DNA of 64,000 nucleotides, taken from the NCBI GenBank assembly GCA_016866775.1, contig VGLJ01000020.1:1-64000 (forward strand). The letters run 5' to 3'. A model generated the notes under the pieces. The model made no database searches. It saw only the letters and a list, made by a program, of their open reading frames with translations, and was not told where the DNA came from. Shown here piece by piece: positions 1 through 64,000 of the stretch. Source of the stretch: Candidatus Rokuibacteriota bacterium. GTDB lineage: Bacteria; Methylomirabilota; Methylomirabilia; Rokubacteriales; CSP1-6. Made by a program: the position numbers and the translations under genes. Numbering within the stretch: position 1 is the first letter of the stretch; each line of letters starts with the position of its first letter.

Positions 1-169
1 CTTCCGGCGCGTTGTCGATCGACCCGTAGTCCCGCACCGCGATGTTCTTGTTCTTCGTGTGCAGCACCTTCGTGATCGCCGCCGTCAGCGTCGTCTTGCC
101 GTGGTCGATGTGCCCGATCGTCCCGATGTTCACGTGCGGCTTCGTCCGCTCGTACTTCGCCTTGGCCAT
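1..169 (-). CDS. tuf: Elongation factor Tu, N-terminal part (truncated by window edge)
   Basis: EF-Tu carries aminoacyl-tRNA to the ribosomal A site as a GTPase. The 56 visible residues start [20 protein letters not shown] and contain the G1 P-loop [11 protein letters not shown] (about residues 19-29). This matches the EF-Tu N-terminus almost residue for residue. The ATG lies at 169-167 with a purine-rich GGTAAGGG just upstream. The gene continues past base 1. It is the last visible member of a tRNA-tuf transcription unit in the order thrU-tyrU-glyT-thrT-tufB known from E. coli, with only 23 nt between the last tRNA and the start codon. That spacing implies it is released by tRNA processing of a common transcript. 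Identity is secure; only whether this is the sole tuf copy is unknown. Confidence 0.97.
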
Positions 170-192
170 TCGCCCTTACCTCCGCAAGTGGA

Positions 193-268
193 TGGAGCCC
201 ATGTCCGGGATTGAACCGGAGACCTCGCCCTTACCAAGGGCGTGCTCTGCCAACTGAGCTACATGGGC
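193..268 (-). tRNA. tRNA-Thr(GGT)
   Basis: Cloverleaf on the minus strand: acceptor GCCCATG pairs with CATGGGC, the anticodon stem is CGCCC/GGGCG and the 7-nt loop TTGGTAA carries anticodon GGT. The T arm contains GGTTCAATCC and CCA is encoded. It is the fourth tRNA of the cluster and immediately precedes tuf. Confidence 0.96.
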
Positions 269-300
269 CCGTGCGTCAGTCGACGTCATCGCGCAAATCG

Positions 301-375
301 TGGAGCGGGAAACGGGATTCGAACCCGCGACCCCCAGCTTGGAAGGCTGGCGCTCTACCGCTGAGCTATTCCCGC
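301..375 (-). tRNA. tRNA-Gly(TCC)
   Basis: Minus-strand cloverleaf with acceptor GCGGGAA/TTCCCGC, anticodon stem CCAGC/GCTGG and loop CTTCCAA, giving anticodon TCC. The T loop is GTTCGAATC and CCA is encoded. Third tRNA of the cluster. Confidence 0.96.
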
Positions 376-429
376 GCCCCGGCGTCTCGTCCGTTCGTGC
401 ACTCACGGGCTCTTCCGAGAGCCCCAAAG

Positions 430-515
430 TGGTGGGGAGGAGAGGATTTGAACCTCTGAAGGCGTTCGCCAGCAGATTTACAGTCTGCCCCCTTTGGCCA
501 CTTGGGTACCTCCCC
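430..515 (-). tRNA. tRNA-Tyr(GTA)
   Basis: An 86-nt class II tRNA with a long variable arm. The acceptor is GGGGAGG/CCTCCCC, the anticodon stem GCAGA/TCTGC, and the loop CTGTAAA gives anticodon GTA. The variable arm GGCGAACGCC forms its own small hairpin. The discriminator is A and CCA is encoded. Second tRNA of the cluster. Confidence 0.96.
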
Positions 516-566
516 GAAAACCGCGGCATGCGCCCGAAAACCCTCGCTGATCTGGTCGAGAAAAGC

Positions 567-641
567 TGGCGCTGGCGGGAGGATTCGAACCCCCGACCCA
601 CTGCTTACAAGGCAGTTGCTCTGCCCCTGAGCTACGCCAGC
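567..641 (-). tRNA. tRNA-Thr(TGT)
   Basis: First tRNA of the cluster. The acceptor is GCTGGCG/CGCCAGC, the anticodon stem ACTGC/GCAGT, and the loop CTTGTAA gives anticodon TGT. CCA is encoded. The discriminator base is G, which is unusual for tRNA-Thr (usually A or U). The rest of the body matches bacterial tRNA-Thr(TGT) closely. Confidence 0.95.
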
Positions 642-655
642 ACAGACAAAATTCC

Positions 656-684
656 ACGTTAGACTTCAACCTCTTGTCCGTCAA
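656..684 (-). promoter_or_regulatory. Sigma70-type promoter of the tRNA-tuf operon
   Basis: On the minus strand TTGACG (684-679) is separated by exactly 17 nt from TAACGT (661-656). A start site about 7 nt further would lie near 649, 8 nt before the 5' end of tRNA-Thr(TGT). It sits directly behind the rlmB stop, so the stable RNA operon probably has its own strong promoter. Confidence 0.6.
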
Positions 685-691
685 GGAGTTT

Positions 692-1432
692 TTATGCGCT
701 GAGGCGCTGGCGGGCTGCCTCGTAGCATAGCGCAGCCACGGCAGCGGCGACGTTCAGAGACCCGACCTGCCCCCTCATGGGAATCGTCAGGAGCGCGTCA
801 CAGGTCCGGGCGACCAGGGGCCGGACACCTTCTCCCTCGCCTCCGGCCACTAGGCAGAGCGGCCCCTTGAGATCCGCCTTCCACGGCGCCATGCCGCCCT
901 CGACAGCCGTCCCGTACACCCAAACACCTGATTCTTTAAGCTTTTGGAGGGCCGACACCATGTTGGTTTCGCGAGCGACGGCTACGTGCTCGATCGCGCC
1001 CATGGCCGCCCGGGCCGCGACTTCCGTCAGGCCGACCTGGTGGTGCTTCGGGACGATGACCCCGTGGATACCGAAGACCTCGGCCGTCCGGAGGACGGCT
1101 CCGAAGTTCCGGGGGTCCTGGACCCGGTCCAGGGCCAGCAGGAAGGCGGGCTCGCCCCGGGAGGCCGGGATGGCGAGGAGATCGTCGAGGCCGACGTACT
1201 CCGCGGCGGCCACGCGGGCCACGACGCCCTGGTGGTCGTCGGACCCCGCGATGGCGGAGAGCTGCTCGCGCGTCCGGTACGAGACCTTGACGCCCGCGCG
1301 CCGCGCGAGCGCCACGACCTCGGCCAGCGGACCGTGCGCGCCCGAGAGCACCGCGATCTCGTCGGTCCGGCGCCCGCCGCTGCGGAGCAGCGCGAGCACG
1401 GGATTGCGCCCGTAGACGCGTCCCTCGCTCAC
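692..1432 (-). CDS. rlmB: 23S rRNA (guanosine-2'-O-)-methyltransferase RlmB (SPOUT family)
   Basis: Methylates the 2'-O of a 23S rRNA guanosine (G2251 in E. coli) using SAM. The 246-residue product has the usual family length: an N-terminal substrate-binding domain starting VSEGRVYGRNPV, then the SPOUT domain. The knotted SAM-binding motifs are visible: RVQDPRNFGAVLRTAEVFG (about 103-121), VAGGEGEGVR (about 195-204) and IPMRGQVGSLNVA (about 217-229). The start is GTG at 1432, which overlaps the cysS stop as GTGA, so translation is probably coupled. It is the last protein gene of the minus-strand run before the tRNA cluster. The cysS-rlmB linkage is also known from Firmicutes. Identity is firm; the modified base is inferred from the family. 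Confidence 0.94.
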   Translation of the reverse strand: MSEGRVYGRNPVLALLRSGGRRTDEIAVLSGAHGPLAEVVALARRAGVKVSYRTREQLSAIAGSDDHQGVVARVAAAEYVGLDDLLAIPASRGEPAFLLALDRVQDPRNFGAVLRTAEVFGIHGVIVPKHHQVGLTEVAARAAMGAIEHVAVARETNMVSALQKLKESGVWVYGTAVEGGMAPWKADLKGPLCLVAGGEGEGVRPLVARTCDALLTIPMRGQVGSLNVAAAVAALCYEAARQRLSA

Positions 1433-2838
1433 GAGCCCTCCGTCGCGCGGAGGCCCTTCCATTCCCAGTCGGTGCCCTGCGGCGTGTCCTTCACGGTGAC
1501 CTCGAGCCGCGCGAGCTCGGCGCGCAGCTGGTCGGCGCGTGACCAGTCTCGGCTCGCGCGCGCGGCGGCCCGCTCGCGGATCAGCGAACGGACCTGCTCG
1601 CTCAGCTCGCGCGGCATGTCGGCCCTCGCCGGCGTCGGCTCGCGGAAGCCGAGCGCGGCGAGCATCGTCGCCAGCTCGCGCGTCCCTCGCACGAAGTCCT
1701 GCGCGCTCCGTCCGTCGCGACGGTTGAGCGCGCGCGCCATCTCGAACAGGACGCCGAGCGCCTGCGGCGTGTTGAAGTCGTCGTCCATCGCCGCGACGAA
1801 GTCCTCGCGATAGGCCGCGAGGTCGCGGGGCAGCGCGTCGGCACCGGCGGTCTCGGCGTACTTCTTCGCCTCGAGGACCGGACCCCACAGGCGCTCGAGC
1901 GCGCGGCCGGCCTCGGCGAGGCGCTCTTCCGCGAACTCCAGCGGATTGCGGTAGTGCGTGCCGAGGATCCACAGGCGCACCGCGTCCGCGTCGTGGCGCT
2001 TGAGGATCTCGCGGATCCACAGCGTGTTGCCGAGCGACTTCGACATCTTCTCCGCGCCCATGTTGATCATGCCGTTGTGCAGCCAGTACCGCGCGAACGG
2101 CTTGCCCGTCGCGGCCTCCGACTGCGCGATCTCGCACTCGTGGTGCGGAAAGATCAGGTCGTCGCCGCCGCCGTGGATGTCGATCGGCGTGCCCAGGTGC
2201 TTCATCGCCATGGCGGAGCACTCGATGTGCCACCCGGGGCGTCCGGGGCCCCACGGGCTCGGCCACGACGGCTCGCCGGGCTTCGCCGACTTCCACAGCG
2301 CGAAGTCGCGCGGGTCGCGCTTGCGCTCGTCGACCTCGACGCGCGCGCCGACGAGCAGCTCCTCCAGGTTCTTGCCCGAGAGGCGCCCGTACGGCGGGAA
2401 GCGGCGAATCTCGAAGTAGACGTCGCCGTCGACGACGTAGGCGTAGCCGCCGGCGACGAGGCGCTCGATCAGCGCGATCATCTCGGCCACGTGCCGGGTC
2501 GCTTTCGGCTCGACCTCCGGCGCCTGCACGCCGAGCGCCGCGATGTCGTCCCGGAACGCGGCGATGTAACGCTCCGAGATCTCGCCGGCGTCGACCCCTT
2601 CCTGATTCGCGCGCCGGATGATCTTGTCGTCGATGTCGGTGAAGTTCCGCACGAACGTCACGCGATAGCCGGCGAAGCGCAGGTACCGCGAGATCACGTC
2701 GAAGACGACCATCATCCGCGCGTGCCCGACGTGCGAGATGTCGTAGACGGTGACGCCGCACGAATACATCCGGATCTCGCCCGGCGTCAGCGGCACGAGG
2801 TCTTCCTTGCTGCGGGTCAGGGTGTTGTAGACCTTCAC
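1429..2838 (-). CDS. cysS: Cysteinyl-tRNA synthetase
   Basis: Class I aminoacyl-tRNA synthetase that charges tRNA-Cys in the cytoplasm. The product has 469 residues, as usual for the family. The first zinc-site cysteine is in MYSCGVTVYD (residues 24-33), the HIGH signature appears as HVGHA (about 36-40), and the KMSKS loop is AEKMSKSLGN. The zinc-site HE of the HHECEIAQSE segment and the C-terminal helical anticodon-binding region are present. The start is GTG at 2838. The gene lies 13 nt downstream of ispF and overlaps rlmB by 4 nt, within an isoprenoid/translation cluster. No anomaly was seen. Confidence 0.97.
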   Translation of the reverse strand: MKVYNTLTRSKEDLVPLTPGEIRMYSCGVTVYDISHVGHARMMVVFDVISRYLRFAGYRVTFVRNFTDIDDKIIRRANQEGVDAGEISERYIAAFRDDIAALGVQAPEVEPKATRHVAEMIALIERLVAGGYAYVVDGDVYFEIRRFPPYGRLSGKNLEELLVGARVEVDERKRDPRDFALWKSAKPGEPSWPSPWGPGRPGWHIECSAMAMKHLGTPIDIHGGGDDLIFPHHECEIAQSEAATGKPFARYWLHNGMINMGAEKMSKSLGNTLWIREILKRHDADAVRLWILGTHYRNPLEFAEERLAEAGRALERLWGPVLEAKKYAETAGADALPRDLAAYREDFVAAMDDDFNTPQALGVLFEMARALNRRDGRSAQDFVRGTRELATMLAALGFREPTPARADMPRELSEQVRSLIRERAAARASRDWSRADQLRAELARLEVTVKDTPQGTDWEWKGLRATEGS

Positions 2839-2851
2839 GCGACGTCTCCGA

Positions 2852-3358
2852 TCACAGACTCGTCTCGCCTTCGGCTGCGCCTCGCACTTCCACGCTCACG
2901 ACCGCCATCGCTGCCATGCCTTCCTTCCTGCCGAGCAGTCCCAGGCCTTCGGGGCTTTTGGCTTTGACGCTCGTCGCGTCGAGAGGGATTCCGAGTGTGT
3001 CGGCGAGCCGCTTGGCCATCTCGGGCAAGAGGTTCGCGAGCCGCGGCGCCTGCGCGATGACCGTCGCGTCGACGTTCACCAGCCGGCCTCCGCGCGCGGT
3101 CACGAGCGTCATCACCTCGCGGAGCAGCGCAAGGCTCGAGATCCCGCGGTACCGCGGGTCGGTGTCGGGGAAGTGGCGGCCGAGGTCGCCGAGCGCGAGC
3201 GCGCCGAGGAGCGCTTCGCCGATGGCGTGCGACAGCACGTCGGCGTCCGAGTGACCGCCGAGCCCGAGCTCGGACGGCACGGGCACGCCGCCGAGAACGA
3301 GCAGCCGCCCGGGCACGAGCGGATGCATGTCGAAGCCGAGCCCGGACCGGATGGTCAT
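2852..3358 (-). CDS. ispF: 2-C-methyl-D-erythritol 2,4-cyclodiphosphate synthase
   Basis: Catalyses formation of the cyclic diphosphate in the MEP isoprenoid pathway, with CMP release. The 168-residue protein has the metal ligands in GFDMHPL (Asp10, His12) and GGHSDADVLSHA, followed by the family segment GDLGRHFPDTD and the substrate-binding KAKSPEGLG. It starts with ATG overlapping the ispD stop (ATGA). Together with ispD upstream it forms the usual consecutive MEP-pathway pair. The C-terminus is slightly long (RGAAEGETSL), otherwise ordinary. Confidence 0.96.
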   Translation of the reverse strand: MTIRSGLGFDMHPLVPGRLLVLGGVPVPSELGLGGHSDADVLSHAIGEALLGALALGDLGRHFPDTDPRYRGISSLALLREVMTLVTARGGRLVNVDATVIAQAPRLANLLPEMAKRLADTLGIPLDATSVKAKSPEGLGLLGRKEGMAAMAVVSVEVRGAAEGETSL

Positions 3359-4107
3359 TTGGAGTCGCGGGCGCCCGGGCGCTCGAGCGCCGGCCCGCTC
3401 CGGCGCCTCGCTTCGCTCGAGCGCCCGCCCGCTCGGGTGCCGCGCTTCGCGCGACGCAAGTCTTCGGGTGTCGTGATCTTCACGTTGTCGGGCGAGCCGG
3501 GGACGACGGCGACGGGATGGCCGAGGCGCTCCACCAGCATCGACTCGTCGGTGCCGAGGAATCCGTCGCGCCGCGCCTTCTCGTGCGCCTCGCGGAGGAT
3601 GTCGGCGCGGAAGGCCTGCGGCGTCTGCACGGCCCAGAGCGCGCTCCGATCGACGGTCGCCTCGACGACGGCGTCACGGACACGCTTGACGGTCTCCGCG
3701 ATCGGCAGCGCGCAGATCGCCGCGCCGCCGGCGCGCGCCGCCGTGATGACGCGATCGACGAGCGCCCGCGTGATGAACGGTCGGACGGCGTCGTGCACGA
3801 CGATCACCGCCGCGTCGTCCGGCACCGCCCGGATGCCGAGCCATACGGAGTCCTGCCGCTCGGCGCCGCCCGTGACGACGCGCACGCGCGCGGCGTTCGG
3901 CACGCCGGCGAGCGCGCGCCGCGTGGGCGCGAGGTACGCCGCGGGCGCCGCCACGACCACCGCGCTCACGGCGGGATGACGCGTGAACGCTTCGACCGTG
4001 CGCGCGAGGATCGTGCGCGAGCCGAGCCGGAGGAATTGCTTCGGCGTCCGGCCGCCGAGCCGGCGCCCGACGCCGCCCGCGGGGATGACGACCGCGACGT
4101 CACGCAC
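3355..4107 (-). CDS. ispD: 2-C-methyl-D-erythritol 4-phosphate cytidylyltransferase
   Basis: Transfers CMP to MEP in the isoprenoid pathway. The nucleotide-binding start VAVVIPAGGVGRRLGG, with PKQFLRLG following, is diagnostic. VVHDAVRPFIT and the C-terminal DNVKITTPEDL are also family motifs. The product has 250 residues, and the family core ends at about residue 222 (TTPEDLRRAKR). The remaining roughly 28 residues are Arg/Gly/Ser-rich and are encoded by a large inverted repeat (3377-3426), so the tail looks like a repeat-derived extension. The start is GTG at 4107, overlapping the upstream PIN-TRAM gene by 8 nt. Confidence 0.95.
   Translation of the reverse strand: MRDVAVVIPAGGVGRRLGGRTPKQFLRLGSRTILARTVEAFTRHPAVSAVVVAAPAAYLAPTRRALAGVPNAARVRVVTGGAERQDSVWLGIRAVPDDAAVIVVHDAVRPFITRALVDRVITAARAGGAAICALPIAETVKRVRDAVVEATVDRSALWAVQTPQAFRADILREAHEKARRDGFLGTDESMLVERLGHPVAVVPGSPDNVKITTPEDLRRAKRGTRAGGRSSEARRRSGPALERPGARDSK
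3377..3426. repeat. Large inverted repeat forming the ispD 3' coding tail
   Basis: Perfect 13-bp arms GGGCGCTCGAGCG (3377-3389) and CGCTCGAGCGCCC (3414-3426) enclose a second stem, GCCGG/CCGGC (3389-3393 with 3400-3404). It lies wholly inside the ispD reading frame, beyond the conserved end of the family. The base composition differs from the G-run repeat family found elsewhere in the window, so it may be a second palindrome family. Confidence 0.7.
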
Positions 4108-5113
4108 GCGCGCCCTCGTCGTCGCGCAGCCGCGTGAAGATGATCCGGCCGGCGGACGTCTGCAGCACGCTCGTCACCGCCACGTCGACGGTCTGGCCGA
4201 TCCACCGCTTGCCCTGATCGACGACGACCATCGTGCCGTCGTCCAGGTAGGCGACGCCCTGTCCCGACTCCTTGCCCTCGCGGAGAACGTGGACGCGCAT
4301 CGCTTCACCCGCGACCACGGCGGGCTTGAGCGCGTTGGAAAGGTCGTTGACGTTCAGCACCACGACACCGGTGAGCTCGGCGCGCTTGTTGAGGTTGTAG
4401 TCGGTGGTGACGATCTTCGCGCCGCGCGCCCGGGCGAGCGCGAGCAGCTTCTCGTCGACCTCAATGACGCCGGGGACGTCGGCAGGGTCGAGCTCCACGA
4501 GGAGCCCGGGCAGTCGCTGCAGCCGCTGCACGACGTCGAAGCCGCGCTTGCCACGCGTCCGCTTCCGCGGGTCCCCGGCGTCGGCGATCTGCTGCAGCTC
4601 GCGGAGGACGAACTCCGGGATCACGAGCGGTCCGTCGACGAAGCCGGTGGCCGCGAGGTCGGCGATGCGGCCGTCGATGAGCGAGGACGTGTCGACGAGC
4701 TTCGTCGGGCGCTCGGCGGCCGGACGCGGGAACAGCATCGCGTTCAGCCCGGTCACCTCGGCGCCGCGGCGCACGCCCGTGGCTCCGCCCAGCCATGCGC
4801 CGAGCAGCCCGCCGAGCGCGAGCGCACCGGCGCCGACGGCCGGCGCGACACCCGCGAGCGCGAAGCCCGCGGCGATGCCCGCGAAGAGTCCCACGACACC
4901 GCCGAGCGTCCCCCACACGAGACGCTCGAGCCGCGCGCGCCCGGCCGCGCGTTCGGCCATCAGCACGAGCGCGGTGACGACGAGCGCGGCAACGACGCCG
5001 CCGAATGCGGAGTATCCGGCGCGTGGCGCGGTGTCGGCGCCGATCACGGCGGCCAGGATCGCGACGAGGACGCGGAGCACGACGCCCGCGACGCGCCCCG
5101 ACCGAGCGCTCAT
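4100..5113 (-). CDS. YacL-like membrane PIN-TRAM domain protein
   Basis: A 337-residue protein. The first ~110 residues form about four hydrophobic segments (for example VVLRVLVAILAAVIGA). A PIN nuclease-like domain follows, beginning KLVDTSSLIDGRIADLAATG with further acidic residues in VDEKLLALA and IVTTDYNLN. A C-terminal TRAM domain (MRVHVLREGKESGQGVAYL, DDGTMVVVD) is a predicted RNA-binding fold. This is the architecture and the neighbourhood (radA upstream, ispD downstream) of Bacillus YacL. The substrate is unknown; PIN domains are usually Mg-dependent RNases. It starts with ATG overlapping the radA stop (ATGA). Confidence 0.9.
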   Translation of the reverse strand: MSARSGRVAGVVLRVLVAILAAVIGADTAPRAGYSAFGGVVAALVVTALVLMAERAAGRARLERLVWGTLGGVVGLFAGIAAGFALAGVAPAVGAGALALGGLLGAWLGGATGVRRGAEVTGLNAMLFPRPAAERPTKLVDTSSLIDGRIADLAATGFVDGPLVIPEFVLRELQQIADAGDPRKRTRGKRGFDVVQRLQRLPGLLVELDPADVPGVIEVDEKLLALARARGAKIVTTDYNLNKRAELTGVVVLNVNDLSNALKPAVVAGEAMRVHVLREGKESGQGVAYLDDGTMVVVDQGKRWIGQTVDVAVTSVLQTSAGRIIFTRLRDDEGARA

Positions 5114-6471
5114 CGGAGCAGCACCGCGATCGCCTCGTCCACCGTGGCGACGCCGTGCGCCTCGAGCGGCAGCGCGGCGCCGTCGCCGAGATTGCTCGCC
5201 GGCACCACGGCCTGGCGGAAGCCGAGCTGCGCCGCCTCGCGCAGCCGCGTCGCGAGGCCCGTGACCGCGCGCACTTCGCCCGTGAGCCCGACCTCGCCGA
5301 GCACGAGCACGTCGCCGCGCACCGGGCAGTTCATGTAGCTCGACGCCGCCGCGAGCACGATGCCGAGATCCGCCGCGGGCTCGGTGATGCGGCCGCCGCC
5401 CGCGACGTTGACGAACACGTCCTGGCTCGCCACCGGCACGCCGGCGCGCTTCTCGAGCACGGCGAGCAGCAGGCAGACGCGGTTGTAGTCCGCGCCGAGC
5501 ACCGTGCGCCGCGGCGTCCCGAACGAGGCCGGCGCCACGAGCGCCTGGAGCTCGAGCAGGAGCGGCCGCGTGCCGTCGAGACTCGCCACCACGACGGAGC
5601 CCGGAGCGTCGCGCGGCCGCTCGGCGAGGAAGAACCCCGACGGGTTCTGGACCTCCTCGAGACCCCGCTCGCCCATCTGGAAGACGCCGAGCTCGTTGGT
5701 CGAGCCGAACCGGTTCTTCACGGCGCGGAGCACGCGATAGGCGTGGTGCTGCTCGCCTTCGAAGTAGAGCACCGTGTCGACCAGGTGCTCGAGCGTGCGC
5801 GGGCCGGCGATCGCGCCGTCCTTCGTCACGTGCCCGACGAGGAACGTCGCGAGGCCGCGGCCCTTCGCCAGCGACATCAGCCGCGCCCCGCACTCGCGCA
5901 CCTGCGCGACGCTGCCGGGCGCGGACTCGAGACCGGGGAGAAAGACCGTCTGGATCGAGTCGATCACGAGCGCGCGCGGCTTGACTTCGTCGAGCTGCGC
6001 CTCGATCGCGTTCACGTCGTTCTCCGCCCACAGCAGGAGCCCGTCGGTCTTGATGCCGAGCCGCTCCGCGCGCATGCGCACCTGCGCCGCCGACTCCTCG
6101 GCGGAGACGTAGAGCACGGGCGGCGCGAGCTCCGCGAGTCGGCTCGCCGCTTGCGCGAGCATCGTGGACTTCCCGATCCCCGGCTCCCCGCCGATCAGCA
6201 CGAGCGATCCCGGCACGACGCCGCCGCCGAGCACGCGGTCGAGCTCGCCGATGTGCGTGCGCAGCCGCGCGACGTGCTCGATCTCCACCTCGCGCAGCGG
6301 CCGCGGGCGGCCCGACGTCAGCGCCACGCGCCGGCCCTCGCGCTGCGGCGCCGGGCGCTCCTCGACGAGCGCGATGAAGTCGCCGGTGCGCGCGCAGTCC
6401 GGGCACGTGCCGGGCTTCGGGCTGGCGAAGCCGCACTGCTGGCAGCGATAGGCGCTAGCGGCCCGCTTCAC
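5110..6471 (-). CDS. radA: DNA repair protein RadA/Sms
   Basis: RecA-like ATPase that drives branch migration in recombination. The 453-residue protein starts with a C4 zinc finger (YRCQQCGF ... GTCPDC, residues 8-26), followed by Walker A GGEPGIGKST (about residue 95), the RadA-specific KNRFG motif (VKNRFGSTNELGVF) and a C-terminal Lon-protease-like domain (VFVNVAGGGRITEPAADLGI). The start is GTG at 6471, where it overlaps the 3' end of mlaD by 17 nt. Order radA-yacL-ispD-ispF-cysS-rlmB matches the Bacillus cluster without disA, gltX and cysE. Confidence 0.96.
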   Translation of the reverse strand: MKRAASAYRCQQCGFASPKPGTCPDCARTGDFIALVEERPAPQREGRRVALTSGRPRPLREVEIEHVARLRTHIGELDRVLGGGVVPGSLVLIGGEPGIGKSTMLAQAASRLAELAPPVLYVSAEESAAQVRMRAERLGIKTDGLLLWAENDVNAIEAQLDEVKPRALVIDSIQTVFLPGLESAPGSVAQVRECGARLMSLAKGRGLATFLVGHVTKDGAIAGPRTLEHLVDTVLYFEGEQHHAYRVLRAVKNRFGSTNELGVFQMGERGLEEVQNPSGFFLAERPRDAPGSVVVASLDGTRPLLLELQALVAPASFGTPRRTVLGADYNRVCLLLAVLEKRAGVPVASQDVFVNVAGGGRITEPAADLGIVLAAASSYMNCPVRGDVLVLGEVGLTGEVRAVTGLATRLREAAQLGFRQAVVPASNLGDGAALPLEAHGVATVDEAIAVLLR

Positions 6472-7675
6472 CGCCGTCCCTCTTGCCGTCGGCGGGCTTC
6501 TTGCCGAGCCCGCGGATGAAGCTGCGGAGCAGGAAGCTGCGCGACGCCCCGTCGAGGATGTTCGACAGCCGCTCGTAGAGCGTCGGATCGGCGATCAGCG
6601 CGCCGAGCGTGCCCTCGCCCTCGTTGATCTTGTCGGTGATCGCGCGGAGGTTCGCGAGCGTCGCCTGCAGGTCGCGCGACGCGCTGGCGATGCTCGCGTC
6701 CGCGGGCTCGTCCTTGAGGAGCCCGCCGAGCGTCCCCTTCCCGCCGGCGACACGATCGGAGACGTCGCGGAAGTTGCGCGTGACCCGCTGCAGATCCTCC
6801 AGGACCGACTTGTACTTCGGGTCGAAGAGCAGCGCCGTGAGCAGCCCTTCGTCGCCGGCGGGACGGTCGGCGATCGCGCCGAACCGTTCCATCGCGGCGA
6901 CCAGCTTCCTCGCCGCCTGCGTCGACTGATCGGACGTCAGCACGCCGGCGGCGCCTTCGCCGCGCTCGATGCGCGCGAGGATCGCCTGCGTGCTGGTGAT
7001 GAGGTCGTTCACCCGCCGGAGCGCGATCGGCTCCTCGTAGAGCAGCGTGTGCGCGAGGCCCGGGCCCTTCTCCACGCGATCCGCGATGCGGCTCACCTGG
7101 TCCGCGGCCTTGCGCGCGGTCTTCACCGTCTCGCCCAGGTCCTGCAGCACGCGCGTCGCCCGGAACTCCTGCGCGATCGTGTTGAAGCTCTCCGCGAGCG
7201 CGGCCACGCTGCGGACGACGCCCGCGCCTTCGCCGATGACGTGCGCGAGGTCGACGGGATCGCGAGACTTCAGGATTTCGCCGGGCTGCACGGCCGCCGC
7301 CTGCGCGCCCCCCACGGTGATCTCGACGATGCGATCGCCGAGCAACCCCTGGGTCTGGATCCGTGCCTCGGAGTCCTTGCGGATGCGATCCGCGAATTGC
7401 GTCGCGATCTTCATCTCGACGCGCACCTTGCCGCCGGGCTGCGGCGGCAGCTCGACCGCGCTCACACGGCCGATCTGCGCCCCCGCGAGCCGCACCGTGG
7501 CGCCCTCCTGCAGGCCGCCGACTTCCGTGAACTCGGCGTAGATCGAGTAGCGCGCCTCGAAGAGCCGGGCGCGCGCGCCGAGCATGTAGATGATGCCGAG
7601 GAAGACCACGAGGCCCACGAGGACGAAGATCCCCACGCGCACCTTCGTGGCCCGCTCGCGTTGCCGCTCGTTCAT
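6455..7675 (-). CDS. mlaD: MlaD/MCE-family lipid-transport binding protein
   Basis: Component of an inner-membrane ABC system that moves phospholipids between the membranes. The 406-residue protein has one N-terminal membrane anchor (VRVGIFVLVGLVVFLGIIYM, residues 12-31). An MCE domain follows (ARYSIYAEFTEVGGLQEG, VRLAGAQIGRVSAVEL, IQTQGLLGDRIVEIT). A long C-terminal helical region contains repeated turns of the type EGEGTLGALIADPTLYERL, which in MCE proteins can form a hexameric channel needle. It overlaps mlaF as ATGA. The C-terminus is Lys/Arg/Gly-rich. The lipid carried is inferred from the family. Confidence 0.92.
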   Translation of the reverse strand: MNERQRERATKVRVGIFVLVGLVVFLGIIYMLGARARLFEARYSIYAEFTEVGGLQEGATVRLAGAQIGRVSAVELPPQPGGKVRVEMKIATQFADRIRKDSEARIQTQGLLGDRIVEITVGGAQAAAVQPGEILKSRDPVDLAHVIGEGAGVVRSVAALAESFNTIAQEFRATRVLQDLGETVKTARKAADQVSRIADRVEKGPGLAHTLLYEEPIALRRVNDLITSTQAILARIERGEGAAGVLTSDQSTQAARKLVAAMERFGAIADRPAGDEGLLTALLFDPKYKSVLEDLQRVTRNFRDVSDRVAGGKGTLGGLLKDEPADASIASASRDLQATLANLRAITDKINEGEGTLGALIADPTLYERLSNILDGASRSFLLRSFIRGLGKKPADGKRDGGEAGR

Positions 7676-8412
7676 CGTGCCTCTCCGGACAGGAATGCTT
7701 GCACCGCCGGATCCCGGCTGCCCAGCACGTCGTCGAGGCGGCCGATGGTCGCGAACCGGCCCTCGATCAGCACGGCGACGCGGTCGGCGACGGTCTTCGC
7801 CAGCTCGAGATCGTGGGTGACCACGATCGCCGTGTCGCAGACCTCACTGCCCAGCTCGGAGATCAGCTCGCCGACCAGCTTCGAGTTCGTCGGATCGAGC
7901 CCGGCCGTCGGCTCGTCGAACAGCAGCACGTCCGGCTGACCGATGAGCGCGCGGGCGATCCCGACGCGCTTGCGCATCCCGCCCGAGAGCTCGGCCGGGA
8001 GCTGGGGCAGCACCTTCTCGTCGAGGCCGACCAGCGAGAGGAAGTGGATGACCCGCTCGTGGATCTCGCGCGCCGACAGATCGGTGTGCTCGCGCAGCGG
8101 GAACGCGACGTTCTCCTCCACGGTGAGCGAGTCGAACAGCGCCGCGCCCTGGAAGACGTAGCCGAGGCGGCGCCGGACCGGCAGCATCGCCTCCTCGGAG
8201 AGGCGCTCGATGTGCTGGTCGAAGAGCATGACCGCGCCGCCGTCGGGCCGGAGGAGGCCGTCGATGATGCGCAGCAGGACCGTCTTGCCCGATCCACTGC
8301 CTCCCATCACGACGAGGGTCTCGCCCTTGTCGAGCCGAAAGCTGACGCCCTTCAGCACGGCGAGCGTCTCGAAGCTCTTGCGGACGTCCTTCGCCTCGAC
8401 GAGGACCGTCAT
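7672..8412 (-). CDS. mlaF: ABC transporter ATPase MlaF
   Basis: Nucleotide-binding subunit that powers the Mla-type lipid transporter. All ABC motifs are visible in 246 residues: Walker A GGSGSGKTVLL (about 36-46), Q-loop GYVFQGAALF, signature LSGGMRKRVGIARA (about 145-158), Walker B DVLLFDEPTAGLDP and the switch His in VVTHDLE. The GGMRKR signature is characteristic of the MlaF/Ttg2A subfamily. It overlaps mlaE upstream and mlaD downstream by 4 nt each, which indicates coupled synthesis of the complex. Confidence 0.95.
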   Translation of the reverse strand: MTVLVEAKDVRKSFETLAVLKGVSFRLDKGETLVVMGGSGSGKTVLLRIIDGLLRPDGGAVMLFDQHIERLSEEAMLPVRRRLGYVFQGAALFDSLTVEENVAFPLREHTDLSAREIHERVIHFLSLVGLDEKVLPQLPAELSGGMRKRVGIARALIGQPDVLLFDEPTAGLDPTNSKLVGELISELGSEVCDTAIVVTHDLELAKTVADRVAVLIEGRFATIGRLDDVLGSRDPAVQAFLSGEAR

Positions 8413-9188
8413 TGCGCCGTCACCGGCCAGAACAGGATGAGGAACAGCTTCGTGAGGAAGAAGTCCGAGATGATCACGCCCATCGTGACCTGCACCACGG
8501 TGGCGGTGGTCGCGCGGCCGAGGCCTTCCGTGCCGCCCTCCACGCTGAGCCCGTTGTAGCAGCCGATCAGGGTCACGATCGCGCCGAAGAAGACGCTCTT
8601 CCCGATGCCGGTCAGGAAGTCGCGCGGGATGACCCAGTAGGTCGTGGTGTTCACGTACGCGTACAGATCGGCCCCGCGCTCGACGACCATCGTGATCATG
8701 CCGCCCACCACGCCGAGGAAATCGGCGAGCGTCGTCAGCAGGGGGAAGACGATCAGCGACGCCAGCACGCGCGGGACGATGAGACGCTTGACGTAGTTGA
8801 CCCCGAGCGAGCGCAGCGCGTCGATCTGCTCGGTGACCTTCATGGAGCCGAGCTCGGCCGTGATGCCCGAGGCGACCTTTCCGCCGACGAGGATCGCCGT
8901 GAGGACGGGGCCCAGCTCGCGGAGGATGGCGAGCGCGACGAGCGGGCCCACGTAGAGCTCCGCGCCGAACCGGGCCATGTTGATGGCGCTCTGGATGGCG
9001 AAGACCATGCCGGTGAAGACCGCCGCGGTCGCGGCCACGGCGAGCGAGCGCACGCCCATGATCTCGATCTCACGGACGACCAGCGTGTAGTACTTCGGCG
9101 GCAGCGCCACGCTGCGCGCCACCTGGGCCGTGAGCAGGCCGAGGCCGCCGTACCACATCGCCGTGCTCCGAAGCGTCGCCGTCGCCAT
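8409..9188 (-). CDS. mlaE: MlaE-type permease (lipid ABC transporter)
   Basis: Membrane-embedded permease of the MlaEFD complex, 259 residues with about five to six hydrophobic helices. The family hallmark LGPVLTAILVGGKVASGITAELGSMKVTEQIDALRSLG is split here as LGPVLTAILVGGKV and ITAELGSMKVTEQIDALRSL (about residues 98-135), the interface with MlaF. The ATG is at 9188. Only E, F and D are clustered; no MlaC or MlaB homologue is adjacent, but a lipoprotein gene lies 6 nt upstream and may supply an accessory component. Confidence 0.94.
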   Translation of the reverse strand: MATATLRSTAMWYGGLGLLTAQVARSVALPPKYYTLVVREIEIMGVRSLAVAATAAVFTGMVFAIQSAINMARFGAELYVGPLVALAILRELGPVLTAILVGGKVASGITAELGSMKVTEQIDALRSLGVNYVKRLIVPRVLASLIVFPLLTTLADFLGVVGGMITMVVERGADLYAYVNTTTYWVIPRDFLTGIGKSVFFGAIVTLIGCYNGLSVEGGTEGLGRATTATVVQVTMGVIISDFFLTKLFLILFWPVTAQ

Positions 9189-9194
9189 GCCCGC

Positions 9195-9719
9195 CTACTC
9201 CCTCGCGAAGCTCTCCACGAAGCGCTGGAAATCCGCCCGGCGCGCCCCGAAGACGGCGGGGGGCGCCGCGTACACCAGATCGTAGACACAGCGTACGTCC
9301 TTCATCACGTACGCCTCCAGCCGGAGCGGCTCGTCCCGGCCGGCCACGCGCGCGTCGATGACCGCGCGCGCGGCGGGCGCCCCGTCGAGTGTCGCGGCCC
9401 CGTTCTCGACGACCCGCCGATCCCGGAGGCCCAGGAAGAGCCGCCGCGCCAGCACGCCGACGTCACGCCGCGCCGCCTCCTCGCCGCACTCGACGTTCGC
9501 GAAGATGCCCGCCTCGCCGCCGCGATGCCGCAGCTCGAGCTCGGCCCGGCTCGCCGCCGCCACTTCCCACTCCGGACCGGGCACCGCCACCCTGAACAGC
9601 GCCGGCGCCCGGAAGACGCCGTTCTCGATGCGCGGGCCGGCGCTCGCGCAGCCGGCCAGCGCGAGCGCGGTCAGCGCCACGCCGATGCGCCGGCGCCGCC
9701 CAGTACGGGGCGCAGCCAT
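9195..9719 (-). CDS. Predicted lipoprotein of unknown function, upstream of mlaEFD
   Basis: 174 residues. The N-terminus has a twin-Arg-rich n-region and a lipobox LALAGC (Cys at about 24), so it should be lipidated and anchored on the periplasmic side. The mature part has no domain I recognise; it is a mixed alpha/beta sequence with two further cysteines (VECGEEAARRD and KDVRCVYDLV) that could form a disulfide. It sits between hisIE and mlaE with 6-8 nt gaps, so it is co-transcribed. By position it could be an Mla-associated periplasmic factor, but no sequence evidence links it to MlaA, MlaB or MlaC. Confidence 0.75.
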   Translation of the reverse strand: MAAPRTGRRRRIGVALTALALAGCASAGPRIENGVFRAPALFRVAVPGPEWEVAAASRAELELRHRGGEAGIFANVECGEEAARRDVGVLARRLFLGLRDRRVVENGAATLDGAPAARAVIDARVAGRDEPLRLEAYVMKDVRCVYDLVYAAPPAVFGARRADFQRFVESFARE

Positions 9720-9726
9720 GCTCGGC

Positions 9727-10376
9727 TCAGCCGCCGGTCCGTCGCTCCGTGTGCCGGCGAGCGAGCTCCTTCAGCACGTCGCGCAGGGGAATGCCGCGCT
9801 CGCCGAGCAGGACCAGCGTGTGGAACCAGAGATCCGCGACTTCCTCGACGAGGCGGCGGTCGCCTTCCCCGCCGAGCGCCGCCGTGATCACCTCGATGGC
9901 CTCCTCGCCGATCTTCCGCGACACCGCGGCCTCGCCCTTCGCGAGCAGCGCGCCGACGTAGGAGCCGGCGGGCGGCGCGGTCTTCCGTTGCTCCACGATC
10001 TGCTCGATGCGCGCCAGCATCGTCGGCGCGGCGCGTCCGGCGCGACCTTGCGCCGCTCCGTCGCCCTGCAGCGCCGTGAAGAAGCACGTCGGGTTGTTCG
10101 TGTGGCAGGCGGGACCCTCCTGGTGCACCTGCACGAGGAGCGTGTCCGCGTCGCAGTCGGCGTACACGCGCTGGACGTGCTGCACGTGGCCCGACGTCTC
10201 GCCCTTCCGCCACTGCGTCGCGCGCGAGCGTGACCAGAAGTGGGTGAAGCCCGTCTCGAGCGTGGCCTGGACGGCGGCGCGATCCATCCACGCCACCATG
10301 AGGACGTCGCCGGTGTCCGCCTCCTGCACCACCGCGGGGATCAAGCCCTGCGCGTCGAAGCGGAGGTCGTCGACGG

Positions 10377-10380
<4 letters not shown>
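9727..10380 (-). CDS. hisIE: Bifunctional phosphoribosyl-AMP cyclohydrolase / phosphoribosyl-ATP pyrophosphatase
   Basis: Catalyses steps 2 and 3 of histidine synthesis. The 217-residue product fuses an N-terminal HisI domain ([37 protein letters not shown]; Zn ligands in [10 protein letters not shown] and GPACH) to a C-terminal HisE domain ([31 protein letters not shown]). The fusion order I-E is the usual one. It starts with ATG overlapping the hisF stop (ATGA). It is the promoter-distal gene of the his block hisG-D-B-H-A-F-IE; hisC is not in this window. Confidence 0.96.
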
Positions 10381-11179
<799 letters not shown>

Positions 11180-11180
<1 letters not shown>

Positions 11181-11932
11181 CAGCGTGCCCGGCCGCCGGC
11201 GGAGCCGGCGCTCGGACCGAGGACGTTCAACGCGTCACGGAGATCGACCGCGCCCGCGTACAACGCGCGACCGACGATCGTTCCCTCCACCCCCGGGATC
11301 GCGGCGAGACGGACGAGGTCATCCACGCTCGCCACGCCGCCCGACGCCAGGACGGGGATGCCGACCGCGGCCGCGAGCGCGGCCGTGTCGTCGACGTTCG
11401 GACCGCCCGCGAGCCCGTCGCGCGTCACGTCGGTGTAGAGCAGCGCGGCCGCGCCGGCCTGCCGGGCGCGGCGGCCGACGTCGACCACGCGCTCGTCGCT
11501 CGTCTCCGTCCAGCCCTTCACCGCGACGTTCGGGCCGCACCCATCGACGGCGATGATGACGCGGCCGGGGTGGCGGGCGCAGACGTCGGCGAGGAACGCC
11601 GGATCGAGCGCGGCACGCGTGCCGATGACGGCCCACCGCGCGCCGGTCTCGAGGACCGCGCTCACCGCCGCGAGATCCCGCAGGCCGCCGCCGACCTGCA
11701 CGGGCAGCGGCGCGACCGCGGAGACGATCCGCGTGATCAGCTCGGCCTGCTTCGGCGCGCCGGCGAACGCGCCGTCGAGATCGACGACGTGCAGGCGCTC
11801 CGCGCCGAGCGACGCCCAGCGGCGCGCCATCGCGACCGGATCCTCGGAGAACACGGTCTCGGCGTCGGCGCGGCCTTGCTGCAGGCGAACGCAGCGTCCC
11901 TCGCGCAGGTCGACCGCGGGGATGACGATCAT
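11180..11932 (-). CDS. hisA: Phosphoribosylformimino-AICAR-P isomerase
   Basis: Amadori isomerase of histidine synthesis, a beta/alpha-barrel of 250 residues. The start [17 protein letters not shown] holds the catalytic Asp8; the second catalytic Asp is in [23 protein letters not shown] and [12 protein letters not shown] are phosphate-binding loops. The ATG at 11932 is preferred over one two codons upstream because it forms the ATGA overlap with hisH seen at most junctions here. The C-terminus ([12 protein letters not shown]) is extended and Gly/Ala/Arg-rich. Confidence 0.95.
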
Positions 11933-12546
11933 GAGCATCCCTTCACGATCGCCGCGAAGTTCTCGAGCATGCGGAGGCCCCATCGCTGGCTCTTCTCGGG
12001 ATGGAACTGCGTCGCGTGGATGCGCCCGTGCTGGACGGCCGCGGGAAACCGCACGCTGCCGTAATCGCACCAGGCGAGTTGGAGGTCCGGACGCGCGGTC
12101 TCCGGGTAATACGAGTGCACGAAGTAGAAGTGCGCGCCGCTCGGGATCCCTGCGAAGAGGGCCAGCGATCCGTCGTGCCCCACGCGGTTCCATCCCATGT
12201 GCGGGACCTTGCGTCCGGCCGGAAAGCGCCGCACGACTCCCGGAATCACGTCGAGCCCGCGGCCTTCGCCGAACTCCTCGCTCGTCGAGAAGAGCAGCTG
12301 ATAGCCGAGGCAGATGCCGAGGAACGGGCGCGTGCCGTCGAGCGCGCGGCGCAGCGGCTCCACGAGCCCGCGCGCGCCGAGATTCGTCATCGCGTCGTGG
12401 AACGCGCCGTCGCCCGGCAGGACGACCGCGGCCGCGTCGTCGACCGCGCGGGGATCCTCGGTGACGCTCGCCGGGATGCCGACGCGCTCGAACGCCTTCT
12501 CCACGCTGCCGAGGTTGCCCCGGCCGTAGTCGATGATCGCGATCAT
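11929..12546 (-). CDS. hisH: Imidazole glycerol phosphate synthase glutaminase subunit
   Basis: Class I glutamine amidotransferase that supplies ammonia to HisF. 205 residues. The nucleophile Cys79 is in FLGICLGYQLLF; the catalytic His and Glu are in HATQFHPEKSQ; the oxyanion-strand region is VVLPGDGAFHDAM (PGVG in most homologues, PGDG here). The ATG is at 12546, 7 nt from the hisB stop. It is separated from its partner hisF only by hisA, as in most bacterial his operons. Confidence 0.96.
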   Translation of the reverse strand: MIAIIDYGRGNLGSVEKAFERVGIPASVTEDPRAVDDAAAVVLPGDGAFHDAMTNLGARGLVEPLRRALDGTRPFLGICLGYQLLFSTSEEFGEGRGLDVIPGVVRRFPAGRKVPHMGWNRVGHDGSLALFAGIPSGAHFYFVHSYYPETARPDLQLAWCDYGSVRFPAAVQHGRIHATQFHPEKSQRWGLRMLENFAAIVKGCS

Positions 12547-12553
12547 GGCGCCG

Positions 12554-13144
12554 CTACAGCGCCCCCTTGGTGGAGGGCAGGATGCCGGCGATGCGCGGAT
12601 TCAGCCGCGTCGCGTCGGCCAGCGCGCGGCCCACCGACTTGAAGACGGCCTCGGCGATGTGGTGGAGGTTGTGGCCGTAGTGCATCGTCACGTGCAGCGT
12701 GATCTCCGCGTTGAACGCGAACGCGCGGAAGAACTCCTGCAGCATGTCGAGGTCGAAGTTCGAGACGCGGGTGCGCGCCACGGGGACGTTGAAGACGAGG
12801 AACGGCCGCCCCGAGATGTCGACCGACGCCTGGACGAGCGCCTCGTCCATCGGCACGTACGCCGTGCCGTACCGGACGATGCCGCGCTTGTCCGCGAGCG
12901 CCTGCTTGAACACCTGGCCCAGCACGATGCCGACGTCCTCGACGGTGTGGTGGATGTCGACCTCGACGTCGCCGCTCGCCTCGACCGTGAGATCCATGAG
13001 CCCGTGCTTCGACCAGGCTTCGAGCATGTGGCTGAAGAACGGGATCGGCGTGGCGACCTTCGCCGCGCCCGTGCCGTCCACGTCGAGGTGGATCGTGACG
13101 TCGGTCTCCTTGGTCTTCCGCTCCACCCGCGCCTGTCGGCTCAT
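12554..13144 (-). CDS. hisB: Imidazoleglycerol-phosphate dehydratase (monofunctional)
   Basis: Mn-dependent dehydratase of histidine synthesis, 196 residues, without the phosphatase domain of enteric HisB. Metal-binding motifs are DIHHTVEDVGI (about residues 71-81) and HYGHNLHHIAEAVFKS. I chose ATG 13144 (MSRQARVERKT) because AAAGGAG lies 5 nt upstream and it gives the ATGA overlap with hisD. Upstream in-frame starts at 13162 (ATG) and 13189 (GTG) fall inside repeat copy B and would prefix MFKGDA or a longer repeat peptide. The ribosome-binding site itself lies in the repeat tail. Confidence 0.95.
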   Translation of the reverse strand: MSRQARVERKTKETDVTIHLDVDGTGAAKVATPIPFFSHMLEAWSKHGLMDLTVEASGDVEVDIHHTVEDVGIVLGQVFKQALADKRGIVRYGTAYVPMDEALVQASVDISGRPFLVFNVPVARTRVSNFDLDMLQEFFRAFAFNAEITLHVTMHYGHNLHHIAEAVFKSVGRALADATRLNPRIAGILPSTKGAL

Positions 13145-14487
13145 CGCGTCTCCTTTGAACATGGGGGCCCCGCAGCTGAGGACCCCCACGCCCCCTCTTT
13201 TCTCATTTCCGCCGCCAGTCCGTGCGCGGCCAGCCCCTCGAGCGCCGTCAGCGTGCGGAGGTGCGGCAGCGCGGCGGCGAGGCCCGCCGGCGAGTACTCG
13301 ATCACGCTCGCGCGCTTCACGAAGTCCTCGGTCGACAGCGGTGACGAGAATCGCGCCGTGCCGCCCGTGGGCAGCACGTGGTTCGGCCCGGCCACGTAGT
13401 CCCCGACGACCTCCGGCGTGTGCCGGCCCATGAAGACCGCGCCGGCGTGGCGCACGCGCGGCAGCAGGGCCGCCGGCACGCGCACGAGCAGCTCGAGGTG
13501 CTCGGGCGCGAAGCGGTTCGCCAGGTCGACGGCGTCGTCGAGCGACGCCACCCGGATCAAGGCGCCGTTGTCGCGCAGCGCCTGCGCGGCGATCTCGCGC
13601 CGCGGGAGCGCGGCGAGCTGCCGATCGAGCGCGCGCGCGGTCGCCGCGATGAGCGCGTCGTCATCGGTGATGAGCACCGCGCGCGCCATCGGATCGTGCT
13701 CGGCCTGCGCGAGCATGTCGGCCGCGGCCCACTCGGGATCGGCGGCGGCGTCGGCGATCACGATGACCTCGCTCGGCCCCGCGACCATGTCGATGCCGAC
13801 CTCGCCGAAGACGCGCTGCTTCGCGAGCGCGACGTAGATGTTGCCGGGGCCGACGATCTTGTCGACGCGACGGATCGTGCCCGTCCCGTACGCGAGCGCC
13901 GCCACCGCCTGCGCGCCGCCGAGGCGCCAGCCTTCGGTCACGCCCGCGATGCGCGCGGCCGCGAGGACGGAATGGTCGGGAGACCCGTCCGGCCCGGGCG
14001 GCGTGACGAGCACGATCTCGCGCACGCCGGCGACCCGCGCCGGGATGGCGGTCATCAGCACGGTGGATGGATAGGCGGCACGGCCGCCCGGGATGTAGAC
14101 GCCGACGCGGTCGAGCGGCCGGATCTCCTGGCCGAGCACCGAGCCGTGCTCGTCGGTCATCCGCCACGACTTCGACAGCGCCGCGGCGTGATAGCGCTCG
14201 ATCCGCTCGGCCGCGTACGCGAGCGCGGCGCGCGTCTCGGGCGTCTGCGCGCGCTCCGCCGCCGAGAAGTCGTCCGGCGAGATCGCCAGCGCCGCCGGCG
14301 ACGCGGCGGCGAAGCGATCGAAGCGCGCGGTGTAGTCGATCAGCGCCGCGTCACCCCGCGCGCGCACGGCGGCGAGGATCTCGTCGACCGCGGCGTGGAT
14401 GGCCGGCGCGACCTGCTCCGGCGAGCGCTCCAGCGCGGCGGCGACCGCGTCGGCGCCGAGGGTCCGCGCATCGAGCGTGCGGATCAT
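13141..14487 (-). CDS. hisD: Histidinol dehydrogenase, C-terminus extended by repeat
   Basis: NAD-dependent four-electron oxidation of histidinol to histidine, zinc enzyme. 448 residues against a usual 425-435. Recognisable segments: VGVYIPGGRAAYPSTVLM (nucleotide and substrate binding), DMVAGPSEVIVIAD, FAPEHLELL and TPEVVGDYVAGPNHVLPTGG. The family normally ends near LAAEMRKE. The final residues GAWGSSAAGPPCSKETR come from repeat copy B. ATG 14487 forms ATGA with the hisG stop. It lies second in the his operon. Confidence 0.95.
   Translation of the reverse strand: MIRTLDARTLGADAVAAALERSPEQVAPAIHAAVDEILAAVRARGDAALIDYTARFDRFAAASPAALAISPDDFSAAERAQTPETRAALAYAAERIERYHAAALSKSWRMTDEHGSVLGQEIRPLDRVGVYIPGGRAAYPSTVLMTAIPARVAGVREIVLVTPPGPDGSPDHSVLAAARIAGVTEGWRLGGAQAVAALAYGTGTIRRVDKIVGPGNIYVALAKQRVFGEVGIDMVAGPSEVIVIADAAADPEWAAADMLAQAEHDPMARAVLITDDDALIAATARALDRQLAALPRREIAAQALRDNGALIRVASLDDAVDLANRFAPEHLELLVRVPAALLPRVRHAGAVFMGRHTPEVVGDYVAGPNHVLPTGGTARFSSPLSTEDFVKRASVIEYSPAGLAAALPHLRTLTALEGLAAHGLAAEMRKEGAWGSSAAGPPCSKETR
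13161..13195 (-). repeat. G-run palindromic repeat, copy B (hisD/hisB junction)
   Basis: Minus strand: head GGGGGCGTGGGGG (13195-13183), hairpin arms GGGGGTCC (13187-13180) and GGGGCCCCC (13171-13163), then ATGTTCAAAGGAG. The element codes for the last residues of HisD and ends in the Shine-Dalgarno sequence of hisB. The loop differs from copy A while the stem is kept. Confidence 0.85.
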
Positions 14488-15122
14488 CGCGGGAGCTGTC
14501 CCTTCAGCTGGTCGATGAAGCCGGTGACCGCCGCGTGCTCGGTCTTCATCGAGGCGCGGTTGACGATGAGCCGCGCGGTCGAGCGCGCGATCTCCGCCAC
14601 CTCCACGAGGCCGTTCGCGCGCAGCGTCTCGCCCGACTGCACGAGGTCGACGATGCGCTCGGCGAGGCCGATGAGCGGCGCCAGCTCGATCGAGCCGTCG
14701 AGGCGCACGATCTCCACTTGCACGCCGCGCTGGGAGAAATACTCCTCCGTCAGCCGCGGATACTTCGTGGCGACGCGCACCCACGACCACTTCGCGGGAT
14801 CGTCGCGCTCCCACAGCTCGCGCGACTCCGCCACCACGAGCCGGCAGAAGCCGAACTTGAGATCGAGCGGCTCGTACACGTCCGGCGCCTGCTCGAGGAG
14901 GATGTCCTTGCCGACGATGCCGAGGTCCGCGGCGCCGTACGTGACGTATGCGGGCACGTCCGCCGGCTTCAGGAAGAGGAGCCGGAGGCCGCGGCGCGCG
15001 TCGGTGAAGATCAGCTTGCGCGATTCGGCGTCGACACCTTCGACGCCGAGCCCGGCCAGCAGCTCGAGCGCGCCGTCGAGGAGCCGGCCTTTCGGCAGCG
15101 CGAGCGTGAGCACGCTCTTCAC
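14484..15122 (-). CDS. hisG: ATP phosphoribosyltransferase, short form
   Basis: First, feedback-regulated step of histidine synthesis. 212 residues, so the short form that lacks the C-terminal regulatory domain. Such enzymes normally depend on the HisRS paralogue HisZ, which is not in this window. Motifs: LALPKGRLLDGALELLAG at the N-terminus, AADLGIVGKDILLE, and the PRPP-binding ESRELWERDD/VRVATKYPRL region with SGETLRANGL. The start is GTG at 15122, overlapping prmC as GTGA. Identity is clear; dependence on HisZ is inferred. Confidence 0.94.
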   Translation of the reverse strand: MKSVLTLALPKGRLLDGALELLAGLGVEGVDAESRKLIFTDARRGLRLLFLKPADVPAYVTYGAADLGIVGKDILLEQAPDVYEPLDLKFGFCRLVVAESRELWERDDPAKWSWVRVATKYPRLTEEYFSQRGVQVEIVRLDGSIELAPLIGLAERIVDLVQSGETLRANGLVEVAEIARSTARLIVNRASMKTEHAAVTGFIDQLKGQLPR

Positions 15123-16027
15123 GGCGTGTGCCCCGCGCCCGCAGGCGTGCGCCCGGCGATGAAGCGCGTCACCCCCGCGAGATCGGCGCGCGCCGTGACG
15201 CCGACGAAGCCCGCCGCGCTCAGGAGCGTCGCCGTCGCGCTCGCCTGGAGGGTGCCGATGGCCGCGGGCGAGAGCGTATCGCCGGCGGTCTCGAGCAGGA
15301 GCACGCCGCCCGGCCGCAACACCCGCCGCGCGTCGGGGAGGAGGCGCCGCACGACGTCGAGCCCGTCGGCGCCGCCCGCCAGCGCCAGGCGCGGATCGTG
15401 CGCGCGCACCTCGGGCGCGAGGGCGTCCAGCCAGGCGTCCGGCAGATAGGGAAGATTCGCGACGATGAGATCGGCGGACGCCTCGCCGAGCGCGCTGGTG
15501 AGATCGGTCGCGACGACATGGACTCGCCGCTCGAGGCCGAGCGCCTCGACGTTCGCGCGCGCGACCTCCACGGCCGCGCCCGAGATGTCGACGGCCACCA
15601 CCTCCACGTCGAGGCGCGCGTGGGCGATCGCGCACGCGATGCATCCCGAGCCCGTGCCGACGTCGACGACGAGCGGCCGTGCGCCGGCCGACGGCGCCGG
15701 CAGCGCGCCCAGCGCCCACTCGACGAGCGCTTCCGTCTCGGGGCGCGGCACGAGGACGTCGTTCGTGAGACGAAGTCGCAGCCCCCGGAACTCCTCCCAG
15801 CCGAGGATGCGCTGCAGCGGCTCACGCCGCGTGCGGCGCTTCACGACGTCCGCGTAGCGCGCCGCCGTCATCTCGGGCAGCGGCCGCATCACGTTCACCG
15901 CGAGCGCGTTGCGGCCGACCTCGAGGATGCCGGCGAGCAGCCACTCGGCGTCGACGCGCGGCGTCTCGACACCCGCGGCGGCGAGACGCTCCTCCGCGTC
16001 CGCGAGCGCGGCACCGACCGTCGGCAT
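15119..16027 (-). CDS. prmC: Peptide chain release factor N5-glutamine methyltransferase
   Basis: Methylates the Gln of the GGQ motif in release factors RF1/RF2. It lies directly downstream of prfA, its substrate gene (14-nt gap). 302 residues: an N-terminal helical domain, the RILGWEEFRGL linker, and a Rossmann methyltransferase domain with VVDVGTGSGCIACAIA (motif I) and VVAVDISGAAVEVA. The active-site tetrapeptide is NLPY (VANLPYLPD) instead of the common NPPY; the Asn and Tyr that contact the glutamine are retained. ATG at 16027. Confidence 0.94.
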   Translation of the reverse strand: MPTVGAALADAEERLAAAGVETPRVDAEWLLAGILEVGRNALAVNVMRPLPEMTAARYADVVKRRTRREPLQRILGWEEFRGLRLRLTNDVLVPRPETEALVEWALGALPAPSAGARPLVVDVGTGSGCIACAIAHARLDVEVVAVDISGAAVEVARANVEALGLERRVHVVATDLTSALGEASADLIVANLPYLPDAWLDALAPEVRAHDPRLALAGGADGLDVVRRLLPDARRVLRPGGVLLLETAGDTLSPAAIGTLQASATATLLSAAGFVGVTARADLAGVTRFIAGRTPAGAGHTP

Positions 16028-16041
16028 CGTGGCGGCGCCCG

Positions 16042-17115
16042 TCAACTCTCCACCCGTTCCAGCCGCTCCGCCTGCTCGGCCGCGGCGAGCGCGTCGATGA
16101 TCTCGTCGAGATCGCCTTCGAGCACGGTGGGCAGCCGGTGCAGCGTGAGGCCGATCCGGTGATCGGTCACGCGCGTTTGCGGGAAGTTGTACGTGCGGAT
16201 GCGCTCGCTGCGCTCGCCGGTCCCGACCTGGCTCCGGCGATCGGCGGCGATGGCCGCCTGCTGCTCTTCCTGCGCGCGCTCGAGGAGCCGCGCCTTCAGC
16301 ACGCGCATCGCCTTCGCGCGGTTCTTGATCTGCGAGCGCTCGTCCTGGCACGTGACGACGAGACCGGTCGGAATGTGCGTGAGACGCACGGCGGAGTCGG
16401 TGGTGTTGACGCCCTGACCGCCGGGACCCGAGGAGCGATAGACGTCCACGCGGACGTCCTTGTCCGCGACCTGGATCTCCACGTCCTCGGCTTCGGGCAG
16501 CACGGCCACGGTGACGGTCGACGTGTGAATGCGGCCCGCGGACTCGGTCACCGGCACGCGCTGCACGCGATGCACGCCGCGCTCGAACTTGAGCCGGCTC
16601 CACGCGCCCCGGCCCTGCACGAAGAGGATGACTTCCTTGAGCCCGCCCTGGCCGGTCGGGCTCGCGTCCATCACCTCGACCTTCCAGCGCTTGCTCTCCG
16701 CGAACTTCGTGTACATGCGCGAGAGCTCCGCGGCGAACAGCGCGGCCTCGTCGCCGCCGGCGCCGGCGCGGATCTCGACGAACACGTTCTTCTCGTCGTT
16801 CGGATCGCGCGGCAGGAGCAGGCGCTTGAGCTCTTCTTCAAGCGCTCCCTGCCGGCCGGTCAGCTCGTCGATCTCGGCCTGCGCGAGCTCGGCGAGCTCG
16901 CGGTCGCCGCCCTCGCTCAGGATGTGGCGGGCTTCCCCGATCCGCTCGAGCACCTTCCGGTACTCACGGAAGCGCTCCACGGTCTCCCGGAGGTCGGACT
17001 GCTCCTTGCGCAGTCGAGCGAGCTCGCCCGTGCGGGAGTAGATGGCGGGATCGGCGAGCGCGCGGTCGATCTCCTCCGAGCGCTCTTCGATCTGACGGAG
17101 CTTGTCGAACAACAT
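16042..17115 (-). CDS. prfA: Peptide chain release factor 1
   Basis: Recognises UAA and UAG and triggers peptide release. 357 residues, normal length. The codon-recognition loop carries PVT ([17 protein letters not shown]), the RF1 form of the PxT motif. The catalytic GGQ is in [16 protein letters not shown]. The ATG at 17115 is clear. The next gene downstream, prmC, modifies this GGQ. The presence of RF1 matters for an amber codon found at 39,501 in this window: UAG should be read as stop. Confidence 0.97.
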
Positions 17116-17188
17116 CGCGGGTCAGCGCCTCCCGGGCAGGCACGCCCGTCCGAGGCGAGCCGCCGCGCGCGAAGTTGAGCTCGGGCCG

Positions 17189-17410
17189 CTACCCCTGCGC
17201 GGGCGTGGCCGCCCCGCGCTTGTACTTGCGCTGGAAGCGCTCCACGCGGCCGGCGGTGTCCATGAACTTCTGCTTGCCCGTGTAGAACGGATGGCACTTC
17301 GAGCACACTTCGACGCGGATGTCGGGCTTGGTGGACCGGGTCTGGATGACCTCGCCGCAGGCGCAGGTAATTGTCGTGTCCACGTACTCCGGATGAATGC
17401 CAGCCTTCAC
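17189..17410 (-). CDS. rpmE: 50S ribosomal protein L31 (zinc-binding type)
   Basis: 73 residues. The zinc ribbon cysteines are CACG near residue 16 and [10 protein letters not shown] near residue 36, so this is the C+ (zinc-containing) form. The GTG start at 17410 is preceded by a strong GAGGAGGTGG. Its C-terminus [13 protein letters not shown] is typical. First gene of the minus-strand superoperon, with a likely promoter directly upstream. Confidence 0.96.
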
Positions 17411-17432
17411 GGCCCACCTCCTCGGACTCGTA

Positions 17433-17460
17433 AGGATACCAGAGGCGCGCGAAAGGCCAA
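17433..17460 (-). promoter_or_regulatory. Probable promoter of rpmE-prfA-his superoperon
   Basis: Minus strand: TTGGCC (460-455), a 16-nt spacer, then an extended -10 TGGTATCCT whose hexamer is TATCCT (438-433). The start would fall near 17426, giving a leader of about 16 nt with the Shine-Dalgarno sequence. Assigned from sequence only. Confidence 0.45.
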
Positions 17461-17735
17461 AACGGCGTGGGTTTGGGGTCGTCGCCCCGGCTTTAGCCCG
17501 CTCGCCGCCTCTCCGCGCCGCCGCTCTGCCGTGCCGTCACCCGCCGCGGGGACTGGCATTGTGTCGTGCCCGGGGGAGCGCGACCGCGCCAAGTACGCGA
17601 GACATCGAACGGGCGCGTGTGGCGCGGTTTATGCCACCGCGCACACCCCGGCGGCGGAATCGCCACGGCAGCAACGTGTGAGCGGCGCGCGGCGGGCGCG
17701 CGCGGGAGCGAGGTGCACGAGGGGCAAACACCGTC
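17461..17735. other. Rest of the divergent intergenic region, with a hairpin at 17617-17646
   Basis: No gene seen between the rpmE promoter and the SBBP lipoprotein start. An imperfect hairpin has arms GTGTG(G)CGCGG (17617-17627) and CCGCGCACAC (17637-17646), a 10-bp stem with one bulged G, without a T-run. It could be part of the 5' leader of the plus-strand gene. No convincing plus-strand promoter or Shine-Dalgarno sequence was found. Confidence 0.4.
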
Positions 17736-19904
17736 ATGAATCGACGCGTAGCACTCATCGGCTTCGTCGTCCTGCTGCTGTTCACGTCAGGGTGCAGCCT
17801 GGTCCGTCCCCTTCCCGGTGTCACGCACGACGATCCGCCGCGCATGTCGGCCGGCGGAACGATACCCGGATCGCGGATTCCGTTCATCGAGAATCGGGGC
17901 CAGACGAACGACGCCGTGAAGTTCTACGCGCCGATCGCCGACGGCACGGTGTTCGTCACGTCCTCCGGAGAGATGACGTACGCCCTGCGTCACGTCGTGC
18001 TCACCGAAGCGCTTGTCGGCGGCGCCGTGCAGAGCGTGACCGGCACACGCGAGACGCCGACGAAAGTGAACGTCCTCCGTGGCAACGATCCGGCCGCGTG
18101 GCGCACGAACCTCCCGACCTACGACACGATCAGCCTCGGCGAGGTCTACGCGGGCATCGACGTGGAGCTCCAGGCCTCGGGCGCGTCCGTGGAAAAGCTC
18201 TTCCACGTCAAGGCGGGCGCGGATCCCGCGCGGATCCGGATCGCGGTGACAGGCGGTCGAGGCATCGCGGTCACGCCACAGGGCGAGCTCGACGTCGCCG
18301 TCGCCAAGGGAACGATCCGATTCACCAGACCGATCGCGTTTCAGGAGGCTGCGGGGAAGCGAGAGCCTGTCGACGTCGCGTACGTCGTGGACGGCGAGCG
18401 GTACGGCTTCCGCCTCGGCACCTACGATCGGAGCCGGCGGCTCGTCATCGATCCCGTGCTCAAGACCACGTTCCTCGGCGGCGCGATGAGCGACTCCGTC
18501 GTGGCGGTCGTCGAGGATGGCGGGGGGAACGTCTACGTCGCCGGCTACACGGCGTCGCCGGACTTCCCCGGCGTCGGGGCAGGCGTAGCGGATCCGTTCA
18601 TCCCGTTCCCGAACTTCGACGGCTTCGTGGCGAAGCTGAATGCCGACCTGAGCGTCGTTCTCGTCGCCACGTTCCTCGGCGGCGGCGGCGACGACGTGAT
18701 CCAGGCGATGACCCTCGACGGCGCCGGGAACCTCTACGTCACCGGCTACACGAGGTCGCCGGACTCGCCGGGCATCGACTCGACGTCGGCCTACGACAGC
18801 CTGAACGGGTTTACCGACGCGTTCGTCGCGCGGCTGGACGCGGGCCTGACCACCGTCCACTCGACCTACCTCGGGGGGGCGGATGACGAGGACGCGCGCG
18901 CTATCGCGCTCGACGGTACCGGAAGCGTCTTCGTGGCAGGGGCGACGTCGTCGTCCGACTTCCCGGGGGTGAGCTCCAGGGCGGGCTCCGCGGACTCCAC
19001 GTTCGCCGACGGCGAGGGCTTCGTCGTGAAGCTCGACGCCGGCCTCGGCAACATCCTGGCCGCGACCTTCCTCGGCGGCAGCGCGAGCGACACGGCGAAC
19101 GCCATCGCGATCGACGCCGCCGGTCGCATCTATGTCGCGGGCACGACCGACTCCGCCGACTTCCCGGGCGTCGGAGCCGGCTCGGCCGATTCCACCCACG
19201 CCGGAACGTTCACGGACTTCGAGGAAGGCTTCGTGGCCCGGCTCGATGCGAGCCTCGGCACGATCCAGGCCGCGACGTTCCTCGGTGGCAGCGACTTCGA
19301 CGTCATCGTGGCCCTCAGGCTCGACGGCACGGGGAACGTGTACGTCGCGGGCTCGACGGGGTCGTGGGATTTCCCGGGACTCTCCGGGGGATCGCCGGAC
19401 CTGATCAGGGCCGGCGTGGAGGGCTTCGTCGCCAAGCTGAGCCCCGGTCTGACGAACGTGATGGGAGCGACCTTCCTTGGCGGAAGCGGCGACGACTTCG
19501 TTCGTGGCCTCGCCGTGAACAGCGCGGGCACGATGTACGTGGTCGGCGACACGATCCTCAGCTTCGGGACCGGGGGACACTCCGGGAACGACTTTCCGGG
19601 TATCGCGCCCGATTCGGCGCAGACGACCTTCACCGACCTCGATCACGGGTGGGTCGCGAGGCTCGAGGACCTCCTCAAGCCCGGCTGCAAGTACCTGCAG
19701 GAGCTGAAGGGTTACATCGATTCCTGCGTCCCGTGCCCGCCCACGGTGAAGCAGACGCTCCTCCGCCACGTCGAGACCGCCCTGCGGCAGGTGGCGGACG
19801 ACAACCCGCGGGGCGCGATCAGCACGATGAACCTCTTCATCGCCGACACGGACCGCTTCGCGCGCCGGCTTTGCCGGCGCGATCCGATCCTGGGGGAGGC
19901 AGAC
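17736..19904 (+). CDS. SBBP-repeat lipoprotein with no stop codon before its terminator
   Basis: A signal peptide with lipobox (VVLLLFTSGC, Cys about 20) predicts a lipid-anchored surface or periplasmic protein. Residues about 45-240 form the N-terminal domain that accompanies SBBP proteins (ENRGQTNDAVKFYAPI...). Seven or so SBBP beta-propeller repeats of the pattern ATFLGG..DD......D..GN.YV.G.T.S.DFPG follow. A small Cys-containing C-terminal helical domain (KPGCKYLQELKGYIDSCVPC, then a FIMAH-like stretch) ends near residue 710. Function unknown. None of the three forward frames has a stop between that domain and the terminator at 19905, so the 3' end is not defined; the open frame would otherwise run to 20,852, antisense to rho. 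Confidence 0.8.
19861..19881. repeat. Perfect hairpin at the 3' end of the SBBP lipoprotein gene
   Basis: Arms CGCGCCGGC (19861-19869) and GCCGGCGCG (19873-19881) with a 3-nt TTT loop, immediately after the last conserved residues. It may have replaced the original stop codon. Confidence 0.6.
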
Positions 19905-19938
19905 AAAAAAGAGCGAGCCGCATGGCTCGCTCTTTTTT
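19905..19938. terminator. Bidirectional intrinsic terminator between convergent SBBP gene and rho
   Basis: A perfect 15-bp stem: AAAAAAGAGCGAGCC (19905-19919), loop GCAT, GGCTCGCTCTTTTTT (19924-19938). The A-run on one side and the T-run on the other make it functional in both directions. This is the clearest intrinsic terminator in the window. Confidence 0.92.
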
Positions 19939-19943
19939 TGGCG

Positions 19944-19971
19944 TCGGAAGGGGGGCGAAGCCCCCCTCCGA
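19944..19971. repeat. G-run hairpin H downstream of rho
   Basis: Stem GGGGGGC (19950-19956), loop GAA, GCCCCCC (19960-19966), extended by TCGGA/TCCGA outside one bulged base. It shares the six-G run with the dispersed family but lacks the GGGGGGCNTGGGGG head, so membership is uncertain. Confidence 0.5.
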
Positions 19972-19976
19972 GGGTT

Positions 19977-21329
19977 CTAGCCCATCGAATGCATCGCGTT
20001 CAGGAATTCCTTGTTCGTCTTCGTCAGCTTCAGCTTGTCGAGCAGGAGCTCCATCGCCTCGACGGGGTTGAGCTGCGAGAGCGCCTTGCGGAGCAGCCAC
20101 ACCTTCTGGAGCTCGTCCTTCTCGAGGAGCAGCTCTTCCTTGCGCGTGCCGGACTGCTCGATGTTGATCGTCGGGAAGATGCGCTTGTCCATGAGGCGCC
20201 GGTCGAGGTGCACCTCCATGTTGCCGGTGCCCTTGAACTCCTCGAAGATCACGTCGTCCATCCGGCTGCCGGTATCGACGAGCGCGGTGGCGATGATCGT
20301 CAGCGACCCGCCCTCCTCGATGTTGCGCGCCGCCGCGAAGAACCGCCGCGGCCGCTGGAGCGCGTTGGCGTCGAGACCGCCGGACAGCACCTTGCCCGAC
20401 GACGGGATGATCGCGTTGTGCGCGCGCGCGAAGCGCGTGATCGAATCGAGCAGGATCACGACGTCGCGCTTGTGCTCGACGAGCCGCCTGGCCTTCTCGA
20501 TCACCATGTCGGCGACCTGCACGTGACGCGCGGGGACCTCGTCGAACGTCGACGCCACGACCTCACCCCGCACCGAGCGCTGCATGTCGGTGACCTCTTC
20601 CGGCCGCTCGTCGATGAGCAGCACGATGAGGTAGACCTCGGGATGGTTCTCGGCGATCGCGTGCGCCAGCGCCTGCAGCAGCATCGTCTTGCCGGTGCGC
20701 GGCGCGGCCACGATCATCCCGCGCTGCCCCTTGCCGATGGGCGAGAGCAGGTCCATCACGCGGGTCGTGAGGTTCTCCGCGTTGTATTCGAGGCGCAGCC
20801 GCTCCATCGGGTAGAGCGGCGTGAGGTTGTCGAAGAAGATCTTCTCGCGTGACTGGTCGGGCGTCTCGAAGTTGATCGACTCGACCTTCAGCAGCGCGAA
20901 GTACCGCTCGGTGTCCTTCGGCGGCCGCACCTGGCCGGAGATCGTGTCGCCGGTACGGAGGTCGAAGCGCCGGATCTGCGAGGGCGACACGTAGATGTCG
21001 TCCGGGCCGGGCAGGTAGTTGTAGTCGGGCGCGCGTAAGAAGCCGAAGCCGTCCGGCAGCACCTCGAGGACGCCTTCGGCGTAGATCAGGCCGTCCTTCT
21101 CCGCCTGCGCCTGCAGGATCTTGAAGATGAGCTCCTGCTTCCGGAGGCCGCTGTGGTTCTGGACGTTGAGGTCGCGGGCGAGGGCGTTGAGGTCGGGGAT
21201 GCTCTTCTCCTTCAGCTCGGAGAGGTTCATCCCGTTGTTGGTGGTGCTGCCGCCAGTCGTGGCGGTCGTCCCTTCGGCATTCGGGGGGGTCGGGTTGGAT
21301 TGACCTCGGTCTCCGCGGCGGGCGCTCAT
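19977..21329 (-). CDS. rho: Transcription termination factor Rho
   Basis: Hexameric RNA helicase that ends transcription. 450 residues. A short polar N-terminal extension (about residues 1-33) is rich in Gly/Thr/Asn and would be bypassed if translation began at the internal MNLSELK (21230). The Rho N domain, the RNA-binding domain with [20 protein letters not shown], and the ATPase core follow: Walker [23 protein letters not shown] and the Q/R-loop region [21 protein letters not shown] 21329. The gene sits alone between its own leader and a bidirectional terminator. Confidence 0.97.
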
Positions 21330-21445
21330 TCAACGGCTCCGGGTTTGCGCGACGGTGGAGCGTCGCTTCTCTAGAGTTAGAACTTGGCGGCTATGATTCT
21401 CGCTTCGGCTCTACAGCGGGGCGGCGGCCTGACGGTGACGCCATG

Positions 21446-21477
21446 CGTATAGTGCCACCCTGGCCCAACTTAGTCAA
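21446..21477 (-). promoter_or_regulatory. Candidate rho promoter and ~110-nt leader
   Basis: Minus strand TTGACT (477-472) and TATACG (451-446), 20 nt apart, or 18 nt to an offset ACTATA. The spacing is longer than ideal. The remaining leader to the rho ATG is about 110 nt. Autoregulatory leaders are known for rho in other bacteria; nothing here proves it. Confidence 0.35.
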
Positions 21478-21486
21478 CGTTTCTGT

Positions 21487-22566
21487 TTACATGCGGACCT
21501 CGATCACCGCCCGCTCCCGAATCTCCCGCAGCCAGACGTCGAGCCGGGCCTCGTACTTCTGGCGGAACAGGATCTCCCGGATCTGCTGCTTGGCCCGGGT
21601 CAGCCCCTCCCCTTCGAGGGCGTCTTTCGACTCCAGCCGGAAGATGTGGTAGCCGAGGTCCGAGCGGTACGGCTCCGAGACCGCCCCGGGCTTCAGCGCG
21701 AGAATCCGGCCCTCGATCTCCTGAGAGAGCTCGCCGCGCTTGAGGGTTCCGAGGTCCCCCCCGTCCCTGGCCGTGGCGTCCGCGGAGAACTTGCGGGCGA
21801 GCTCGGCGAAATCGGCGCCCTCGCGGAGCTGGCCCCGCACCACCTCGGTCCGGATGCGGGCCGCTTCCCAGGCGGCGTCGCTCTTGCCGTCGGGGACGAT
21901 GAGGATGTGGCGTGCGTGATAGCCGAGACCGGTCTCCAGCTTCTCGCGGTTCTCGTCGAGGTAGCGGTCGATCTCGGCATCGGTCACCGACACGCGAATC
22001 GTGACCTTCCGGCGCACCACCTTGCCGAGCTTGATGGTCTCGCGCAGCCGCTTGCGGACCGAGTCATAGCTGATGCCCTGGGCCTTCAGGGCCGCCTTGA
22101 AATCCTCGACGTCCTTCATGCTCGTCTTCTTGATGCGGTCGAGCAGCTCCTCGTCGACCTCGGCCTCGTCGACCACGATCTTCTCGCGCTCCGCCTCCTG
22201 GAGCTGCAGCCGCGTCTCGATGAAGCGGTTGAGGAACTCGCGGCGGACCTGCTCCTCGTTGCCGGGCGGGCGCTGGCGCGCATCCGCGCGCGCGGCCGCC
22301 ATCGCCTCTTCGAGCTCGCCGAGCGTGATGGCGTCGTTGTTCACGACGGCGACGACGCGGTCCAGCACCTCGTCGTCGTCCGGGCGCGCCGGAGGACGGT
22401 CGATGACGCGCGGAGGCGCGGCCGCGCGCGGCGGCGGCGGCGCGCCGCGATCGGCGCCGAGGATCGGCACCCACGCGGGGACCCACGCGGGATTCCACTG
22501 CGGCAGCGCGCACCCGCCGAGGGCGAGCGCGACGACGAGCGGAAGCGCGCGCGCGCCGCGGCTCAC
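21487..22566 (-). CDS. SurA-like parvulin peptidyl-prolyl isomerase, lipoprotein
   Basis: Periplasmic folding factor for outer-membrane proteins. 359 residues. The N-terminus has a lipobox ALGGC (Cys about 19), then a Pro/Ala-rich linker, a SurA N-terminal helical domain (VVAVVNNDAITLGELEEA) and a parvulin domain (ARHILIVPDG ... AELARKFSADATARDGGDLG ... PYRSDLGYHIFRLESK). The His of ARHIL and GYHIFRL are active-site hallmarks. Lipid anchoring is unlike soluble E. coli SurA. It overlaps mfd by 4 nt. Confidence 0.9.
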   Translation of the reverse strand: MSRGARALPLVVALALGGCALPQWNPAWVPAWVPILGADRGAPPPPRAAAPPRVIDRPPARPDDDEVLDRVVAVVNNDAITLGELEEAMAAARADARQRPPGNEEQVRREFLNRFIETRLQLQEAEREKIVVDEAEVDEELLDRIKKTSMKDVEDFKAALKAQGISYDSVRKRLRETIKLGKVVRRKVTIRVSVTDAEIDRYLDENREKLETGLGYHARHILIVPDGKSDAAWEAARIRTEVVRGQLREGADFAELARKFSADATARDGGDLGTLKRGELSQEIEGRILALKPGAVSEPYRSDLGYHIFRLESKDALEGEGLTRAKQQIREILFRQKYEARLDVWLREIRERAVIEVRM

Positions 22567-25500
22567 GCCGCGAGCACCTGGAAGACCGCGTGGACGGAGT
22601 CGCGGACGCGCGGCCAGTCACCGCCCGCGATGATCGCCTCGAGCATGTAATCGCGCTTCATCTTCAGTCGTCCCTTGCTGTCCCGGATCGCCGCGAGGAG
22701 CTTGCCCGCCTCCACCGGCGTCGACGGCGCGAACGTCACCAGCGCGCGCGCGTCGCCGATCTCCACCTTCTCGATGCCCAGCCGCCGCGCCGCGAGCCGG
22801 AGCCGGACCACGTCCAGCAGCTGCTCGGCCTCGAGCGGCAGCGGGCCGAAGCGGTCGGCCAGCTCCGCGCGGATGTCCGCCACCACGGCCTCGTCGCCCG
22901 CGCCCGCCAGCCGCTTGTAGAGTGCCAGCCGCTGGTTGACTTCGGGAACGTATTCCTCCGGCAGGAATCCCTCCGCCGGCGCGCTGATCACGGGATCGAC
23001 AGCCGCGGTGCTCGGTTGGCCGCTCAATTCTCGCACAGCCTCCGCCAGGAGCTTCGAATATAGGTCGTAGCCGACGGCGGCGATGTGGCCGTGCTGCTGC
23101 GCCCCGAGCAGGTTGCCCGCCCCCCGGATCTCCAGGTCGCGCATGGCCAGCTTGAAGCCCGAGCCGAGGTCGGTGAGCTCCTGCAGCACCCGCAGCCGCT
23201 TCTGCGCCTGCTCGTCGACCCGGCCGTCGGCGGGCACGAGCAGGGAGCAGTAGGCCTGCTGGCGCTCGCGGCCGACGCGCCCGCGAAGCTGGTAGAGCTG
23301 CGCGAGGCCGAACCGGTCGGCGCGGTTGACGATGATCGTGTTCGACGCGGGAATGTCGAGGCCGGACTCGACGATGGCCGTCGAGACGAGCACGTCCGCC
23401 TGGCCGGTCACGAACTTCACCATCGTCGCCTCGAGCTCGCGCTCCTTCATCTGGCCGTGCGCCATGAGCACGCGCGCCTCGGGGACCATGCTCTGGATGA
23501 GGTTCGCCATCGACGCGAGCGACGGGATGCGGTTGTGCACGAAGAACACCTGGCCGCCGCGCTCGAGCTCGCGGACGAGCGCCTCGCGGATCACGGCCTT
23601 GCTGAACCGGCGCACCACGGTCTCGATCGGCAGGCGGTCGATGGGCGGCGTCTCGATCACCGACATGTCGCGCACGCCCGACAGCGACATGTAGAGCGTG
23701 CGCGGGATCGGCGTGGCCGTCAGCGCGAGCACGTCGACCGACGTGCGGAGCTGCTTCATCCGCTCCTTGTGCGCGACGCCGAAGCGGTGCTCCTCATCGA
23801 CCACGAGGAGCCCGAGGTTCTTGAAGGCGACGTCCTTCGACAGGAGCCGGTGCGTGCCGATCACCACGTCCACCGTGCCCTGCTTCAGCCCTTCGACGAC
23901 GGCCTTCTGCTCCTTCGGCGAACGGAAGCGCGAGAGGAGCTCGACGCGGGCGGGGAAGGGGCTGAAGCGGTCGGCGAACGTCGTCCAGTGCTGGTGCGCG
24001 AGAACCGTCGTCGGCACGAGCACCGCGACCTGCCTGCCATCCGCCACCGCCTTGAACGCGGCGCGGAGGGCGACTTCCGTCTTGCCGTAGCCGACGTCGC
24101 CGGCGACGAGCCGGTCCATCGGCTTGTCGCTCAGCATGTCGCTCTTCACGTCCTTGATGGCGCGCAGCTGGTCGGGCGTCTCCTCGAAGCGGAACGCGGC
24201 CTCGAACTCGCGCTGCCACGGAGTGTCGGGCGAGAACGCGTGCCCTTCCGCGACCGCCCGCTGGGCGTAGAGCTTCAGCAGCTCCTCGGCCATCTCGCGC
24301 AGCGCGGCGCGCACCGACTCCTTCACGCGCTGCCAGGCGGCGCCGCCGAGACGATCGAGGCGCGCGGCGGACTCCTCGCCGCCGAGATATTTCGAGATCA
24401 GCTCCAGCCGCTCGACCGGCAGGTAGAGCTGGTTGCCCTCCGCGTACTCGAGGAGCAGGAAGTCGGCTTCCTTGTCGCCGACCTTCATGGTCTTGAGGCC
24501 GAGATAGCGGCCGATGCCGTGGTCCTCGTGGACGACGAGGTCGTTGATCTCGAGGTCGGTGAACGCGGTGACGGGCGCGCCGCGCTGGTATTTCGGACGG
24601 CGCAGGGAGCGGCGGCGCGCGCCGAAGACCTCGTGCTCGGTGAGCACGACGAGGCCGAGGGCGGGAATCGAGAACCCGCTCGAGCATTCCCCCACGACGA
24701 TCTGGAGTTGGGGGGCTCCGGGCGCGTCCTTGAACATGGGGCCCCGCGACTGGAGGACCCCAACCCCCTCAGCCCCCCACGGCTCCGGGCGGACGTGAAG
24801 TCCGCCCTCCGCCGGCTGCCAATCTCCTCTCGTCGCTTCGATCTGGTGTTCTCTCAGGATCTCGTGGAGTCGGTCGCGCTGGCGTTCATCGCCCGCGACG
24901 AGCCGGACGCGGAAGCCTTCCTGCCGCCACCGCTCGAGCTCCGCGCAGAGCTGCGCGAACTTTCCCGCGTAGCCGGTGACGGCGTGCGCGTCGAGCACGA
25001 GCTCGCCGTCGCGCCGCCGCGCCGTGCCGCTCACGATCGCGAGCTCCACGCGCTGGCGTCCGTCGACGAGCTGCCCGAGCGTCGGCGCGCCATCGACGAC
25101 CGGATCTTCGAGCAACCGGGGCGCGTCGACGATGACCGGGGCGGAGGGCGAGAGATACGTCAGCAGGCCCGCGTCACGCGGGGTCGACGGCTCGACGGGA
25201 AGCACGACGAGCTGCTCGAGCGTGCTCGTCGAGCGCTGCGACGTCGGGTCGAAGAGCCGGATCGACTCGATCTCGTCGCCGAAGAACTCCACGCGGGCGG
25301 GCGAGGCCTGGGCGGGAGAGAAGATGTCGACGATGCCTCCGCGCGCGGCCCACTGCCCCACCCCGCCGACCGTGTCGACGCGCTCGTAGCCCGCGAGCGC
25401 GAGCGCTTCGACGAGCAGCTCGCGATCGAGCCGATCGCCCGCGGTGAGCGTGACGGTCTTGTCCCGGAACTCCGCGGGCGGCGGCAGCGGCGCCGCGAGC

Positions 25501-25844
25501 GCGGCCGGCGTCGCGACGATCGCGAGCGCCTCGCCGGCGAGGAGGCGGCGGCAGATGACCGCGCGCTCGGCGTCCGCCTCGCGCTGCTGGCCGCCGTGCC
25601 AGAGGCGAGGCTCCTCCTCAGGGAACTCCGCGACGCTGGCGCCGAAGAACCGGAGATCCTGCGTCCAGCGGTGGGCGTCGGCCAGGCCGGGAACGATCAC
25701 GAGGGCGGGACGTCCGGAGGCGGCGAGGAGCTCGGCAGTGACGAGCGCGCGGGCCGAACTCGCGAGCCCGGCGACGTGCAGGCAGGCCTCTCCCTCGGCG
25801 AACCTCTGCGCCAGCTCGTCGAACGCGGGCCACTGCTTGAGCAT
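22563..25844 (-). CDS. mfd: Transcription-repair coupling factor Mfd with repeat-encoded insertion
   Basis: Removes RNA polymerase stalled at lesions and recruits UvrA. 1093 residues, smaller than the 1148 of E. coli despite an insertion. Domains in order: UvrB-homology region (about 1-340), D3, the RNA-polymerase-interacting domain ([22 protein letters not shown]-like segment near 430-450), helicase domains with Walker [19 protein letters not shown] and DEEHRFG, and the TRCF C-terminal domain. Residues about 347-380 ([20 protein letters not shown] ... APGAPQLQ) are encoded by repeat copy C and a neighbouring hairpin, and have no counterpart in the family. ATG 25844. Confidence 0.96.
24710..24778 (-). 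repeat. G-run palindromic repeat, copy C (most complete; in-frame in mfd)
   Basis: A nested structure. Outer stem GGGGGGCT (24710-24717) pairs with AGCCCCCC (24771-24778). Inner stem GGGGCCCC (24738-24745) pairs with GGACCCC (24755-24761). Minus-strand order: GGGGGGCTGAGGGGGTTGGG head, inner hairpin, ATGTTCAAGGA, GCGCCCGGAGCCCCCCAAC tail. It combines the modules found separately in copies A/B and D/E. Confidence 0.85.
24787..24807. repeat. Perfect hairpin adjoining copy C, inside mfd
   Basis: GGGCGGAC (24787-24794), loop GTGAA, GTCCGCCC (24800-24807). It lies in the mfd frame and encodes part of the inserted segment, next to the larger repeat. Confidence 0.65.
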
Positions 25845-25858
25845 CGCGAACCCAGACC

Positions 25859-25879
25859 TTGACGGCCCATGGCCGTCAA
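25859..25879. promoter_or_regulatory. Perfect palindrome upstream of mfd
   Basis: TTGACGGCC (25859-25867), CAT, GGCCGTCAA (25871-25879), a 9-bp inverted repeat 15 bp upstream of the mfd start and within the 81-bp gap behind rex. There is no T-run, so an operator or mRNA hairpin is more likely than a terminator. It does not match the usual Rex box. Confidence 0.5.
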
Positions 25880-25925
25880 TTGTTGTCTTACGCTACCACG
25901 CGCGCGCCCGAAGGCGTGACTCGCG

Positions 25926-26573
25926 TCAGCGATTGCCCTGTGCCAGGTAGAAGGACAGCGTCTCCAGCTCGATCGAGAGGTCGACGTTCTTCAGACGCGC
26001 CTCGCGCGGCACGCGCAGGCGGGCCGGCGCGAAGTTGAGCACGGCCTTGATCCCGGCCGCGACGAGCTGATCGGTCACCGTCTGCGCCGCCTCCGCGGGC
26101 ACGGCGACGATGGCGATCTCGAGCTGTCGGGCGCGCACCTCGCGGGCCAGGTCCTGCGTGCCGACGATCGGTACGCCGTCGATCTCGCGCCCGATCTTCG
26201 CGGGATCGTCGTCGAACACGACCGCGATCCGGAAGCCTTGCCGGGTGAACCCCTTGTAGTGGAAGAGCGCCGAGCCGAGGTTGCCGAGGCCGACGAGCGC
26301 GACCGGCCATTCCCGGTCGAGGCCGAGGATGCGCTGGAGCTCCGCCTTGAGCCCCGTGACGTGATACCCGATGCCGCGGACGCCGAACTCGCCGAAGTAC
26401 GCGAGGTCCTTGCGCACCTGCGCGGAGTTCAGGTTGAACCGCTCCGCCAGCTCCTGCGAGGAGATCGTCGCGACACCGTCCTCCTCGAGCTGGAGGAGGC
26501 AGCGCGTGTACACGGAGAGACGACGGATCGTCATCTCGGGAATCTTCGGCAGGCGATAAGTCGAGCGCGGCAT
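25926..26573 (-). CDS. rex: Redox-sensing transcriptional repressor Rex
   Basis: Repressor that senses the NADH/NAD ratio and controls respiratory and fermentative genes. 215 residues: an N-terminal winged helix (LPKIPEMTIRRLSVYTRCLL, SSQELAERFNLNSAQVRKDL, YFGEFGVRGIGY), a Rossmann NAD(H) domain with VALVGLGNLGSAL, and a C-terminal swapped helix (NVDLSIELETLSFYL). All are close to the Thermus/Streptomyces family. It lies between the Fo-ATPase genes and mfd, 52 nt from atpE, so it may be co-transcribed with the ATPase genes it could regulate. Confidence 0.95.
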   Translation of the reverse strand: MPRSTYRLPKIPEMTIRRLSVYTRCLLQLEEDGVATISSQELAERFNLNSAQVRKDLAYFGEFGVRGIGYHVTGLKAELQRILGLDREWPVALVGLGNLGSALFHYKGFTRQGFRIAVVFDDDPAKIGREIDGVPIVGTQDLAREVRARQLEIAIVAVPAEAAQTVTDQLVAAGIKAVLNFAPARLRVPREARLKNVDLSIELETLSFYLAQGNR

Positions 26574-26581
26574 GGCCGAAG

Positions 26582-26620
26582 GCCGGGGCGCCGGACGCGG
26601 GTCGCGCCCGGAGCCCCGGC
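26582..26620. repeat. Strong hairpin between atpE and rex, related to the G-run family
   Basis: Outer arms GCCGGGGC (26582-26589) and GCCCCGGC (26613-26620), inner CGCG/CGCG stem around GGT. The minus strand reads GGGGCTCCGGGCG, the same submotif seen on one strand of copies C, D and E. No T-run follows, so it is not an obvious terminator. Confidence 0.55.
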
Positions 26621-26625
26621 GTCCC

Positions 26626-26949
26626 TTACTTGATCGGCTGGACGAACAACAGGATCATCGCGACGACGAGGACGTAGATCGCGAGCGACTCGATGAGCGC
26701 CAGCCCGATGATCATCGTCGTCTGGATGCGCGCGGCCGCGCCGGGCTGTCGCGCCATCGCGTCCACCGCCGACGCGATCGCCCTGCCCTGCCCGAGCGCG
26801 CACAGGCTGGCCGCGAGCGCCATGCCGAAGCCGGCGGCGAGCACCGCGTAAGGGCCCACCAAACTCCCGCTCGCCGGCGCCGTCGCCGTCTGAGCCAGCG
26901 CCACGCTCGGAACGAGAACTGCCATCGCTGCCAGGATCAGTGCACGCAC
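26626..26949 (-). CDS. atpE: ATP synthase Fo subunit c
   Basis: Proteolipid of the rotor ring. 107 residues from GTG 26949, which has GGGAGGG upstream. An N-terminal signal-like segment (VRALILAAMAVLVPSVALAQ) is followed by helix 1 (AAGFGMALAASLCALGQG...), the ARQPGA loop and helix 2 with the ion-binding Glu (GLALIESLAIYVLVV). The Gln of GQG in helix 1, the ES pair and the Tyr four residues later resemble the Na+-binding signature of Ilyobacter-type rings, although the Thr after ES is Leu. Ion specificity is therefore open. The atpF and F1 genes are not here. Confidence 0.93.
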   Translation of the reverse strand: MRALILAAMAVLVPSVALAQTATAPASGSLVGPYAVLAAGFGMALAASLCALGQGRAIASAVDAMARQPGAAARIQTTMIIGLALIESLAIYVLVVAMILLFVQPIK

Positions 26950-26981
26950 GCCCGCCCTCCCTCTGTTACGTGTGATGTGCC

Positions 26982-27773
26982 TCAGTGATGTGCCGCGTGA
27001 GACTCGGCCTGTCCGTGATGCGCGTCGTGCTCGGCGCCCTCGACGGCGCTCGCGACGTAGAGCATGGTCAGCATCACGAAGATGAACGCTTGCAGGAACG
27101 ACACGAGGATCTTCAGCGGATACAGGAACCCGACGGTGAAGACGACCATCACGAGGCCGCCGATGCCGCCCACGATCGCGCCGCCGACGCTGCCCGAGAG
27201 CGCGAAGCCGATCAGGCCCTGCAGACCCATCAGGAAGAAGATGATGGCGAGCAGGATGTGCCCGCCGGTCATGTTGCCGAACAGACGCAGGGTGAGCGAG
27301 AGCGGCCGCGCCAGGTGGCTGATGACCTCGATCGGGATCATCAGCGGCGCGAGGGCCGGCACCGGCCCCATGAAGTGCTTGAGGTAGTGGCCGAGCCCCT
27401 GCGTCCGGATGCCGATGTAGTGATACGAGACGAACACCACCAGCGCGCACGCCGCGTTGGTCATCAGATTGCCCGTCGGCGACATCAGCCCGGGCACGAG
27501 CCCCATCAAGTTGCTCACCAGGATGAAGAGCCCGAGCGTGCCGATGAGCGGCAGGTAGCGGCGGCCCTGCGGGCCGATGACGTCGTCGATCATCTGGATG
27601 AACTGCTCGAGGATGACCTCGACGAAGTTCTGCGCGCCGCGCGGCACCAGGCTCGCGCGGCGGCTCGCGGCCCACGCGAGACCGATGAGGATCAGCATCA
27701 CGATCCACGTGTACGTGACGTGGTCGGGAATGCCGGGCAGGCGGAAGATCGGCGGATGCTCGATCGCGTCCAT
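26982..27773 (-). CDS. atpB: ATP synthase Fo subunit a
   Basis: Stator subunit with the ion half-channels. 263 residues, five to six membrane helices. The essential Arg is in EVISHLARPLSLTLRLFGN (about residues 160-178), and GHILLAI/QAFIFVMLTMLYV are typical C-terminal helices. The C-terminus ends in a hydrophilic His-rich tail (8 of the last 18 residues are His or acidic), which is not part of the family core. ATG 27773 abuts the atpI stop exactly. Confidence 0.95.
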   Translation of the reverse strand: MDAIEHPPIFRLPGIPDHVTYTWIVMLILIGLAWAASRRASLVPRGAQNFVEVILEQFIQMIDDVIGPQGRRYLPLIGTLGLFILVSNLMGLVPGLMSPTGNLMTNAACALVVFVSYHYIGIRTQGLGHYLKHFMGPVPALAPLMIPIEVISHLARPLSLTLRLFGNMTGGHILLAIIFFLMGLQGLIGFALSGSVGGAIVGGIGGLVMVVFTVGFLYPLKILVSFLQAFIFVMLTMLYVASAVEGAEHDAHHGQAESHAAHH

Positions 27774-28136
27774 CTACGCTCCCCTGCGCGCGAGGCGGAG
27801 GCCGCGCGCGACGAGCGCGCACGGCAGCACGGCGAGGCCGGCGACGAGACCGACCGGATGGAACCAGCCGGTCACGAACAAGAGCGCGACCGCGATGGCG
27901 ACGCCGCCGAGCCGCAGGCCCGCGGCGCCGATCCACGCGAGCGCGCCCGGCGTCTCGCTGCTCACGCCGTCGAGCCGCGCCGCGAGCCACCAGAAGTCGG
28001 CGAGCGCGAGCAGCGCGCCGCCGAGAATGCCGAGGAGCATCGTGCGGCCACCGAGCCACGCGCCGCCGAGGGCCAGCGCGATCGCGAACATGCCCGCATC
28101 GAGCGTCACACGCGTCGTCAAGCTATGCATCGTCAT
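27774..28136 (-). CDS. atpI: ATP synthase subunit I (AtpI-like)
   Basis: 120 residues with four hydrophobic helices and an Arg-rich C-terminus (VARGLRLARRGA), as in ATP synthase I proteins that help assemble the c-ring. Sequence similarity of this family is low, so the call rests on size, topology and position between atpZ and atpB. It overlaps atpZ by 14 nt. Confidence 0.75.
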   Translation of the reverse strand: MTMHSLTTRVTLDAGMFAIALALGGAWLGGRTMLLGILGGALLALADFWWLAARLDGVSSETPGALAWIGAAGLRLGGVAIAVALLFVTGWFHPVGLVAGLAVLPCALVARGLRLARRGA

Positions 28137-28359
28137 CCAGTCGACGCTCCGCGGCCTTCGCGGAGCGGAAGAGAATCACGAACGCGGCCGCGATTCCGAA
28201 TCCGAGCCCGATCAGGGTGAGCCAGGGGCTCGTCCCGAGCCACCGGTCGGCGTAGTACCCCCCGCCCAGACCGATGATGGTCGCCGCGACCATTGCCACC
28301 CCGAGGGAGGACAGCTCGCCGAGCGCTTTCCAGGTTGACGGCTCCCCGGTTGGCGCCAT
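28123..28359 (-). CDS. atpZ: AtpZ-type ATP synthase accessory protein
   Basis: 78 residues from ATG 28359, with two membrane helices (LGVAMVAATIIGLGGGYYADRW, LIGLGFGIAAAFVILF). The GYYADRWLGTSP.L hairpin is the hallmark of the F1Fo-associated AtpZ/AtpQ family, proposed to work with AtpI. I prefer this start to an upstream TTG because a promoter overlaps the upstream codons and would make the mRNA nearly leaderless here. First gene of the Fo operon. Confidence 0.8.
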   Translation of the reverse strand: MAPTGEPSTWKALGELSSLGVAMVAATIIGLGGGYYADRWLGTSPWLTLIGLGFGIAAAFVILFRSAKAAERRLDDDA

Positions 28360-28369
28360 GTGAAACGGA

Positions 28370-28398
28370 ACACTAGCACAGCGGATTTGCGCGCACAA
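28370..28398 (-). promoter_or_regulatory. Promoter of the Fo-ATPase operon
   Basis: Minus strand TTGTGC (398-393), 17-nt spacer, extended -10 TGCTAGTGT with hexamer TAGTGT (375-370). The expected start lies within a few nt of ATG 28359, so the transcript would be leaderless. The -35 region reads TTGTGCGCGCAA; Rex sites begin TTGTG, but the full Rex palindrome is absent. Confidence 0.5.
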
Positions 28399-28412
28399 CC
28401 GAACGCAAGTCC

Positions 28413-28928
28413 CTATTTTCTAAAGCGCTCGCGCGGAATGCCGTAGACGAGCGCCTCGCTGCCGAAGAGCGTCACCAGGCCCTCCCGCGTCTCGCCGAGA
28501 CGCTCCGCCACGCGAATGGACGCCGCGTTGTCGGGACGAATCAGGCTGATCACGCGCTCGCGGCCGAGCTCGGTGAACGCGTGCTGGAGCGCGCGTCGCG
28601 CGCCTTCCGTCGCGTAGCCCTTGCCCCACGACGCGCGCGCGAGCAGCCATCCGCATTCGAAGTCCGGCCATCCCTCGGGATAGTGGAACCCGATGCGGCC
28701 GACGAGCGCGCCCGTCGCGCGCTCCTCGACCGCCCACATGCCGTACCCGCGCAGCTGCCAGTGACCGAGGAAGGTCGCCATCTGCCGCCACGTGTCGGCG
28801 CGCGTGAGCGGTCCGCCGGCGCCGATGTAGCGCATGACGTCGGGGTCCGCGCACATCGCCGCGTACGCGTCGAGATCGTCTTCGCGGAACATCCGCAGGC
28901 GCAGGCGCCCGGTCTCGAGCGTGATCAC
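28413..28928 (-). CDS. GNAT-family N-acetyltransferase (RimJ/RimL-like)
   Basis: 171 residues of the RimJ/RimL-type GNAT fold: ETGRLRLRMFREDDLDAYAAM start, WAVEERATGALVGRIGFHYPEGW beta strands, acetyl-CoA loop ARASWGKGYATEGARRALQHAF and NAASIRVAERLGETREG. The acceptor is not predictable; protein N-termini or small molecules are both possible. ATG 28928 begins 1 nt after the permease stop, so it is the last gene of that transcription unit. Confidence 0.88.
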   Translation of the reverse strand: MITLETGRLRLRMFREDDLDAYAAMCADPDVMRYIGAGGPLTRADTWRQMATFLGHWQLRGYGMWAVEERATGALVGRIGFHYPEGWPDFECGWLLARASWGKGYATEGARRALQHAFTELGRERVISLIRPDNAASIRVAERLGETREGLVTLFGSEALVYGIPRERFRK

Positions 28929-28929
28929 G

Positions 28930-30678
28930 TCACCCGAACATGCCGCCCATGCGGGTGCCGGCGATCCGGTTGATCACCAGCACGCTCACCGTCGCCACGA
29001 CGATGAGCACCACGCCGAGCGCGGCCGCCTCGTTCGCGCTCCCCGCGATGTAGAACGAGAAGATCCCGACGGGAATCGTCTCCCAGCCGCCGAGCGAGAG
29101 GAACAGCACGGCGGACGCTTCCTGCAGCGACGTCATGAACGAGAAGAGCGAGCCGACGAGGACACCGCGCCAGATCAACGGCAGCGTGACGTCGCGGAAC
29201 GATCGCAGCCCCGTCGCCCCGACGCTCGCCGCCGCCTCCTCCATCGAGCGATGCACGAGCAGCAGCGACGCGTACGAGCCGCGCACGGTGTACGGCAGCC
29301 GCCGGATCGCGAGCACGAGCGGCAGGATGATCCAGAAGCTCGTGAGCGGCCGGCCGACGAACGGCAGGTCGAAGTGGAACGCGCGGATGTAGGCGATGCC
29401 GATCGCCGTGCCCGGGATCGCGAGGATCAGCGTGTTCAGGCCGTCGAGCGTGTCACGTCCCGGCAGGCGCGTGCGCGCGAGCACCCACGCGATCGGCACG
29501 CCGATGACGATGCAGAGCACGACGGCGAGCGTCGAGTAGAGGAAGCTGTTCACGATGTACTTCGGCGCCTCGACGATCACGCGCTCGAAGTACTGCGTGG
29601 TGTAGCGCAGCGGGAACGGCGTCAGCGACCAGCCCTTGCCCACCGACGCGAGGCCCACGCCGATGTACGGGATGAACGACAGCAGCATCACGAAGGACAG
29701 GAACGCGAGCGTGGCCGTCTGCCCGAGCGCGCGGAGCCGCCGGCGCGCGATCCGCGAGTACGACAGCGACGAGTAGTCCTTGATCGCCACGTACCGGCGC
29801 GCCGCGATCAGGAACGCGATCGCGAGCAGCACCATCAACGCGGAGATCACGAGGCCCATCCGGAAGAGGCGCCGGTCGACGAACTGCACGATGTTGAGGT
29901 ACGCCTGCGCCGCGAGCAGGTCGTGGACGCCGAGCACCAGCGGCGTGGCGAAGTCCGAGAACGTCCAGATGAACACGAGGAGCGCGCCCGCGAGATACCC
30001 GGGCGTGGTGAGCGGCAGCGTGATCGTCCTGAGCTTGTGCCAGCCGCGCGCGCCCACGCTCTCCGCCGCCTCCTCGAGCGCGGGGTCGATCTTGCCGAGC
30101 GCGTCGACGACGTTGAGCGTGATCATCGGGAACAGGTGCAGGGTCTCCACCAGCAGCACCCCGTGCATCCCGTAGACGAAGTTCAGGGGCTTCGCGACGT
30201 CGAACCAGTCCTGGAGCAGCACGTTCACGGTCCCCGCGCGCCCGAGGATGAAGGTGAAGCCGAGCACGCCGACGAGCGGGGGCGAGATGATCGGGATCAG
30301 CGTGAGGTAGCTGAAGAAGTTTCGCGCGACGAAGTCGTACCGCACGAGCAGGAGCGCGATGGCGAAGCCGAGGATCGAGGTCGTCGCCACCGTCGCGAGC
30401 CCGAGGACGAGCGAGTTGACGAGCGACCGGACGTAGAACGCGTCACCGGCGAACTCGACGAAGTTCTGCAGCGTGAGCCGCCCCGCGTCGTCGCTGAACG
30501 CGTCGTAGAAGATGCGCAGCAGCGGGTAGACGAGGAAGAGCGCGAGGAACGCCCAGATCAGGGTGACGCCGAGCGCGGGCCACGCGGATCGCGGAGCGCC
30601 ACGGCTGCGCCGGGGCGCGGAGCGTGGGGGGCTTGGGGGGCGCCCGGAGCCCCCCCTCTCAGTCGTCGCGCTACGCAT
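28930..30678 (-). CDS. Iron(III)-type ABC transporter permease, double TMD (FbpB-like)
   Basis: 582 residues with two fused permease halves of about six helices each. Each half has an EAA loop: EEAAESVGARGWHKLRTITLP and EEAAASVGATGLRSFRDVTLP. This architecture is typical of FbpB/SfuB ferric-iron and some thiamine or polyamine importers. The N-terminal ~33 residues are Arg/Ser/Pro-rich; residues 8-18 are encoded by repeat copy E, read from the strand opposite to the other copies. It forms a cassette with the ATPase and binding protein upstream. Confidence 0.9.
   Translation of the reverse strand: MRSATTERGGSGRPPSPPRSAPRRSRGAPRSAWPALGVTLIWAFLALFLVYPLLRIFYDAFSDDAGRLTLQNFVEFAGDAFYVRSLVNSLVLGLATVATTSILGFAIALLLVRYDFVARNFFSYLTLIPIISPPLVGVLGFTFILGRAGTVNVLLQDWFDVAKPLNFVYGMHGVLLVETLHLFPMITLNVVDALGKIDPALEEAAESVGARGWHKLRTITLPLTTPGYLAGALLVFIWTFSDFATPLVLGVHDLLAAQAYLNIVQFVDRRLFRMGLVISALMVLLAIAFLIAARRYVAIKDYSSLSYSRIARRRLRALGQTATLAFLSFVMLLSFIPYIGVGLASVGKGWSLTPFPLRYTTQYFERVIVEAPKYIVNSFLYSTLAVVLCIVIGVPIAWVLARTRLPGRDTLDGLNTLILAIPGTAIGIAYIRAFHFDLPFVGRPLTSFWIILPLVLAIRRLPYTVRGSYASLLLVHRSMEEAAASVGATGLRSFRDVTLPLIWRGVLVGSLFSFMTSLQEASAVLFLSLGGWETIPVGIFSFYIAGSANEAAALGVVLIVVATVSVLVINRIAGTRMGGMFG
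30626..30656 (+). repeat. G-run palindromic repeat, copy E (N-terminus of permease gene)
   Basis: Plus strand: GGGGGGCTTGGGGGG (30626-30640), then CGCCCGGAG, then CCCCCC (30650-30655). The outer stem GGGGGGC pairs with GCCCCCC (30649-30655). It lies in the coding frame, antisense to it, and is preceded by GGAGCG as in copy G. Confidence 0.8.
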
Positions 30679-31768
30679 CGGGGAGCGTCAGCGCGACCGA
30701 CGGCGGAAAGGTGACACGCACCGGTTGTCCCGCCCCGAGCGGCACGTGATGCCAGGGGTCGCGGATGTCGACCTTCAGCACGAGCCCGGGCGCGGTGGCG
30801 ACGTCGTAGCGCAGCGCGCTGCCCAGATACGATCCGAGGAGGATCGTGCCGTCGAGCGCGTTGTGCGCCGCGCCGCCGGCCGGCTGCGCGCGCGACGCGC
30901 CGTTGCCTCCCTCCAGCGCCAGGTTCTCCGGCCGCACCGCCAGCACGCAGCGCGCCCCCGGCGCGATGCCGTGCGTCATGCGGCCGCGCAAGGCGCCGAG
31001 CGGGGTCTCGACGATCACGTGGTCGCCGTCCAGCGCGCGGCACACGCCCGCGATGAAGTTGTTCGTGCCGACGAAGTCCGCCACGAAGCGCGTCACCGGC
31101 CGCTCGTAGAGCTCCTTCGGCGCCGCCACCTGCAGCACGCGGCCGTCGCGCATCACCGCCACGCGATCGGAGAGCGAGAGCGCCTCCTCCTGATCGTGCG
31201 TGACGTAGACGGTCGTGATGCCGAGCTCGCGCTGCAGCGTGCGGATCTCGGCGCGCACCTGCACGCGGATCTTCGCGTCGAGGTTCGAGAGCGGCTCGTC
31301 GAGGAGGAGGATGTCCGGATTCAGGACCAGCGCGCGCGCCAGCGCGACCCGCTGCTGCTGGCCGCCGGAGAGCTGGCCGGGATAGCGCGCGCCGAGGCCG
31401 GTGAGGTTGACCTTGCGCAGCCCGTCCTCGAGGCGGCGCGCGATCTCGGCGGCGCCGAGCTTGCGGAGCCTGAGCCCGTAGGTGACGTTGGCCGCCACGG
31501 TCATGTGCGGCCACAGCGCGTAGTTCTGGAACACCATGCCGATGTTCCGCTCGTACGGCGCCAGCCCGTCCACGCGCCGCTCGCCGAAGAGGATCTGGCC
31601 GCCGTCGACGGGAGAGAACCCGGCGATCATCCTGAGCAGCGTCGTCTTGCCGCACCCCGACGGCCCGAGGAGCGTGAACAGCTCGCCGTCCGCGATGTCG
31701 AGACTCACCCGATCGACCGCGCTCACGGCCGCGAAGCGCTTCTCGACATCGCGGAGGCTGATCTTTAT
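30671..31768 (-). CDS. ABC transporter ATPase (iron/polyamine/sugar type), probable AUA start
   Basis: ATPase of the neighbouring importer. ABC motifs: Walker A LLGPSGCGKTTLLR, Q-loop VFQNYALWPHM, signature LSGGQQQRVALARA, Walker B DILLLDEPLSNLDA, H-loop VYVTHDQEEA, followed by a TOBE-like regulatory domain. The first canonical start (GTG 31726) would remove beta-strand 1. The reading frame is conserved upstream as KISLRDVEKRFAAVSAV from an ATA codon at 31768 that overlaps the preceding TAA stop as ATAA, mimicking the ATGA junctions elsewhere. I therefore place the start at ATA, unproven. As no UgpC gene is present it might also serve the ugp transporter. Confidence 0.9.
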   Translation of the reverse strand: MKISLRDVEKRFAAVSAVDRVSLDIADGELFTLLGPSGCGKTTLLRMIAGFSPVDGGQILFGERRVDGLAPYERNIGMVFQNYALWPHMTVAANVTYGLRLRKLGAAEIARRLEDGLRKVNLTGLGARYPGQLSGGQQQRVALARALVLNPDILLLDEPLSNLDAKIRVQVRAEIRTLQRELGITTVYVTHDQEEALSLSDRVAVMRDGRVLQVAAPKELYERPVTRFVADFVGTNNFIAGVCRALDGDHVIVETPLGALRGRMTHGIAPGARCVLAVRPENLALEGGNGASRAQPAGGAAHNALDGTILLGSYLGSALRYDVATAPGLVLKVDIRDPWHHVPLGAGQPVRVTFPPSVALTLPDA

Positions 31769-32883
31769 GGCTTCTTCCAGACGGCTTCGATGTCCGAGCG
31801 GAACTTCGTCTTCAGCGCCTCGGACCGCTTGGCTGCCGTCGCCTCGTCGTAGACGTTCGCCACCTCGCGGTCGAAGTACGACCGCACGCCGCCGGTGAAC
31901 TCGACGGCCATCTCCGCGGGCGAGCCGGGCGCGCCCTGCACCTTGTACCTGGGCGTGATCGGGAAGAGGCCGCGCTCCATGAACACCTTCTGGCCGCGCT
32001 CGGTCAGCAGGAACTCGATGAACGCTTTCGCGGCCCTCGGATTCCGCGCGCCCGCGAGGATCGCCATCGGCTCGGGGGTGACGAACGCGTTCTTCGGCGC
32101 GACGAACTTCAGGTCGAAGCCCGCGAGCTTCTCCTCGAACGCCATGTAGGACGGCACCGCGAAGCCCGCGGAGTACTCCCCTTTCGCCACCACGGTCGGC
32201 ACGTCACGGCTGCGCGCGGTGAAGTGGCCGGTGTTCTGCGCGAGCTTCCTGAGCCAGTCCCAGCCCTTGTCCTCGCCGTACATCGAGAGGAGCACCTCGT
32301 ACGTCGCGTTCGACGACGACGAGCGCGTGGGCGCGCACTGCGCGACCTCGCCCTTGAGCTTCGGGTTGAGGAGGTCGTCCCACTCCTTCGGCTCGGGGAT
32401 GCCGAGCCGCTGGATCTTCTTCGGGTGATAGACGAGCCCGTACGGCTCGAGCGCGGTGCCGATCCAGAAGCCGTCCTTGTCCTTCAGCGGGATCGGCTTC
32501 GGCTTGCCGATCGACGCGGGGATCTGCTCGACGAGCGCCTTGTCGAGGTGGTCGAGCTTCGCGAGCAGCTTCTGATCGGCGAGCTTCTCGAAGAGCGCGG
32601 ATTCGCCGCCCCAGAAGATGTCGACCTCGGGCTTGCCCTTCCACTCCACGATGCGGCCGTAGGCCACGGGCGTCCCGGCCGGAATCGCGCTGACCTTCAC
32701 CGTGACGTTCCACTTCTCCTTCGCGTAGTCGGCGAAGGCCTTGAGCGCCGCGTCGTGGATGAACTTCGAGACCGGCGTGATCAGCGCCAGCTCGCCTTCG
32801 ATCTGTGGTTGGGGGGCTCCGGGCGTCCCCCACGCCCCCCAGGCAAGGAGAAAGGCGAACATCGCAAGGGCCATGCGCTTCAT
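31765..32883 (-). CDS. Iron-type ABC transporter substrate-binding protein
   Basis: 372 residues, periplasmic. The core (LALITPVSKFIHDAALKAFA, VDIFWGGESALFEKLADQKL, EPYGLVYHPKKI, GEYSAGFAVPSYMAFEEK) matches the Fe3+/2-aminoethylphosphonate-type binding proteins (SBP_bac_6). The signal peptide MKRMALAMFAFLLA runs straight into AWGAWGTPGAPQ, encoded by repeat copy D, so the natural cleavage site has been replaced or displaced. AAAGGAGA precedes the ATG at 32883. It follows glpK by 22 nt. Confidence 0.9.
   Translation of the reverse strand: MKRMALAMFAFLLAWGAWGTPGAPQPQIEGELALITPVSKFIHDAALKAFADYAKEKWNVTVKVSAIPAGTPVAYGRIVEWKGKPEVDIFWGGESALFEKLADQKLLAKLDHLDKALVEQIPASIGKPKPIPLKDKDGFWIGTALEPYGLVYHPKKIQRLGIPEPKEWDDLLNPKLKGEVAQCAPTRSSSSNATYEVLLSMYGEDKGWDWLRKLAQNTGHFTARSRDVPTVVAKGEYSAGFAVPSYMAFEEKLAGFDLKFVAPKNAFVTPEPMAILAGARNPRAAKAFIEFLLTERGQKVFMERGLFPITPRYKVQGAPGSPAEMAVEFTGGVRSYFDREVANVYDEATAAKRSEALKTKFRSDIEAVWKKP
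32809..32840 (-). repeat. G-run palindromic repeat, copy D (signal-peptide region)
   Basis: Minus strand: GGGGGGCGTGGGGG head followed directly by ACGCCCGGAGCCCCCCAAC, which is nearly identical to the tail of copy C. The outer stem GGGGGGC (32811-32817) pairs with GCCCCCC (32834-32840). The inner hairpin of copy C is missing. Confidence 0.85.
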
Positions 32884-32905
32884 TCATGTCTCCTTTGAGT
32901 TGAGA

Positions 32906-34401
<1,496 letters not shown>

Positions 34402-34405
<4 letters not shown>

Positions 34406-35256
34406 CGCGTGGGATCCATGGGGGGCTTGGGGGGTGAGTCTCTCACGCCCCCAACTTCACGCATCGCGAGATCCGGACGGTCCGAGATCACGACGTCGAC
34501 GCCGAGCCCGATCACGCGCCGGATGTCCGCCGCCTCGTTCACGGTCCACGCCGCCACGCGCACGCGCGCGGCACGCGCGGCCGCCACGACGTCGCTCGTG
34601 AGCGCGCGATGGTCGATGCCGAGATCGGCGGCGCCGACGGCCGTCACCCAGCGCACGATGTCGCGCGCCGCCGCGCGCTCCGCGCGGCGCATGCTCACGA
34701 GCAGCACGGTGCGCACGCCCGGATCGAGCGCGCGCACGCGGCGGAGCGTGTCGTCCTCGAACGCCATGATCAGCACGCGGTCGGCGAGGCCCGCCTCGCG
34801 CACGCGCGTGAGCACCTTCTCCTCGATGCCCGCGTACGGCTGGCGCCCGGGCCCGACCTTGATCTCCAGCAGCAGGCGCGCCGTGGCGGGGCGCATGAGA
34901 TCGAGCAGCTCGCGCAGCGTCGGCACGTGCTCCCTCGTCACGGTGCCGTCGGCGGCCTTGAGCCGCACGCTCATCAGGTCGGCGAGCTTCGTGTCGCGCA
35001 CGGCGCCCTGGGCGGTCGTGGTCCGATCGAGCGTGGGGTCGTGGACGATCACGACCTCGCCGTCCGCCGTCAGGTGCACGTCGGTCTCGAGGAGATCGGC
35101 GCCGAGCGTGAGCGCGTTGCGGAAGGCGAGCAGGCTGTTCTCCGGCCACAGCAACGCGCCGCCGCGGTGGGCGGCGACGAGCGGCCCGGCCGCCGCGCCG
35201 GGCAGCGCGAGCGCGAGCAGCATGCCGGTCACCATGGCGACGGTCCGGCGCCTCAC
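34402..35256 (-). CDS. Glycerophosphodiester phosphodiesterase, exported form
   Basis: Hydrolyses glycerophosphodiesters to glycerol-3-phosphate and an alcohol. 284 residues. A signal peptide ([16 protein letters not shown]) precedes the GDPD core: [19 protein letters not shown] with the catalytic His-Arg, [26 protein letters not shown] with the Glu-Asp metal ligands and second His. GTG 35256 overlaps the upstream gene as GTGA. The last ~17 residues ([18 protein letters not shown]) are encoded by repeat copy F. Likely periplasmic, paired with the cytoplasmic paralogue upstream. Confidence 0.92.
34420..34452 (+). repeat. G-run palindromic repeat, copy F (3' end of phosphodiesterase gene)
   Basis: Plus strand: GGGGGGCTTGGGGGG (34420-34434) with a hairpin GGGGGTGAG (34430-34438), loop TCT, CTCACGCCCCC (34442-34452), one bulged G. 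It encodes the C-terminal tail on the opposite strand. The hairpin differs from copies A-C in sequence while the head is kept. Confidence 0.8.
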
Positions 35257-36041
35257 GTGGCGTCCGACGGGATCAGCTCCGGCCGGTCGGTGATGATGAC
35301 GTCGACGCCCGCGGCCACCACGCGATCGCGGTCGGCGACGTCGTTCACGGTGAACACGCCCACCGACAGGCCGGCCTCGTGCGCGGCCGCGACGAGCGGC
35401 GCGTCGCACAGCGAGTGGTGGAGTCCGAGGAACGTCACGCCGGCGTCCCGCGCCCACGCGACGGCTTCCATCGGCTGCACGCCGGCCGCGGTGACGTGGC
35501 GATCGACGAGCAGCGTGGTCGGCAGGGCAGGCGCCAGCTTCCGGACCTCGGCGACGACGGCGGGGTTGAACGCGAGGATCACACAGCGGTCGGCGCATCC
35601 CGCGCGCGTGAGCGCGTCGATCACCGTCCGCTCGAGCCCCTCGTAGCGCGGTCCCGGCACGCGCTCGACCTCGGCGCCCTTGCGCCGATACGTGACCGCC
35701 GGGCCCGGCGTCTTGATCTCGACGAGCAACCCGACGCCGGCCGGCACCGCCACCGCGAGCACTTCGCCGAGGGTCGGCACGCAGTCCTCGGTGACCGCGC
35801 CGTCCGGACCGCGCAGCCGCGCGCGGCGCAGGTCGTCGGCGCTGCATCGCGCGAGCGGGCCCGTGCCCGTCGTCGTGCGATCGAGCGTGGGATCGTGGAT
35901 GACGGCGACCTCGCCGGCCGCGGTGAGATGGACGTCGAGCTCGAGGAGCTGCGCGCCGCCGGCGATCGCGCCGCGAAACGCGGTGAGGCTGTTCTCGGGC
36001 CATCGCGCCGCGCCGCCGCGGTGGGCCACGTAGCGCGGCAT
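35253..36041 (-). CDS. ugpQ: Glycerophosphodiester phosphodiesterase, cytoplasmic (UgpQ-like)
   Basis: 262 residues, no signal peptide. GDPD motifs: [54 protein letters not shown]. Acts on diesters imported by the ugp transporter, whose permease gene ugpE it overlaps by one base (TAATG). It is a paralogue of the exported enzyme downstream; the two probably arose by duplication and then took different locations. The substrate is inferred from context. Confidence 0.93.
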   Translation of the reverse strand: MPRYVAHRGGAARWPENSLTAFRGAIAGGAQLLELDVHLTAAGEVAVIHDPTLDRTTTGTGPLARCSADDLRRARLRGPDGAVTEDCVPTLGEVLAVAVPAGVGLLVEIKTPGPAVTYRRKGAEVERVPGPRYEGLERTVIDALTRAGCADRCVILAFNPAVVAEVRKLAPALPTTLLVDRHVTAAGVQPMEAVAWARDAGVTFLGLHHSLCDAPLVAAAHEAGLSVGVFTVNDVADRDRVVAAGVDVIITDRPELIPSDAT

Positions 36042-36937
36042 TACTTCTCGCTCTCGATCAGCCCCTTCACGAACCAGCGCTGCATGAAGAGGATCACGGC
36101 CACCGGCGGCAGGAGCGCCATCATGGCCGCCGCCATCATCACGTTCCACTCGGGGACGTGCGTGCCCGTGCGCGGGATCAGCTCCTCGATCCCGATGACG
36201 ACGACGCGCATCGCCTCCGTGTTCGTGATCATCAGCGGCCAGAGGTACTGGTTCCACCCGAAGATGAAGAGCACGACGAACAGCGCCGCGATGTTCGCCC
36301 ACGAGAGCGGCAGCAGGAACGACCACAGGAACCGGAGCGGCCCCACGCCGTCGAGTTGCGCCGCCTCGCACAGCTCGTTCGGCACCGTCTGGTAGAACTG
36401 ACGGAAGAGGAACGTCGCGGTGGCCGACGCCATCAGCGGCACCGTGAGGCCCCAGTACGTGTCGAGCCATCCGAGGTCGCCGATGACCTCGTACGTCGAC
36501 ATGATCCGGACTTCCACCGGCAGCATCAGCGTGACGAAGATCATCCAGAACACGAGCGTCTTGCCGCGGAAGTCGAAGTAGACGATGGCGAACGCCGAGA
36601 GCATCGAGATCGCGATCTTGCCGACCGTCGACACGAGCGCCACGATCGCGCTGTTCCACAGGAGCCGGCCCATGTGCGAGCGCGACCAGGCGCCGGCGTA
36701 GTTCTCGAGAACGTGGCTCGACGGCCGCAGCAGCGGCGGGCGCGCCATCACCTGCTCCACGGTCTGCGTCGAGATGACGAACGCGTAGTAGAGGGGAAAC
36801 GCGATGACGAGCACGCACGCGAGCAGCAGCACGTGGATGACCACGTTCTCCCACCGGATCCGCGGGCGCGGGCGGGTCGTCACCGCGGCCACGGGCCGCG
36901 TCGCCGTCCGGACGTCAGGGAGTGTGGCGATGCTCAA
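36041..36937 (-). CDS. ugpE: Glycerol-3-phosphate ABC transporter permease UgpE-like
   Basis: 298 residues with six membrane helices and the MalG-type EAA loop (ELCEAAQLDGVGPLRFLWSFLLPLSWANI). The periplasmic loop motif NAVVP-like region ENYAGAWSRSHMGRLLWNS is typical of carbohydrate/G3P permeases. The likely start is TTG 36937, overlapping the ugpA stop as TTGA. The substrate (sn-glycerol-3-phosphate or its diesters) is inferred from its neighbours: binding protein, ugpQ, glpK and glpD. Confidence 0.9.
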   Translation of the reverse strand: MSIATLPDVRTATRPVAAVTTRPRPRIRWENVVIHVLLLACVLVIAFPLYYAFVISTQTVEQVMARPPLLRPSSHVLENYAGAWSRSHMGRLLWNSAIVALVSTVGKIAISMLSAFAIVYFDFRGKTLVFWMIFVTLMLPVEVRIMSTYEVIGDLGWLDTYWGLTVPLMASATATFLFRQFYQTVPNELCEAAQLDGVGPLRFLWSFLLPLSWANIAALFVVLFIFGWNQYLWPLMITNTEAMRVVVIGIEELIPRTGTHVPEWNVMMAAAMMALLPPVAVILFMQRWFVKGLIESEK

Positions 36938-37815
36938 TACGTCACCTTCTTCTCGAGGAACTTGAACTGCAGGGCGGTGAGTCCGATGACGACGATCATC
37001 AGCATCACCGACTGTGCCGCCGACGACCCGAGGTTGAGGCCGATGAAGCCGTCCTTGTAGACCTTGTAGACCATGATCTCGGTGGCGTTGCCGGGGCCGC
37101 CCTGCGTGACCGCCTTGATCACGCCGAACGATCCGAAGAACGAGAAGATCAGGTTCACCACCACGAGATAGAACGTGATCGGCGACAGGAGCGGGAACAC
37201 GATCGACCGGAAGCGTCTGAGACCGCCCGCGCCGTCGACGCTCGCCGCCTCCATCACCGACGTCGGAATCGCGAGCAGCCCCGCGAGAAAGAACGCGATG
37301 TTGTAGCCGACGTGGGTCCACGCCGTCGCCACGATCACGAGCGTCATCGCCACCCAGCCCTTGAGCAGCCAGTTGACTTCGTACGTGGTGACGAACGACA
37401 GCCAGTAGGGCAGCACGCCGTACGACGGATGGAAGATGAAGAGGAAGATGATGCCCGCGACGGGCGGCGCGATCCCGTAGGGCCACAGCAGCGCCGTCCG
37501 GTAGGCGGCGAGGCCGCGGATGTGCTGCGTCGCGAGCGCCGCCACGAGCAGCCCCGCGCCGACGCCGATGCCGGTCACGCCCAGCGCGAAGACGAACGTG
37601 TTGGCGATCGCCTGGTAGTAGTCGGGCGCGCTCAGCAGGCGCACGAAGTTCTCGAGCCCGACGAAGACCTGGCGGTCGCCGAACGGCGAGGTGCGGAAGA
37701 AGCTGAGCCGCAGCGACTCGAACGCCGGCCAGAAGAAGAACACGATCGTGACCGCCACCTGCGGCAGCACGAGCAGGTAGGGCAGCAGCCGGTTCTTGAA
37801 GACCGCGCGCCTGAT
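36934..37815 (-). CDS. ugpA: Glycerol-3-phosphate ABC transporter permease UgpA-like, probable AUC start
   Basis: MalF-type permease with six helices and an EAA loop (SVMEAASVDGAGGLRRFRSIVFPLLSP). The first canonical start is GTG 37770 and would cut the protein inside the first helix. The in-frame upstream sequence RRAVFKNRLLPYLL is exactly the expected cytoplasmic N-terminus. It begins at ATC 37815, which has GGGGGAGG 5 nt before it and no ATG, GTG or TTG nearby. I place the start there; a sequencing error in an ATG is the alternative. It lies 19 nt downstream of ugpB. Confidence 0.9.
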   Translation of the reverse strand: MRRAVFKNRLLPYLLVLPQVAVTIVFFFWPAFESLRLSFFRTSPFGDRQVFVGLENFVRLLSAPDYYQAIANTFVFALGVTGIGVGAGLLVAALATQHIRGLAAYRTALLWPYGIAPPVAGIIFLFIFHPSYGVLPYWLSFVTTYEVNWLLKGWVAMTLVIVATAWTHVGYNIAFFLAGLLAIPTSVMEAASVDGAGGLRRFRSIVFPLLSPITFYLVVVNLIFSFFGSFGVIKAVTQGGPGNATEIMVYKVYKDGFIGLNLGSSAAQSVMLMIVVIGLTALQFKFLEKKVTY

Positions 37816-37834
37816 ACCGGCCTCCCCCGGCGGC

Positions 37835-39154
37835 CTACGGCTTGTTGGCCGCCGCGAACTCCTTGAGGATGTCGTTACCCTTGGCGACGGCCGCGGCGAG
37901 GCCTTCCTTCGCGCTCTTCTTGCCCGCGAAGATGTTCTCGAGCTCGGCCTCGATCGCGTCGCGGATCTGCGGGAAGTTCCCGAGTCTCACACCCTGGCTG
38001 TTCTTCGTCGGCGCGCCGCTCAGCTGGCTCAGCGCCGTCCACTGCTCGGGATTCTTCTTGAAGTGGTAGCCGCTCTCGAGGTTCTTGATCGCGGTCTGCG
38101 TGATCGGCACGTAGCCCGTCGTCACGCTCCACCACATCTGCTGGTGCGGGTCGCTGATGAACTTCATGAACTGCGCCACGCCCTTGTACTCGGCGGGCTT
38201 GCGGCCCTTCATGACCCACAGGGTGCCGCCGCCCACGATCGCGTTCTGCTTCTTGTACGGCGCGCCCCAGTGCGGCAGCTGCCCCGTCCCCCAGTCGAAC
38301 TTCACCGACTTCTTGAAGCCACCGATGACGGCGGAGGACTGCACGAGCATCGCGCAGTCCCCGTTGATGAACTTCGGATCCGGCTGGCCCATGCGCCCGC
38401 CGTACGAGTAGATGCCTTCCTTCTGCCAGGCCGCGAGCTGACCGATGTGCTTCTGGCCGAACTCGCCGTTGATCAAGAGCTTCGTGTCGAGGCCCTTGTA
38501 GCCGTTGTCGTTGGTCGCGAAGGGCTGGTCGTGCCACGGAAACGTGTTCTCGAGCATGCTCCACGACGGCCACGAGGTCGTGATGCCGCACTTGCTCCCG
38601 CCGGCCGCGATGATCGCCTTCGAGAAGTCCCCGACCTCTTTCCACGTCTTCGGCGGCTTCTCGGGGTCGAGCTTCGCCTTCCGGAACGCGTCCTTGTTGT
38701 AGTAGAGGATCGGGCTCGAGGAGTTGAACGGCATCGAGTAGAGGTTGCCGTCCTTCGAGTAGTAGCCGGTCACGGGCTTGATGAAGTCGCCCCAGCTGAC
38801 GGCGACTTCCTGCTCCTTCAGCAGCTGGAACACGGGATACACCGCGCCCGAGGAGAGCATCGTCTGCGTGCCGACGTCGAAGACCTGCACGATGTGCGGC
38901 GGGTTCTTCTGCCGGTACGCGGCGATGGCGGCCGTGAGGGTCTCGGGGTAGGTGCCCTTCTGCAGCGCCTTCACCTCGAATTCACCCTGGCTCGCGTTGA
39001 ACTGCCGCACGAGCTCGCCGACGGTCTCGCCGAGCTGCCCGCCCATCGCGTGCCAGAAATGGATCTCCGTCTTCTGCGCGTACGCGGGCGCGGTCGTGGC
39101 GACCATCACGAGCACGAGCGCGAGAGCGGTGCCATAGCGCATGAAGCGCGTCAT
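37835..39154 (-). CDS. ugpB: Glycerol-3-phosphate-type ABC transporter substrate-binding protein
   Basis: 439 residues, exported through a signal peptide (ALALVLVMVATTAPAYAQ). Core motifs IHFWHAMGGQLGETVGELVRQFNASQ, NSSSPILYYNKDAFRKAKLD and GGGTLWVMKGRKPAEYKG match the UgpB group of the SBP_bac_1 family. ATG 39154 follows a strong AGGAGG. First gene of the ugp operon; its promoter carries a palindrome over the -10. A related extracellular-sugar specificity cannot be excluded, but glp neighbours favour G3P. Confidence 0.92.
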   Translation of the reverse strand: MTRFMRYGTALALVLVMVATTAPAYAQKTEIHFWHAMGGQLGETVGELVRQFNASQGEFEVKALQKGTYPETLTAAIAAYRQKNPPHIVQVFDVGTQTMLSSGAVYPVFQLLKEQEVAVSWGDFIKPVTGYYSKDGNLYSMPFNSSSPILYYNKDAFRKAKLDPEKPPKTWKEVGDFSKAIIAAGGSKCGITTSWPSWSMLENTFPWHDQPFATNDNGYKGLDTKLLINGEFGQKHIGQLAAWQKEGIYSYGGRMGQPDPKFINGDCAMLVQSSAVIGGFKKSVKFDWGTGQLPHWGAPYKKQNAIVGGGTLWVMKGRKPAEYKGVAQFMKFISDPHQQMWWSVTTGYVPITQTAIKNLESGYHFKKNPEQWTALSQLSGAPTKNSQGVRLGNFPQIRDAIEAELENIFAGKKSAKEGLAAAVAKGNDILKEFAAANKP

Positions 39155-39184
39155 TGAGCTTCCTCCTCGGCGGAGTCGTGTGGA

Positions 39185-39200
39185 GTCCGCGCGGACTATA
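39185..39200 (-). promoter_or_regulatory. ugpB promoter (-10) with overlapping palindromic operator candidate
   Basis: Minus strand extended -10 TGCTATAGT with hexamer TATAGT (39200-39195). A perfect 12-bp palindrome GTCCGCGCGGAC (39185-39196) overlaps the -10 and the expected start site. No good -35. A repressor bound there would block the operon; which one is unknown. Confidence 0.5.
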
Positions 39201-39212
39201 GCACGGGGGTCG

Positions 39213-39851
39213 TTACGCGACGGTGACGCCGCGCGCGAGCAGCACGGCGACGTGGCGGCCGGGGTCCTGCGCGAACACGAGGTCCTCGTCACGATACGGG
39301 TGGTCGGCATCCGTCACGAACGTCATCACGCCGAGCGTGCGCCCCTGCGCCGTCAGCGGGACCGCGAGGTGGGTGCTGTGCTGCGCCGCGGCCGCGACGT
39401 CCCGCGCGCGCGCGACCGCGCCGGCGGCGTCGGCGAGCGCGCCGTACCGCCACTCGAGCGCTTCCGACCGCGCGCGCCCGATCTTCTCGCGGAGCAGGAG
39501 CTAGGCGTGATGCTCTTCCGCGCGCTGGCGCGCGCCGTTGAGGTAGCTGATGAGCCCCGCCACCGCCAGGAACAGGCAGAGCCGGATCTGGTCGTCGCTC
39601 GCGAGACCGAACGTGTGCAGCAGCGGCATGAAGAGGTACGCGATCGCCACGGCGGAGAGAAACGTCGAGACGAGCCCGCAGCCGAACCCGCCCCACCACG
39701 CGCTCACCATCACGGCCCCGAAGAAGAGCGTCGCGTTGCGCCGCTCGATCTCGTCGGGCAGGAGCGCGGTCAGCACCGTCGCGCCGCCGACGACCGCGAC
39801 CGAGACGAGATAGCGGCCCGGCCACGACTGCAGGAGTGCCCAGAGCTTCAT
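39213..39851 (-). pseudogene. Decayed DUF4118-GAF sensor protein with in-frame amber codon
   Basis: ATG 39851 overlaps the glpD stop (ATGA). The first 116 codons give a DUF4118-type membrane sensor domain (YLVSVAVVGGATVLTALLPD, FFGAVMVSAWWGGFGCGL, FLSAVAIAYLFMPLL). A TAG at 39503-39501 follows EEHHA. The same frame then continues for 95 codons: LLLREKIGRARSEALEWRYG and a GAF-domain C-terminus (GRTLGVMTFVTDADHPYRDE), to TAA at 39213. The middle of the GAF domain and any kinase are missing. This looks like a nonsense mutation plus internal deletion in a former sensor kinase. Confidence 0.75.
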
Positions 39852-41470
39852 CGCTCGCGGAACCTGTGCGAGCGCGCGACGTGCGCGCCGTACGCGTCGA
39901 GCTCCGCGGCGAGGCGCCGGGGCGTCCAGCCCTGGAGCTGCCCCATGCGCTCCGCGATCGACTCCGCGCAGTCGAGGCCCTGGCACGCGCTCGTGCCGAT
40001 GCCCGTACGCCGCAGCAGCAGATCCGAGAGGCAGACGGCCATCTCCTCCTGCACCGCGTGATGGAGCTGCGCGACGATTTCGGGGTTCGCGGGACAGAGG
40101 CGCTCGGTCCCGTTCGGCACCTTGCCGGCCAGCTCGACGACGCGCCGATACCCGCGCCCGTACGTGCTCACGAGGCGCTCGAGCGTGACGAGCGGCAGCC
40201 CCGAGGCCTCGACGTCCGCCGAGACGTCGAGCCACGTGCGCGCCTCGACACGGCCGACCTCTTCATCGGCGCCGTCGAGCGTCATGCGGTGCGTTCGGCT
40301 CGGGGTGCGGCGCCCCAGCGTGCGCATCGCCACATCGCCGGCCTCCGCCGCGAGGCTGCGGAAGCACGTCAGCTTCGTCCCGGTCACCGAGAGGAACCGC
40401 CCGCCGTGCTCCGCCACGACCTTGTGCGCGCGCGAGACGTCGGAGGCGCGCCGTCCTTCCTCGAAGCTCAGCGGCCGAACGCCGGCGTAGGTGTACGCCA
40501 CCGCGTTCACGGACACCCGCGGATCCGGCAGCGCGTGGCGCACCTCGGCGAGGAGGTAGTCGACCTCGTCGGCGGTCGCGTGCAGGCGATCGAGGTCGCC
40601 GTCGAAGTCCGTGTCGGTCGTGCCGACGAGCGAGAACTCGCGCCAGGGGATGACGAAGATCATCCGGTCGTCGCCGGTCGACTGGTAGATCGCGCGGTCG
40701 GTGAGCCGCGGCAGCAGGCAGTGGATGCCCTTGGTGGTGCGCACGACGTGCGCGCCGCGCTCATGGATGTTCGCGCGCTGCCGGATGCGGTCGACCCACG
40801 GCCCCGTCGCGTTGACGAGCACGCGGGCGCGCAGCGTCACCACGCGGTCGTTCAGGAGATCGCGCACGCGCACGCCGTCGGGATTGCCGCGCGCGTCGCG
40901 CGTGATCTCCTCGACCTCCGCGTAGTTGAAGACGCGCGCGCCGTGGCGCGCGGCCGAGAGCACGTTCTCCAGGCAGAGGCGCTCGGGGAAGACGAGCAGG
41001 TCGTCGAAGTAGTAGCCGGCGCCCTTGAGGTCCTGCGCGCGCAGGCGCGGCTCGAGGCTGAGCGCGTCGATCGTCGAGAACACGCGATAGCGCTCGCGGT
41101 CGCGGCCGGGCGTCAGCCAGTCGTAGAGCGTGAGGCCGATCCGGACCTTGATGAGGCCGCGCGACGAGTCGCGATAGATCGGCACCAGGAACGGCAGGGG
41201 CCGCACGACGTGCGGCGCGAGGCGGTGCAGCCGCTCGCGCTCGCGCAGCGACTCGCGCACGAGCCCGACGTCGAACAGCTCGAGGTAGCGGAGACCGCCG
41301 TGGATGAGCTTCGAGGAGCGCGACGTGGTGCCCCAGGCGAAGTCCGCCTTCTCGACGAGGGCGACCCCGACGCCGCGCAGCGCGAGATCGCGGGCGACGC
41401 CCGCGCCCGCCATCCCGCCGCCGATGACGACGACGTCGTAGCTGCCGTCGTCCAGGCTCCTGGCACTCAT
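39848..41470 (-). CDS. glpD: Glycerol-3-phosphate dehydrogenase, FAD-dependent
   Basis: Oxidises G3P to dihydroxyacetone phosphate at the membrane and feeds electrons to quinone. 540 residues. FAD-binding VVVIGGGMAGAGVARDLALRG at residues about 13-33 (ADP-binding fold), then FAWGTTSRSSKLIHGGLRYL, VRTTKGIHCLLP, and a C-terminal helical domain (DLLLRRTGIGTSACQG). Starts at ATG 41470, ATGA with the HAD gene. With ugp, ugpQ and glpK it completes uptake and catabolism of glycerol phosphates. Confidence 0.95.
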   Translation of the reverse strand: MSARSLDDGSYDVVVIGGGMAGAGVARDLALRGVGVALVEKADFAWGTTSRSSKLIHGGLRYLELFDVGLVRESLRERERLHRLAPHVVRPLPFLVPIYRDSSRGLIKVRIGLTLYDWLTPGRDRERYRVFSTIDALSLEPRLRAQDLKGAGYYFDDLLVFPERLCLENVLSAARHGARVFNYAEVEEITRDARGNPDGVRVRDLLNDRVVTLRARVLVNATGPWVDRIRQRANIHERGAHVVRTTKGIHCLLPRLTDRAIYQSTGDDRMIFVIPWREFSLVGTTDTDFDGDLDRLHATADEVDYLLAEVRHALPDPRVSVNAVAYTYAGVRPLSFEEGRRASDVSRAHKVVAEHGGRFLSVTGTKLTCFRSLAAEAGDVAMRTLGRRTPSRTHRMTLDGADEEVGRVEARTWLDVSADVEASGLPLVTLERLVSTYGRGYRRVVELAGKVPNGTERLCPANPEIVAQLHHAVQEEMAVCLSDLLLRRTGIGTSACQGLDCAESIAERMGQLQGWTPRRLAAELDAYGAHVARSHRFRER

Positions 41471-42255
41471 GACGTGAGCAACTCCCGCACCGAGCGTAGC
41501 ACGAGGTCCGGGCCGATCTCGGCAATCCGCGGATCGCCGACGGCGGTGATGCCGCTCAGGACGAGCACGGTGGCGAGCCCGAGGCGCTTGCCCATCACGA
41601 TGTCCGTCTCGATGCGGTCCCCGACCATCACGGCGTCGGCGGCGCCGACGCCGAGCGCCGCGAGCGCGACCTCCAGAATGATCGGTGACGGCTTGCCGAC
41701 GATCGTCTCGACGGTCCGCCCCGTCACGGCCTCGACCGCCGCGATCATCCCCGCGCAGTCCGGGATCTCGCCGTCCTCGGTCGGGCACGTGCGGTCGGGA
41801 TTGGTCGCGATCAGCCGCGCGCCGGACCGTCGCACGGCCTGCAGCGCGACGTTCAGCTTCGCGTAGTCGAACGTCCGGTCGAACGCGATCACGACCCAGC
41901 GCACGTGATGGTCCGTGCGCACCTCGAAGCCGTGGGCGCGCAGCTCGGCGACCATCGGCGGCTCGCCGATGACGAACACGGGCGCGCCGGGGTCCAGCGT
42001 GGCGAGGTGCCGCGCGAGCACGAGCGAGGAGTTGATGACGTCGTCGTCGCCCGCGGGGATCCCGAGCGCGGTGAGCTTCCGCGCGTAGTCGGCGCGCGTC
42101 TCGAGCGGCTTGTTGGAGAGGAAGACGACGCGCCGCCCGCCGGCGCGGAGCGCGGCGATGGTCGCGTCCGCGCCGGGAATCAGGTCACGCCCGCGGTAGA
42201 TGGTCCCGTCGAGATCGAACAGCCACCCCCGCTGCGGCAGTCGAATCGCGCTCAC
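41467..42255 (-). CDS. HAD-superfamily IIA phosphatase (NagD/PGP-like)
   Basis: 262 residues. HAD motif I RGWLFDLDGTIYRG (nucleophile Asp14), motif II FLSNKPLETR, the C2-type cap domain, and motifs III/IV in VGKPSPIILEVA and VMVGDRIETDIVMGKRLGL. The type matches NagD and phosphoglycolate/glycerol-3-phosphate phosphatases. Its place at the head of the glp block suggests a glycerol phosphate-type substrate, which is inference. The start GTG 42255 forms GTGA with the upstream small gene. Confidence 0.88.
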   Translation of the reverse strand: MSAIRLPQRGWLFDLDGTIYRGRDLIPGADATIAALRAGGRRVVFLSNKPLETRADYARKLTALGIPAGDDDVINSSLVLARHLATLDPGAPVFVIGEPPMVAELRAHGFEVRTDHHVRWVVIAFDRTFDYAKLNVALQAVRRSGARLIATNPDRTCPTEDGEIPDCAGMIAAVEAVTGRTVETIVGKPSPIILEVALAALGVGAADAVMVGDRIETDIVMGKRLGLATVLVLSGITAVGDPRIAEIGPDLVLRSVRELLTS

Positions 42256-42473
42256 GCCGCCGTGCGTCGCCGCGACCGTGATCGCGCCAGCCTTCCGAGC
42301 AGCCGGCCCACCCAGTAATAGAAGAGCGCGTTCGTGACCATCGTCGGCAGCACGAAGTACCAGTTCCGGAGATGGAACGTCTGGGTATGACCGGGAAAGA
42401 GAAAGATCGTGTCCAGCCAGTCGGTCAGCCACGCGATGGGAAAGCCGAGCGGTAACGCCGCCGGCAGCGCCAC
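42252..42473 (-). CDS. Small membrane protein of unknown function
   Basis: 73 residues from GTG 42473. Two hydrophobic stretches (ALPAALPLGFPIAWLTDWL, FVLPTMVTNALFYYWVGRLLG) and an Arg-rich end. I recognise no family. The 4-nt overlap with the HAD gene supports it being translated. It could be what remains of a longer gene, as the next region upstream is a pseudogene. Confidence 0.5.
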   Translation of the reverse strand: MALPAALPLGFPIAWLTDWLDTIFLFPGHTQTFHLRNWYFVLPTMVTNALFYYWVGRLLGRLARSRSRRRTAA

Positions 42474-42526
42474 GAGGTCACAGACCCATCCCGTGGTCGA
42501 TCGCCGCCATCCGCGACAACGCCCGA

Positions 42527-43157
42527 TCAGTCGATCACCTGGGCCGCCTGCAGCAGCAGGGCGGCGGAATCGTGAGAGCGAGCGCTTTGGCCGCTTTGAG
42601 AGTGATGACCAGCTCGAACGTCGTGGGCTGCTCGACGGGCAGGTCGGCCGGCCTCGCGCCCTTCAGAATCTTGTCGACGTACGTGGCCGCGCGGCGGTGC
42701 TGCTCGAGGAAGCTCGCGGCGTACGACATGAGCCCGCCTTTCTCCACCGGCTCCCGGCTCGCGTAGATCGCCGGCAGCTTGCTCCGCGCGGCCCGCTCGA
42801 CGAGCTGGCCGTAGAGCGGCGCGAGAAACGGCGACGCCGTCACCATCAGCGCCTCGACGCGTGTCGAGCGCATCGCCGCGAAGGCGGCGTCGACGTCGCG
42901 ATGGTCGCGTACGCGCTGGACATCGACCGTGAGCGGTATTCGAACGCAACGTTCTGTCCCTCGGCGTAGCCGAGCGCACGCATGCCCTGACGAAACGCCT
43001 CGGCGTTGGGCGAGGTCGGCCGTGCCAGCACCCCGACGCGCACGATCCTGCCGGTCTGCGGGTTCGCGGGAAGCGGCTCGAGGAGAACGCCGCAGCACAC
43101 GCCGAGGGCGAGCATGGCCCGCGCGACCGTCGAGCCGGTGCGGCCGCGCATCCGCAC
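42527..43157 (-). pseudogene. ABC_sub_bind-type substrate-binding protein, deleted and frameshifted
   Basis: The 5' part (43157 to about 42910) encodes a signal peptide and VGVLARPTSPNAEAFRQGMR plus ALGYAEGQNVAFEYR, the usual N-terminus of the family. The next family-like sequence is in another frame and joins at QRVRDHRDVDAAFAAM, skipping about 130 residues. It continues to RRAATYVDKILKGARPADLP and KALALTIPP, where a one-base loss shifts the frame again; the natural end LLLQAAQVID is in the third frame. Clearly a dead gene. Confidence 0.85.
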
Positions 43158-44606
43158 CTACCGGACGAGCGTGGCGACGGCGCTCTGCGCGAGGTCCGCG
43201 AACGGCGCGGGCATCACGCCGAGGATGACGATGCCCGCGGCCGCGACGGCGAGCGCCACGCCGCCCGCGAACGACGGCGTCCACTGCGCGCCGGCGGCCT
43301 CGGGCTCGCGCATGTACATGAAGACGACCACGCGCAGGTAGTAGTAGGCGGCGATCGCGGAGTTCAGCACGGCGATGACGGCGAGCCAGAGGTAGCCGTG
43401 CTGCACGGCGGCGCCGAACAGGTAGAACTTCCCGACGAAGCCCGCAAGCGGCGGGATGCCGATGAGCGAGAGCAGGAAGAGGGTGAGCATCCCCGCGAGC
43501 AGCGGGTGGCGGCGCCCGAGGCCCGCGTACTCCTCGACCTCGACCGCCTCTTCGCCCGCGCGCGCGCAGAGCGTCAGCACGCCGAACGTGCCCGCCACCG
43601 TGAACGTGTAGGCGAACAGGTAATAGAGGATGGCGCCCGCGCCCGACGTGCCGCCCGCGACCAGGCCGACCATCATGTAGCCGACGTGCGCGATCGACGA
43701 GTACGCGAGCATGCGCTTGAGGTTCGACTGCGCGATCGCGACGACGTTGCCGAGCGTCATCGTCACCACGGCAAGGCCCCACATCAGCGGGCCCCAGTCG
43801 GGCTGCGCGCCGCGCAGCGCGCCGAGCAGGAGCCGCATCAGCGCGGCGAAGCCGGCGGCCTTCGACCCCGTGGCGATCAGCGTCGTCACGCTCGTGGGCG
43901 CACCCTGGTAGACGTCCGGCGCCCACATGTGGAACGGCGCCGCGGAGATCTTGAAGCCGAAGCCGACGAGCATCAGCGCGAGACCCACGAGGAAGAGCAC
44001 CGACCGGTCGGGGCCGCTCGCGGCCGCCACGATGCGCTCGAAGCTCGTGCTGCCCGTCGCGCCGTACGTCAGCGCGATGCCGTAGAGCAGGAACGACGAC
44101 GCGAACGCGCCGAGGAGGAAGTACTTCAGCGACGCCTCGCCCGCGTCGAGCCGCTGCTTGAAGAGGCCCGCGAGCACGTAGAGGCACAGCGACATCAGCT
44201 CGAGGGCCAGGAAGACGACCACGAGGTCGTTCGCGGAGGCCATCAGCATCATGCCGGACGCGGAGAACAGCACGAGCGCGTAGTACTCGCCCGTCTGGAC
44301 ACCTTCGCGGCGCAGGTAGTCGATCGAGAGCAGGATCACCAGCGCGACGGCGTAGCAGATCACCACGTCGATGAAGAGCGCATAGTTGTCGAGGACGACC
44401 ATGTCGCGGAAGCCGCGCTGGTCGCGGCCCCACCGCGTGAGCGCCGTCAGCAGCGCGCCGATCACGCCCGCGAGCGAGACGACGGCCAGGTGCGTCTTGT
44501 CGTTGCGCGGCGGAAAGAGGTCGAGGAGCAGGACGAGGACGGCGGTCGCGAGCAGGACGAGCGTCGGTGCCAGCGCGGCGAGGTTGACGGGCGGCGCGGG
44601 GATCAT
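43158..44606 (-). CDS. nuoN: NADH-quinone oxidoreductase subunit N
   Basis: Proton-pumping antiporter-like subunit of respiratory complex I. 482 residues, about 14 helices. Key residues lie in LELMSLCLYVLAG (Glu of TM5), AAPFHMWAPDVYQGAPTSVT (Lys/His channel region) and SNLKRMLAYSSIAHVGYMMVG. Order L-M-N, with ATGA overlap to nuoM. The other complex I genes are not adjacent. Confidence 0.95.
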   Translation of the reverse strand: MIPAPPVNLAALAPTLVLLATAVLVLLLDLFPPRNDKTHLAVVSLAGVIGALLTALTRWGRDQRGFRDMVVLDNYALFIDVVICYAVALVILLSIDYLRREGVQTGEYYALVLFSASGMMLMASANDLVVVFLALELMSLCLYVLAGLFKQRLDAGEASLKYFLLGAFASSFLLYGIALTYGATGSTSFERIVAAASGPDRSVLFLVGLALMLVGFGFKISAAPFHMWAPDVYQGAPTSVTTLIATGSKAAGFAALMRLLLGALRGAQPDWGPLMWGLAVVTMTLGNVVAIAQSNLKRMLAYSSIAHVGYMMVGLVAGGTSGAGAILYYLFAYTFTVAGTFGVLTLCARAGEEAVEVEEYAGLGRRHPLLAGMLTLFLLSLIGIPPLAGFVGKFYLFGAAVQHGYLWLAVIAVLNSAIAAYYYLRVVVFMYMREPEAAGAQWTPSFAGGVALAVAAAGIVILGVMPAPFADLAQSAVATLVR

Positions 44607-46111
44607 CGGGAGAACGCCACGCTGGCCTTGCTCTGGACCTGCGCGATCAGCGCGTCGACGCTCGCTTCCATCTTGCTGGTGAACGCGACCGGATAGACCC
44701 CGATCCAGACAATGAACAGGAGGATCGGCACCATCAGCGCCCACTCGCGCGGCGTGAGATCGCGAAGATCGCGGTTCTCGGCGTGCGTCACCTCGCCGAA
44801 GATCACGCGCTGGTACATCCACAGCAGGTAGACGGCCGCGAAGATGATCCCGGTCGTCGCGAGCGCCGCCAGCGTCCGGTTGACCTGGAACGCCCCGACG
44901 AGGATGAGGAACTCGCCGACGAAGCCGTTGAGGCCCGGCAGCCCGACCGACGACAGCACGGCGATCATGAAGACGGCCGAGAACGCGGGGATCACCGCCC
45001 ACAGGCCGCCGAAGTCCGCGATCATCCGCGTGTGCCGTCGCTCGTAGATCATGCCGACGAGGAGGAAGAGCGCGCCGGTCGAGAGGCCGTGGCTCACCAT
45101 CTGGAGGATCGCGCCGACGAGCCCCTGCGACGTCAGCGTGAAGAGCCCGAGCATCACGAAGCCGAGGTGGCTCACGCTGGAGTACGCGACCAGCTTCTTG
45201 AGGTCGGGCTGCACCGTGGAGACCCACGCGCCGTAGACGACGCCGATGATCGAGAGCGTGAACACGAGCGGCCCGAAGGCGAGGCTCGCGTCGGGGAAGA
45301 GCGGCAGGCAGAAGCGCAGGAAGCCGTACGTGCCCATCTTCAGCAGCACGCCCGCCAGGATCACCGAGCCCGCCGTGGGCGCCTCCACGTGCGCGTCGGG
45401 CAGCCACGTGTGGAACGGGAACATCGGCACCTTGATCGCGAACGCGAGCGCGAAGGCGAGGAACATCAGCGTCTGCGACGTGCCCGGCGGCATCACCCAG
45501 CGCGCCACCGTCGGCAGGTCGAACGTGTGGAGGCCGGTCGCGGCGCCGTGCTGGTAGTAGAGGGCCAGGATCGCCACGAGCATCAGCACCGAGCCGACCA
45601 TCGTGTAGAGCACGAACTTCACCGCGGCGTAGATGCGGCGCCCGCCGCCCCACACGCCGATGATGAAGTACATCGGGATCAGCATCGCCTCCCAGAACAC
45701 GTAGAAGAGGAAGAGGTCGAGGCTCACGAACACGCCGACCATCCCCGTCTCGAGGACGAGCAGGGTGACGACGAACTCCTTCACGCGGTCGTCGATCGCC
45801 CGCCACGCCGAGGCGAGCGCGACCGGCGTGATCAGCGTGGTGAGGAGCACCAGCAGCAGGCTGATGCCGTCGATGCCCACGTGGTAGCCGACACCGAGGT
45901 TCGGCATCCATCGCGCGTACTCGACGAACTGGTAGTCGGCCATCCGCGCGTCGAACCGCACGTAGAGCGGCACCGACAGCGCGAACGTGGCGACGGTCGC
46001 GAGCAGGGCGCCGACGCGCAGCACCGTCTCCTCGCGCCGCGGCACGAGCAGCAGGAGCAGCGCCGCGGCCGCGGGCAGGAACGTGACGATCGTGAGCAGG
46101 CCGATGGTCAT
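44603..46111 (-). CDS. nuoM: NADH-quinone oxidoreductase subunit M
   Basis: 502 residues, antiporter-like complex I subunit. YHVGIDGISLLLVLLTTLI, FYVFWEAMLIPMYFIIG (TM5 Glu), KVPMFPFHTWLPDAHVEAPT and QPDLKKLVAYSSVSHLGFVMLG are diagnostic. ATG 46111 overlaps the nuoL stop as ATGA. Confidence 0.96.
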   Translation of the reverse strand: MTIGLLTIVTFLPAAAALLLLLVPRREETVLRVGALLATVATFALSVPLYVRFDARMADYQFVEYARWMPNLGVGYHVGIDGISLLLVLLTTLITPVALASAWRAIDDRVKEFVVTLLVLETGMVGVFVSLDLFLFYVFWEAMLIPMYFIIGVWGGGRRIYAAVKFVLYTMVGSVLMLVAILALYYQHGAATGLHTFDLPTVARWVMPPGTSQTLMFLAFALAFAIKVPMFPFHTWLPDAHVEAPTAGSVILAGVLLKMGTYGFLRFCLPLFPDASLAFGPLVFTLSIIGVVYGAWVSTVQPDLKKLVAYSSVSHLGFVMLGLFTLTSQGLVGAILQMVSHGLSTGALFLLVGMIYERRHTRMIADFGGLWAVIPAFSAVFMIAVLSSVGLPGLNGFVGEFLILVGAFQVNRTLAALATTGIIFAAVYLLWMYQRVIFGEVTHAENRDLRDLTPREWALMVPILLFIVWIGVYPVAFTSKMEASVDALIAQVQSKASVAFSR

Positions 46112-47976
46112 CGCGCGAGCAGGAAGCCCACCAGCATCACCGCGCCCGCCAGCATCGTCAGCGCGTAATTCACGACGTAGCCCGTCTGCACGCGCCGCGA
46201 CCCGAAGGACCACATCTGGACGAGCCGGCCCGTCAGGTTCACGAGCCCGTCGATCACGCGCAGGTCGAAGCGCGCGCAGAACGCGTAGACCGCGAAGAAG
46301 GGCCGCACGAGCACGCGGTCGTAGAGCCGGTCGACGTACCACGCGTTGAGGAGGAGCGCGTGCAGCGGCGTGCGCGGCTGGCCGATGGTCTCCGGCCGCA
46401 CCGGCGTCGTCATGTGCATGTACCAGGCCAGCACCACGCCCGCGGCGACGACCACGACGGAGAGGATGACGAGCATGATGCCCGCGACGCCGTCGTGCCC
46501 GCCCTCCGCCGGCGGGAACACGGGCGCGAGGAACCGCGCGAAGCGGGTGCCCTGATCGGACGGGATGCCGACGGCCCACCCCGCGACCACGGTGAGGATC
46601 GCCAGGACGAGCAGCGGCAGCGTCATCGACGGCGGGGACTCGTGGATGTGATGCGCGACCTCCTTCGACATCCGCGGCTCGCCGAAGAACGTGAGGAAGA
46701 GCAGCCGGAACGTGTAGAACGCCGTCATGAACGCGCCGACGAGCAGCAGCGCCCAGAGCAGGCGGCGATGGTTCGTGAACGCGGCGTGGAGGATCTCGTC
46801 CTTCGAGAAGAACCCGGCGAGCCCCGGCACGCCCGCGAGGCCGGCGGCGCCGATCGTCATCGTGATCGTGGTGATCACCATGCGCGGCGCGAGCCCGCCC
46901 ATCTTCCGAAGATCCTGTTCTCCCGAGAGCCCGTGGATCACGCTGCCCGCGCCGAGGAACAGCAGCGCCTTGAAGAAGGCATGCGTGACGAGGTGGAAGA
47001 TTCCGGCCGCGTACGCGCCGAGGCCGACGGCGGCGAACATGTAGCCGAGCTGGCTCACGGTGGAATACGCGAGCACGCGCTTGATGTCGGTCTGCATGAG
47101 CCCGACCGTCGCCGCGAACAGCGCGGTGGCGGTCCCGACCCACGCGACCACGTCGAGCGCGACGCCGGAGCGCTCGAAGAGCACGTGGCTGCGCGCGACC
47201 ATGTAGACGCCCGCCGTCACCATCGTCGCCGCGTGGATGAGCGCGGAGACGGGCGTCGGTCCCTCCATCGCGTCGGGCAGCCAGACGTGCAGCGGCAGTT
47301 GCGCGGACTTCCCGCACGCCCCCATGAAGAGGAGGAGCGCGATCCCCGTCGCCGTCGCCTGCGGCAGCGTCTCCGCACCGGCGAACACGCCCGCGTAGTC
47401 GAGCGTGCCGAGCGCCGTCCAGAGCCACATCACCCCGAGGCCGAAGCCGAAGTCGCCCACGCGGTTGACGATGAACGCCTTCTTGCCCGCGTCGGCCGCG
47501 GACGTGCGCGTGTACCAGAAGCCGATCAGCAGGTACGAGCAGAGCCCCACCGCCTCCCAGAACACGTAGAGCAGGAGGAAGTTGCCGGCGAGGACCAGCA
47601 TCGTCATCGAGAAGACGAACAGGTTCAGGTACGCGAAGAAGCGCGCGTAGCCCGGATCGTGGTGCATGTAGCCGACGGAGTAGAGGTGGATGAGGGTTCC
47701 GACGCCGGTGACGACGAGGAGCATCACGCCCGTGAGCGGATCGACGTGCGCGGTCACCGCGGCCTCGAAGTCGCCGGCGACGATCCAGCGGAATGCCGTC
47801 GACGTGAAGCTGCCCCCGCCGCTGACCGCCGCGAACACGGAGCACGAGGCGAGGAACGAGCCGGCGAGCGCGGGGACGGCGATCCAGTGCGCGCGATGCC
47901 CGATGAGGCGCCCGAAGACCATGTTGATCAGTGCCCCGGCGAGCGGAAGGGCGGGGATCAACCAGAGCGTGGACAC
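46108..47976 (-). CDS. nuoL: NADH-quinone oxidoreductase subunit L
   Basis: 622 residues, the largest antiporter-like subunit, with the lateral helix expected at the C-terminus. VDPLTGVMLLVVTGVGTLIHLYSVGYM, FYVFWEAVGLCSYLLIGFW-like segment (VFWEAVGLCSYLLIGFW), QLPLHVWLPDAMEGPTPVSA and HAATMVTAGVYMVAR are family motifs. The start is GTG 47976, 14 nt from the peroxiredoxin stop upstream. No nuoA-K here. Confidence 0.96.
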   Translation of the reverse strand: MSTLWLIPALPLAGALINMVFGRLIGHRAHWIAVPALAGSFLASCSVFAAVSGGGSFTSTAFRWIVAGDFEAAVTAHVDPLTGVMLLVVTGVGTLIHLYSVGYMHHDPGYARFFAYLNLFVFSMTMLVLAGNFLLLYVFWEAVGLCSYLLIGFWYTRTSAADAGKKAFIVNRVGDFGFGLGVMWLWTALGTLDYAGVFAGAETLPQATATGIALLLFMGACGKSAQLPLHVWLPDAMEGPTPVSALIHAATMVTAGVYMVARSHVLFERSGVALDVVAWVGTATALFAATVGLMQTDIKRVLAYSTVSQLGYMFAAVGLGAYAAGIFHLVTHAFFKALLFLGAGSVIHGLSGEQDLRKMGGLAPRMVITTITMTIGAAGLAGVPGLAGFFSKDEILHAAFTNHRRLLWALLLVGAFMTAFYTFRLLFLTFFGEPRMSKEVAHHIHESPPSMTLPLLVLAILTVVAGWAVGIPSDQGTRFARFLAPVFPPAEGGHDGVAGIMLVILSVVVVAAGVVLAWYMHMTTPVRPETIGQPRTPLHALLLNAWYVDRLYDRVLVRPFFAVYAFCARFDLRVIDGLVNLTGRLVQMWSFGSRRVQTGYVVNYALTMLAGAVMLVGFLLAR

Positions 47977-47990
47977 CGCGTCAGTCTACC

Positions 47991-48587
47991 TCAGGCACCC
48001 GGGGCGCAGCGCTGGAGCTCGCGCACGATCTCGTCGTTCCCCGGGATCCCGCGCCCGGCGCCCGCGGGCTCGACGTACGAGCCCGCGAGCGCGTAGCGCA
48101 CGACGCCACCGCGGTCGACGATGAAGAAGCCCATGGCGTCGTCCGCGAGGAGCTTCGGCATCTCGGCGAACGATGGCTTCACCGGTCCATAGTCGCTGGC
48201 GGGCTTCGCGCCGGTGAGCCCCTTCACGAGCTGGGCGGCGTACCACGGGAGCGAGTGCGCGCGCACCTCGAGCCCCCACGCCGCGCGCGCCGCGCGGTCC
48301 GCGTCGCACAGGTACGGGAACGGCAGGCGGAACTGGCGCGCGTAGAGCTGTGCCCTGTCGAGTGGCGTCGTGGTGACGTAGAGGACTTCGGCGTCGAGCC
48401 CGTGGATGCGGTCGGCCGCGCGCGCGATCTGCGAGAGCTTCTGGCGGCAGAACGGACACGCCATGCCCTTGGAGAACCACAGCACCACGGCCTTCCGCCC
48501 CTTGAACTCCTCGAGGCGGACGTCGCCGCCCTGGGCCGACGGCAGCCGCAGCGGGCGTGCCGGCTCTCCGACCGTGGGGACGGACAC
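47991..48587 (-). CDS. Peroxiredoxin (AhpC/TSA-like)
   Basis: Thiol peroxidase-type protein of 198 residues. The fold starts VGEPARPLRLPSAQGGDVRL; the active site is WFSKGMACPFCRQKL, a CPFC motif in the position of the peroxidatic Cys, preceded by PLD.AQLYARQF-type strands. GTG 48587 has GGAGGG 4 nt upstream. Owing to a frameshift in the upstream cyclase gene this reading frame is open back into the cyclase, but the separate start site argues that it was an independent gene. Confidence 0.85.
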   Translation of the reverse strand: MSVPTVGEPARPLRLPSAQGGDVRLEEFKGRKAVVLWFSKGMACPFCRQKLSQIARAADRIHGLDAEVLYVTTTPLDRAQLYARQFRLPFPYLCDADRAARAAWGLEVRAHSLPWYAAQLVKGLTGAKPASDYGPVKPSFAEMPKLLADDAMGFFIVDRGGVVRYALAGSYVEPAGAGRGIPGNDEIVRELQRCAPGA

Positions 48588-48601
48588 GGAACCCTCCGGG
48601 C

Positions 48602-51488
48602 TCAACAGAGAAACGGGAGGACGAGGAACGTGTCGCTGCTCCAGCCGGTCATCTCCTGCACCTCGCGGCTGCGCGTGAGCCACGCTTCGGCCTCCGCGTC
48701 GTCGCCGCGCTCGATCGCGAGCGTCGCGAGGACCTTCGTAGCACGGGAACAGGAGCTGCGGCTCTCCGACCGACTCCGCGACCTCGAGCGCGCGCCGGTA
48801 GTACCTCGCACTCGGCTCGTCGTCGCCGCGGCATTGATAGACCTGCGCGAGGATGATCAGCGGGATCGGCAGGTGGTTGCGCTGGCCGAGCCGCTCGTCG
48901 ATCTCCACCGCGGCTTCGGCCGCCCGCACGCCTTCGTCGTAGTCGCCGGCGAGCGTACAGTGGCCGCCCGCCAGCGTGCAGTAGAGCCATGACTGCTGGA
49001 GCTGGTCGCCGATCTTGCGCGCGAGCGCCAGCCCCTCACGGCAGTAGTCGAGCGAGCGCCCGTGATCGATCGTGGCGTACATCACCGCGAGGTTCGTGTA
49101 GGCGCGGCAGGCCACGACGCCGAGCTGGTGCGCGACGGCGACCTCGAGGCCCTGCGCGACGAAGCGCGCGCCCTCGTCGATGTCGCCCGCGCGCGCCAGC
49201 GCCACGCCCGACGTGTTGTACGCGTTCGCCACGACGTCCGGCGCGCCGAGCGCCTCGCCGAGCGCGAGCGCGCGCTTCGCCCAGCCGCTCGCGGTGACGT
49301 GGTCGCCGCGACGGAAGTGGATGCGGCCGAGCTCCTGAGAGAGACGCGCGGCCTCGATGTTGGCGGTGTCGTCGCCGAGCGCCGCGAGCCCGCGCTCGAG
49401 ATGCGCGAGCGCCTGCTCCGGCTCGCCCGCGTCCCCGCACCCGACGCCGAGGCGCCGGTGCAGATCCGCCGTGCGCCGGCCCTCGCGCGCGACGTCGGTG
49501 ACGTCCAGCGCCGCGGCCCATTGCGCGCGGACGTCGGCGAGCGCGCCACGCGCGTACGCCGCGTCGCCGCGCTTGCCGAGCACCCGGGCGCGCGTGACCG
49601 CGTCGCCGGCCGCGACGAGCTCGAGCACGCGGCCGTAGAACGCGCCCGCCTCCTCGTACGCGACCTGGCGCACGAGCAGGTGGGCGAAGTGGAGCCGCAC
49701 GTCGGGGAAGACGTCCTTCTCGCGCAGCAGCTCCTCGCGGATCAGCTCGGCGACGTCGCCCTTCACGTCCGTGCCGGGCGGCGCGAGGCGCTCCAGCACG
49801 GCGAGCGGAAAGTCGCGCCCGGGCACCGCGCCGAGCTGGAGCGTGCGCTTGAGGGGCTCGGGCAGCCGGTCGATGCGCGCGGTGAGGAGATCGTGCACGG
49901 TGGCGGGGCCGCGCGCGTCGCGCGCGCCCGAGCCCTCGTGCAGCTCGTGCTCGCGCAGGTAGCGCGTGAGCTCCTCGATGAAGAACGGATTGCCTTCGGC
50001 CCGGCTCACGACGAGCTCGCGCACCGCGGGTGAAAGCTCGCGGACGCCGAGGACCCGCTTCACCATCTCCGCGGTCTCGTCCTCGGAGAGCGGCCCCAGC
50101 ATGACGCGCTCGTGGCGCGGACGGTCCTGCCATGGAAACGCGTAGCCCGGCCGCGCGGTGAAGACGAGCACGATCGGATGGCCCGCGACGGCCTCGACCA
50201 GCGCGCGGCAGTACTCCTCCGAGTTGCGATCGATCCACTGGAGATCTTCCGCGACCAGGACGAGCGGACGCTCCCGCGCGCCGCGCAGCGTGAGCGCGGT
50301 CACGGCGTCGATGAGACGCCGCTTGCGCTGCACCGGATCGAGGCCTTCGCTCTCGAGCTCGTCGGCGGGAAGCCCGAGCACGTGGCGCAGGTACGGCACC
50401 GTCCACATGAGCTCGGGGTCGAGGCTCGCGACACCCTGCGCGACCTTGTCCGCCTGTGCGGTCGCGCCTTCGCCGTCCTCCAGCCCGAAGACCGCCTGGA
50501 GGAACTGCGCCACGAGGTGGAACGGCTGCGTCGTCCCGTGCGGCAGGCAATGCCCTTCGAGACAGAGGACCGGCTCGTTCGCGAGCACGCGACGCAGCTC
50601 GTAGAGCAGGCGCGACTTGCCCACGCCGGCCTCGCCGACGATCGAGATCGCCTGCCCGCCCGTGGTCCGGCAGCGCGCGACGCTCCCCATCAGACGCGCG
50701 ATCTCGCCCGTGCGGTCGACGAGCGGTGTGAGTCCGCGCTCCACGGCGAGCTCGAAGCGCGCGCGCCGGCGCCGCTGCTCGGTGACGAGGAACGCGCGCA
50801 CCGGCCGGTCGATCCCCTTCACCTGATGGCTGCCCGCGTCGGTCGTGACGAAGTAGCCGCCGACGAGCGCCAGCGTCGCCTCGCTGATCAGCACCGCCCC
50901 GGCATCGGCGACGCCCTGCAGCCGCGCCGCGAGGTTCACCGTCTCGCCCTGCGCCGTGTAGTCCATGCGGAGGTCGTCGCCGATGCGTCCGACGACGACG
51001 GGTCCGGTGTTGAGGCCGACGCGCAGCGCGAACGCGAGCCCGCGCGTCTCCCGGAGCGTCTCCGCGTACTCGCGGATCGACTTCTGGATCGCGAGCGCCG
51101 CCGCCACCGCGCGCACGCCGTGGTCTCCGTGCGCGATCGGCGCGCCGAAGAGCGCCATCACGCCGTCGCCGGTGAACTGGTTGACGGTGCCTTCGTAGTG
51201 GTGGACGGCGGCGGTGACGCGCGCGAAGCAGCCGTCCATGACCGCGTGGAGGTCTTCGGGATCGAGCTTCGCGGCCATCGCGGTGAAGTCGACGCAGTCC
51301 GCGAAGAGCACGGTGACCTGCTTGCGCTCGCCCTCGAGCGCCGCGCGCGAGTGGAGGATCTTGTCGGCGAGATGCTTCGGCGTGTACGCCGCCGCCTCGG
51401 GCCTCACGGGTCCCGCGAGGGGGCGTCCGCACTCGTCACAGAACTTCGCGCCCGAGCGATTTTGCGTGCTGCACGCCGGGCAGATCAC
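48602..51488 (-). CDS. Class III adenylate cyclase / AAA ATPase / TPR protein, frameshifted near its end
   Basis: Large multidomain signalling protein (about 961 residues if the frame is repaired). An N-terminal zinc ribbon (CPACSTQNRSGAKFCDECG) precedes a class III cyclase domain (VTVLFADCVDFTAMAAKLDP with the metal Asp, QFTGDGVMALFGAP, RVGLNTGPVVVG, DYTAQGETVNLAARLQ). An AAA-type ATPase with Walker A VGEAGVGKSRLLYEL and a long TPR region follow. At 48731-48734 one extra base moves the frame after FPCYEG. The natural end, LATLAIERGDDAEAEAWLTR to FLVLPFLC, is in the next frame and stops at 48602. GTG start at 51488. Confidence 0.88.
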
Positions 51489-51495
51489 GGCGACA

Positions 51496-51504
51496 TGGTA
51501 TCAT
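51496..51504. promoter_or_regulatory. Putative bidirectional -10 element between divergent cyclase and M23 peptidase genes
   Basis: Only 23 bp separate the two start codons. The plus strand has an extended -10 TGGTATCAT (TATCAT 51499-51504), 7 nt before GTG 51512. The minus strand has TACCAT 6 nt before GTG 51488. Both transcripts would be leaderless. No clear -35 on either strand. Confidence 0.3.
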
Positions 51505-51511
51505 CCGCGTC

Positions 51512-52861
51512 GTGCCGCTGCGGTCCCGCACGAAGGTGTTCGTCCTCGTCGTGCTCGTCCTTCTCCTCGCGGTGGTCGGATCGGTGTCCTATCTCGGATG
51601 GCGGCAATCGGTCGCGGCGCCGTCGGTGACGTCCGTGCCGCCGCGGATGCTCGGGCACAAGACGGAGCTGCCGATCACGATCGAAGCCGCGCGCGGCAAC
51701 GTCGCGGCCGTCGAGATTCGCGCGGTGCAAGGGACCAAGCAGGCGGTGCTGGCGAAGCGGGAAGGCAATCTCGGGCCGCGCCCGACGCTGCCGACGACGC
51801 TGGAGGTGGCGAACATCGGGCTGCGCGAAGGTCCCGCGACCATCGAGGTGCGCGCCCGCGACGACTTCTGGCGGCCGATCACGCTGCCGGAGAAAGTCGT
51901 CGCGAGCTGGCCCGTCACGATCGATCTCACACCGCCGAAGGTCGAGGTCCTCGCCTCGACGGGGTATTACTCACCCGGCGGCGTGTCGCTCGTGGCGTTC
52001 CGCGTCGACGGCGCCTCGAAGGCCGAGGTGAAGGTCGGCGACACCCCGTTCCCGAGCTTCGCCAGCGGCGACGCCGCGCGCGGCGTGCGCGTGGCGCTGC
52101 TCGCGCTCCCTTACGACTACACCGGCGGCGCGCTCACCATCCGCGCCGTCGACGAAGCGGGCAACCTCGCCTCGCGCGGGATTCCCGGTGTCCTCAAGCC
52201 GCGCCGCTTTCCCACGGACCGCATCGAGATCAAGGACAGCTTCCTCCAGGCGAAGATCCCGGAGCTCCTCCCGCAGCATTCCCCGAGCGCGCCGTTGCTC
52301 GCCGCGTTCCTCGTCGTCAACCGGGAGCATCGCAAGCGGGCCGAGACCGAAAAGCGCACGCTCGCCGCGAAGACGGCGGACAAGCCGCTGTGGGAAGGCG
52401 CGTTCGTCCAGCCCCGCAACACCAAGGTGTTCGCGAACTTCGCCGAGACGCGGACGTACATCTACCAGGGCAAGGAGATCGACACGCAGGTGCATTACGG
52501 CTACGACCTGGCGTCGACGAAGCACTCACCGGTGCCCGCGGCCAACAAGGGCACGGTCGTGTTCGCCGGTCCGCTGTCGATTTACGGCAACACCGTCGTG
52601 CTCGACCACGGGATCGGCCTGCAGACGCTCTACGGCCACCTGTCGTCGATCGACGTGAAGGTGGGCGACGCGGTCGACAAGGAGCACGTGCTCGGGCGCA
52701 CGGGCGCGACCGGCCTCGCGATCGGCGATCACCTGCACTACGAGGTGCTCGTGAACGGGATCTCCGTGACGCCGCTCGAGTGGTGGGACGCGAAGTGGAT
52801 GCGCGACCGGATCAACAAGCCCCTGAAGGAAGCGGGGCTCCCGGAGATCCCGGGGCTCTAG
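51512..52861 (+). CDS. M23-family (LytM) peptidoglycan endopeptidase
   Basis: 449 residues. One N-terminal membrane anchor or signal (VFVLVVLVLLLAVVGSVSYLG), a long beta-rich region of unknown fold with Ig-like strands, and a C-terminal M23 domain. Zn ligands are seen in QVHYGYDLAS (His and Asp of HxxxD) and DHLHYEV (HxH). Expected to cut peptide cross-links of murein in the periplasm. GTG start. It converges on the histidine kinase gene; the stop codons of both lie in one CTAG. Confidence 0.9.
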   Translation: MPLRSRTKVFVLVVLVLLLAVVGSVSYLGWRQSVAAPSVTSVPPRMLGHKTELPITIEAARGNVAAVEIRAVQGTKQAVLAKREGNLGPRPTLPTTLEVANIGLREGPATIEVRARDDFWRPITLPEKVVASWPVTIDLTPPKVEVLASTGYYSPGGVSLVAFRVDGASKAEVKVGDTPFPSFASGDAARGVRVALLALPYDYTGGALTIRAVDEAGNLASRGIPGVLKPRRFPTDRIEIKDSFLQAKIPELLPQHSPSAPLLAAFLVVNREHRKRAETEKRTLAAKTADKPLWEGAFVQPRNTKVFANFAETRTYIYQGKEIDTQVHYGYDLASTKHSPVPAANKGTVVFAGPLSIYGNTVVLDHGIGLQTLYGHLSSIDVKVGDAVDKEHVLGRTGATGLAIGDHLHYEVLVNGISVTPLEWWDAKWMRDRINKPLKEAGLPEIPGL

Positions 52862-54891
52862 CCCAGGACCTCGCGCACGCGGCCGGAGAGCTGGCGCGGC
52901 GTGAACGGCTTCTCGATGAGCGATCCCGCCTGCGGCGTGCCGGGCGCGAGCACCACGTCGTTGCTGTAGCCGGTCATGTAGAGGACCTTCATCTCGGGGC
53001 GGTCCGCGAGCAGGCGCTCGGCGAGCGCGAGCCCGTTCATGTCCGGCATGACGACGTCGGTGACGAGCAGGTCGATGGGCTCGTGCGTGCGGCTCGCGAG
53101 CTTGAGCGCTTCCACCGGGCCGTCCGCCATCAGGACGCGGTAGCCGCGGCCGCTCAGCACGTCGTTCACGAGCGCGCGCACCTCGCTCTCGTCCTCCACG
53201 AGGAGGATCGTCTCCGTCCCCGGGGCCGAGCGCTCGGCGGCGGCGACGGGCTTCGCGGCGTCGGCCGGCGCGTCCACGCGCGGCAGGTAGATCGTGAACA
53301 CCGTGCCCTTCCCGGGCGTGCTCTCCACGTCGACGTCGCCGTTGCTCTGCGTGACGACGCCGTACACCGTCGCCAGGCCGAGGCCGGTCCCCTTGCCGAC
53401 GTCCTTCGTGGTGAAGAACGGCTCGAAGATGCGCTTCACGGTCGCCGCGTCCATCCCCTGGCCGGTGTCGGCGACGCGGAGCGCGACGTAGCGGCCGGGC
53501 GGGGCGCCGATGCGCCGGTCCGTCGTGCGCGCGTCGAGCTCGATGTGCGCGAGGTCGATCGTCACGCGGCCGCCCGCGGGCATGGCGTCGCGGCTGTTCA
53601 CGACGAGGTTGATCACGACCTGCTCGATCTGCACCGGGTCCGCCTCCACGAAACAGCCGGCGCGCGCGTCGATGCGCCGCGCGATGTCCTCGCGGATCAC
53701 GCGGCGGAGCATCGGCGCCAGGTTCTTCACCGCGGCGCCGAGGTCGAGCACGCACGGCTGCAGCACCTGCTGGCGCCCGAACGCGAGGAGCTGGCGCGTG
53801 AGGCTGGCCGCGCGCTGCGCGGTCGACTCGATCAGCCCGAGCGGTCCGGCCAGCTCGGGGTTGGCCGCGCGCAGCATGTCCGCGCGACCGATGATGATCG
53901 AGATCAGGTTGTTGAAGTCGTGCGCGACGCCGCCCGCGAGCCGGCCGATCGCGTCCATCTTCTGGGCCTGGCGGAGCTGCTCTTCGAGCGTGAGGCGATC
54001 CGTCGTGTCGACCGTCACGCCGAGCAGCCGGCGGGCCTGGCCGAACTCGTCGCGGACCACGTGCACGACGTCGCTGATGTGGACGACGCGGTCGCCCGGC
54101 GCCGTGATGCGGTACGCGATCTGGTTCTCGCCGACGCCGCGGATGCACGCCTCGTAGGCGGCGATCGTCCGGTCGCGGTCGTCCGGATGCAGCGAGCGCT
54201 TCCACAGCCCCGCCTCGTCTTCGAGGCGATCCGCCGAGAAGCCGAAGACGCGCTCCGCCTGGCGGCTCACGAACGTGAAGCGCCCCATCGACGGGTCGGC
54301 TTCCCAGACCACGGCGTCGAGCTGCTGCACGAGGTCGTGGAAGCGCTGGGCGGAGGCCGCCGCCTCGCTCGAGGCGATCTCGTTCAATCGCCACGTGATG
54401 CAGCTCACGACGCTCGTGCCGAGCACGAACACGCCGTGGATGGCCGCCCACGTCCACGGCGACGCCCAGGCCGCCGCGTGGTTGTAGACCTGACCGGGAT
54501 CGAGCACGCCGACGGTGCCGTGGTGGAGCACGACGTACGTGATCGCGGCGAGGAACGGCACCCAGTCCTGGTAGAGCGCCATGAGCGGGGCCATGACGAA
54601 GAAGTGGAAGTGCATCTCGATGTAGCCACCCGAGAGGTGCACGAGGATGCCCGAGGACGTCAGGAGGCCGACGCACGCGGAGACCGCGCGGAAGCGCCGG
54701 CCGGCGCGCGGCCAGCTCGCGAGCATCGCGCCGACCGCCACGACGCCGCCCTCGACGACCGCGTGGAGCAGGTCGCCCGAGCGGAGGAGCGCGTACAGGA
54801 AGATCCCGACGGCGTGCGCGCACAGGATGAACAGCATGCCGCGGTGCCGCCGCTCCCAGTCGCGAGCGGGCAGACGGTGGCCCTGCGGCAA
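52858..54891 (-). CDS. Hybrid histidine kinase (membrane sensor, PAS, HisKA-HATPase, receiver)
   Basis: 677 residues. Residues about 20-165 form six or so hydrophobic segments. A PAS domain follows (QQLDAVVWEADPSMGRFTFVS ... LHPDDRD), then the H box LAGGVAHDFNNL, N box VINLVVNSRDAMP, G1 DTGQGMD, G2 GKGTGLGLATVYG, and a C-terminal receiver with phospho-acceptor Asp in LLVTDVVMPDMNG and Lys in LIEKPFTP. No cognate regulator is adjacent. Stimulus unknown. It lies 46 nt downstream of the RraA-like gene. Confidence 0.93.
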   Translation of the reverse strand: MPQGHRLPARDWERRHRGMLFILCAHAVGIFLYALLRSGDLLHAVVEGGVVAVGAMLASWPRAGRRFRAVSACVGLLTSSGILVHLSGGYIEMHFHFFVMAPLMALYQDWVPFLAAITYVVLHHGTVGVLDPGQVYNHAAAWASPWTWAAIHGVFVLGTSVVSCITWRLNEIASSEAAASAQRFHDLVQQLDAVVWEADPSMGRFTFVSRQAERVFGFSADRLEDEAGLWKRSLHPDDRDRTIAAYEACIRGVGENQIAYRITAPGDRVVHISDVVHVVRDEFGQARRLLGVTVDTTDRLTLEEQLRQAQKMDAIGRLAGGVAHDFNNLISIIIGRADMLRAANPELAGPLGLIESTAQRAASLTRQLLAFGRQQVLQPCVLDLGAAVKNLAPMLRRVIREDIARRIDARAGCFVEADPVQIEQVVINLVVNSRDAMPAGGRVTIDLAHIELDARTTDRRIGAPPGRYVALRVADTGQGMDAATVKRIFEPFFTTKDVGKGTGLGLATVYGVVTQSNGDVDVESTPGKGTVFTIYLPRVDAPADAAKPVAAAERSAPGTETILLVEDESEVRALVNDVLSGRGYRVLMADGPVEALKLASRTHEPIDLLVTDVVMPDMNGLALAERLLADRPEMKVLYMTGYSNDVVLAPGTPQAGSLIEKPFTPRQLSGRVREVLG

Positions 54892-54937
54892 CGGGACCGT
54901 ATATCGTCGGCGGGAGCGCGAAACTTGAGCGGTAGGA

Positions 54938-55603
54938 CTAGAACTTACCGAACTTCTGGTAGGCCTCCAGCGGGGGCATGCCGCGCTTGACCGCGGTGCG
55001 GACCTTGTGCTCCGCGCCCAACACTTTCTCGCAGCGGCTGAGGACTTCGTGCGCGACGCGCCGCGGCACGACGACCACGCCGTCGAGATCCGCCACGACG
55101 ATGTCGCCGAGGCTCACGCGCACGCCGCCGATCGTCACGGGCTGGCCCCAGTCGCTCACGCGCCAGCGGGGCACGGAGTCCTGCGGCGTCCGGTAGCGGA
55201 CGAAGACCGGAAAGCCCGCGCGCGCGATGGAGGCGGCGTCCCGCGTCGCGCCGTCGATCACCGCGCCACGAACCTTCCGCCGGCGCAGCGCCTCCATCGA
55301 GAGCGCGCCGAAGTGCGCCGAGGTGTTGTCGTTGGTCGCGAGCACGAGCACCGAGTCCGACGGCACCGCGCCGAGCATCCCGAGGAAGCGCCGCAGCGTC
55401 GCGTCGTGCTCGCGCGGGTGGCCGCGATGCGGACGTCCGCGGGCGGTGAACGCGTAGCCGGCGGCGCGCATGCCCGGCGTCAGCGGCTGGAGCGTCGACG
55501 GCAGCGTCTGCCGCGAGAGGCCCATCTGGTCCATCACGTCGGTGATCGCGGCGGTGTAGATGCGGCTGAAGCGGCGGGGAAGCGCGTCGGTCCGGGAGGC
55601 CAT
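54938..55603 (-). CDS. RraA-like / 4-hydroxy-4-methyl-2-oxoglutarate aldolase-type protein
   Basis: 221 residues of the RraA fold. The pyruvate-aldolase signature is present: a Gly-rich turn GALSMEALRRRKVRGAVIDG, then the metal-proximal GATRDAASI (RD pair). TAAITDVMDQMGL at the N-terminus is also typical. Such proteins are either metal-dependent aldolases/decarboxylases or RNase E regulators; the RD motif favours the enzyme. It follows the polyketide cluster with 11 nt spacing, so it may act on a product of it. Confidence 0.83.
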   Translation of the reverse strand: MASRTDALPRRFSRIYTAAITDVMDQMGLSRQTLPSTLQPLTPGMRAAGYAFTARGRPHRGHPREHDATLRRFLGMLGAVPSDSVLVLATNDNTSAHFGALSMEALRRRKVRGAVIDGATRDAASIARAGFPVFVRYRTPQDSVPRWRVSDWGQPVTIGGVRVSLGDIVVADLDGVVVVPRRVAHEVLSRCEKVLGAEHKVRTAVKRGMPPLEAYQKFGKF

Positions 55604-55614
55604 CGCCGCCCATT

Positions 55615-56796
55615 CTAGCGGCTCAGCAGCGCGCGGGGCGGCACGAAGTCGCCGATCACGCCGAGGAGCGTGTCGAGCATCGCCGGGCGGCCCGCGAGGA
55701 CGCGCGCGGTGAAGTTCGCGAGCCGCCGATGACGGATCGCGAGCTGCAGCGCGTGGGTCAGCCGCGCCTTGCCCGCGAAGATCGCGCGGCGCGTCCGCTC
55801 GTACGCGGCGAGCGCAGTCACGGAGCAGTCGCCGGCGCGCAGGGCCGTCGCGGCGGTATCCGCCGCCAGCTCGGCGCTTCGCAGCGCGGTGAAGACGCCC
55901 TCGCCCGTGAAGGGATCGTAGAACCCGGCGGCATCGCCGACGAGCAGCACGCCGCCGACGTTCGGCGGCGCGACGCGGTACGCGAGCGGGCCGAGCGCGC
56001 GGATGCGCGCGGTGATGTCGGCGCCGGCCACGCGGCGCGCGACGTGGCGCAGCTGCTTCACCCGCGCCGTGAAGAACGTCTCCGGCCGGTCGCTGAAGCG
56101 CGCGGCGTCGGCGAGCGGCACCACGAGGCTCATGTTGACGCGTCCGGGCGTGACGGGGTTGAGGATCACGTAGTCGGGCGGGTCGACGAAGATCTCGCCG
56201 ACGTCGGCGACGTCGCGGAGGCCCCCGAGGTACGTCACCAGCGCCATGCGCTGGAGCCGATGCGCGCGGCGCAAGCCGAGCTTCTGCGCGACCACCGACG
56301 CACGCCCGTCGGCGGCGACGACGAGCCGTGCGGTGAACCGCCGCGTCGTCCCGTCGGCGCCGACGGCGTCGACGCCCGTCACGCGGCCGTCCTCGACGAC
56401 GACGTCCGTCACGCGCACGCGTTCCCTGAAGTCGACCGGCGCGAGGCGCAGCCGGTCCGCCAGCGTCGCGTCGAAGGTCTCGCGCGGGAGCGCGAGCGCG
56501 TGGTCGCGATACGGCCGCCACGGCCCGACGGGCCGATAGCGAGCCTCGATGGTCCTGCCGTCCGGCGCGGTGATGCGCATGCCGGCCAGCGGCACCGCGC
56601 CGGCGGCGTCGAGCGCCTTGAGCACGCCGAGCCTGTCGAGGACCCGCGCGGCTTCCGGGCTCACGTACTCGCCGCAGATCTTGGGACGGGGAAACGCCGC
56701 GCGATCGAGCACGAGCACCTCGAGCCCGCGCTCGGCGAGGAGGATCGCGGTGGCCGCGCCCGCCGGCCCCGCGCCGACGACGAGGACGTCCGTCAT
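55615..56796 (-). CDS. FAD-dependent oxidoreductase (geranylgeranyl reductase/hydroxylase family)
   Basis: 393 residues. The N-terminus VLVVGAGPAGAATAILLAERG binds FAD; DRAAFPRPKICGEYVSPEAA is the PxxKxCG element of the geranylgeranyl-reductase/PHBH-like group; GDAAGFYDPFTGEGVFTAL is the second FAD motif. Might hydroxylate or reduce a polyketide-derived ring. It overlaps the methyltransferase gene (ATGA), giving the order T3PKS-methyltransferase-flavoprotein. Confidence 0.88.
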   Translation of the reverse strand: MTDVLVVGAGPAGAATAILLAERGLEVLVLDRAAFPRPKICGEYVSPEAARVLDRLGVLKALDAAGAVPLAGMRITAPDGRTIEARYRPVGPWRPYRDHALALPRETFDATLADRLRLAPVDFRERVRVTDVVVEDGRVTGVDAVGADGTTRRFTARLVVAADGRASVVAQKLGLRRAHRLQRMALVTYLGGLRDVADVGEIFVDPPDYVILNPVTPGRVNMSLVVPLADAARFSDRPETFFTARVKQLRHVARRVAGADITARIRALGPLAYRVAPPNVGGVLLVGDAAGFYDPFTGEGVFTALRSAELAADTAATALRAGDCSVTALAAYERTRRAIFAGKARLTHALQLAIRHRRLANFTARVLAGRPAMLDTLLGVIGDFVPPRALLSR

Positions 56797-57500
56797 GGCG
56801 CGCAGAGGAGCGTGCGCACGAGCCAGGGCACGCGCCGGATGGTGACACGACCGAGACGGGCCTTCTGCGCGAGCGTCTCGAGCTCGCGCACCGAGTACGA
56901 GCGCCGCACCGACAGCGGGCCGTCGTGCCGCGACGCCGGATGCCGCGCGAAGCAGCGCGTCGTCAGCCACACCGCGAGCCACGCCACGCGGCCGCGCAGG
57001 AGATCGTTGACGACGAGCGCGTCGCGCGCCGCCGCGCGCATCTCAGCGAGCATCGCCGTCGCCCCGTCCGGATCGAGGTGATGCAGCGTCAGCACGCTCA
57101 CGGCGACGTCCACGCTGTCTTCGCGGAAGGGCAGCGCCGTCGCGTCGCCCTGGACGACGGTGATCTCCGGCATGTCCGCGCAGTGACGGCGGGCGAGCGC
57201 CGCCGTCGGCCCGTCGCGGTCGAGGACGAGCACCCGCAGCGAGCGCCGCTCGCGCCGCGCCCACCCCGCGAGGTGCCGCGCGAAGTCGCCGCGCCCGCCG
57301 CCGACGTCGAGCACGAGGATGCGGCGATCGCGCGGCAGCCCCGCGAGCCGTCGCGTCACCTCGCCGAGCGTGAGCCGGTGGCCGCCGAACCACGCGTTGA
57401 GGCGCTCGATGTCCGCGAGCGACGTCGCGAGATCCTCCGGAGGCATCGGGCGATCGAGCCGTTCGAGGCGGTGCGCTTCACGCGGCATGGCCGTCACCAT
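56793..57500 (-). CDS. SAM-dependent methyltransferase (class I)
   Basis: About 235 residues from ATG 57500 (GTG 57497 would give a GTGA overlap with the synthase). SAM-binding motif I ILVLDVGGGRGDFARHLAGW, acidic turn LVLDRDG, motif II VQGDATALPFREDSVDVAV, and SVLTLHHLDPDGA. No membrane helix in the catalytic core; the C-terminal half has a hydrophobic stretch. In related clusters this enzyme O-methylates a phenolic product; inferred. Confidence 0.87.
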   Translation of the reverse strand: MVTAMPREAHRLERLDRPMPPEDLATSLADIERLNAWFGGHRLTLGEVTRRLAGLPRDRRILVLDVGGGRGDFARHLAGWARRERRSLRVLVLDRDGPTAALARRHCADMPEITVVQGDATALPFREDSVDVAVSVLTLHHLDPDGATAMLAEMRAAARDALVVNDLLRGRVAWLAVWLTTRCFARHPASRHDGPLSVRRSYSVRELETLAQKARLGRVTIRRVPWLVRTLLCAP

Positions 57501-58519
57501 CTGAGCAAGGCGCCTTCCGCGGCGAATCCCGGCCCGAGCCCGATGATCACGCCCCACTCGCCGGGAACGGGCGTGGCGGTCCGAAGCGTCTCTTCCAGGA
57601 CGAAGACGATCGTGGCCGACGACATGTTGCCGTAGCGGCGCAGGACCGTGCGCGACGCGGCCGTCTGCTCGGGCGTGAGCTCGAGGAGCTCGGCCGCGCG
57701 GTCGAGGACGCGGCGCCCGGCGGAATGGAGGACCCAGTAGCGGATGTCGTCGCGCTTGAGGCCCTGGTCCGCGAGCAGCGCGGTGGCCATCTCCTCCATC
57801 ATGCCCGCGCCGATCCGGCGGACTTCCTTCGAGAGGACCACGCGCGGCCGGCCGCCCGGATACTCGAAGCCCATCACGGGCAGATGCTCCGGCCGGAAGA
57901 GCGTGCGATGGCCGACGAGGGTCGGGCCGTCACCGCCGCACGACAGCGCGAGCGCGCCGGCGCCGTCCGCGAAGATCGCGTGCGCGACCGCGCTCTCGAG
58001 CCGGTCGTCGAGGAAGTACGCCGTGGAGCAGAGCTCGACCGCGATCACGAGGGCCTTGTGACGCGGAAACGCGCGCAGGTGATTCCAGGCCTGCTGGAGG
58101 GTGACGACCGCGGCGGCACAGCCCGTGTCGCCCACGTGCACGCGCTGGACGGCGCTGCGACAGCCGAGCCGCGCGACGAGGTGGGCGTCGAGGCTCGGCG
58201 TGAGCCGGCCGGTGCACGTCGTGGTCCCGATGAAATCGAGGTCGGCCGGCGTCCACCCCGCGCGCTCGAGCGCGCGCCGCGCGGCCGCCTCCGCGATCTC
58301 GAGCGCGCCCCGGCGGAAGCGCGCCTGCATCTCGTCGACCGACTCGTCCGGGCGGAACGTGGCCGGGTCGAGGTAGAGATAGCGGCCCTCGATCCCGCTC
58401 TTCTCGAAGAATCCGCGCCGGCGCGGGTCGTCGTAGCCGGCGAGCGCGAGCAGCTGATCCTGCGGGAAGAAGTGCGGCGGCGTCGCCGTCGCCACGGCGA
58501 CGATCTTCGGCAGCGGCAT
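57494..58519 (-). CDS. Type III polyketide synthase (chalcone/stilbene synthase family)
   Basis: Homodimeric condensing enzyme using malonyl-CoA extender units. 341 residues. The catalytic triad is complete: Cys in VHVGDTGCAAAVVTLQQ, His in YWVLHSAGRRVLD, Asn in VLRRYGNMSSATIVF. The loop GFEYPGGRPRVVLSKEVRR is typical. ATG 58519 has GGAGGT 4 nt upstream. First gene of the cluster; the starter unit is unknown. Alkylresorcinol or alkylpyrone products are likely for bacterial members linked to a methyltransferase and flavoprotein. Confidence 0.93.
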   Translation of the reverse strand: MPLPKIVAVATATPPHFFPQDQLLALAGYDDPRRRGFFEKSGIEGRYLYLDPATFRPDESVDEMQARFRRGALEIAEAAARRALERAGWTPADLDFIGTTTCTGRLTPSLDAHLVARLGCRSAVQRVHVGDTGCAAAVVTLQQAWNHLRAFPRHKALVIAVELCSTAYFLDDRLESAVAHAIFADGAGALALSCGGDGPTLVGHRTLFRPEHLPVMGFEYPGGRPRVVLSKEVRRIGAGMMEEMATALLADQGLKRDDIRYWVLHSAGRRVLDRAAELLELTPEQTAASRTVLRRYGNMSSATIVFVLEETLRTATPVPGEWGVIIGLGPGFAAEGALLRW

Positions 58520-58586
58520 CCGACCTCCGGTGACCGGGTCGCGTAAGATGTGACCCAACGTCGAGCATACCGTCGGGGGTCATCGC

Positions 58587-59111
58587 ATGCCACTGTTCAG
58601 CTTCGAGGGAAAGTCACCGCGCATCCATCCGAGCGCGTTCATCGCGCCGACCGCCGTCATCATCGGCGACGTGACGATCGAAGAGAACGCGTCGGTCTGG
58701 TACAACGCCGTCGTCCGCGCCGACTTCGCGCCGATCGTGATCCGCGGGGGCGCGAACGTGCAGGACTGCTCGGTCATCCACGTCACGCCGCGCGGCGGCA
58801 CCGACATCGGCCGCGGCGCGACGGTCGGGCACCTGTGCATCCTGCACCAGGCGCTGATCGGCGACGAGGCGCTCGTGGGCAACGGCGCGACGGTGCTCGA
58901 CGGCGCGAAGATCGGCGCGCGCTCGATGATCGCGGCCGGCGCGCTCGTCACGCCGGGCACCGAGATCCCCGAAGGCGTGCTCGCGATCGGCGCGCCCGCG
59001 AAGGTGAAGGGTCCGCTCGCGGGCACACCGGCCGAGGAGTGGGTCAAGCGCAACCCGACCGGCTACCAGGCGCTCGCCCAGCGCCACAAGGCGGGCGTGC
59101 AGCCGGCCTGA
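58587..59111 (+). CDS. Gamma-class carbonic anhydrase family protein
   Basis: 174 residues, left-handed beta-helix of hexapeptide repeats (IHPSAFIAPTAVIIGDVTIE ...). The three zinc-binding His are in CSVIHVTPRG and VGHLCILHQALIG. The acidic residues of Cam-type active enzymes are not all recognisable, so catalytic activity is uncertain, as in YrdA/PaaY-like proteins. Divergent from the polyketide cluster; convergent with the enoyl-CoA hydratase, stop codons 3 nt apart. Confidence 0.9.
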   Translation: MPLFSFEGKSPRIHPSAFIAPTAVIIGDVTIEENASVWYNAVVRADFAPIVIRGGANVQDCSVIHVTPRGGTDIGRGATVGHLCILHQALIGDEALVGNGATVLDGAKIGARSMIAAGALVTPGTEIPEGVLAIGAPAKVKGPLAGTPAEEWVKRNPTGYQALAQRHKAGVQPA

Positions 59112-59114
59112 CGC

Positions 59115-59897
59115 TTACCTGCCCGTGAACTTCGGGGCGCGCTTCTCCTTGAACGCGGCCACGCCCTCCGCGTGGTCGGTCGTCTGGCGCACCAGGCCCA
59201 TGTGCGAGCTCACCAGGTCGAGGTGCGTGCGCAGGTCGAGCTTGAGGCTCTGGTACACGAGCCGCTTGATCATGCGGATCGGGATCTGCGGGCCGTCGGC
59301 GATCTGCCGCGCGAGCGCGTACGTCTCGTCCTTCAGCTTCGCGTCGGGCACCACGCGCTGCACGATGCCGAGCCGCAGCGCCTCGGGCGCCTCGATGAAA
59401 TCCGCCGTCCACAGGAGCTCGAGCGCCTTCGCGGCGCCGACCAGGCGCGGCAGGAAGTACGTGTCGCCGTCGCCGGGGACCAGGCCGACCTTCACGTAGC
59501 CCGTCGAGAACCGCGCGGACTCCGCGGCGATGCGGATGTCGCACATCACGCTCATGCCCATGCCCGCGCCGACCGCCACGCCATTGACCATCGCGATGAC
59601 CGGCTTGTCCATCTGCTCGAGCTGCTTCGGCACGCGATGGACGCCTTCCCAGAGCCCGTTCTTGCCGTCCAGCGCGGAGGGCTCGCCCTCGCGCATGCGG
59701 CCGACGTCGCCGCCCGAGCAGAACGCGCGGCCCGCGCCGGTCACGATGACCACGTTGACGTTGTCGTCGGCCTGCGCCTCGGCGAGCGAGCGCTGCCAGC
59801 CGGCGATCATGTCGCGCGTGAACGCGTTGAGCTTGTCGGGACGGTTGAGCGTGATGGTCGCGATCTTGTCCTTCACTTCGTAGAGCAGCTCACTCAT
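59115..59897 (-). CDS. Enoyl-CoA hydratase/isomerase
   Basis: 260 residues of the crotonase fold: ATITLNRPDKLNAFTRDM, oxyanion-hole AGRAFCSGGDVGRM, and VNGVAVGAGMGMSVMCDIRIA. The catalytic Glu of the second motif is seen as VGLVPGDGDTYFLPRLVG, where the Glu144 position of classical hydratase reads Asp-Gly-Asp, so the exact reaction is open. Last gene of the SDR-dehydrogenase-hydratase operon (14 nt from the dehydrogenase). Confidence 0.9.
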   Translation of the reverse strand: MSELLYEVKDKIATITLNRPDKLNAFTRDMIAGWQRSLAEAQADDNVNVVIVTGAGRAFCSGGDVGRMREGEPSALDGKNGLWEGVHRVPKQLEQMDKPVIAMVNGVAVGAGMGMSVMCDIRIAAESARFSTGYVKVGLVPGDGDTYFLPRLVGAAKALELLWTADFIEAPEALRLGIVQRVVPDAKLKDETYALARQIADGPQIPIRMIKRLVYQSLKLDLRTHLDLVSSHMGLVRQTTDHAEGVAAFKEKRAPKFTGR

Positions 59898-59911
59898 GAC
59901 GCTTCTCTCCG

Positions 59912-61090
<1,179 letters not shown>

Positions 61091-61150
61091 GGCTCTATCT
61101 TTCGAGCAATTTCACCGCTCGGCTCGCACCTCGACGGTGCTCACCTCGCA

Positions 61151-61948
61151 CTACCACGTCACGCACCCGCCGTCGACGTTGATCGACTGGCCGGTGATGT
61201 AGCGCGCCTCGTCGGAGGCGAGGAACGCCGCGGCGTGGCCGATGTCCTCCGGCGTCTGCTCGCACTTCATCGGCACGATGTCGGCCACGCGCTTCTCGAA
61301 CACCTGGCGCGGGGTCATGCCGGCGAATGCGGGGTTCGTCGACGCGATGTGCGCGGCGAGCTTCTCCCAGAACGCGGTCCACAAGACCCCGGGGCAGATC
61401 GCGTTGACCGTGATGCCGTGCGGCGCGAGCTCCTTCGCGATGACGCGAGTGAACGTGATCACGCCCTGCTTCGCCACGCTGTAGGGCGGCATCGTCGGCG
61501 CCGACAGCGGACCCGCGATCGACGCGATGTTGATGATGCGGCCGGCCTTGCGCTCGATGAAGTAGGGCGCGACGGCCTTGCAGGTGAGGAACACCGACTT
61601 CGTGTTCACCGCGAACGTCCTGTCCCAGTCCTCTTCGGTGTTGTTGGTGAACGGCATGCCCGGCGGCGCCGCCATGCCGGCGTTGTTCACGAGGATGTCG
61701 ATCTTGCCCAGCACTTCCTTCGTGCGGTCGACCATCCCCTTCACGTCCGCCGCGCTCGTGACGTCGGTCTTCATCGCGAACGTCTTCCGCCCGAGCGCCT
61801 TCACCTCGTCGGAGACCTTCTCGGCGTTGAGCACCTGGATGTCGGGAATCGCGACGTCCGCGCCCTCGCGCGCGAGCGCGAGCACGATGCCGCGGCCGAT
61901 GCCGCTTCCACCGCCGGTGACGATCGCGACTTTTCCCGCCAGACGCAT
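61151..61948 (-). CDS. Short-chain dehydrogenase/reductase
   Basis: 265 residues. Cofactor motif VTGGGSGIGRG (about 11-21), NNAG at about 90, catalytic Ser in NIASIAGPLS, YSVAKQG (Tyr-x3-Lys) near 158, and a C-terminal ITGQSINVDGG. The preference is probably NAD(H), as an Asp follows strand 2 (AIPDIQ). Could be a 3-hydroxyacyl-CoA dehydrogenase of the following operon. First gene of the operon; divergent from the dehydratase (42 bp). Confidence 0.92.
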   Translation of the reverse strand: MRLAGKVAIVTGGGSGIGRGIVLALAREGADVAIPDIQVLNAEKVSDEVKALGRKTFAMKTDVTSAADVKGMVDRTKEVLGKIDILVNNAGMAAPPGMPFTNNTEEDWDRTFAVNTKSVFLTCKAVAPYFIERKAGRIINIASIAGPLSAPTMPPYSVAKQGVITFTRVIAKELAPHGITVNAICPGVLWTAFWEKLAAHIASTNPAFAGMTPRQVFEKRVADIVPMKCEQTPEDIGHAAAFLASDEARYITGQSINVDGGCVTW

Positions 61949-61967
61949 GCGACCTCCTGGTTGTCCC

Positions 61968-61973
61968 TATAAT
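61968..61973 (+). promoter_or_regulatory. Consensus -10 of the IlvD/Edd dehydratase promoter
   Basis: A perfect TATAAT in the 42-bp divergent intergenic region, 17 bp before ATG 61991. The expected start is near 61980, followed by GGGGGAG as Shine-Dalgarno. No good -35 at 17 bp upstream, since that position falls in the first codons of the SDR gene. Confidence 0.5.
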
Positions 61974-61990
61974 CCGCCGAGGGGGAGCCC

Positions 61991-63724
61991 ATGACAGCAC
62001 AGCCGCTCAGAAGCCGCAACTGGTTCGGCCGCGACGACCTCGACGGATTCGTGCACCGCTCGTGGCTCAAGGCCGAAGGGTTCAGCGAGCAGATGTTCGA
62101 CGGGCGCCCGGTGATCGGCATCGGCAATTCGTGGTCCGAGCTCACGAACTGCAACGCGCATCTCCGCCAGCTCGCCGACGCGGTGAAGCGCGGGGTGCTG
62201 AGCGCGGGCGGCTTCCCCCTCGAGTTCCCGACGATCTCGCTCGGCGAAGTGCTGATGAAGCCGACGACGATGCTCTTCCGGAACCTCATGGCCATGGACG
62301 TGGAGGAGTGCATCCGCGCGTATCCGCTCGATGCGGTCGTGCTGCTCTCCGGATGCGACAAGACGACGCCCGCGATGCTCATGGGCGCCGCGTCCGCGGA
62401 CGTGCCGGCGATCATGGTGACGGGAGGGCCGATGTTGCGCGGCCGCTGGCGCACGGAAGACCTCGGCTCCGGCACCGACAACTGGCGCTTGTGGGCGGAG
62501 CGCCGCGCCGGCCGCCTCGGCGACGAGGCGTGGGCCGAGGCCGAGTCGTGCATGTCGCGCTCGAGCGGCCACTGCATGGTGATGGGCACCGCGTCGACGA
62601 TGGCGTCGATGGCGGAGGCGCTCGGCATGACGCTGCCGGGCAACGCCGCGATCCCCGCGCCCGACTCGCGCCGCTATGCGCTGGCGGAGCTCGCGGGACG
62701 CCGTGCGGTCGAGATGGCGAAGGCCGGGAGCCCGAAGCCCTCCGAGATCCTCACGCGCGAGGCGTTCGACAACGCGATCCGCGCCGACATGGCGATCGGC
62801 GGCAGCACCAACGCCATCATTCACCTCGTCGCCATCGCCGGGCGCGCGGGCATCCGAGTTCCGCTCACGCGCTTCGACGAGCTGTCGCGCACGACGCCGC
62901 TGCTCGCCAACGTGCGGCCGTCCGGCAAGTACCTGATGGAGGACTTCTTCTACGCTGGCGGCTTGCCGGCCGTGCTGAAGGAGCTGCTGCCGCTCCTGCA
63001 CGGCGGCGCCGCGACCGTGAACGGCAAGACCCTCGCCGACAACGTGGGGGGCGCCGTATGCCACAACGAGGACGTCATCCGTCCGCTCGCGATGCCGCTC
63101 GCGACGGAAGGCGGCACGGTGATCCTCACCGGCAACCTGTGTCCCGGCGGCGCCGTGCTGAAGCAGTCGGCGGCGTCGCCACACCTGCTCACGCATCGCG
63201 GGCGCGCGGTGGTGTTCGAGGACCACGCCGACATCCATCGCCGCATCGACGATCCGAGCGTGCCCATCGACGAGACGTCGGTGCTCGTGCTGAAGCACGT
63301 CGGTCCGCGCGGCGCGCCCGGCATGCCCGAATGGGGCGCGGCGCCGATCCCCGCGCGTCTGCTCAAGCAAGGCGTGAAAGACATGGTGCGAATCTCGGAC
63401 GCGCGCATGAGCGGAACGTCGTACGGCACGGTCGTGCTTCACGTCGCGCCCGAATCCGCGGTGGGCGGGCCGCTCGCGCTCGTGAAGGACGGCGACGAGA
63501 TCGAGCTCGACGTGCCGAAGCGCACGCTCACGCTGCGAATGAGCGACGAGGAGCTGGCGCGACGGCGCGCGGCGTGGACGCCCCGGCCGCCGCACTACGA
63601 GCGCGGCTACGGTCGCCTGTTCCTCGATCACGTGCTGCAGGCGAACGAGGGCTGCGACTTCGATTTCCTGCGTGGAAAGACACCGGTCCGCGCGGAGGAC
63701 ACCGCCGGGCCGAGCCATTCATAG
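61991..63724 (+). CDS. IlvD/Edd-family dehydratase (pentonate or dihydroxy-acid type)
   Basis: 577 residues. Fe-S cysteines are visible in GNSWSELTNCNAHL (about 54), LLSGCDKTTPAMLMG (about 120) and SRSSGHCMVMGTASTM (about 194). MAIGGSTNAIIHLVAIAG, NLCPGGAVLKQSA and RISDARMSGTSYGTVVLHVAPE are family motifs. The SGCDKTTPA and SGHC segments resemble sugar-acid dehydratases (arabinonate/xylonate) more than biosynthetic IlvD; no ilv genes are adjacent. ATG 61991. Confidence 0.9.
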   Translation: MTAQPLRSRNWFGRDDLDGFVHRSWLKAEGFSEQMFDGRPVIGIGNSWSELTNCNAHLRQLADAVKRGVLSAGGFPLEFPTISLGEVLMKPTTMLFRNLMAMDVEECIRAYPLDAVVLLSGCDKTTPAMLMGAASADVPAIMVTGGPMLRGRWRTEDLGSGTDNWRLWAERRAGRLGDEAWAEAESCMSRSSGHCMVMGTASTMASMAEALGMTLPGNAAIPAPDSRRYALAELAGRRAVEMAKAGSPKPSEILTREAFDNAIRADMAIGGSTNAIIHLVAIAGRAGIRVPLTRFDELSRTTPLLANVRPSGKYLMEDFFYAGGLPAVLKELLPLLHGGAATVNGKTLADNVGGAVCHNEDVIRPLAMPLATEGGTVILTGNLCPGGAVLKQSAASPHLLTHRGRAVVFEDHADIHRRIDDPSVPIDETSVLVLKHVGPRGAPGMPEWGAAPIPARLLKQGVKDMVRISDARMSGTSYGTVVLHVAPESAVGGPLALVKDGDEIELDVPKRTLTLRMSDEELARRRAAWTPRPPHYERGYGRLFLDHVLQANEGCDFDFLRGKTPVRAEDTAGPSHS

Positions 63725-63747
63725 CGATTCAGCTCGGCACTCGCGGA

Positions 63748-63770
63748 GGCCCCGGATTCATTCCGGGGCC
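63748..63770. terminator. Hairpin downstream of the dehydratase gene
   Basis: GGCCCCGGA (63748-63756), loop TTCAT, TCCGGGGCC (63762-63770), a perfect 9-bp stem 23 nt after the stop codon, without a T-run. Placed between convergent genes, so a termination or stability role is likely. Confidence 0.45.
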
Positions 63771-63775
63771 GGAGC

Positions 63776-63809
63776 GCGGGGGGCATGGGGGGCCGCCTCG
63801 GCCCCCCAT
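63776..63809 (+). repeat. G-run palindromic repeat, copy G (intergenic)
   Basis: Head GGGGGGCATGGGGGG (63778-63792) and an 11-bp perfect stem ATGGGGGGCCG (63785-63795), loop CCT, CGGCCCCCCAT (63799-63809). GGAGCG precedes the head as in copy E. It lies between convergent genes and could serve as their terminator. Confidence 0.75.
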
Positions 63810-63814
63810 GTGGA

Positions 63815-64000
63815 TCAGGGCGCCTGGAAGGCGTGCGCCTCGGGCCACGGGCGCCACGCGGCCGCCACCATCAGCGGCTTCTCCGGCACGCGCGCGACCT
63901 CGACCGTCGCCGGGCGCTCGAACGGCTGATACGCGACGATCGCGGTGGGACGCTTCGCGGACGCGCGAACGACCCGGATCGGCCGCGCCGGCGCGCGATA
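63815..64000 (-). CDS. C-terminal end of a gene of unknown function (truncated by window edge)
   Basis: 61 codons are open to the window edge and end with TGA at 63817-63815. The sequence is Arg/Pro/Ala-rich (RAPARPIRVVRASAKRPT, then VAYQPFERPATVEVARVPEK). No family recognised. The stop lies 5 nt after repeat copy G. Composition is low-complexity, so this may also be a chance frame. Confidence 0.4.
   Translation of the reverse strand, partial: YRAPARPIRVVRASAKRPTAIVAYQPFERPATVEVARVPEKPLMVAAAWRPWPEAHAFQAP

Follow-up and report, generated by a model that had tools for sequence, protein, structure and literature searches.

The 64,000-nucleotide stretch of DNA analysed here (the window) belongs to a Rokubacteria-type genome of the phylum Methylomirabilota. 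It carries four consecutive genes on the minus strand that encode a type III polyketide synthase, a methyltransferase, a flavoprotein and an RraA-like protein, and Pfam confirmed these identities at the coordinates given in the original prediction. The synthase (57494..58519; 341 aa; PF02797, PF00195, PF08392) is preceded by GGAGG just 5' of its ATG. The next gene encodes a class I SAM methyltransferase assigned to the NCBIfam PRK06202 family (56793..57497), with a GTG start and an ATG at 57488 as the next alternative. There follow a gene for a FAD protein that resembles geranylgeranyl reductases and group A monooxygenases (55615..56796; 393 aa; PF01494, E 2.9e-34) and the RraA-like gene (54938..55603; 221 aa; PF03737, E 2.5e-29). 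The genes had been described as overlapping, which is true for three of the four: GTGA is common to the synthase and methyltransferase genes and ATGA to the methyltransferase and FAD genes (4 nt at each junction), whereas the RraA-like gene starts 11 nt past the FAD stop. Divergently from the synthase, the plus strand encodes a hexapeptide-repeat protein similar to gamma-carbonic anhydrases (58587..59111; PF00132).

E-values of the top Pfam matches range from 1e-15 to 3e-34 across the four cluster proteins, and the gene order reappears throughout the phylum; the observation is thus far above chance. A scan for promoters and terminators gave no signal above shuffled sequences. The srsABC genes of Streptomyces griseus encode the same three kinds of proteins, i.e., synthase, methyltransferase and flavoprotein, and the parallel drawn with them in the original prediction stands at that level, the likeness being limited to the kinds of genes.

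Conservation of the locus in Methylomirabilota

A contig scan with the single synthase protein found no relative, and a scan with the synthase alignment A2 recovered 79 loci. A synthase orthologue is present in 76 of 95 Methylomirabilota genomes and in 49 of the 53 of high quality; a synthase match of any kind is found in 51 of these 53, two of them having only a non-orthologue of 30-34% identity. When 75 other genomes were examined, the methyltransferase gene lay downstream of the synthase in all 72 with room for it, and the FAD gene followed in 67 of the 71 loci with room, while in four genomes of family f10, also with room, it does not adjoin the methyltransferase gene. The trio is therefore close to universal in well-sequenced Methylomirabilota, and this genome neighbourhood comparison contradicts the possibility, raised beforehand as one that would undo the prediction, that the cluster is not conserved.

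Type III synthases are usually scattered genes of secondary metabolism, and here one is near-universal in a phylum from which hardly any isolates exist. The near-universality of the orthologue and its two partners favours a role in basic membrane physiology. If that role were true, the lipid could be of use as a biomarker, both of Rokubacteria and of anaerobic methane oxidisers, Ca. Methylomirabilis being a nitrite-dependent methane oxidiser. For comparison, among the cyanobacterial genomes sequenced, 16.8% have been reported to carry type III synthases (PMC8086630), and 58 operons with the trio were counted across 131 species of planctomycetes (PMC10896814).

The RraA-like gene is only loosely linked to the trio. 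It follows the FAD gene in 29 of 44 genomes of the family (at 200 nt or less in 26 of them), is not found after it in the other 15, two of which had little room, and occupies that position in none of the 28 loci outside the family. Its proximity in the window and in those 26 genomes would suit a four-gene pathway in which an oxoacid derived from the ring is the substrate of the RraA-like protein, working as aldolase or decarboxylase. However, 15 of 19 whole genomes searched, mostly chosen as lacking the gene at the locus, contained no RraA match at E 1e-20 although they keep the synthase, and in one locus (L055) the gene lies 2.9 kb away, beside an M23 peptidase gene. The protein belongs to the PF03737 superfamily (102.9 bits, gathering score 24.5), but it falls below the cut-offs of the 4-carboxy-4-hydroxy-2-oxoadipate aldolase model NF006731 (80.7 bits, cut-off 179) and of TIGR02798 (70.6 bits, cut-off 304.5). 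Because its linkage is weak and it is missing from many genomes, we have rejected it as a pathway member, as the original prediction had proposed it to be, and a four-gene pathway appears very improbable. As a neighbour specific to its lineage, the RraA-like gene lies outside the core. Of the 47 family loci, 46 have the hexapeptide-repeat gene beside the synthase (it was not found in L107); this gene is a conserved neighbour within the family, also outside the pathway.

A separate clade of type III synthases

The three triad residues expected in the synthase were found as Cys134, His265 and Asn298, all invariant in a 35-sequence alignment of type III synthases, and together with the thiolase fold they place the protein within the type III polyketide synthases. 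The predicted structure (pLDDT 89.9) has PKS11 as its nearest solved chain (Z 44.3, rmsd 2.0 over 335 residues), and PKS11 is also the best PDB sequence match (147 bits). This enzyme brings in the possibility that the ring is closed by lactonisation instead of aldol condensation, giving an alkylpyrone of the PKS11/PKS18 type that would then be methylated, with the FAD protein acting on the chain. The structural neighbours, as judged from the model, would be equally compatible with such products, but the alkylresorcinol synthase CylI is close behind PKS11 in fold ranking (Z 42.4), and thus the structural match cannot discriminate between pyrone and resorcinol. Moreover, PKS11 falls in a clade other than that of the window synthase, and a partner resembling ring hydroxylases suits a phenol better, so that we consider the alkylpyrone unlikely.

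In the trees, the Methylomirabilota synthases form a separate clade with the DpgA enzymes as sister group (support 100/97), and the window synthase shares about 25-37% identity with every outside synthase of known product. Judged by these comparisons, the clade is a previously undescribed branch of the type III family. A second synthase tree was built after removing six near-duplicate rows, and a Microbacterium plasmid synthase (L124) was omitted since its match was split in two pieces. Grouping with the tetrahydroxynaphthalene (THN, RppA) synthases, the other outcome that had been named as fatal to the prediction, was rejected by the AU test (p 0.00123; references 1u0m and two Streptomyces plasmid rows). 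Residue 218 (window numbering), where the THN synthase tyrosine aligns, is Phe in the window synthase, from which we conclude nothing as to the starter. Grouping with HidC-type triads was also rejected (AU p 0.00011), HidC being represented by proxies, i.e., planctomycete, Deinococcus, Psychrobacter and alphaproteobacterial triad synthases. A synthase from a Bryobacteraceae MAG lies inside the phylum clade (53% identity, same trio), which indicates that a transfer took place at least once or that the contig was misbinned.

DpgA converts malonyl-CoA into 3,5-dihydroxyphenylacetyl-CoA. Since the nearest clade uses malonyl-CoA, a short-chain or malonyl starter has to be considered: a DpgA-like synthase would make a short polar phenol, such as a 3,5-dihydroxyphenylacetyl thioester, to be modified by the partner enzymes, and no membrane lipid. 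The identity to members of the DpgA clade is 32-37%, but the score against the DpgA model NF042429 (208.9 bits) is half the cut-off of 425. Every one of the 35 type III synthases in alignment A1 matches this model, so that the match is not specific, and we have dropped the DpgA annotation as unspecific and below the cut-off. The partner genes dpgB and dpgC do not accompany the synthase either: tblastn gave no match to DpgB in the window and, for DpgC, only one generic enoyl-CoA hydratase (26%). In addition, all 14 phylum rows have Gly at residue 217 (window numbering), where all 5 DpgA-type rows have Arg. These differences make a DpgA-like product doubtful, as do the partner genes and the replacement by a HidC-clade enzyme described below, both of which favour lipid chemistry.

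Probable tailoring enzymes and relation to known operons

Synthase, methyltransferase and flavoprotein form a trio known from alkylresorcinol and hierridin operons (PMC10896814, PMC8086630), which supports the original prediction on this point. In the hidABC-type operons, those of cyanobacteria and of Planctomycetota, the three genes are found together as in the window, where they are adjacent on one strand, and the order hidC-hidA-hidB, one of the two known hid orders (PMC8086630), is also that of the window. The methyltransferases of the planctomycete Paludisphaera and of the window match one NCBIfam family. The differences are the synthase clade and the distribution, scattered for the hidABC-type operons and phylum-wide for the window trio. 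The tested Planctomycetota synthases make pentadecyl- and heptadecylresorcinols, and co-expression of the methyltransferase and the oxidoreductase adds a methyl group (PMC10896814). As far as the available part of the same source describes it, the five-gene operon of 'Saltatorellus ferox' differs in that no FAD gene is named, and its synthase, unlike that of the window, is placed among methylmalonyl-using enzymes (PMC10896814).

The methyltransferase has PRK06202 (NF004851) as its best model by far, yet it scores 145 bits, under the cut-off of 243, and can thus be regarded as a divergent relative of this family. The Deinococcus partner methyltransferase exceeds the cut-off (307.5 bits), and PRK06202 is the top NCBIfam match in all ten partner methyltransferases scanned, from loci with four synthase lineages. 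The FAD protein is just below the cut-off of the geranylgeranyl-reductase superfamily model TIGR02032 (152.3 bits, cut-off 158.8), suggesting kinship without formal membership; FAD proteins of this type were found in four of the five loci scanned, that of Deinococcus being different. The deep branches in the trees of methyltransferases and FAD proteins have poor support, and these trees cannot decide on transfer between phyla.

The top structural neighbours of the FAD protein are FADH2-dependent halogenases (FasV, Z 44.7; Bmp2, 43.5; ChlB4, 43.4), and its best profile match is also a halogenase (178 bits). However, WxWxIP, the motif of flavin-dependent halogenases (GWVWMIP in CmlS), reads Y209-x-I211-x-N213-P in the FAD protein, with Y209, I211 and N213 invariant in a 13-row alignment, and the best family match is TIGR02032, a reductase/monooxygenase model. 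We have therefore rejected the halogenase reading despite the nearest folds, and a halogenated phenolic lipid as end product seems most improbable, even though a chlorinated hierridin, hierridin C, is known (PMC8086630). The FAD protein is probably a ring hydroxylase.

Synthase exchange and the proposed lipid

Thirteen loci of families f5, f6, f7 and f10 have a gene encoding a YceI lipocalin-like protein between the methyltransferase and FAD genes, and a lipobox-like motif was present in four of five YceI sequences read. Two genomes, G066 and G070, have lost the native synthase and methyltransferase genes but keep the YceI and FAD genes, and carry elsewhere a HidC-clade synthase with a PRK06202 methyltransferase. 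This exchange suggests that both synthases make equivalent products. BcnA, which we take to be a YceI-family protein, offers an analogy for the YceI gene. It is a secreted lipocalin that guards the envelope against lipid peroxyl radicals, although the available part of its description names no type III synthase (PMC9113575); a link between YceI proteins and phenolic lipids would be drawn by this analogy.

On balance, we lean towards a phenolic-lipid operon that is ancestral in Methylomirabilota and has been inherited for the most part vertically, with the trio as a core pathway whose product would be an alkylresorcinol bearing methyl and hydroxyl groups, or perhaps an alkylquinone. What the sequences show directly is the identity, order and conservation of the genes, the phylogeny of the synthase and its exchange in two genomes; all of the chemistry, and the function, we infer. 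The synthase would load an acyl-CoA starter, most likely long-chain, perform three extensions with malonyl-CoA and close the ring by aldol condensation, yielding a 5-alkylresorcinol. By comparison with the hidABC-type partner genes, the methyltransferase would add its methyl group to the ring itself or to a hydroxyl group, and hydroxylation of the ring by the FAD protein would give a methylated alkyl-hydroquinone that could be oxidised to the quinone. In several families, the YceI protein may bind or transport the lipid at the envelope. Conventional menaquinone genes (PF02621 of the futalosine pathway and the UbiA-type PF01040) were found in all 11 genomes tested, so that the product need not serve as sole quinone, and a replacement of menaquinone was rejected.

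More tentatively, the phylum, from soil Rokubacteria to Ca. Methylomirabilis, might share an unreported core membrane lipid, a methylated alkyl-hydroquinone or quinone made by the distinct synthase subfamily, handled by YceI lipoproteins in several families and acting as a redox-active compound or antioxidant beside menaquinone, whose synthase can be swapped for a HidC-type enzyme while the later steps are kept. In the open-licence literature, we have found no paper joining Methylomirabilis or Methylomirabilota to type III polyketides or phenolic lipids, nor Rokubacteria to alkylresorcinol; the available part of PMC7298704, on Rokubacteria and polyketides, makes no mention of type III, and PMC13386864 contains neither names of the phylum Methylomirabilota nor the word 'polyketide'.

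The natural swap in G066 and G070 gives a direct route to ask if synthases of two distant clades produce one and the same core. The contig with the HidC-clade genes carries an rlmN gene that shares 79-81% identity with the full-length copies in five relatives, all of which have the native synthase only.

Organization and conservation of the cluster

The cluster lies on the minus strand and encodes, in transcription order, a type III polyketide synthase (58519-57494), a methyltransferase (57497-56793), an FAD protein (56796-55615), and an RraA-like protein (55603-54938). The original prediction described these genes as overlapping, which holds for the first three, joined by 4-nt overlaps at both junctions (GTGA and ATGA), but not for the RraA-like gene, which starts 11 nt after the FAD stop codon. 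The catalytic triad of the synthase is complete, as proposed (Cys134, His265, and Asn298, none of which varies among 35 aligned synthases). The closest solved chain to its AlphaFold model (mean pLDDT 89.9) is PKS11 (Z 44.3, rmsd 2.0, 335 aligned), and CylI is also among the closest (Z 42.4, rmsd 2.0-2.1, 332-335 aligned).

The window's own genome (5.13 Mb in 159 contigs, completeness 97.5%) has one full synthase of this kind. Decayed remnants of a second copy are found at about 7540-7860 of another locus of this genome (L063, G000:C27:19600-35600). Identity is 72% over residues 50-136, a stretch interrupted by an in-frame stop, and reaches 95% for residues 320-340. Elsewhere in the window, a single 1165-aa frame (47991-51488, minus strand) runs from an adenylate-cyclase/ATPase/TPR protein through a low-complexity stretch to a redoxin-like C-terminus; it is probably two genes fused by a frameshift.

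A search of 95 genomes of the phylum (E 1e-25) gave a synthase match in 78, two of which, G066 and G070, carry a different synthase (L100 and L099, 30-34%), so that the orthologue is present in 76 of 95. Among the 53 high-quality genomes (completeness of 90% or more, contamination of 5% or less), 49 have it, the exceptions being G066, G070, G054, and G076. Neither the synthase nor the methyltransferase nor the FAD protein had a match in G076 at the thresholds used. G054 retains a 43-residue synthase remnant with the FAD gene directly after it (L227, G054:C120, 5682-6499), reflecting either a deletion or an assembly fault. In the other 75 orthologue genomes, the methyltransferase lies downstream of the synthase, in the same orientation, in 72 of 72 loci with room, three loci that stop at a contig end being excluded. 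The FAD gene is next in 67 of 71 loci with room, including all 44 of the window's own family, and is absent in four genomes of family f10. The observation of a cluster is upheld, and its synthase/methyltransferase/FAD set is conserved through the phylum. At one locus (L071, G031:C1, 6527-10319), about 2.5 kb of other sequence separates the methyltransferase from the synthase, whose reading frame is split near residue 220.

The RraA-like gene had been counted as a fourth pathway member. Of the 44 family loci, 29 have it downstream of the FAD gene, at 200 nt or less in 26 and at 0.9, 1.1, and 2.9 kb in L049, L067, and L055, respectively. It is missing downstream in the other 15 (of which L070 and L065 have just 0.2 and 1.4 kb of available sequence) and at all 28 loci outside the family. 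Across 19 whole genomes, mostly chosen for its absence at the locus, a match at E 1e-20 was obtained in four and not in 15. The four are the window's own genome, G033 (7 kb away from the FAD gene on one contig), G092 (on a different contig from it), and G057 (34-37%). Given these absences, the RraA-like gene is a neighbour and is to be dropped from the pathway.

Phylogenetic position of the synthase

IQ-TREE trees were built with 49 and 58 synthases. The phylum synthases form one clade in the first (100/100), and DpgA is its sister in both (99/96 and 100/97, respectively); two Acidobacteriota synthases fall in the phylum clade in the second. The synthase tree largely matches the families, which is in line with mainly vertical descent; the exceptions are an f2 row that falls among those of f1 and, within the wider clade, a Bryobacteraceae MAG (L190) with 53% identity and the same gene order. 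Placement with the triad synthases of planctomycetes, Deinococcus, Psychrobacter, and Alphaproteobacteria was rejected (p-AU 0.00011), as was the grouping with tetrahydroxynaphthalene synthases that the original prediction had named as counter-evidence (p-AU 0.00123), both values being somewhat optimistic because the groups were chosen only after sight of the first tree.

Residues specific to the clade include Arg105, Asp131 (three before the catalytic Cys), and Ala267 (two after the catalytic His). The residues do not fix the starter; Gly217, common to PKS11 and the Metabacillus row and replaced by Arg in the DpgA rows, is at most a weak pointer. The match to the NCBIfam DpgA model is unspecific, and the DpgA annotation was discarded on this basis. 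The synthase represents a new subfamily; the operon that carries it spans the phylum and is of a known type.

One Rokubacteria genome has a second synthase, of the DpgA clade (L061, G013:C71, 3300-8600; 37% to that of the window). Next to it come DpgB-like and other genes of the enoyl-CoA-hydratase family, and the group is probably a cluster of the dihydroxyphenylglycine type.

Shared partners and synthase exchange

PRK06202 is the best NCBIfam model for all 10 partner methyltransferases scanned, from four synthase lineages: the phylum clade, the planctomycete/Deinococcus/Psychrobacter/Methylobacterium triads, the Vicinamibacterales-type Acidobacteriota, and the L099 synthase. They represent at least three separate clades, since the L099 synthase shares one large clade with the planctomycete triads in the second tree. 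A GG-reductase-type FAD protein is the partner in four of five scanned. The Acidobacteriota trios (L200-L204, L208, L210, L212), whose synthase is yet another lineage, have the order synthase, FAD, methyltransferase.

G066 and G070 (family f6; L226 and L225) keep the native pair of YceI and FAD genes (FAD 67-69% identical) and lack the native synthase and methyltransferase. At another site, they carry a HidC-type-clade synthase with its own PRK06202 methyltransferase. The rlmN gene on the contig of this pair is 79-81% identical to full-length copies in the five other f6 genomes, which speaks against contamination. In those five, the native synthase is present and the L099 synthase has no close match. 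We read these sequences as a natural replacement of the first two enzymes that left the later steps in place; the evidence is seven genomes from a single genus and may reflect one event. This replacement is the best clue that the two synthase clades produce a core of the same kind.

Proposed chemistry and product

By analogy, the synthase would convert a long-chain acyl-CoA and three malonyl-CoA into an alkylresorcinol, which would be methylated and then hydroxylated on the ring, possibly to a quinone. According to PMC10896814, planctomycetal synthases of such operons yield 5-pentadecyl- and 5-heptadecylresorcinols in C. glutamicum, and the Gimesia maris methyltransferase and oxidoreductase together attach a single methyl group, probably to carbon; in the same paper, HidA is classed as an O-methyltransferase and hierridin B carries a 4-hydroxyl group. 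Motifs retained by the FAD protein are GxGxxG, ADGR, and GDAAG..P..GEG; a halogenase was rejected, the halogenase motif being lacking. The support for the phenolic lipid originally envisaged comes from gene context, not from chemistry. Menaquinone genes are present, so the product would be an extra lipid beside menaquinone. Its role may be in membrane structure, or as a redox or antioxidant lipid.

A YceI gene (PF04264) lies between the methyltransferase and FAD genes in 3/4 f5, 5/5 f6, 2/3 f7, and 3/14 f10 loci, and in none of the f1, f2, and f4 loci examined; close to the N-terminus, a lipobox-like motif is present in four of the five YceI proteins inspected. We take the lipocalin BcnA to be YceI-like, and the antioxidant idea derives from this likeness together with the protection that BcnA gives against peroxyl radicals. 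Such shielding of envelopes is described in PMC9113575.
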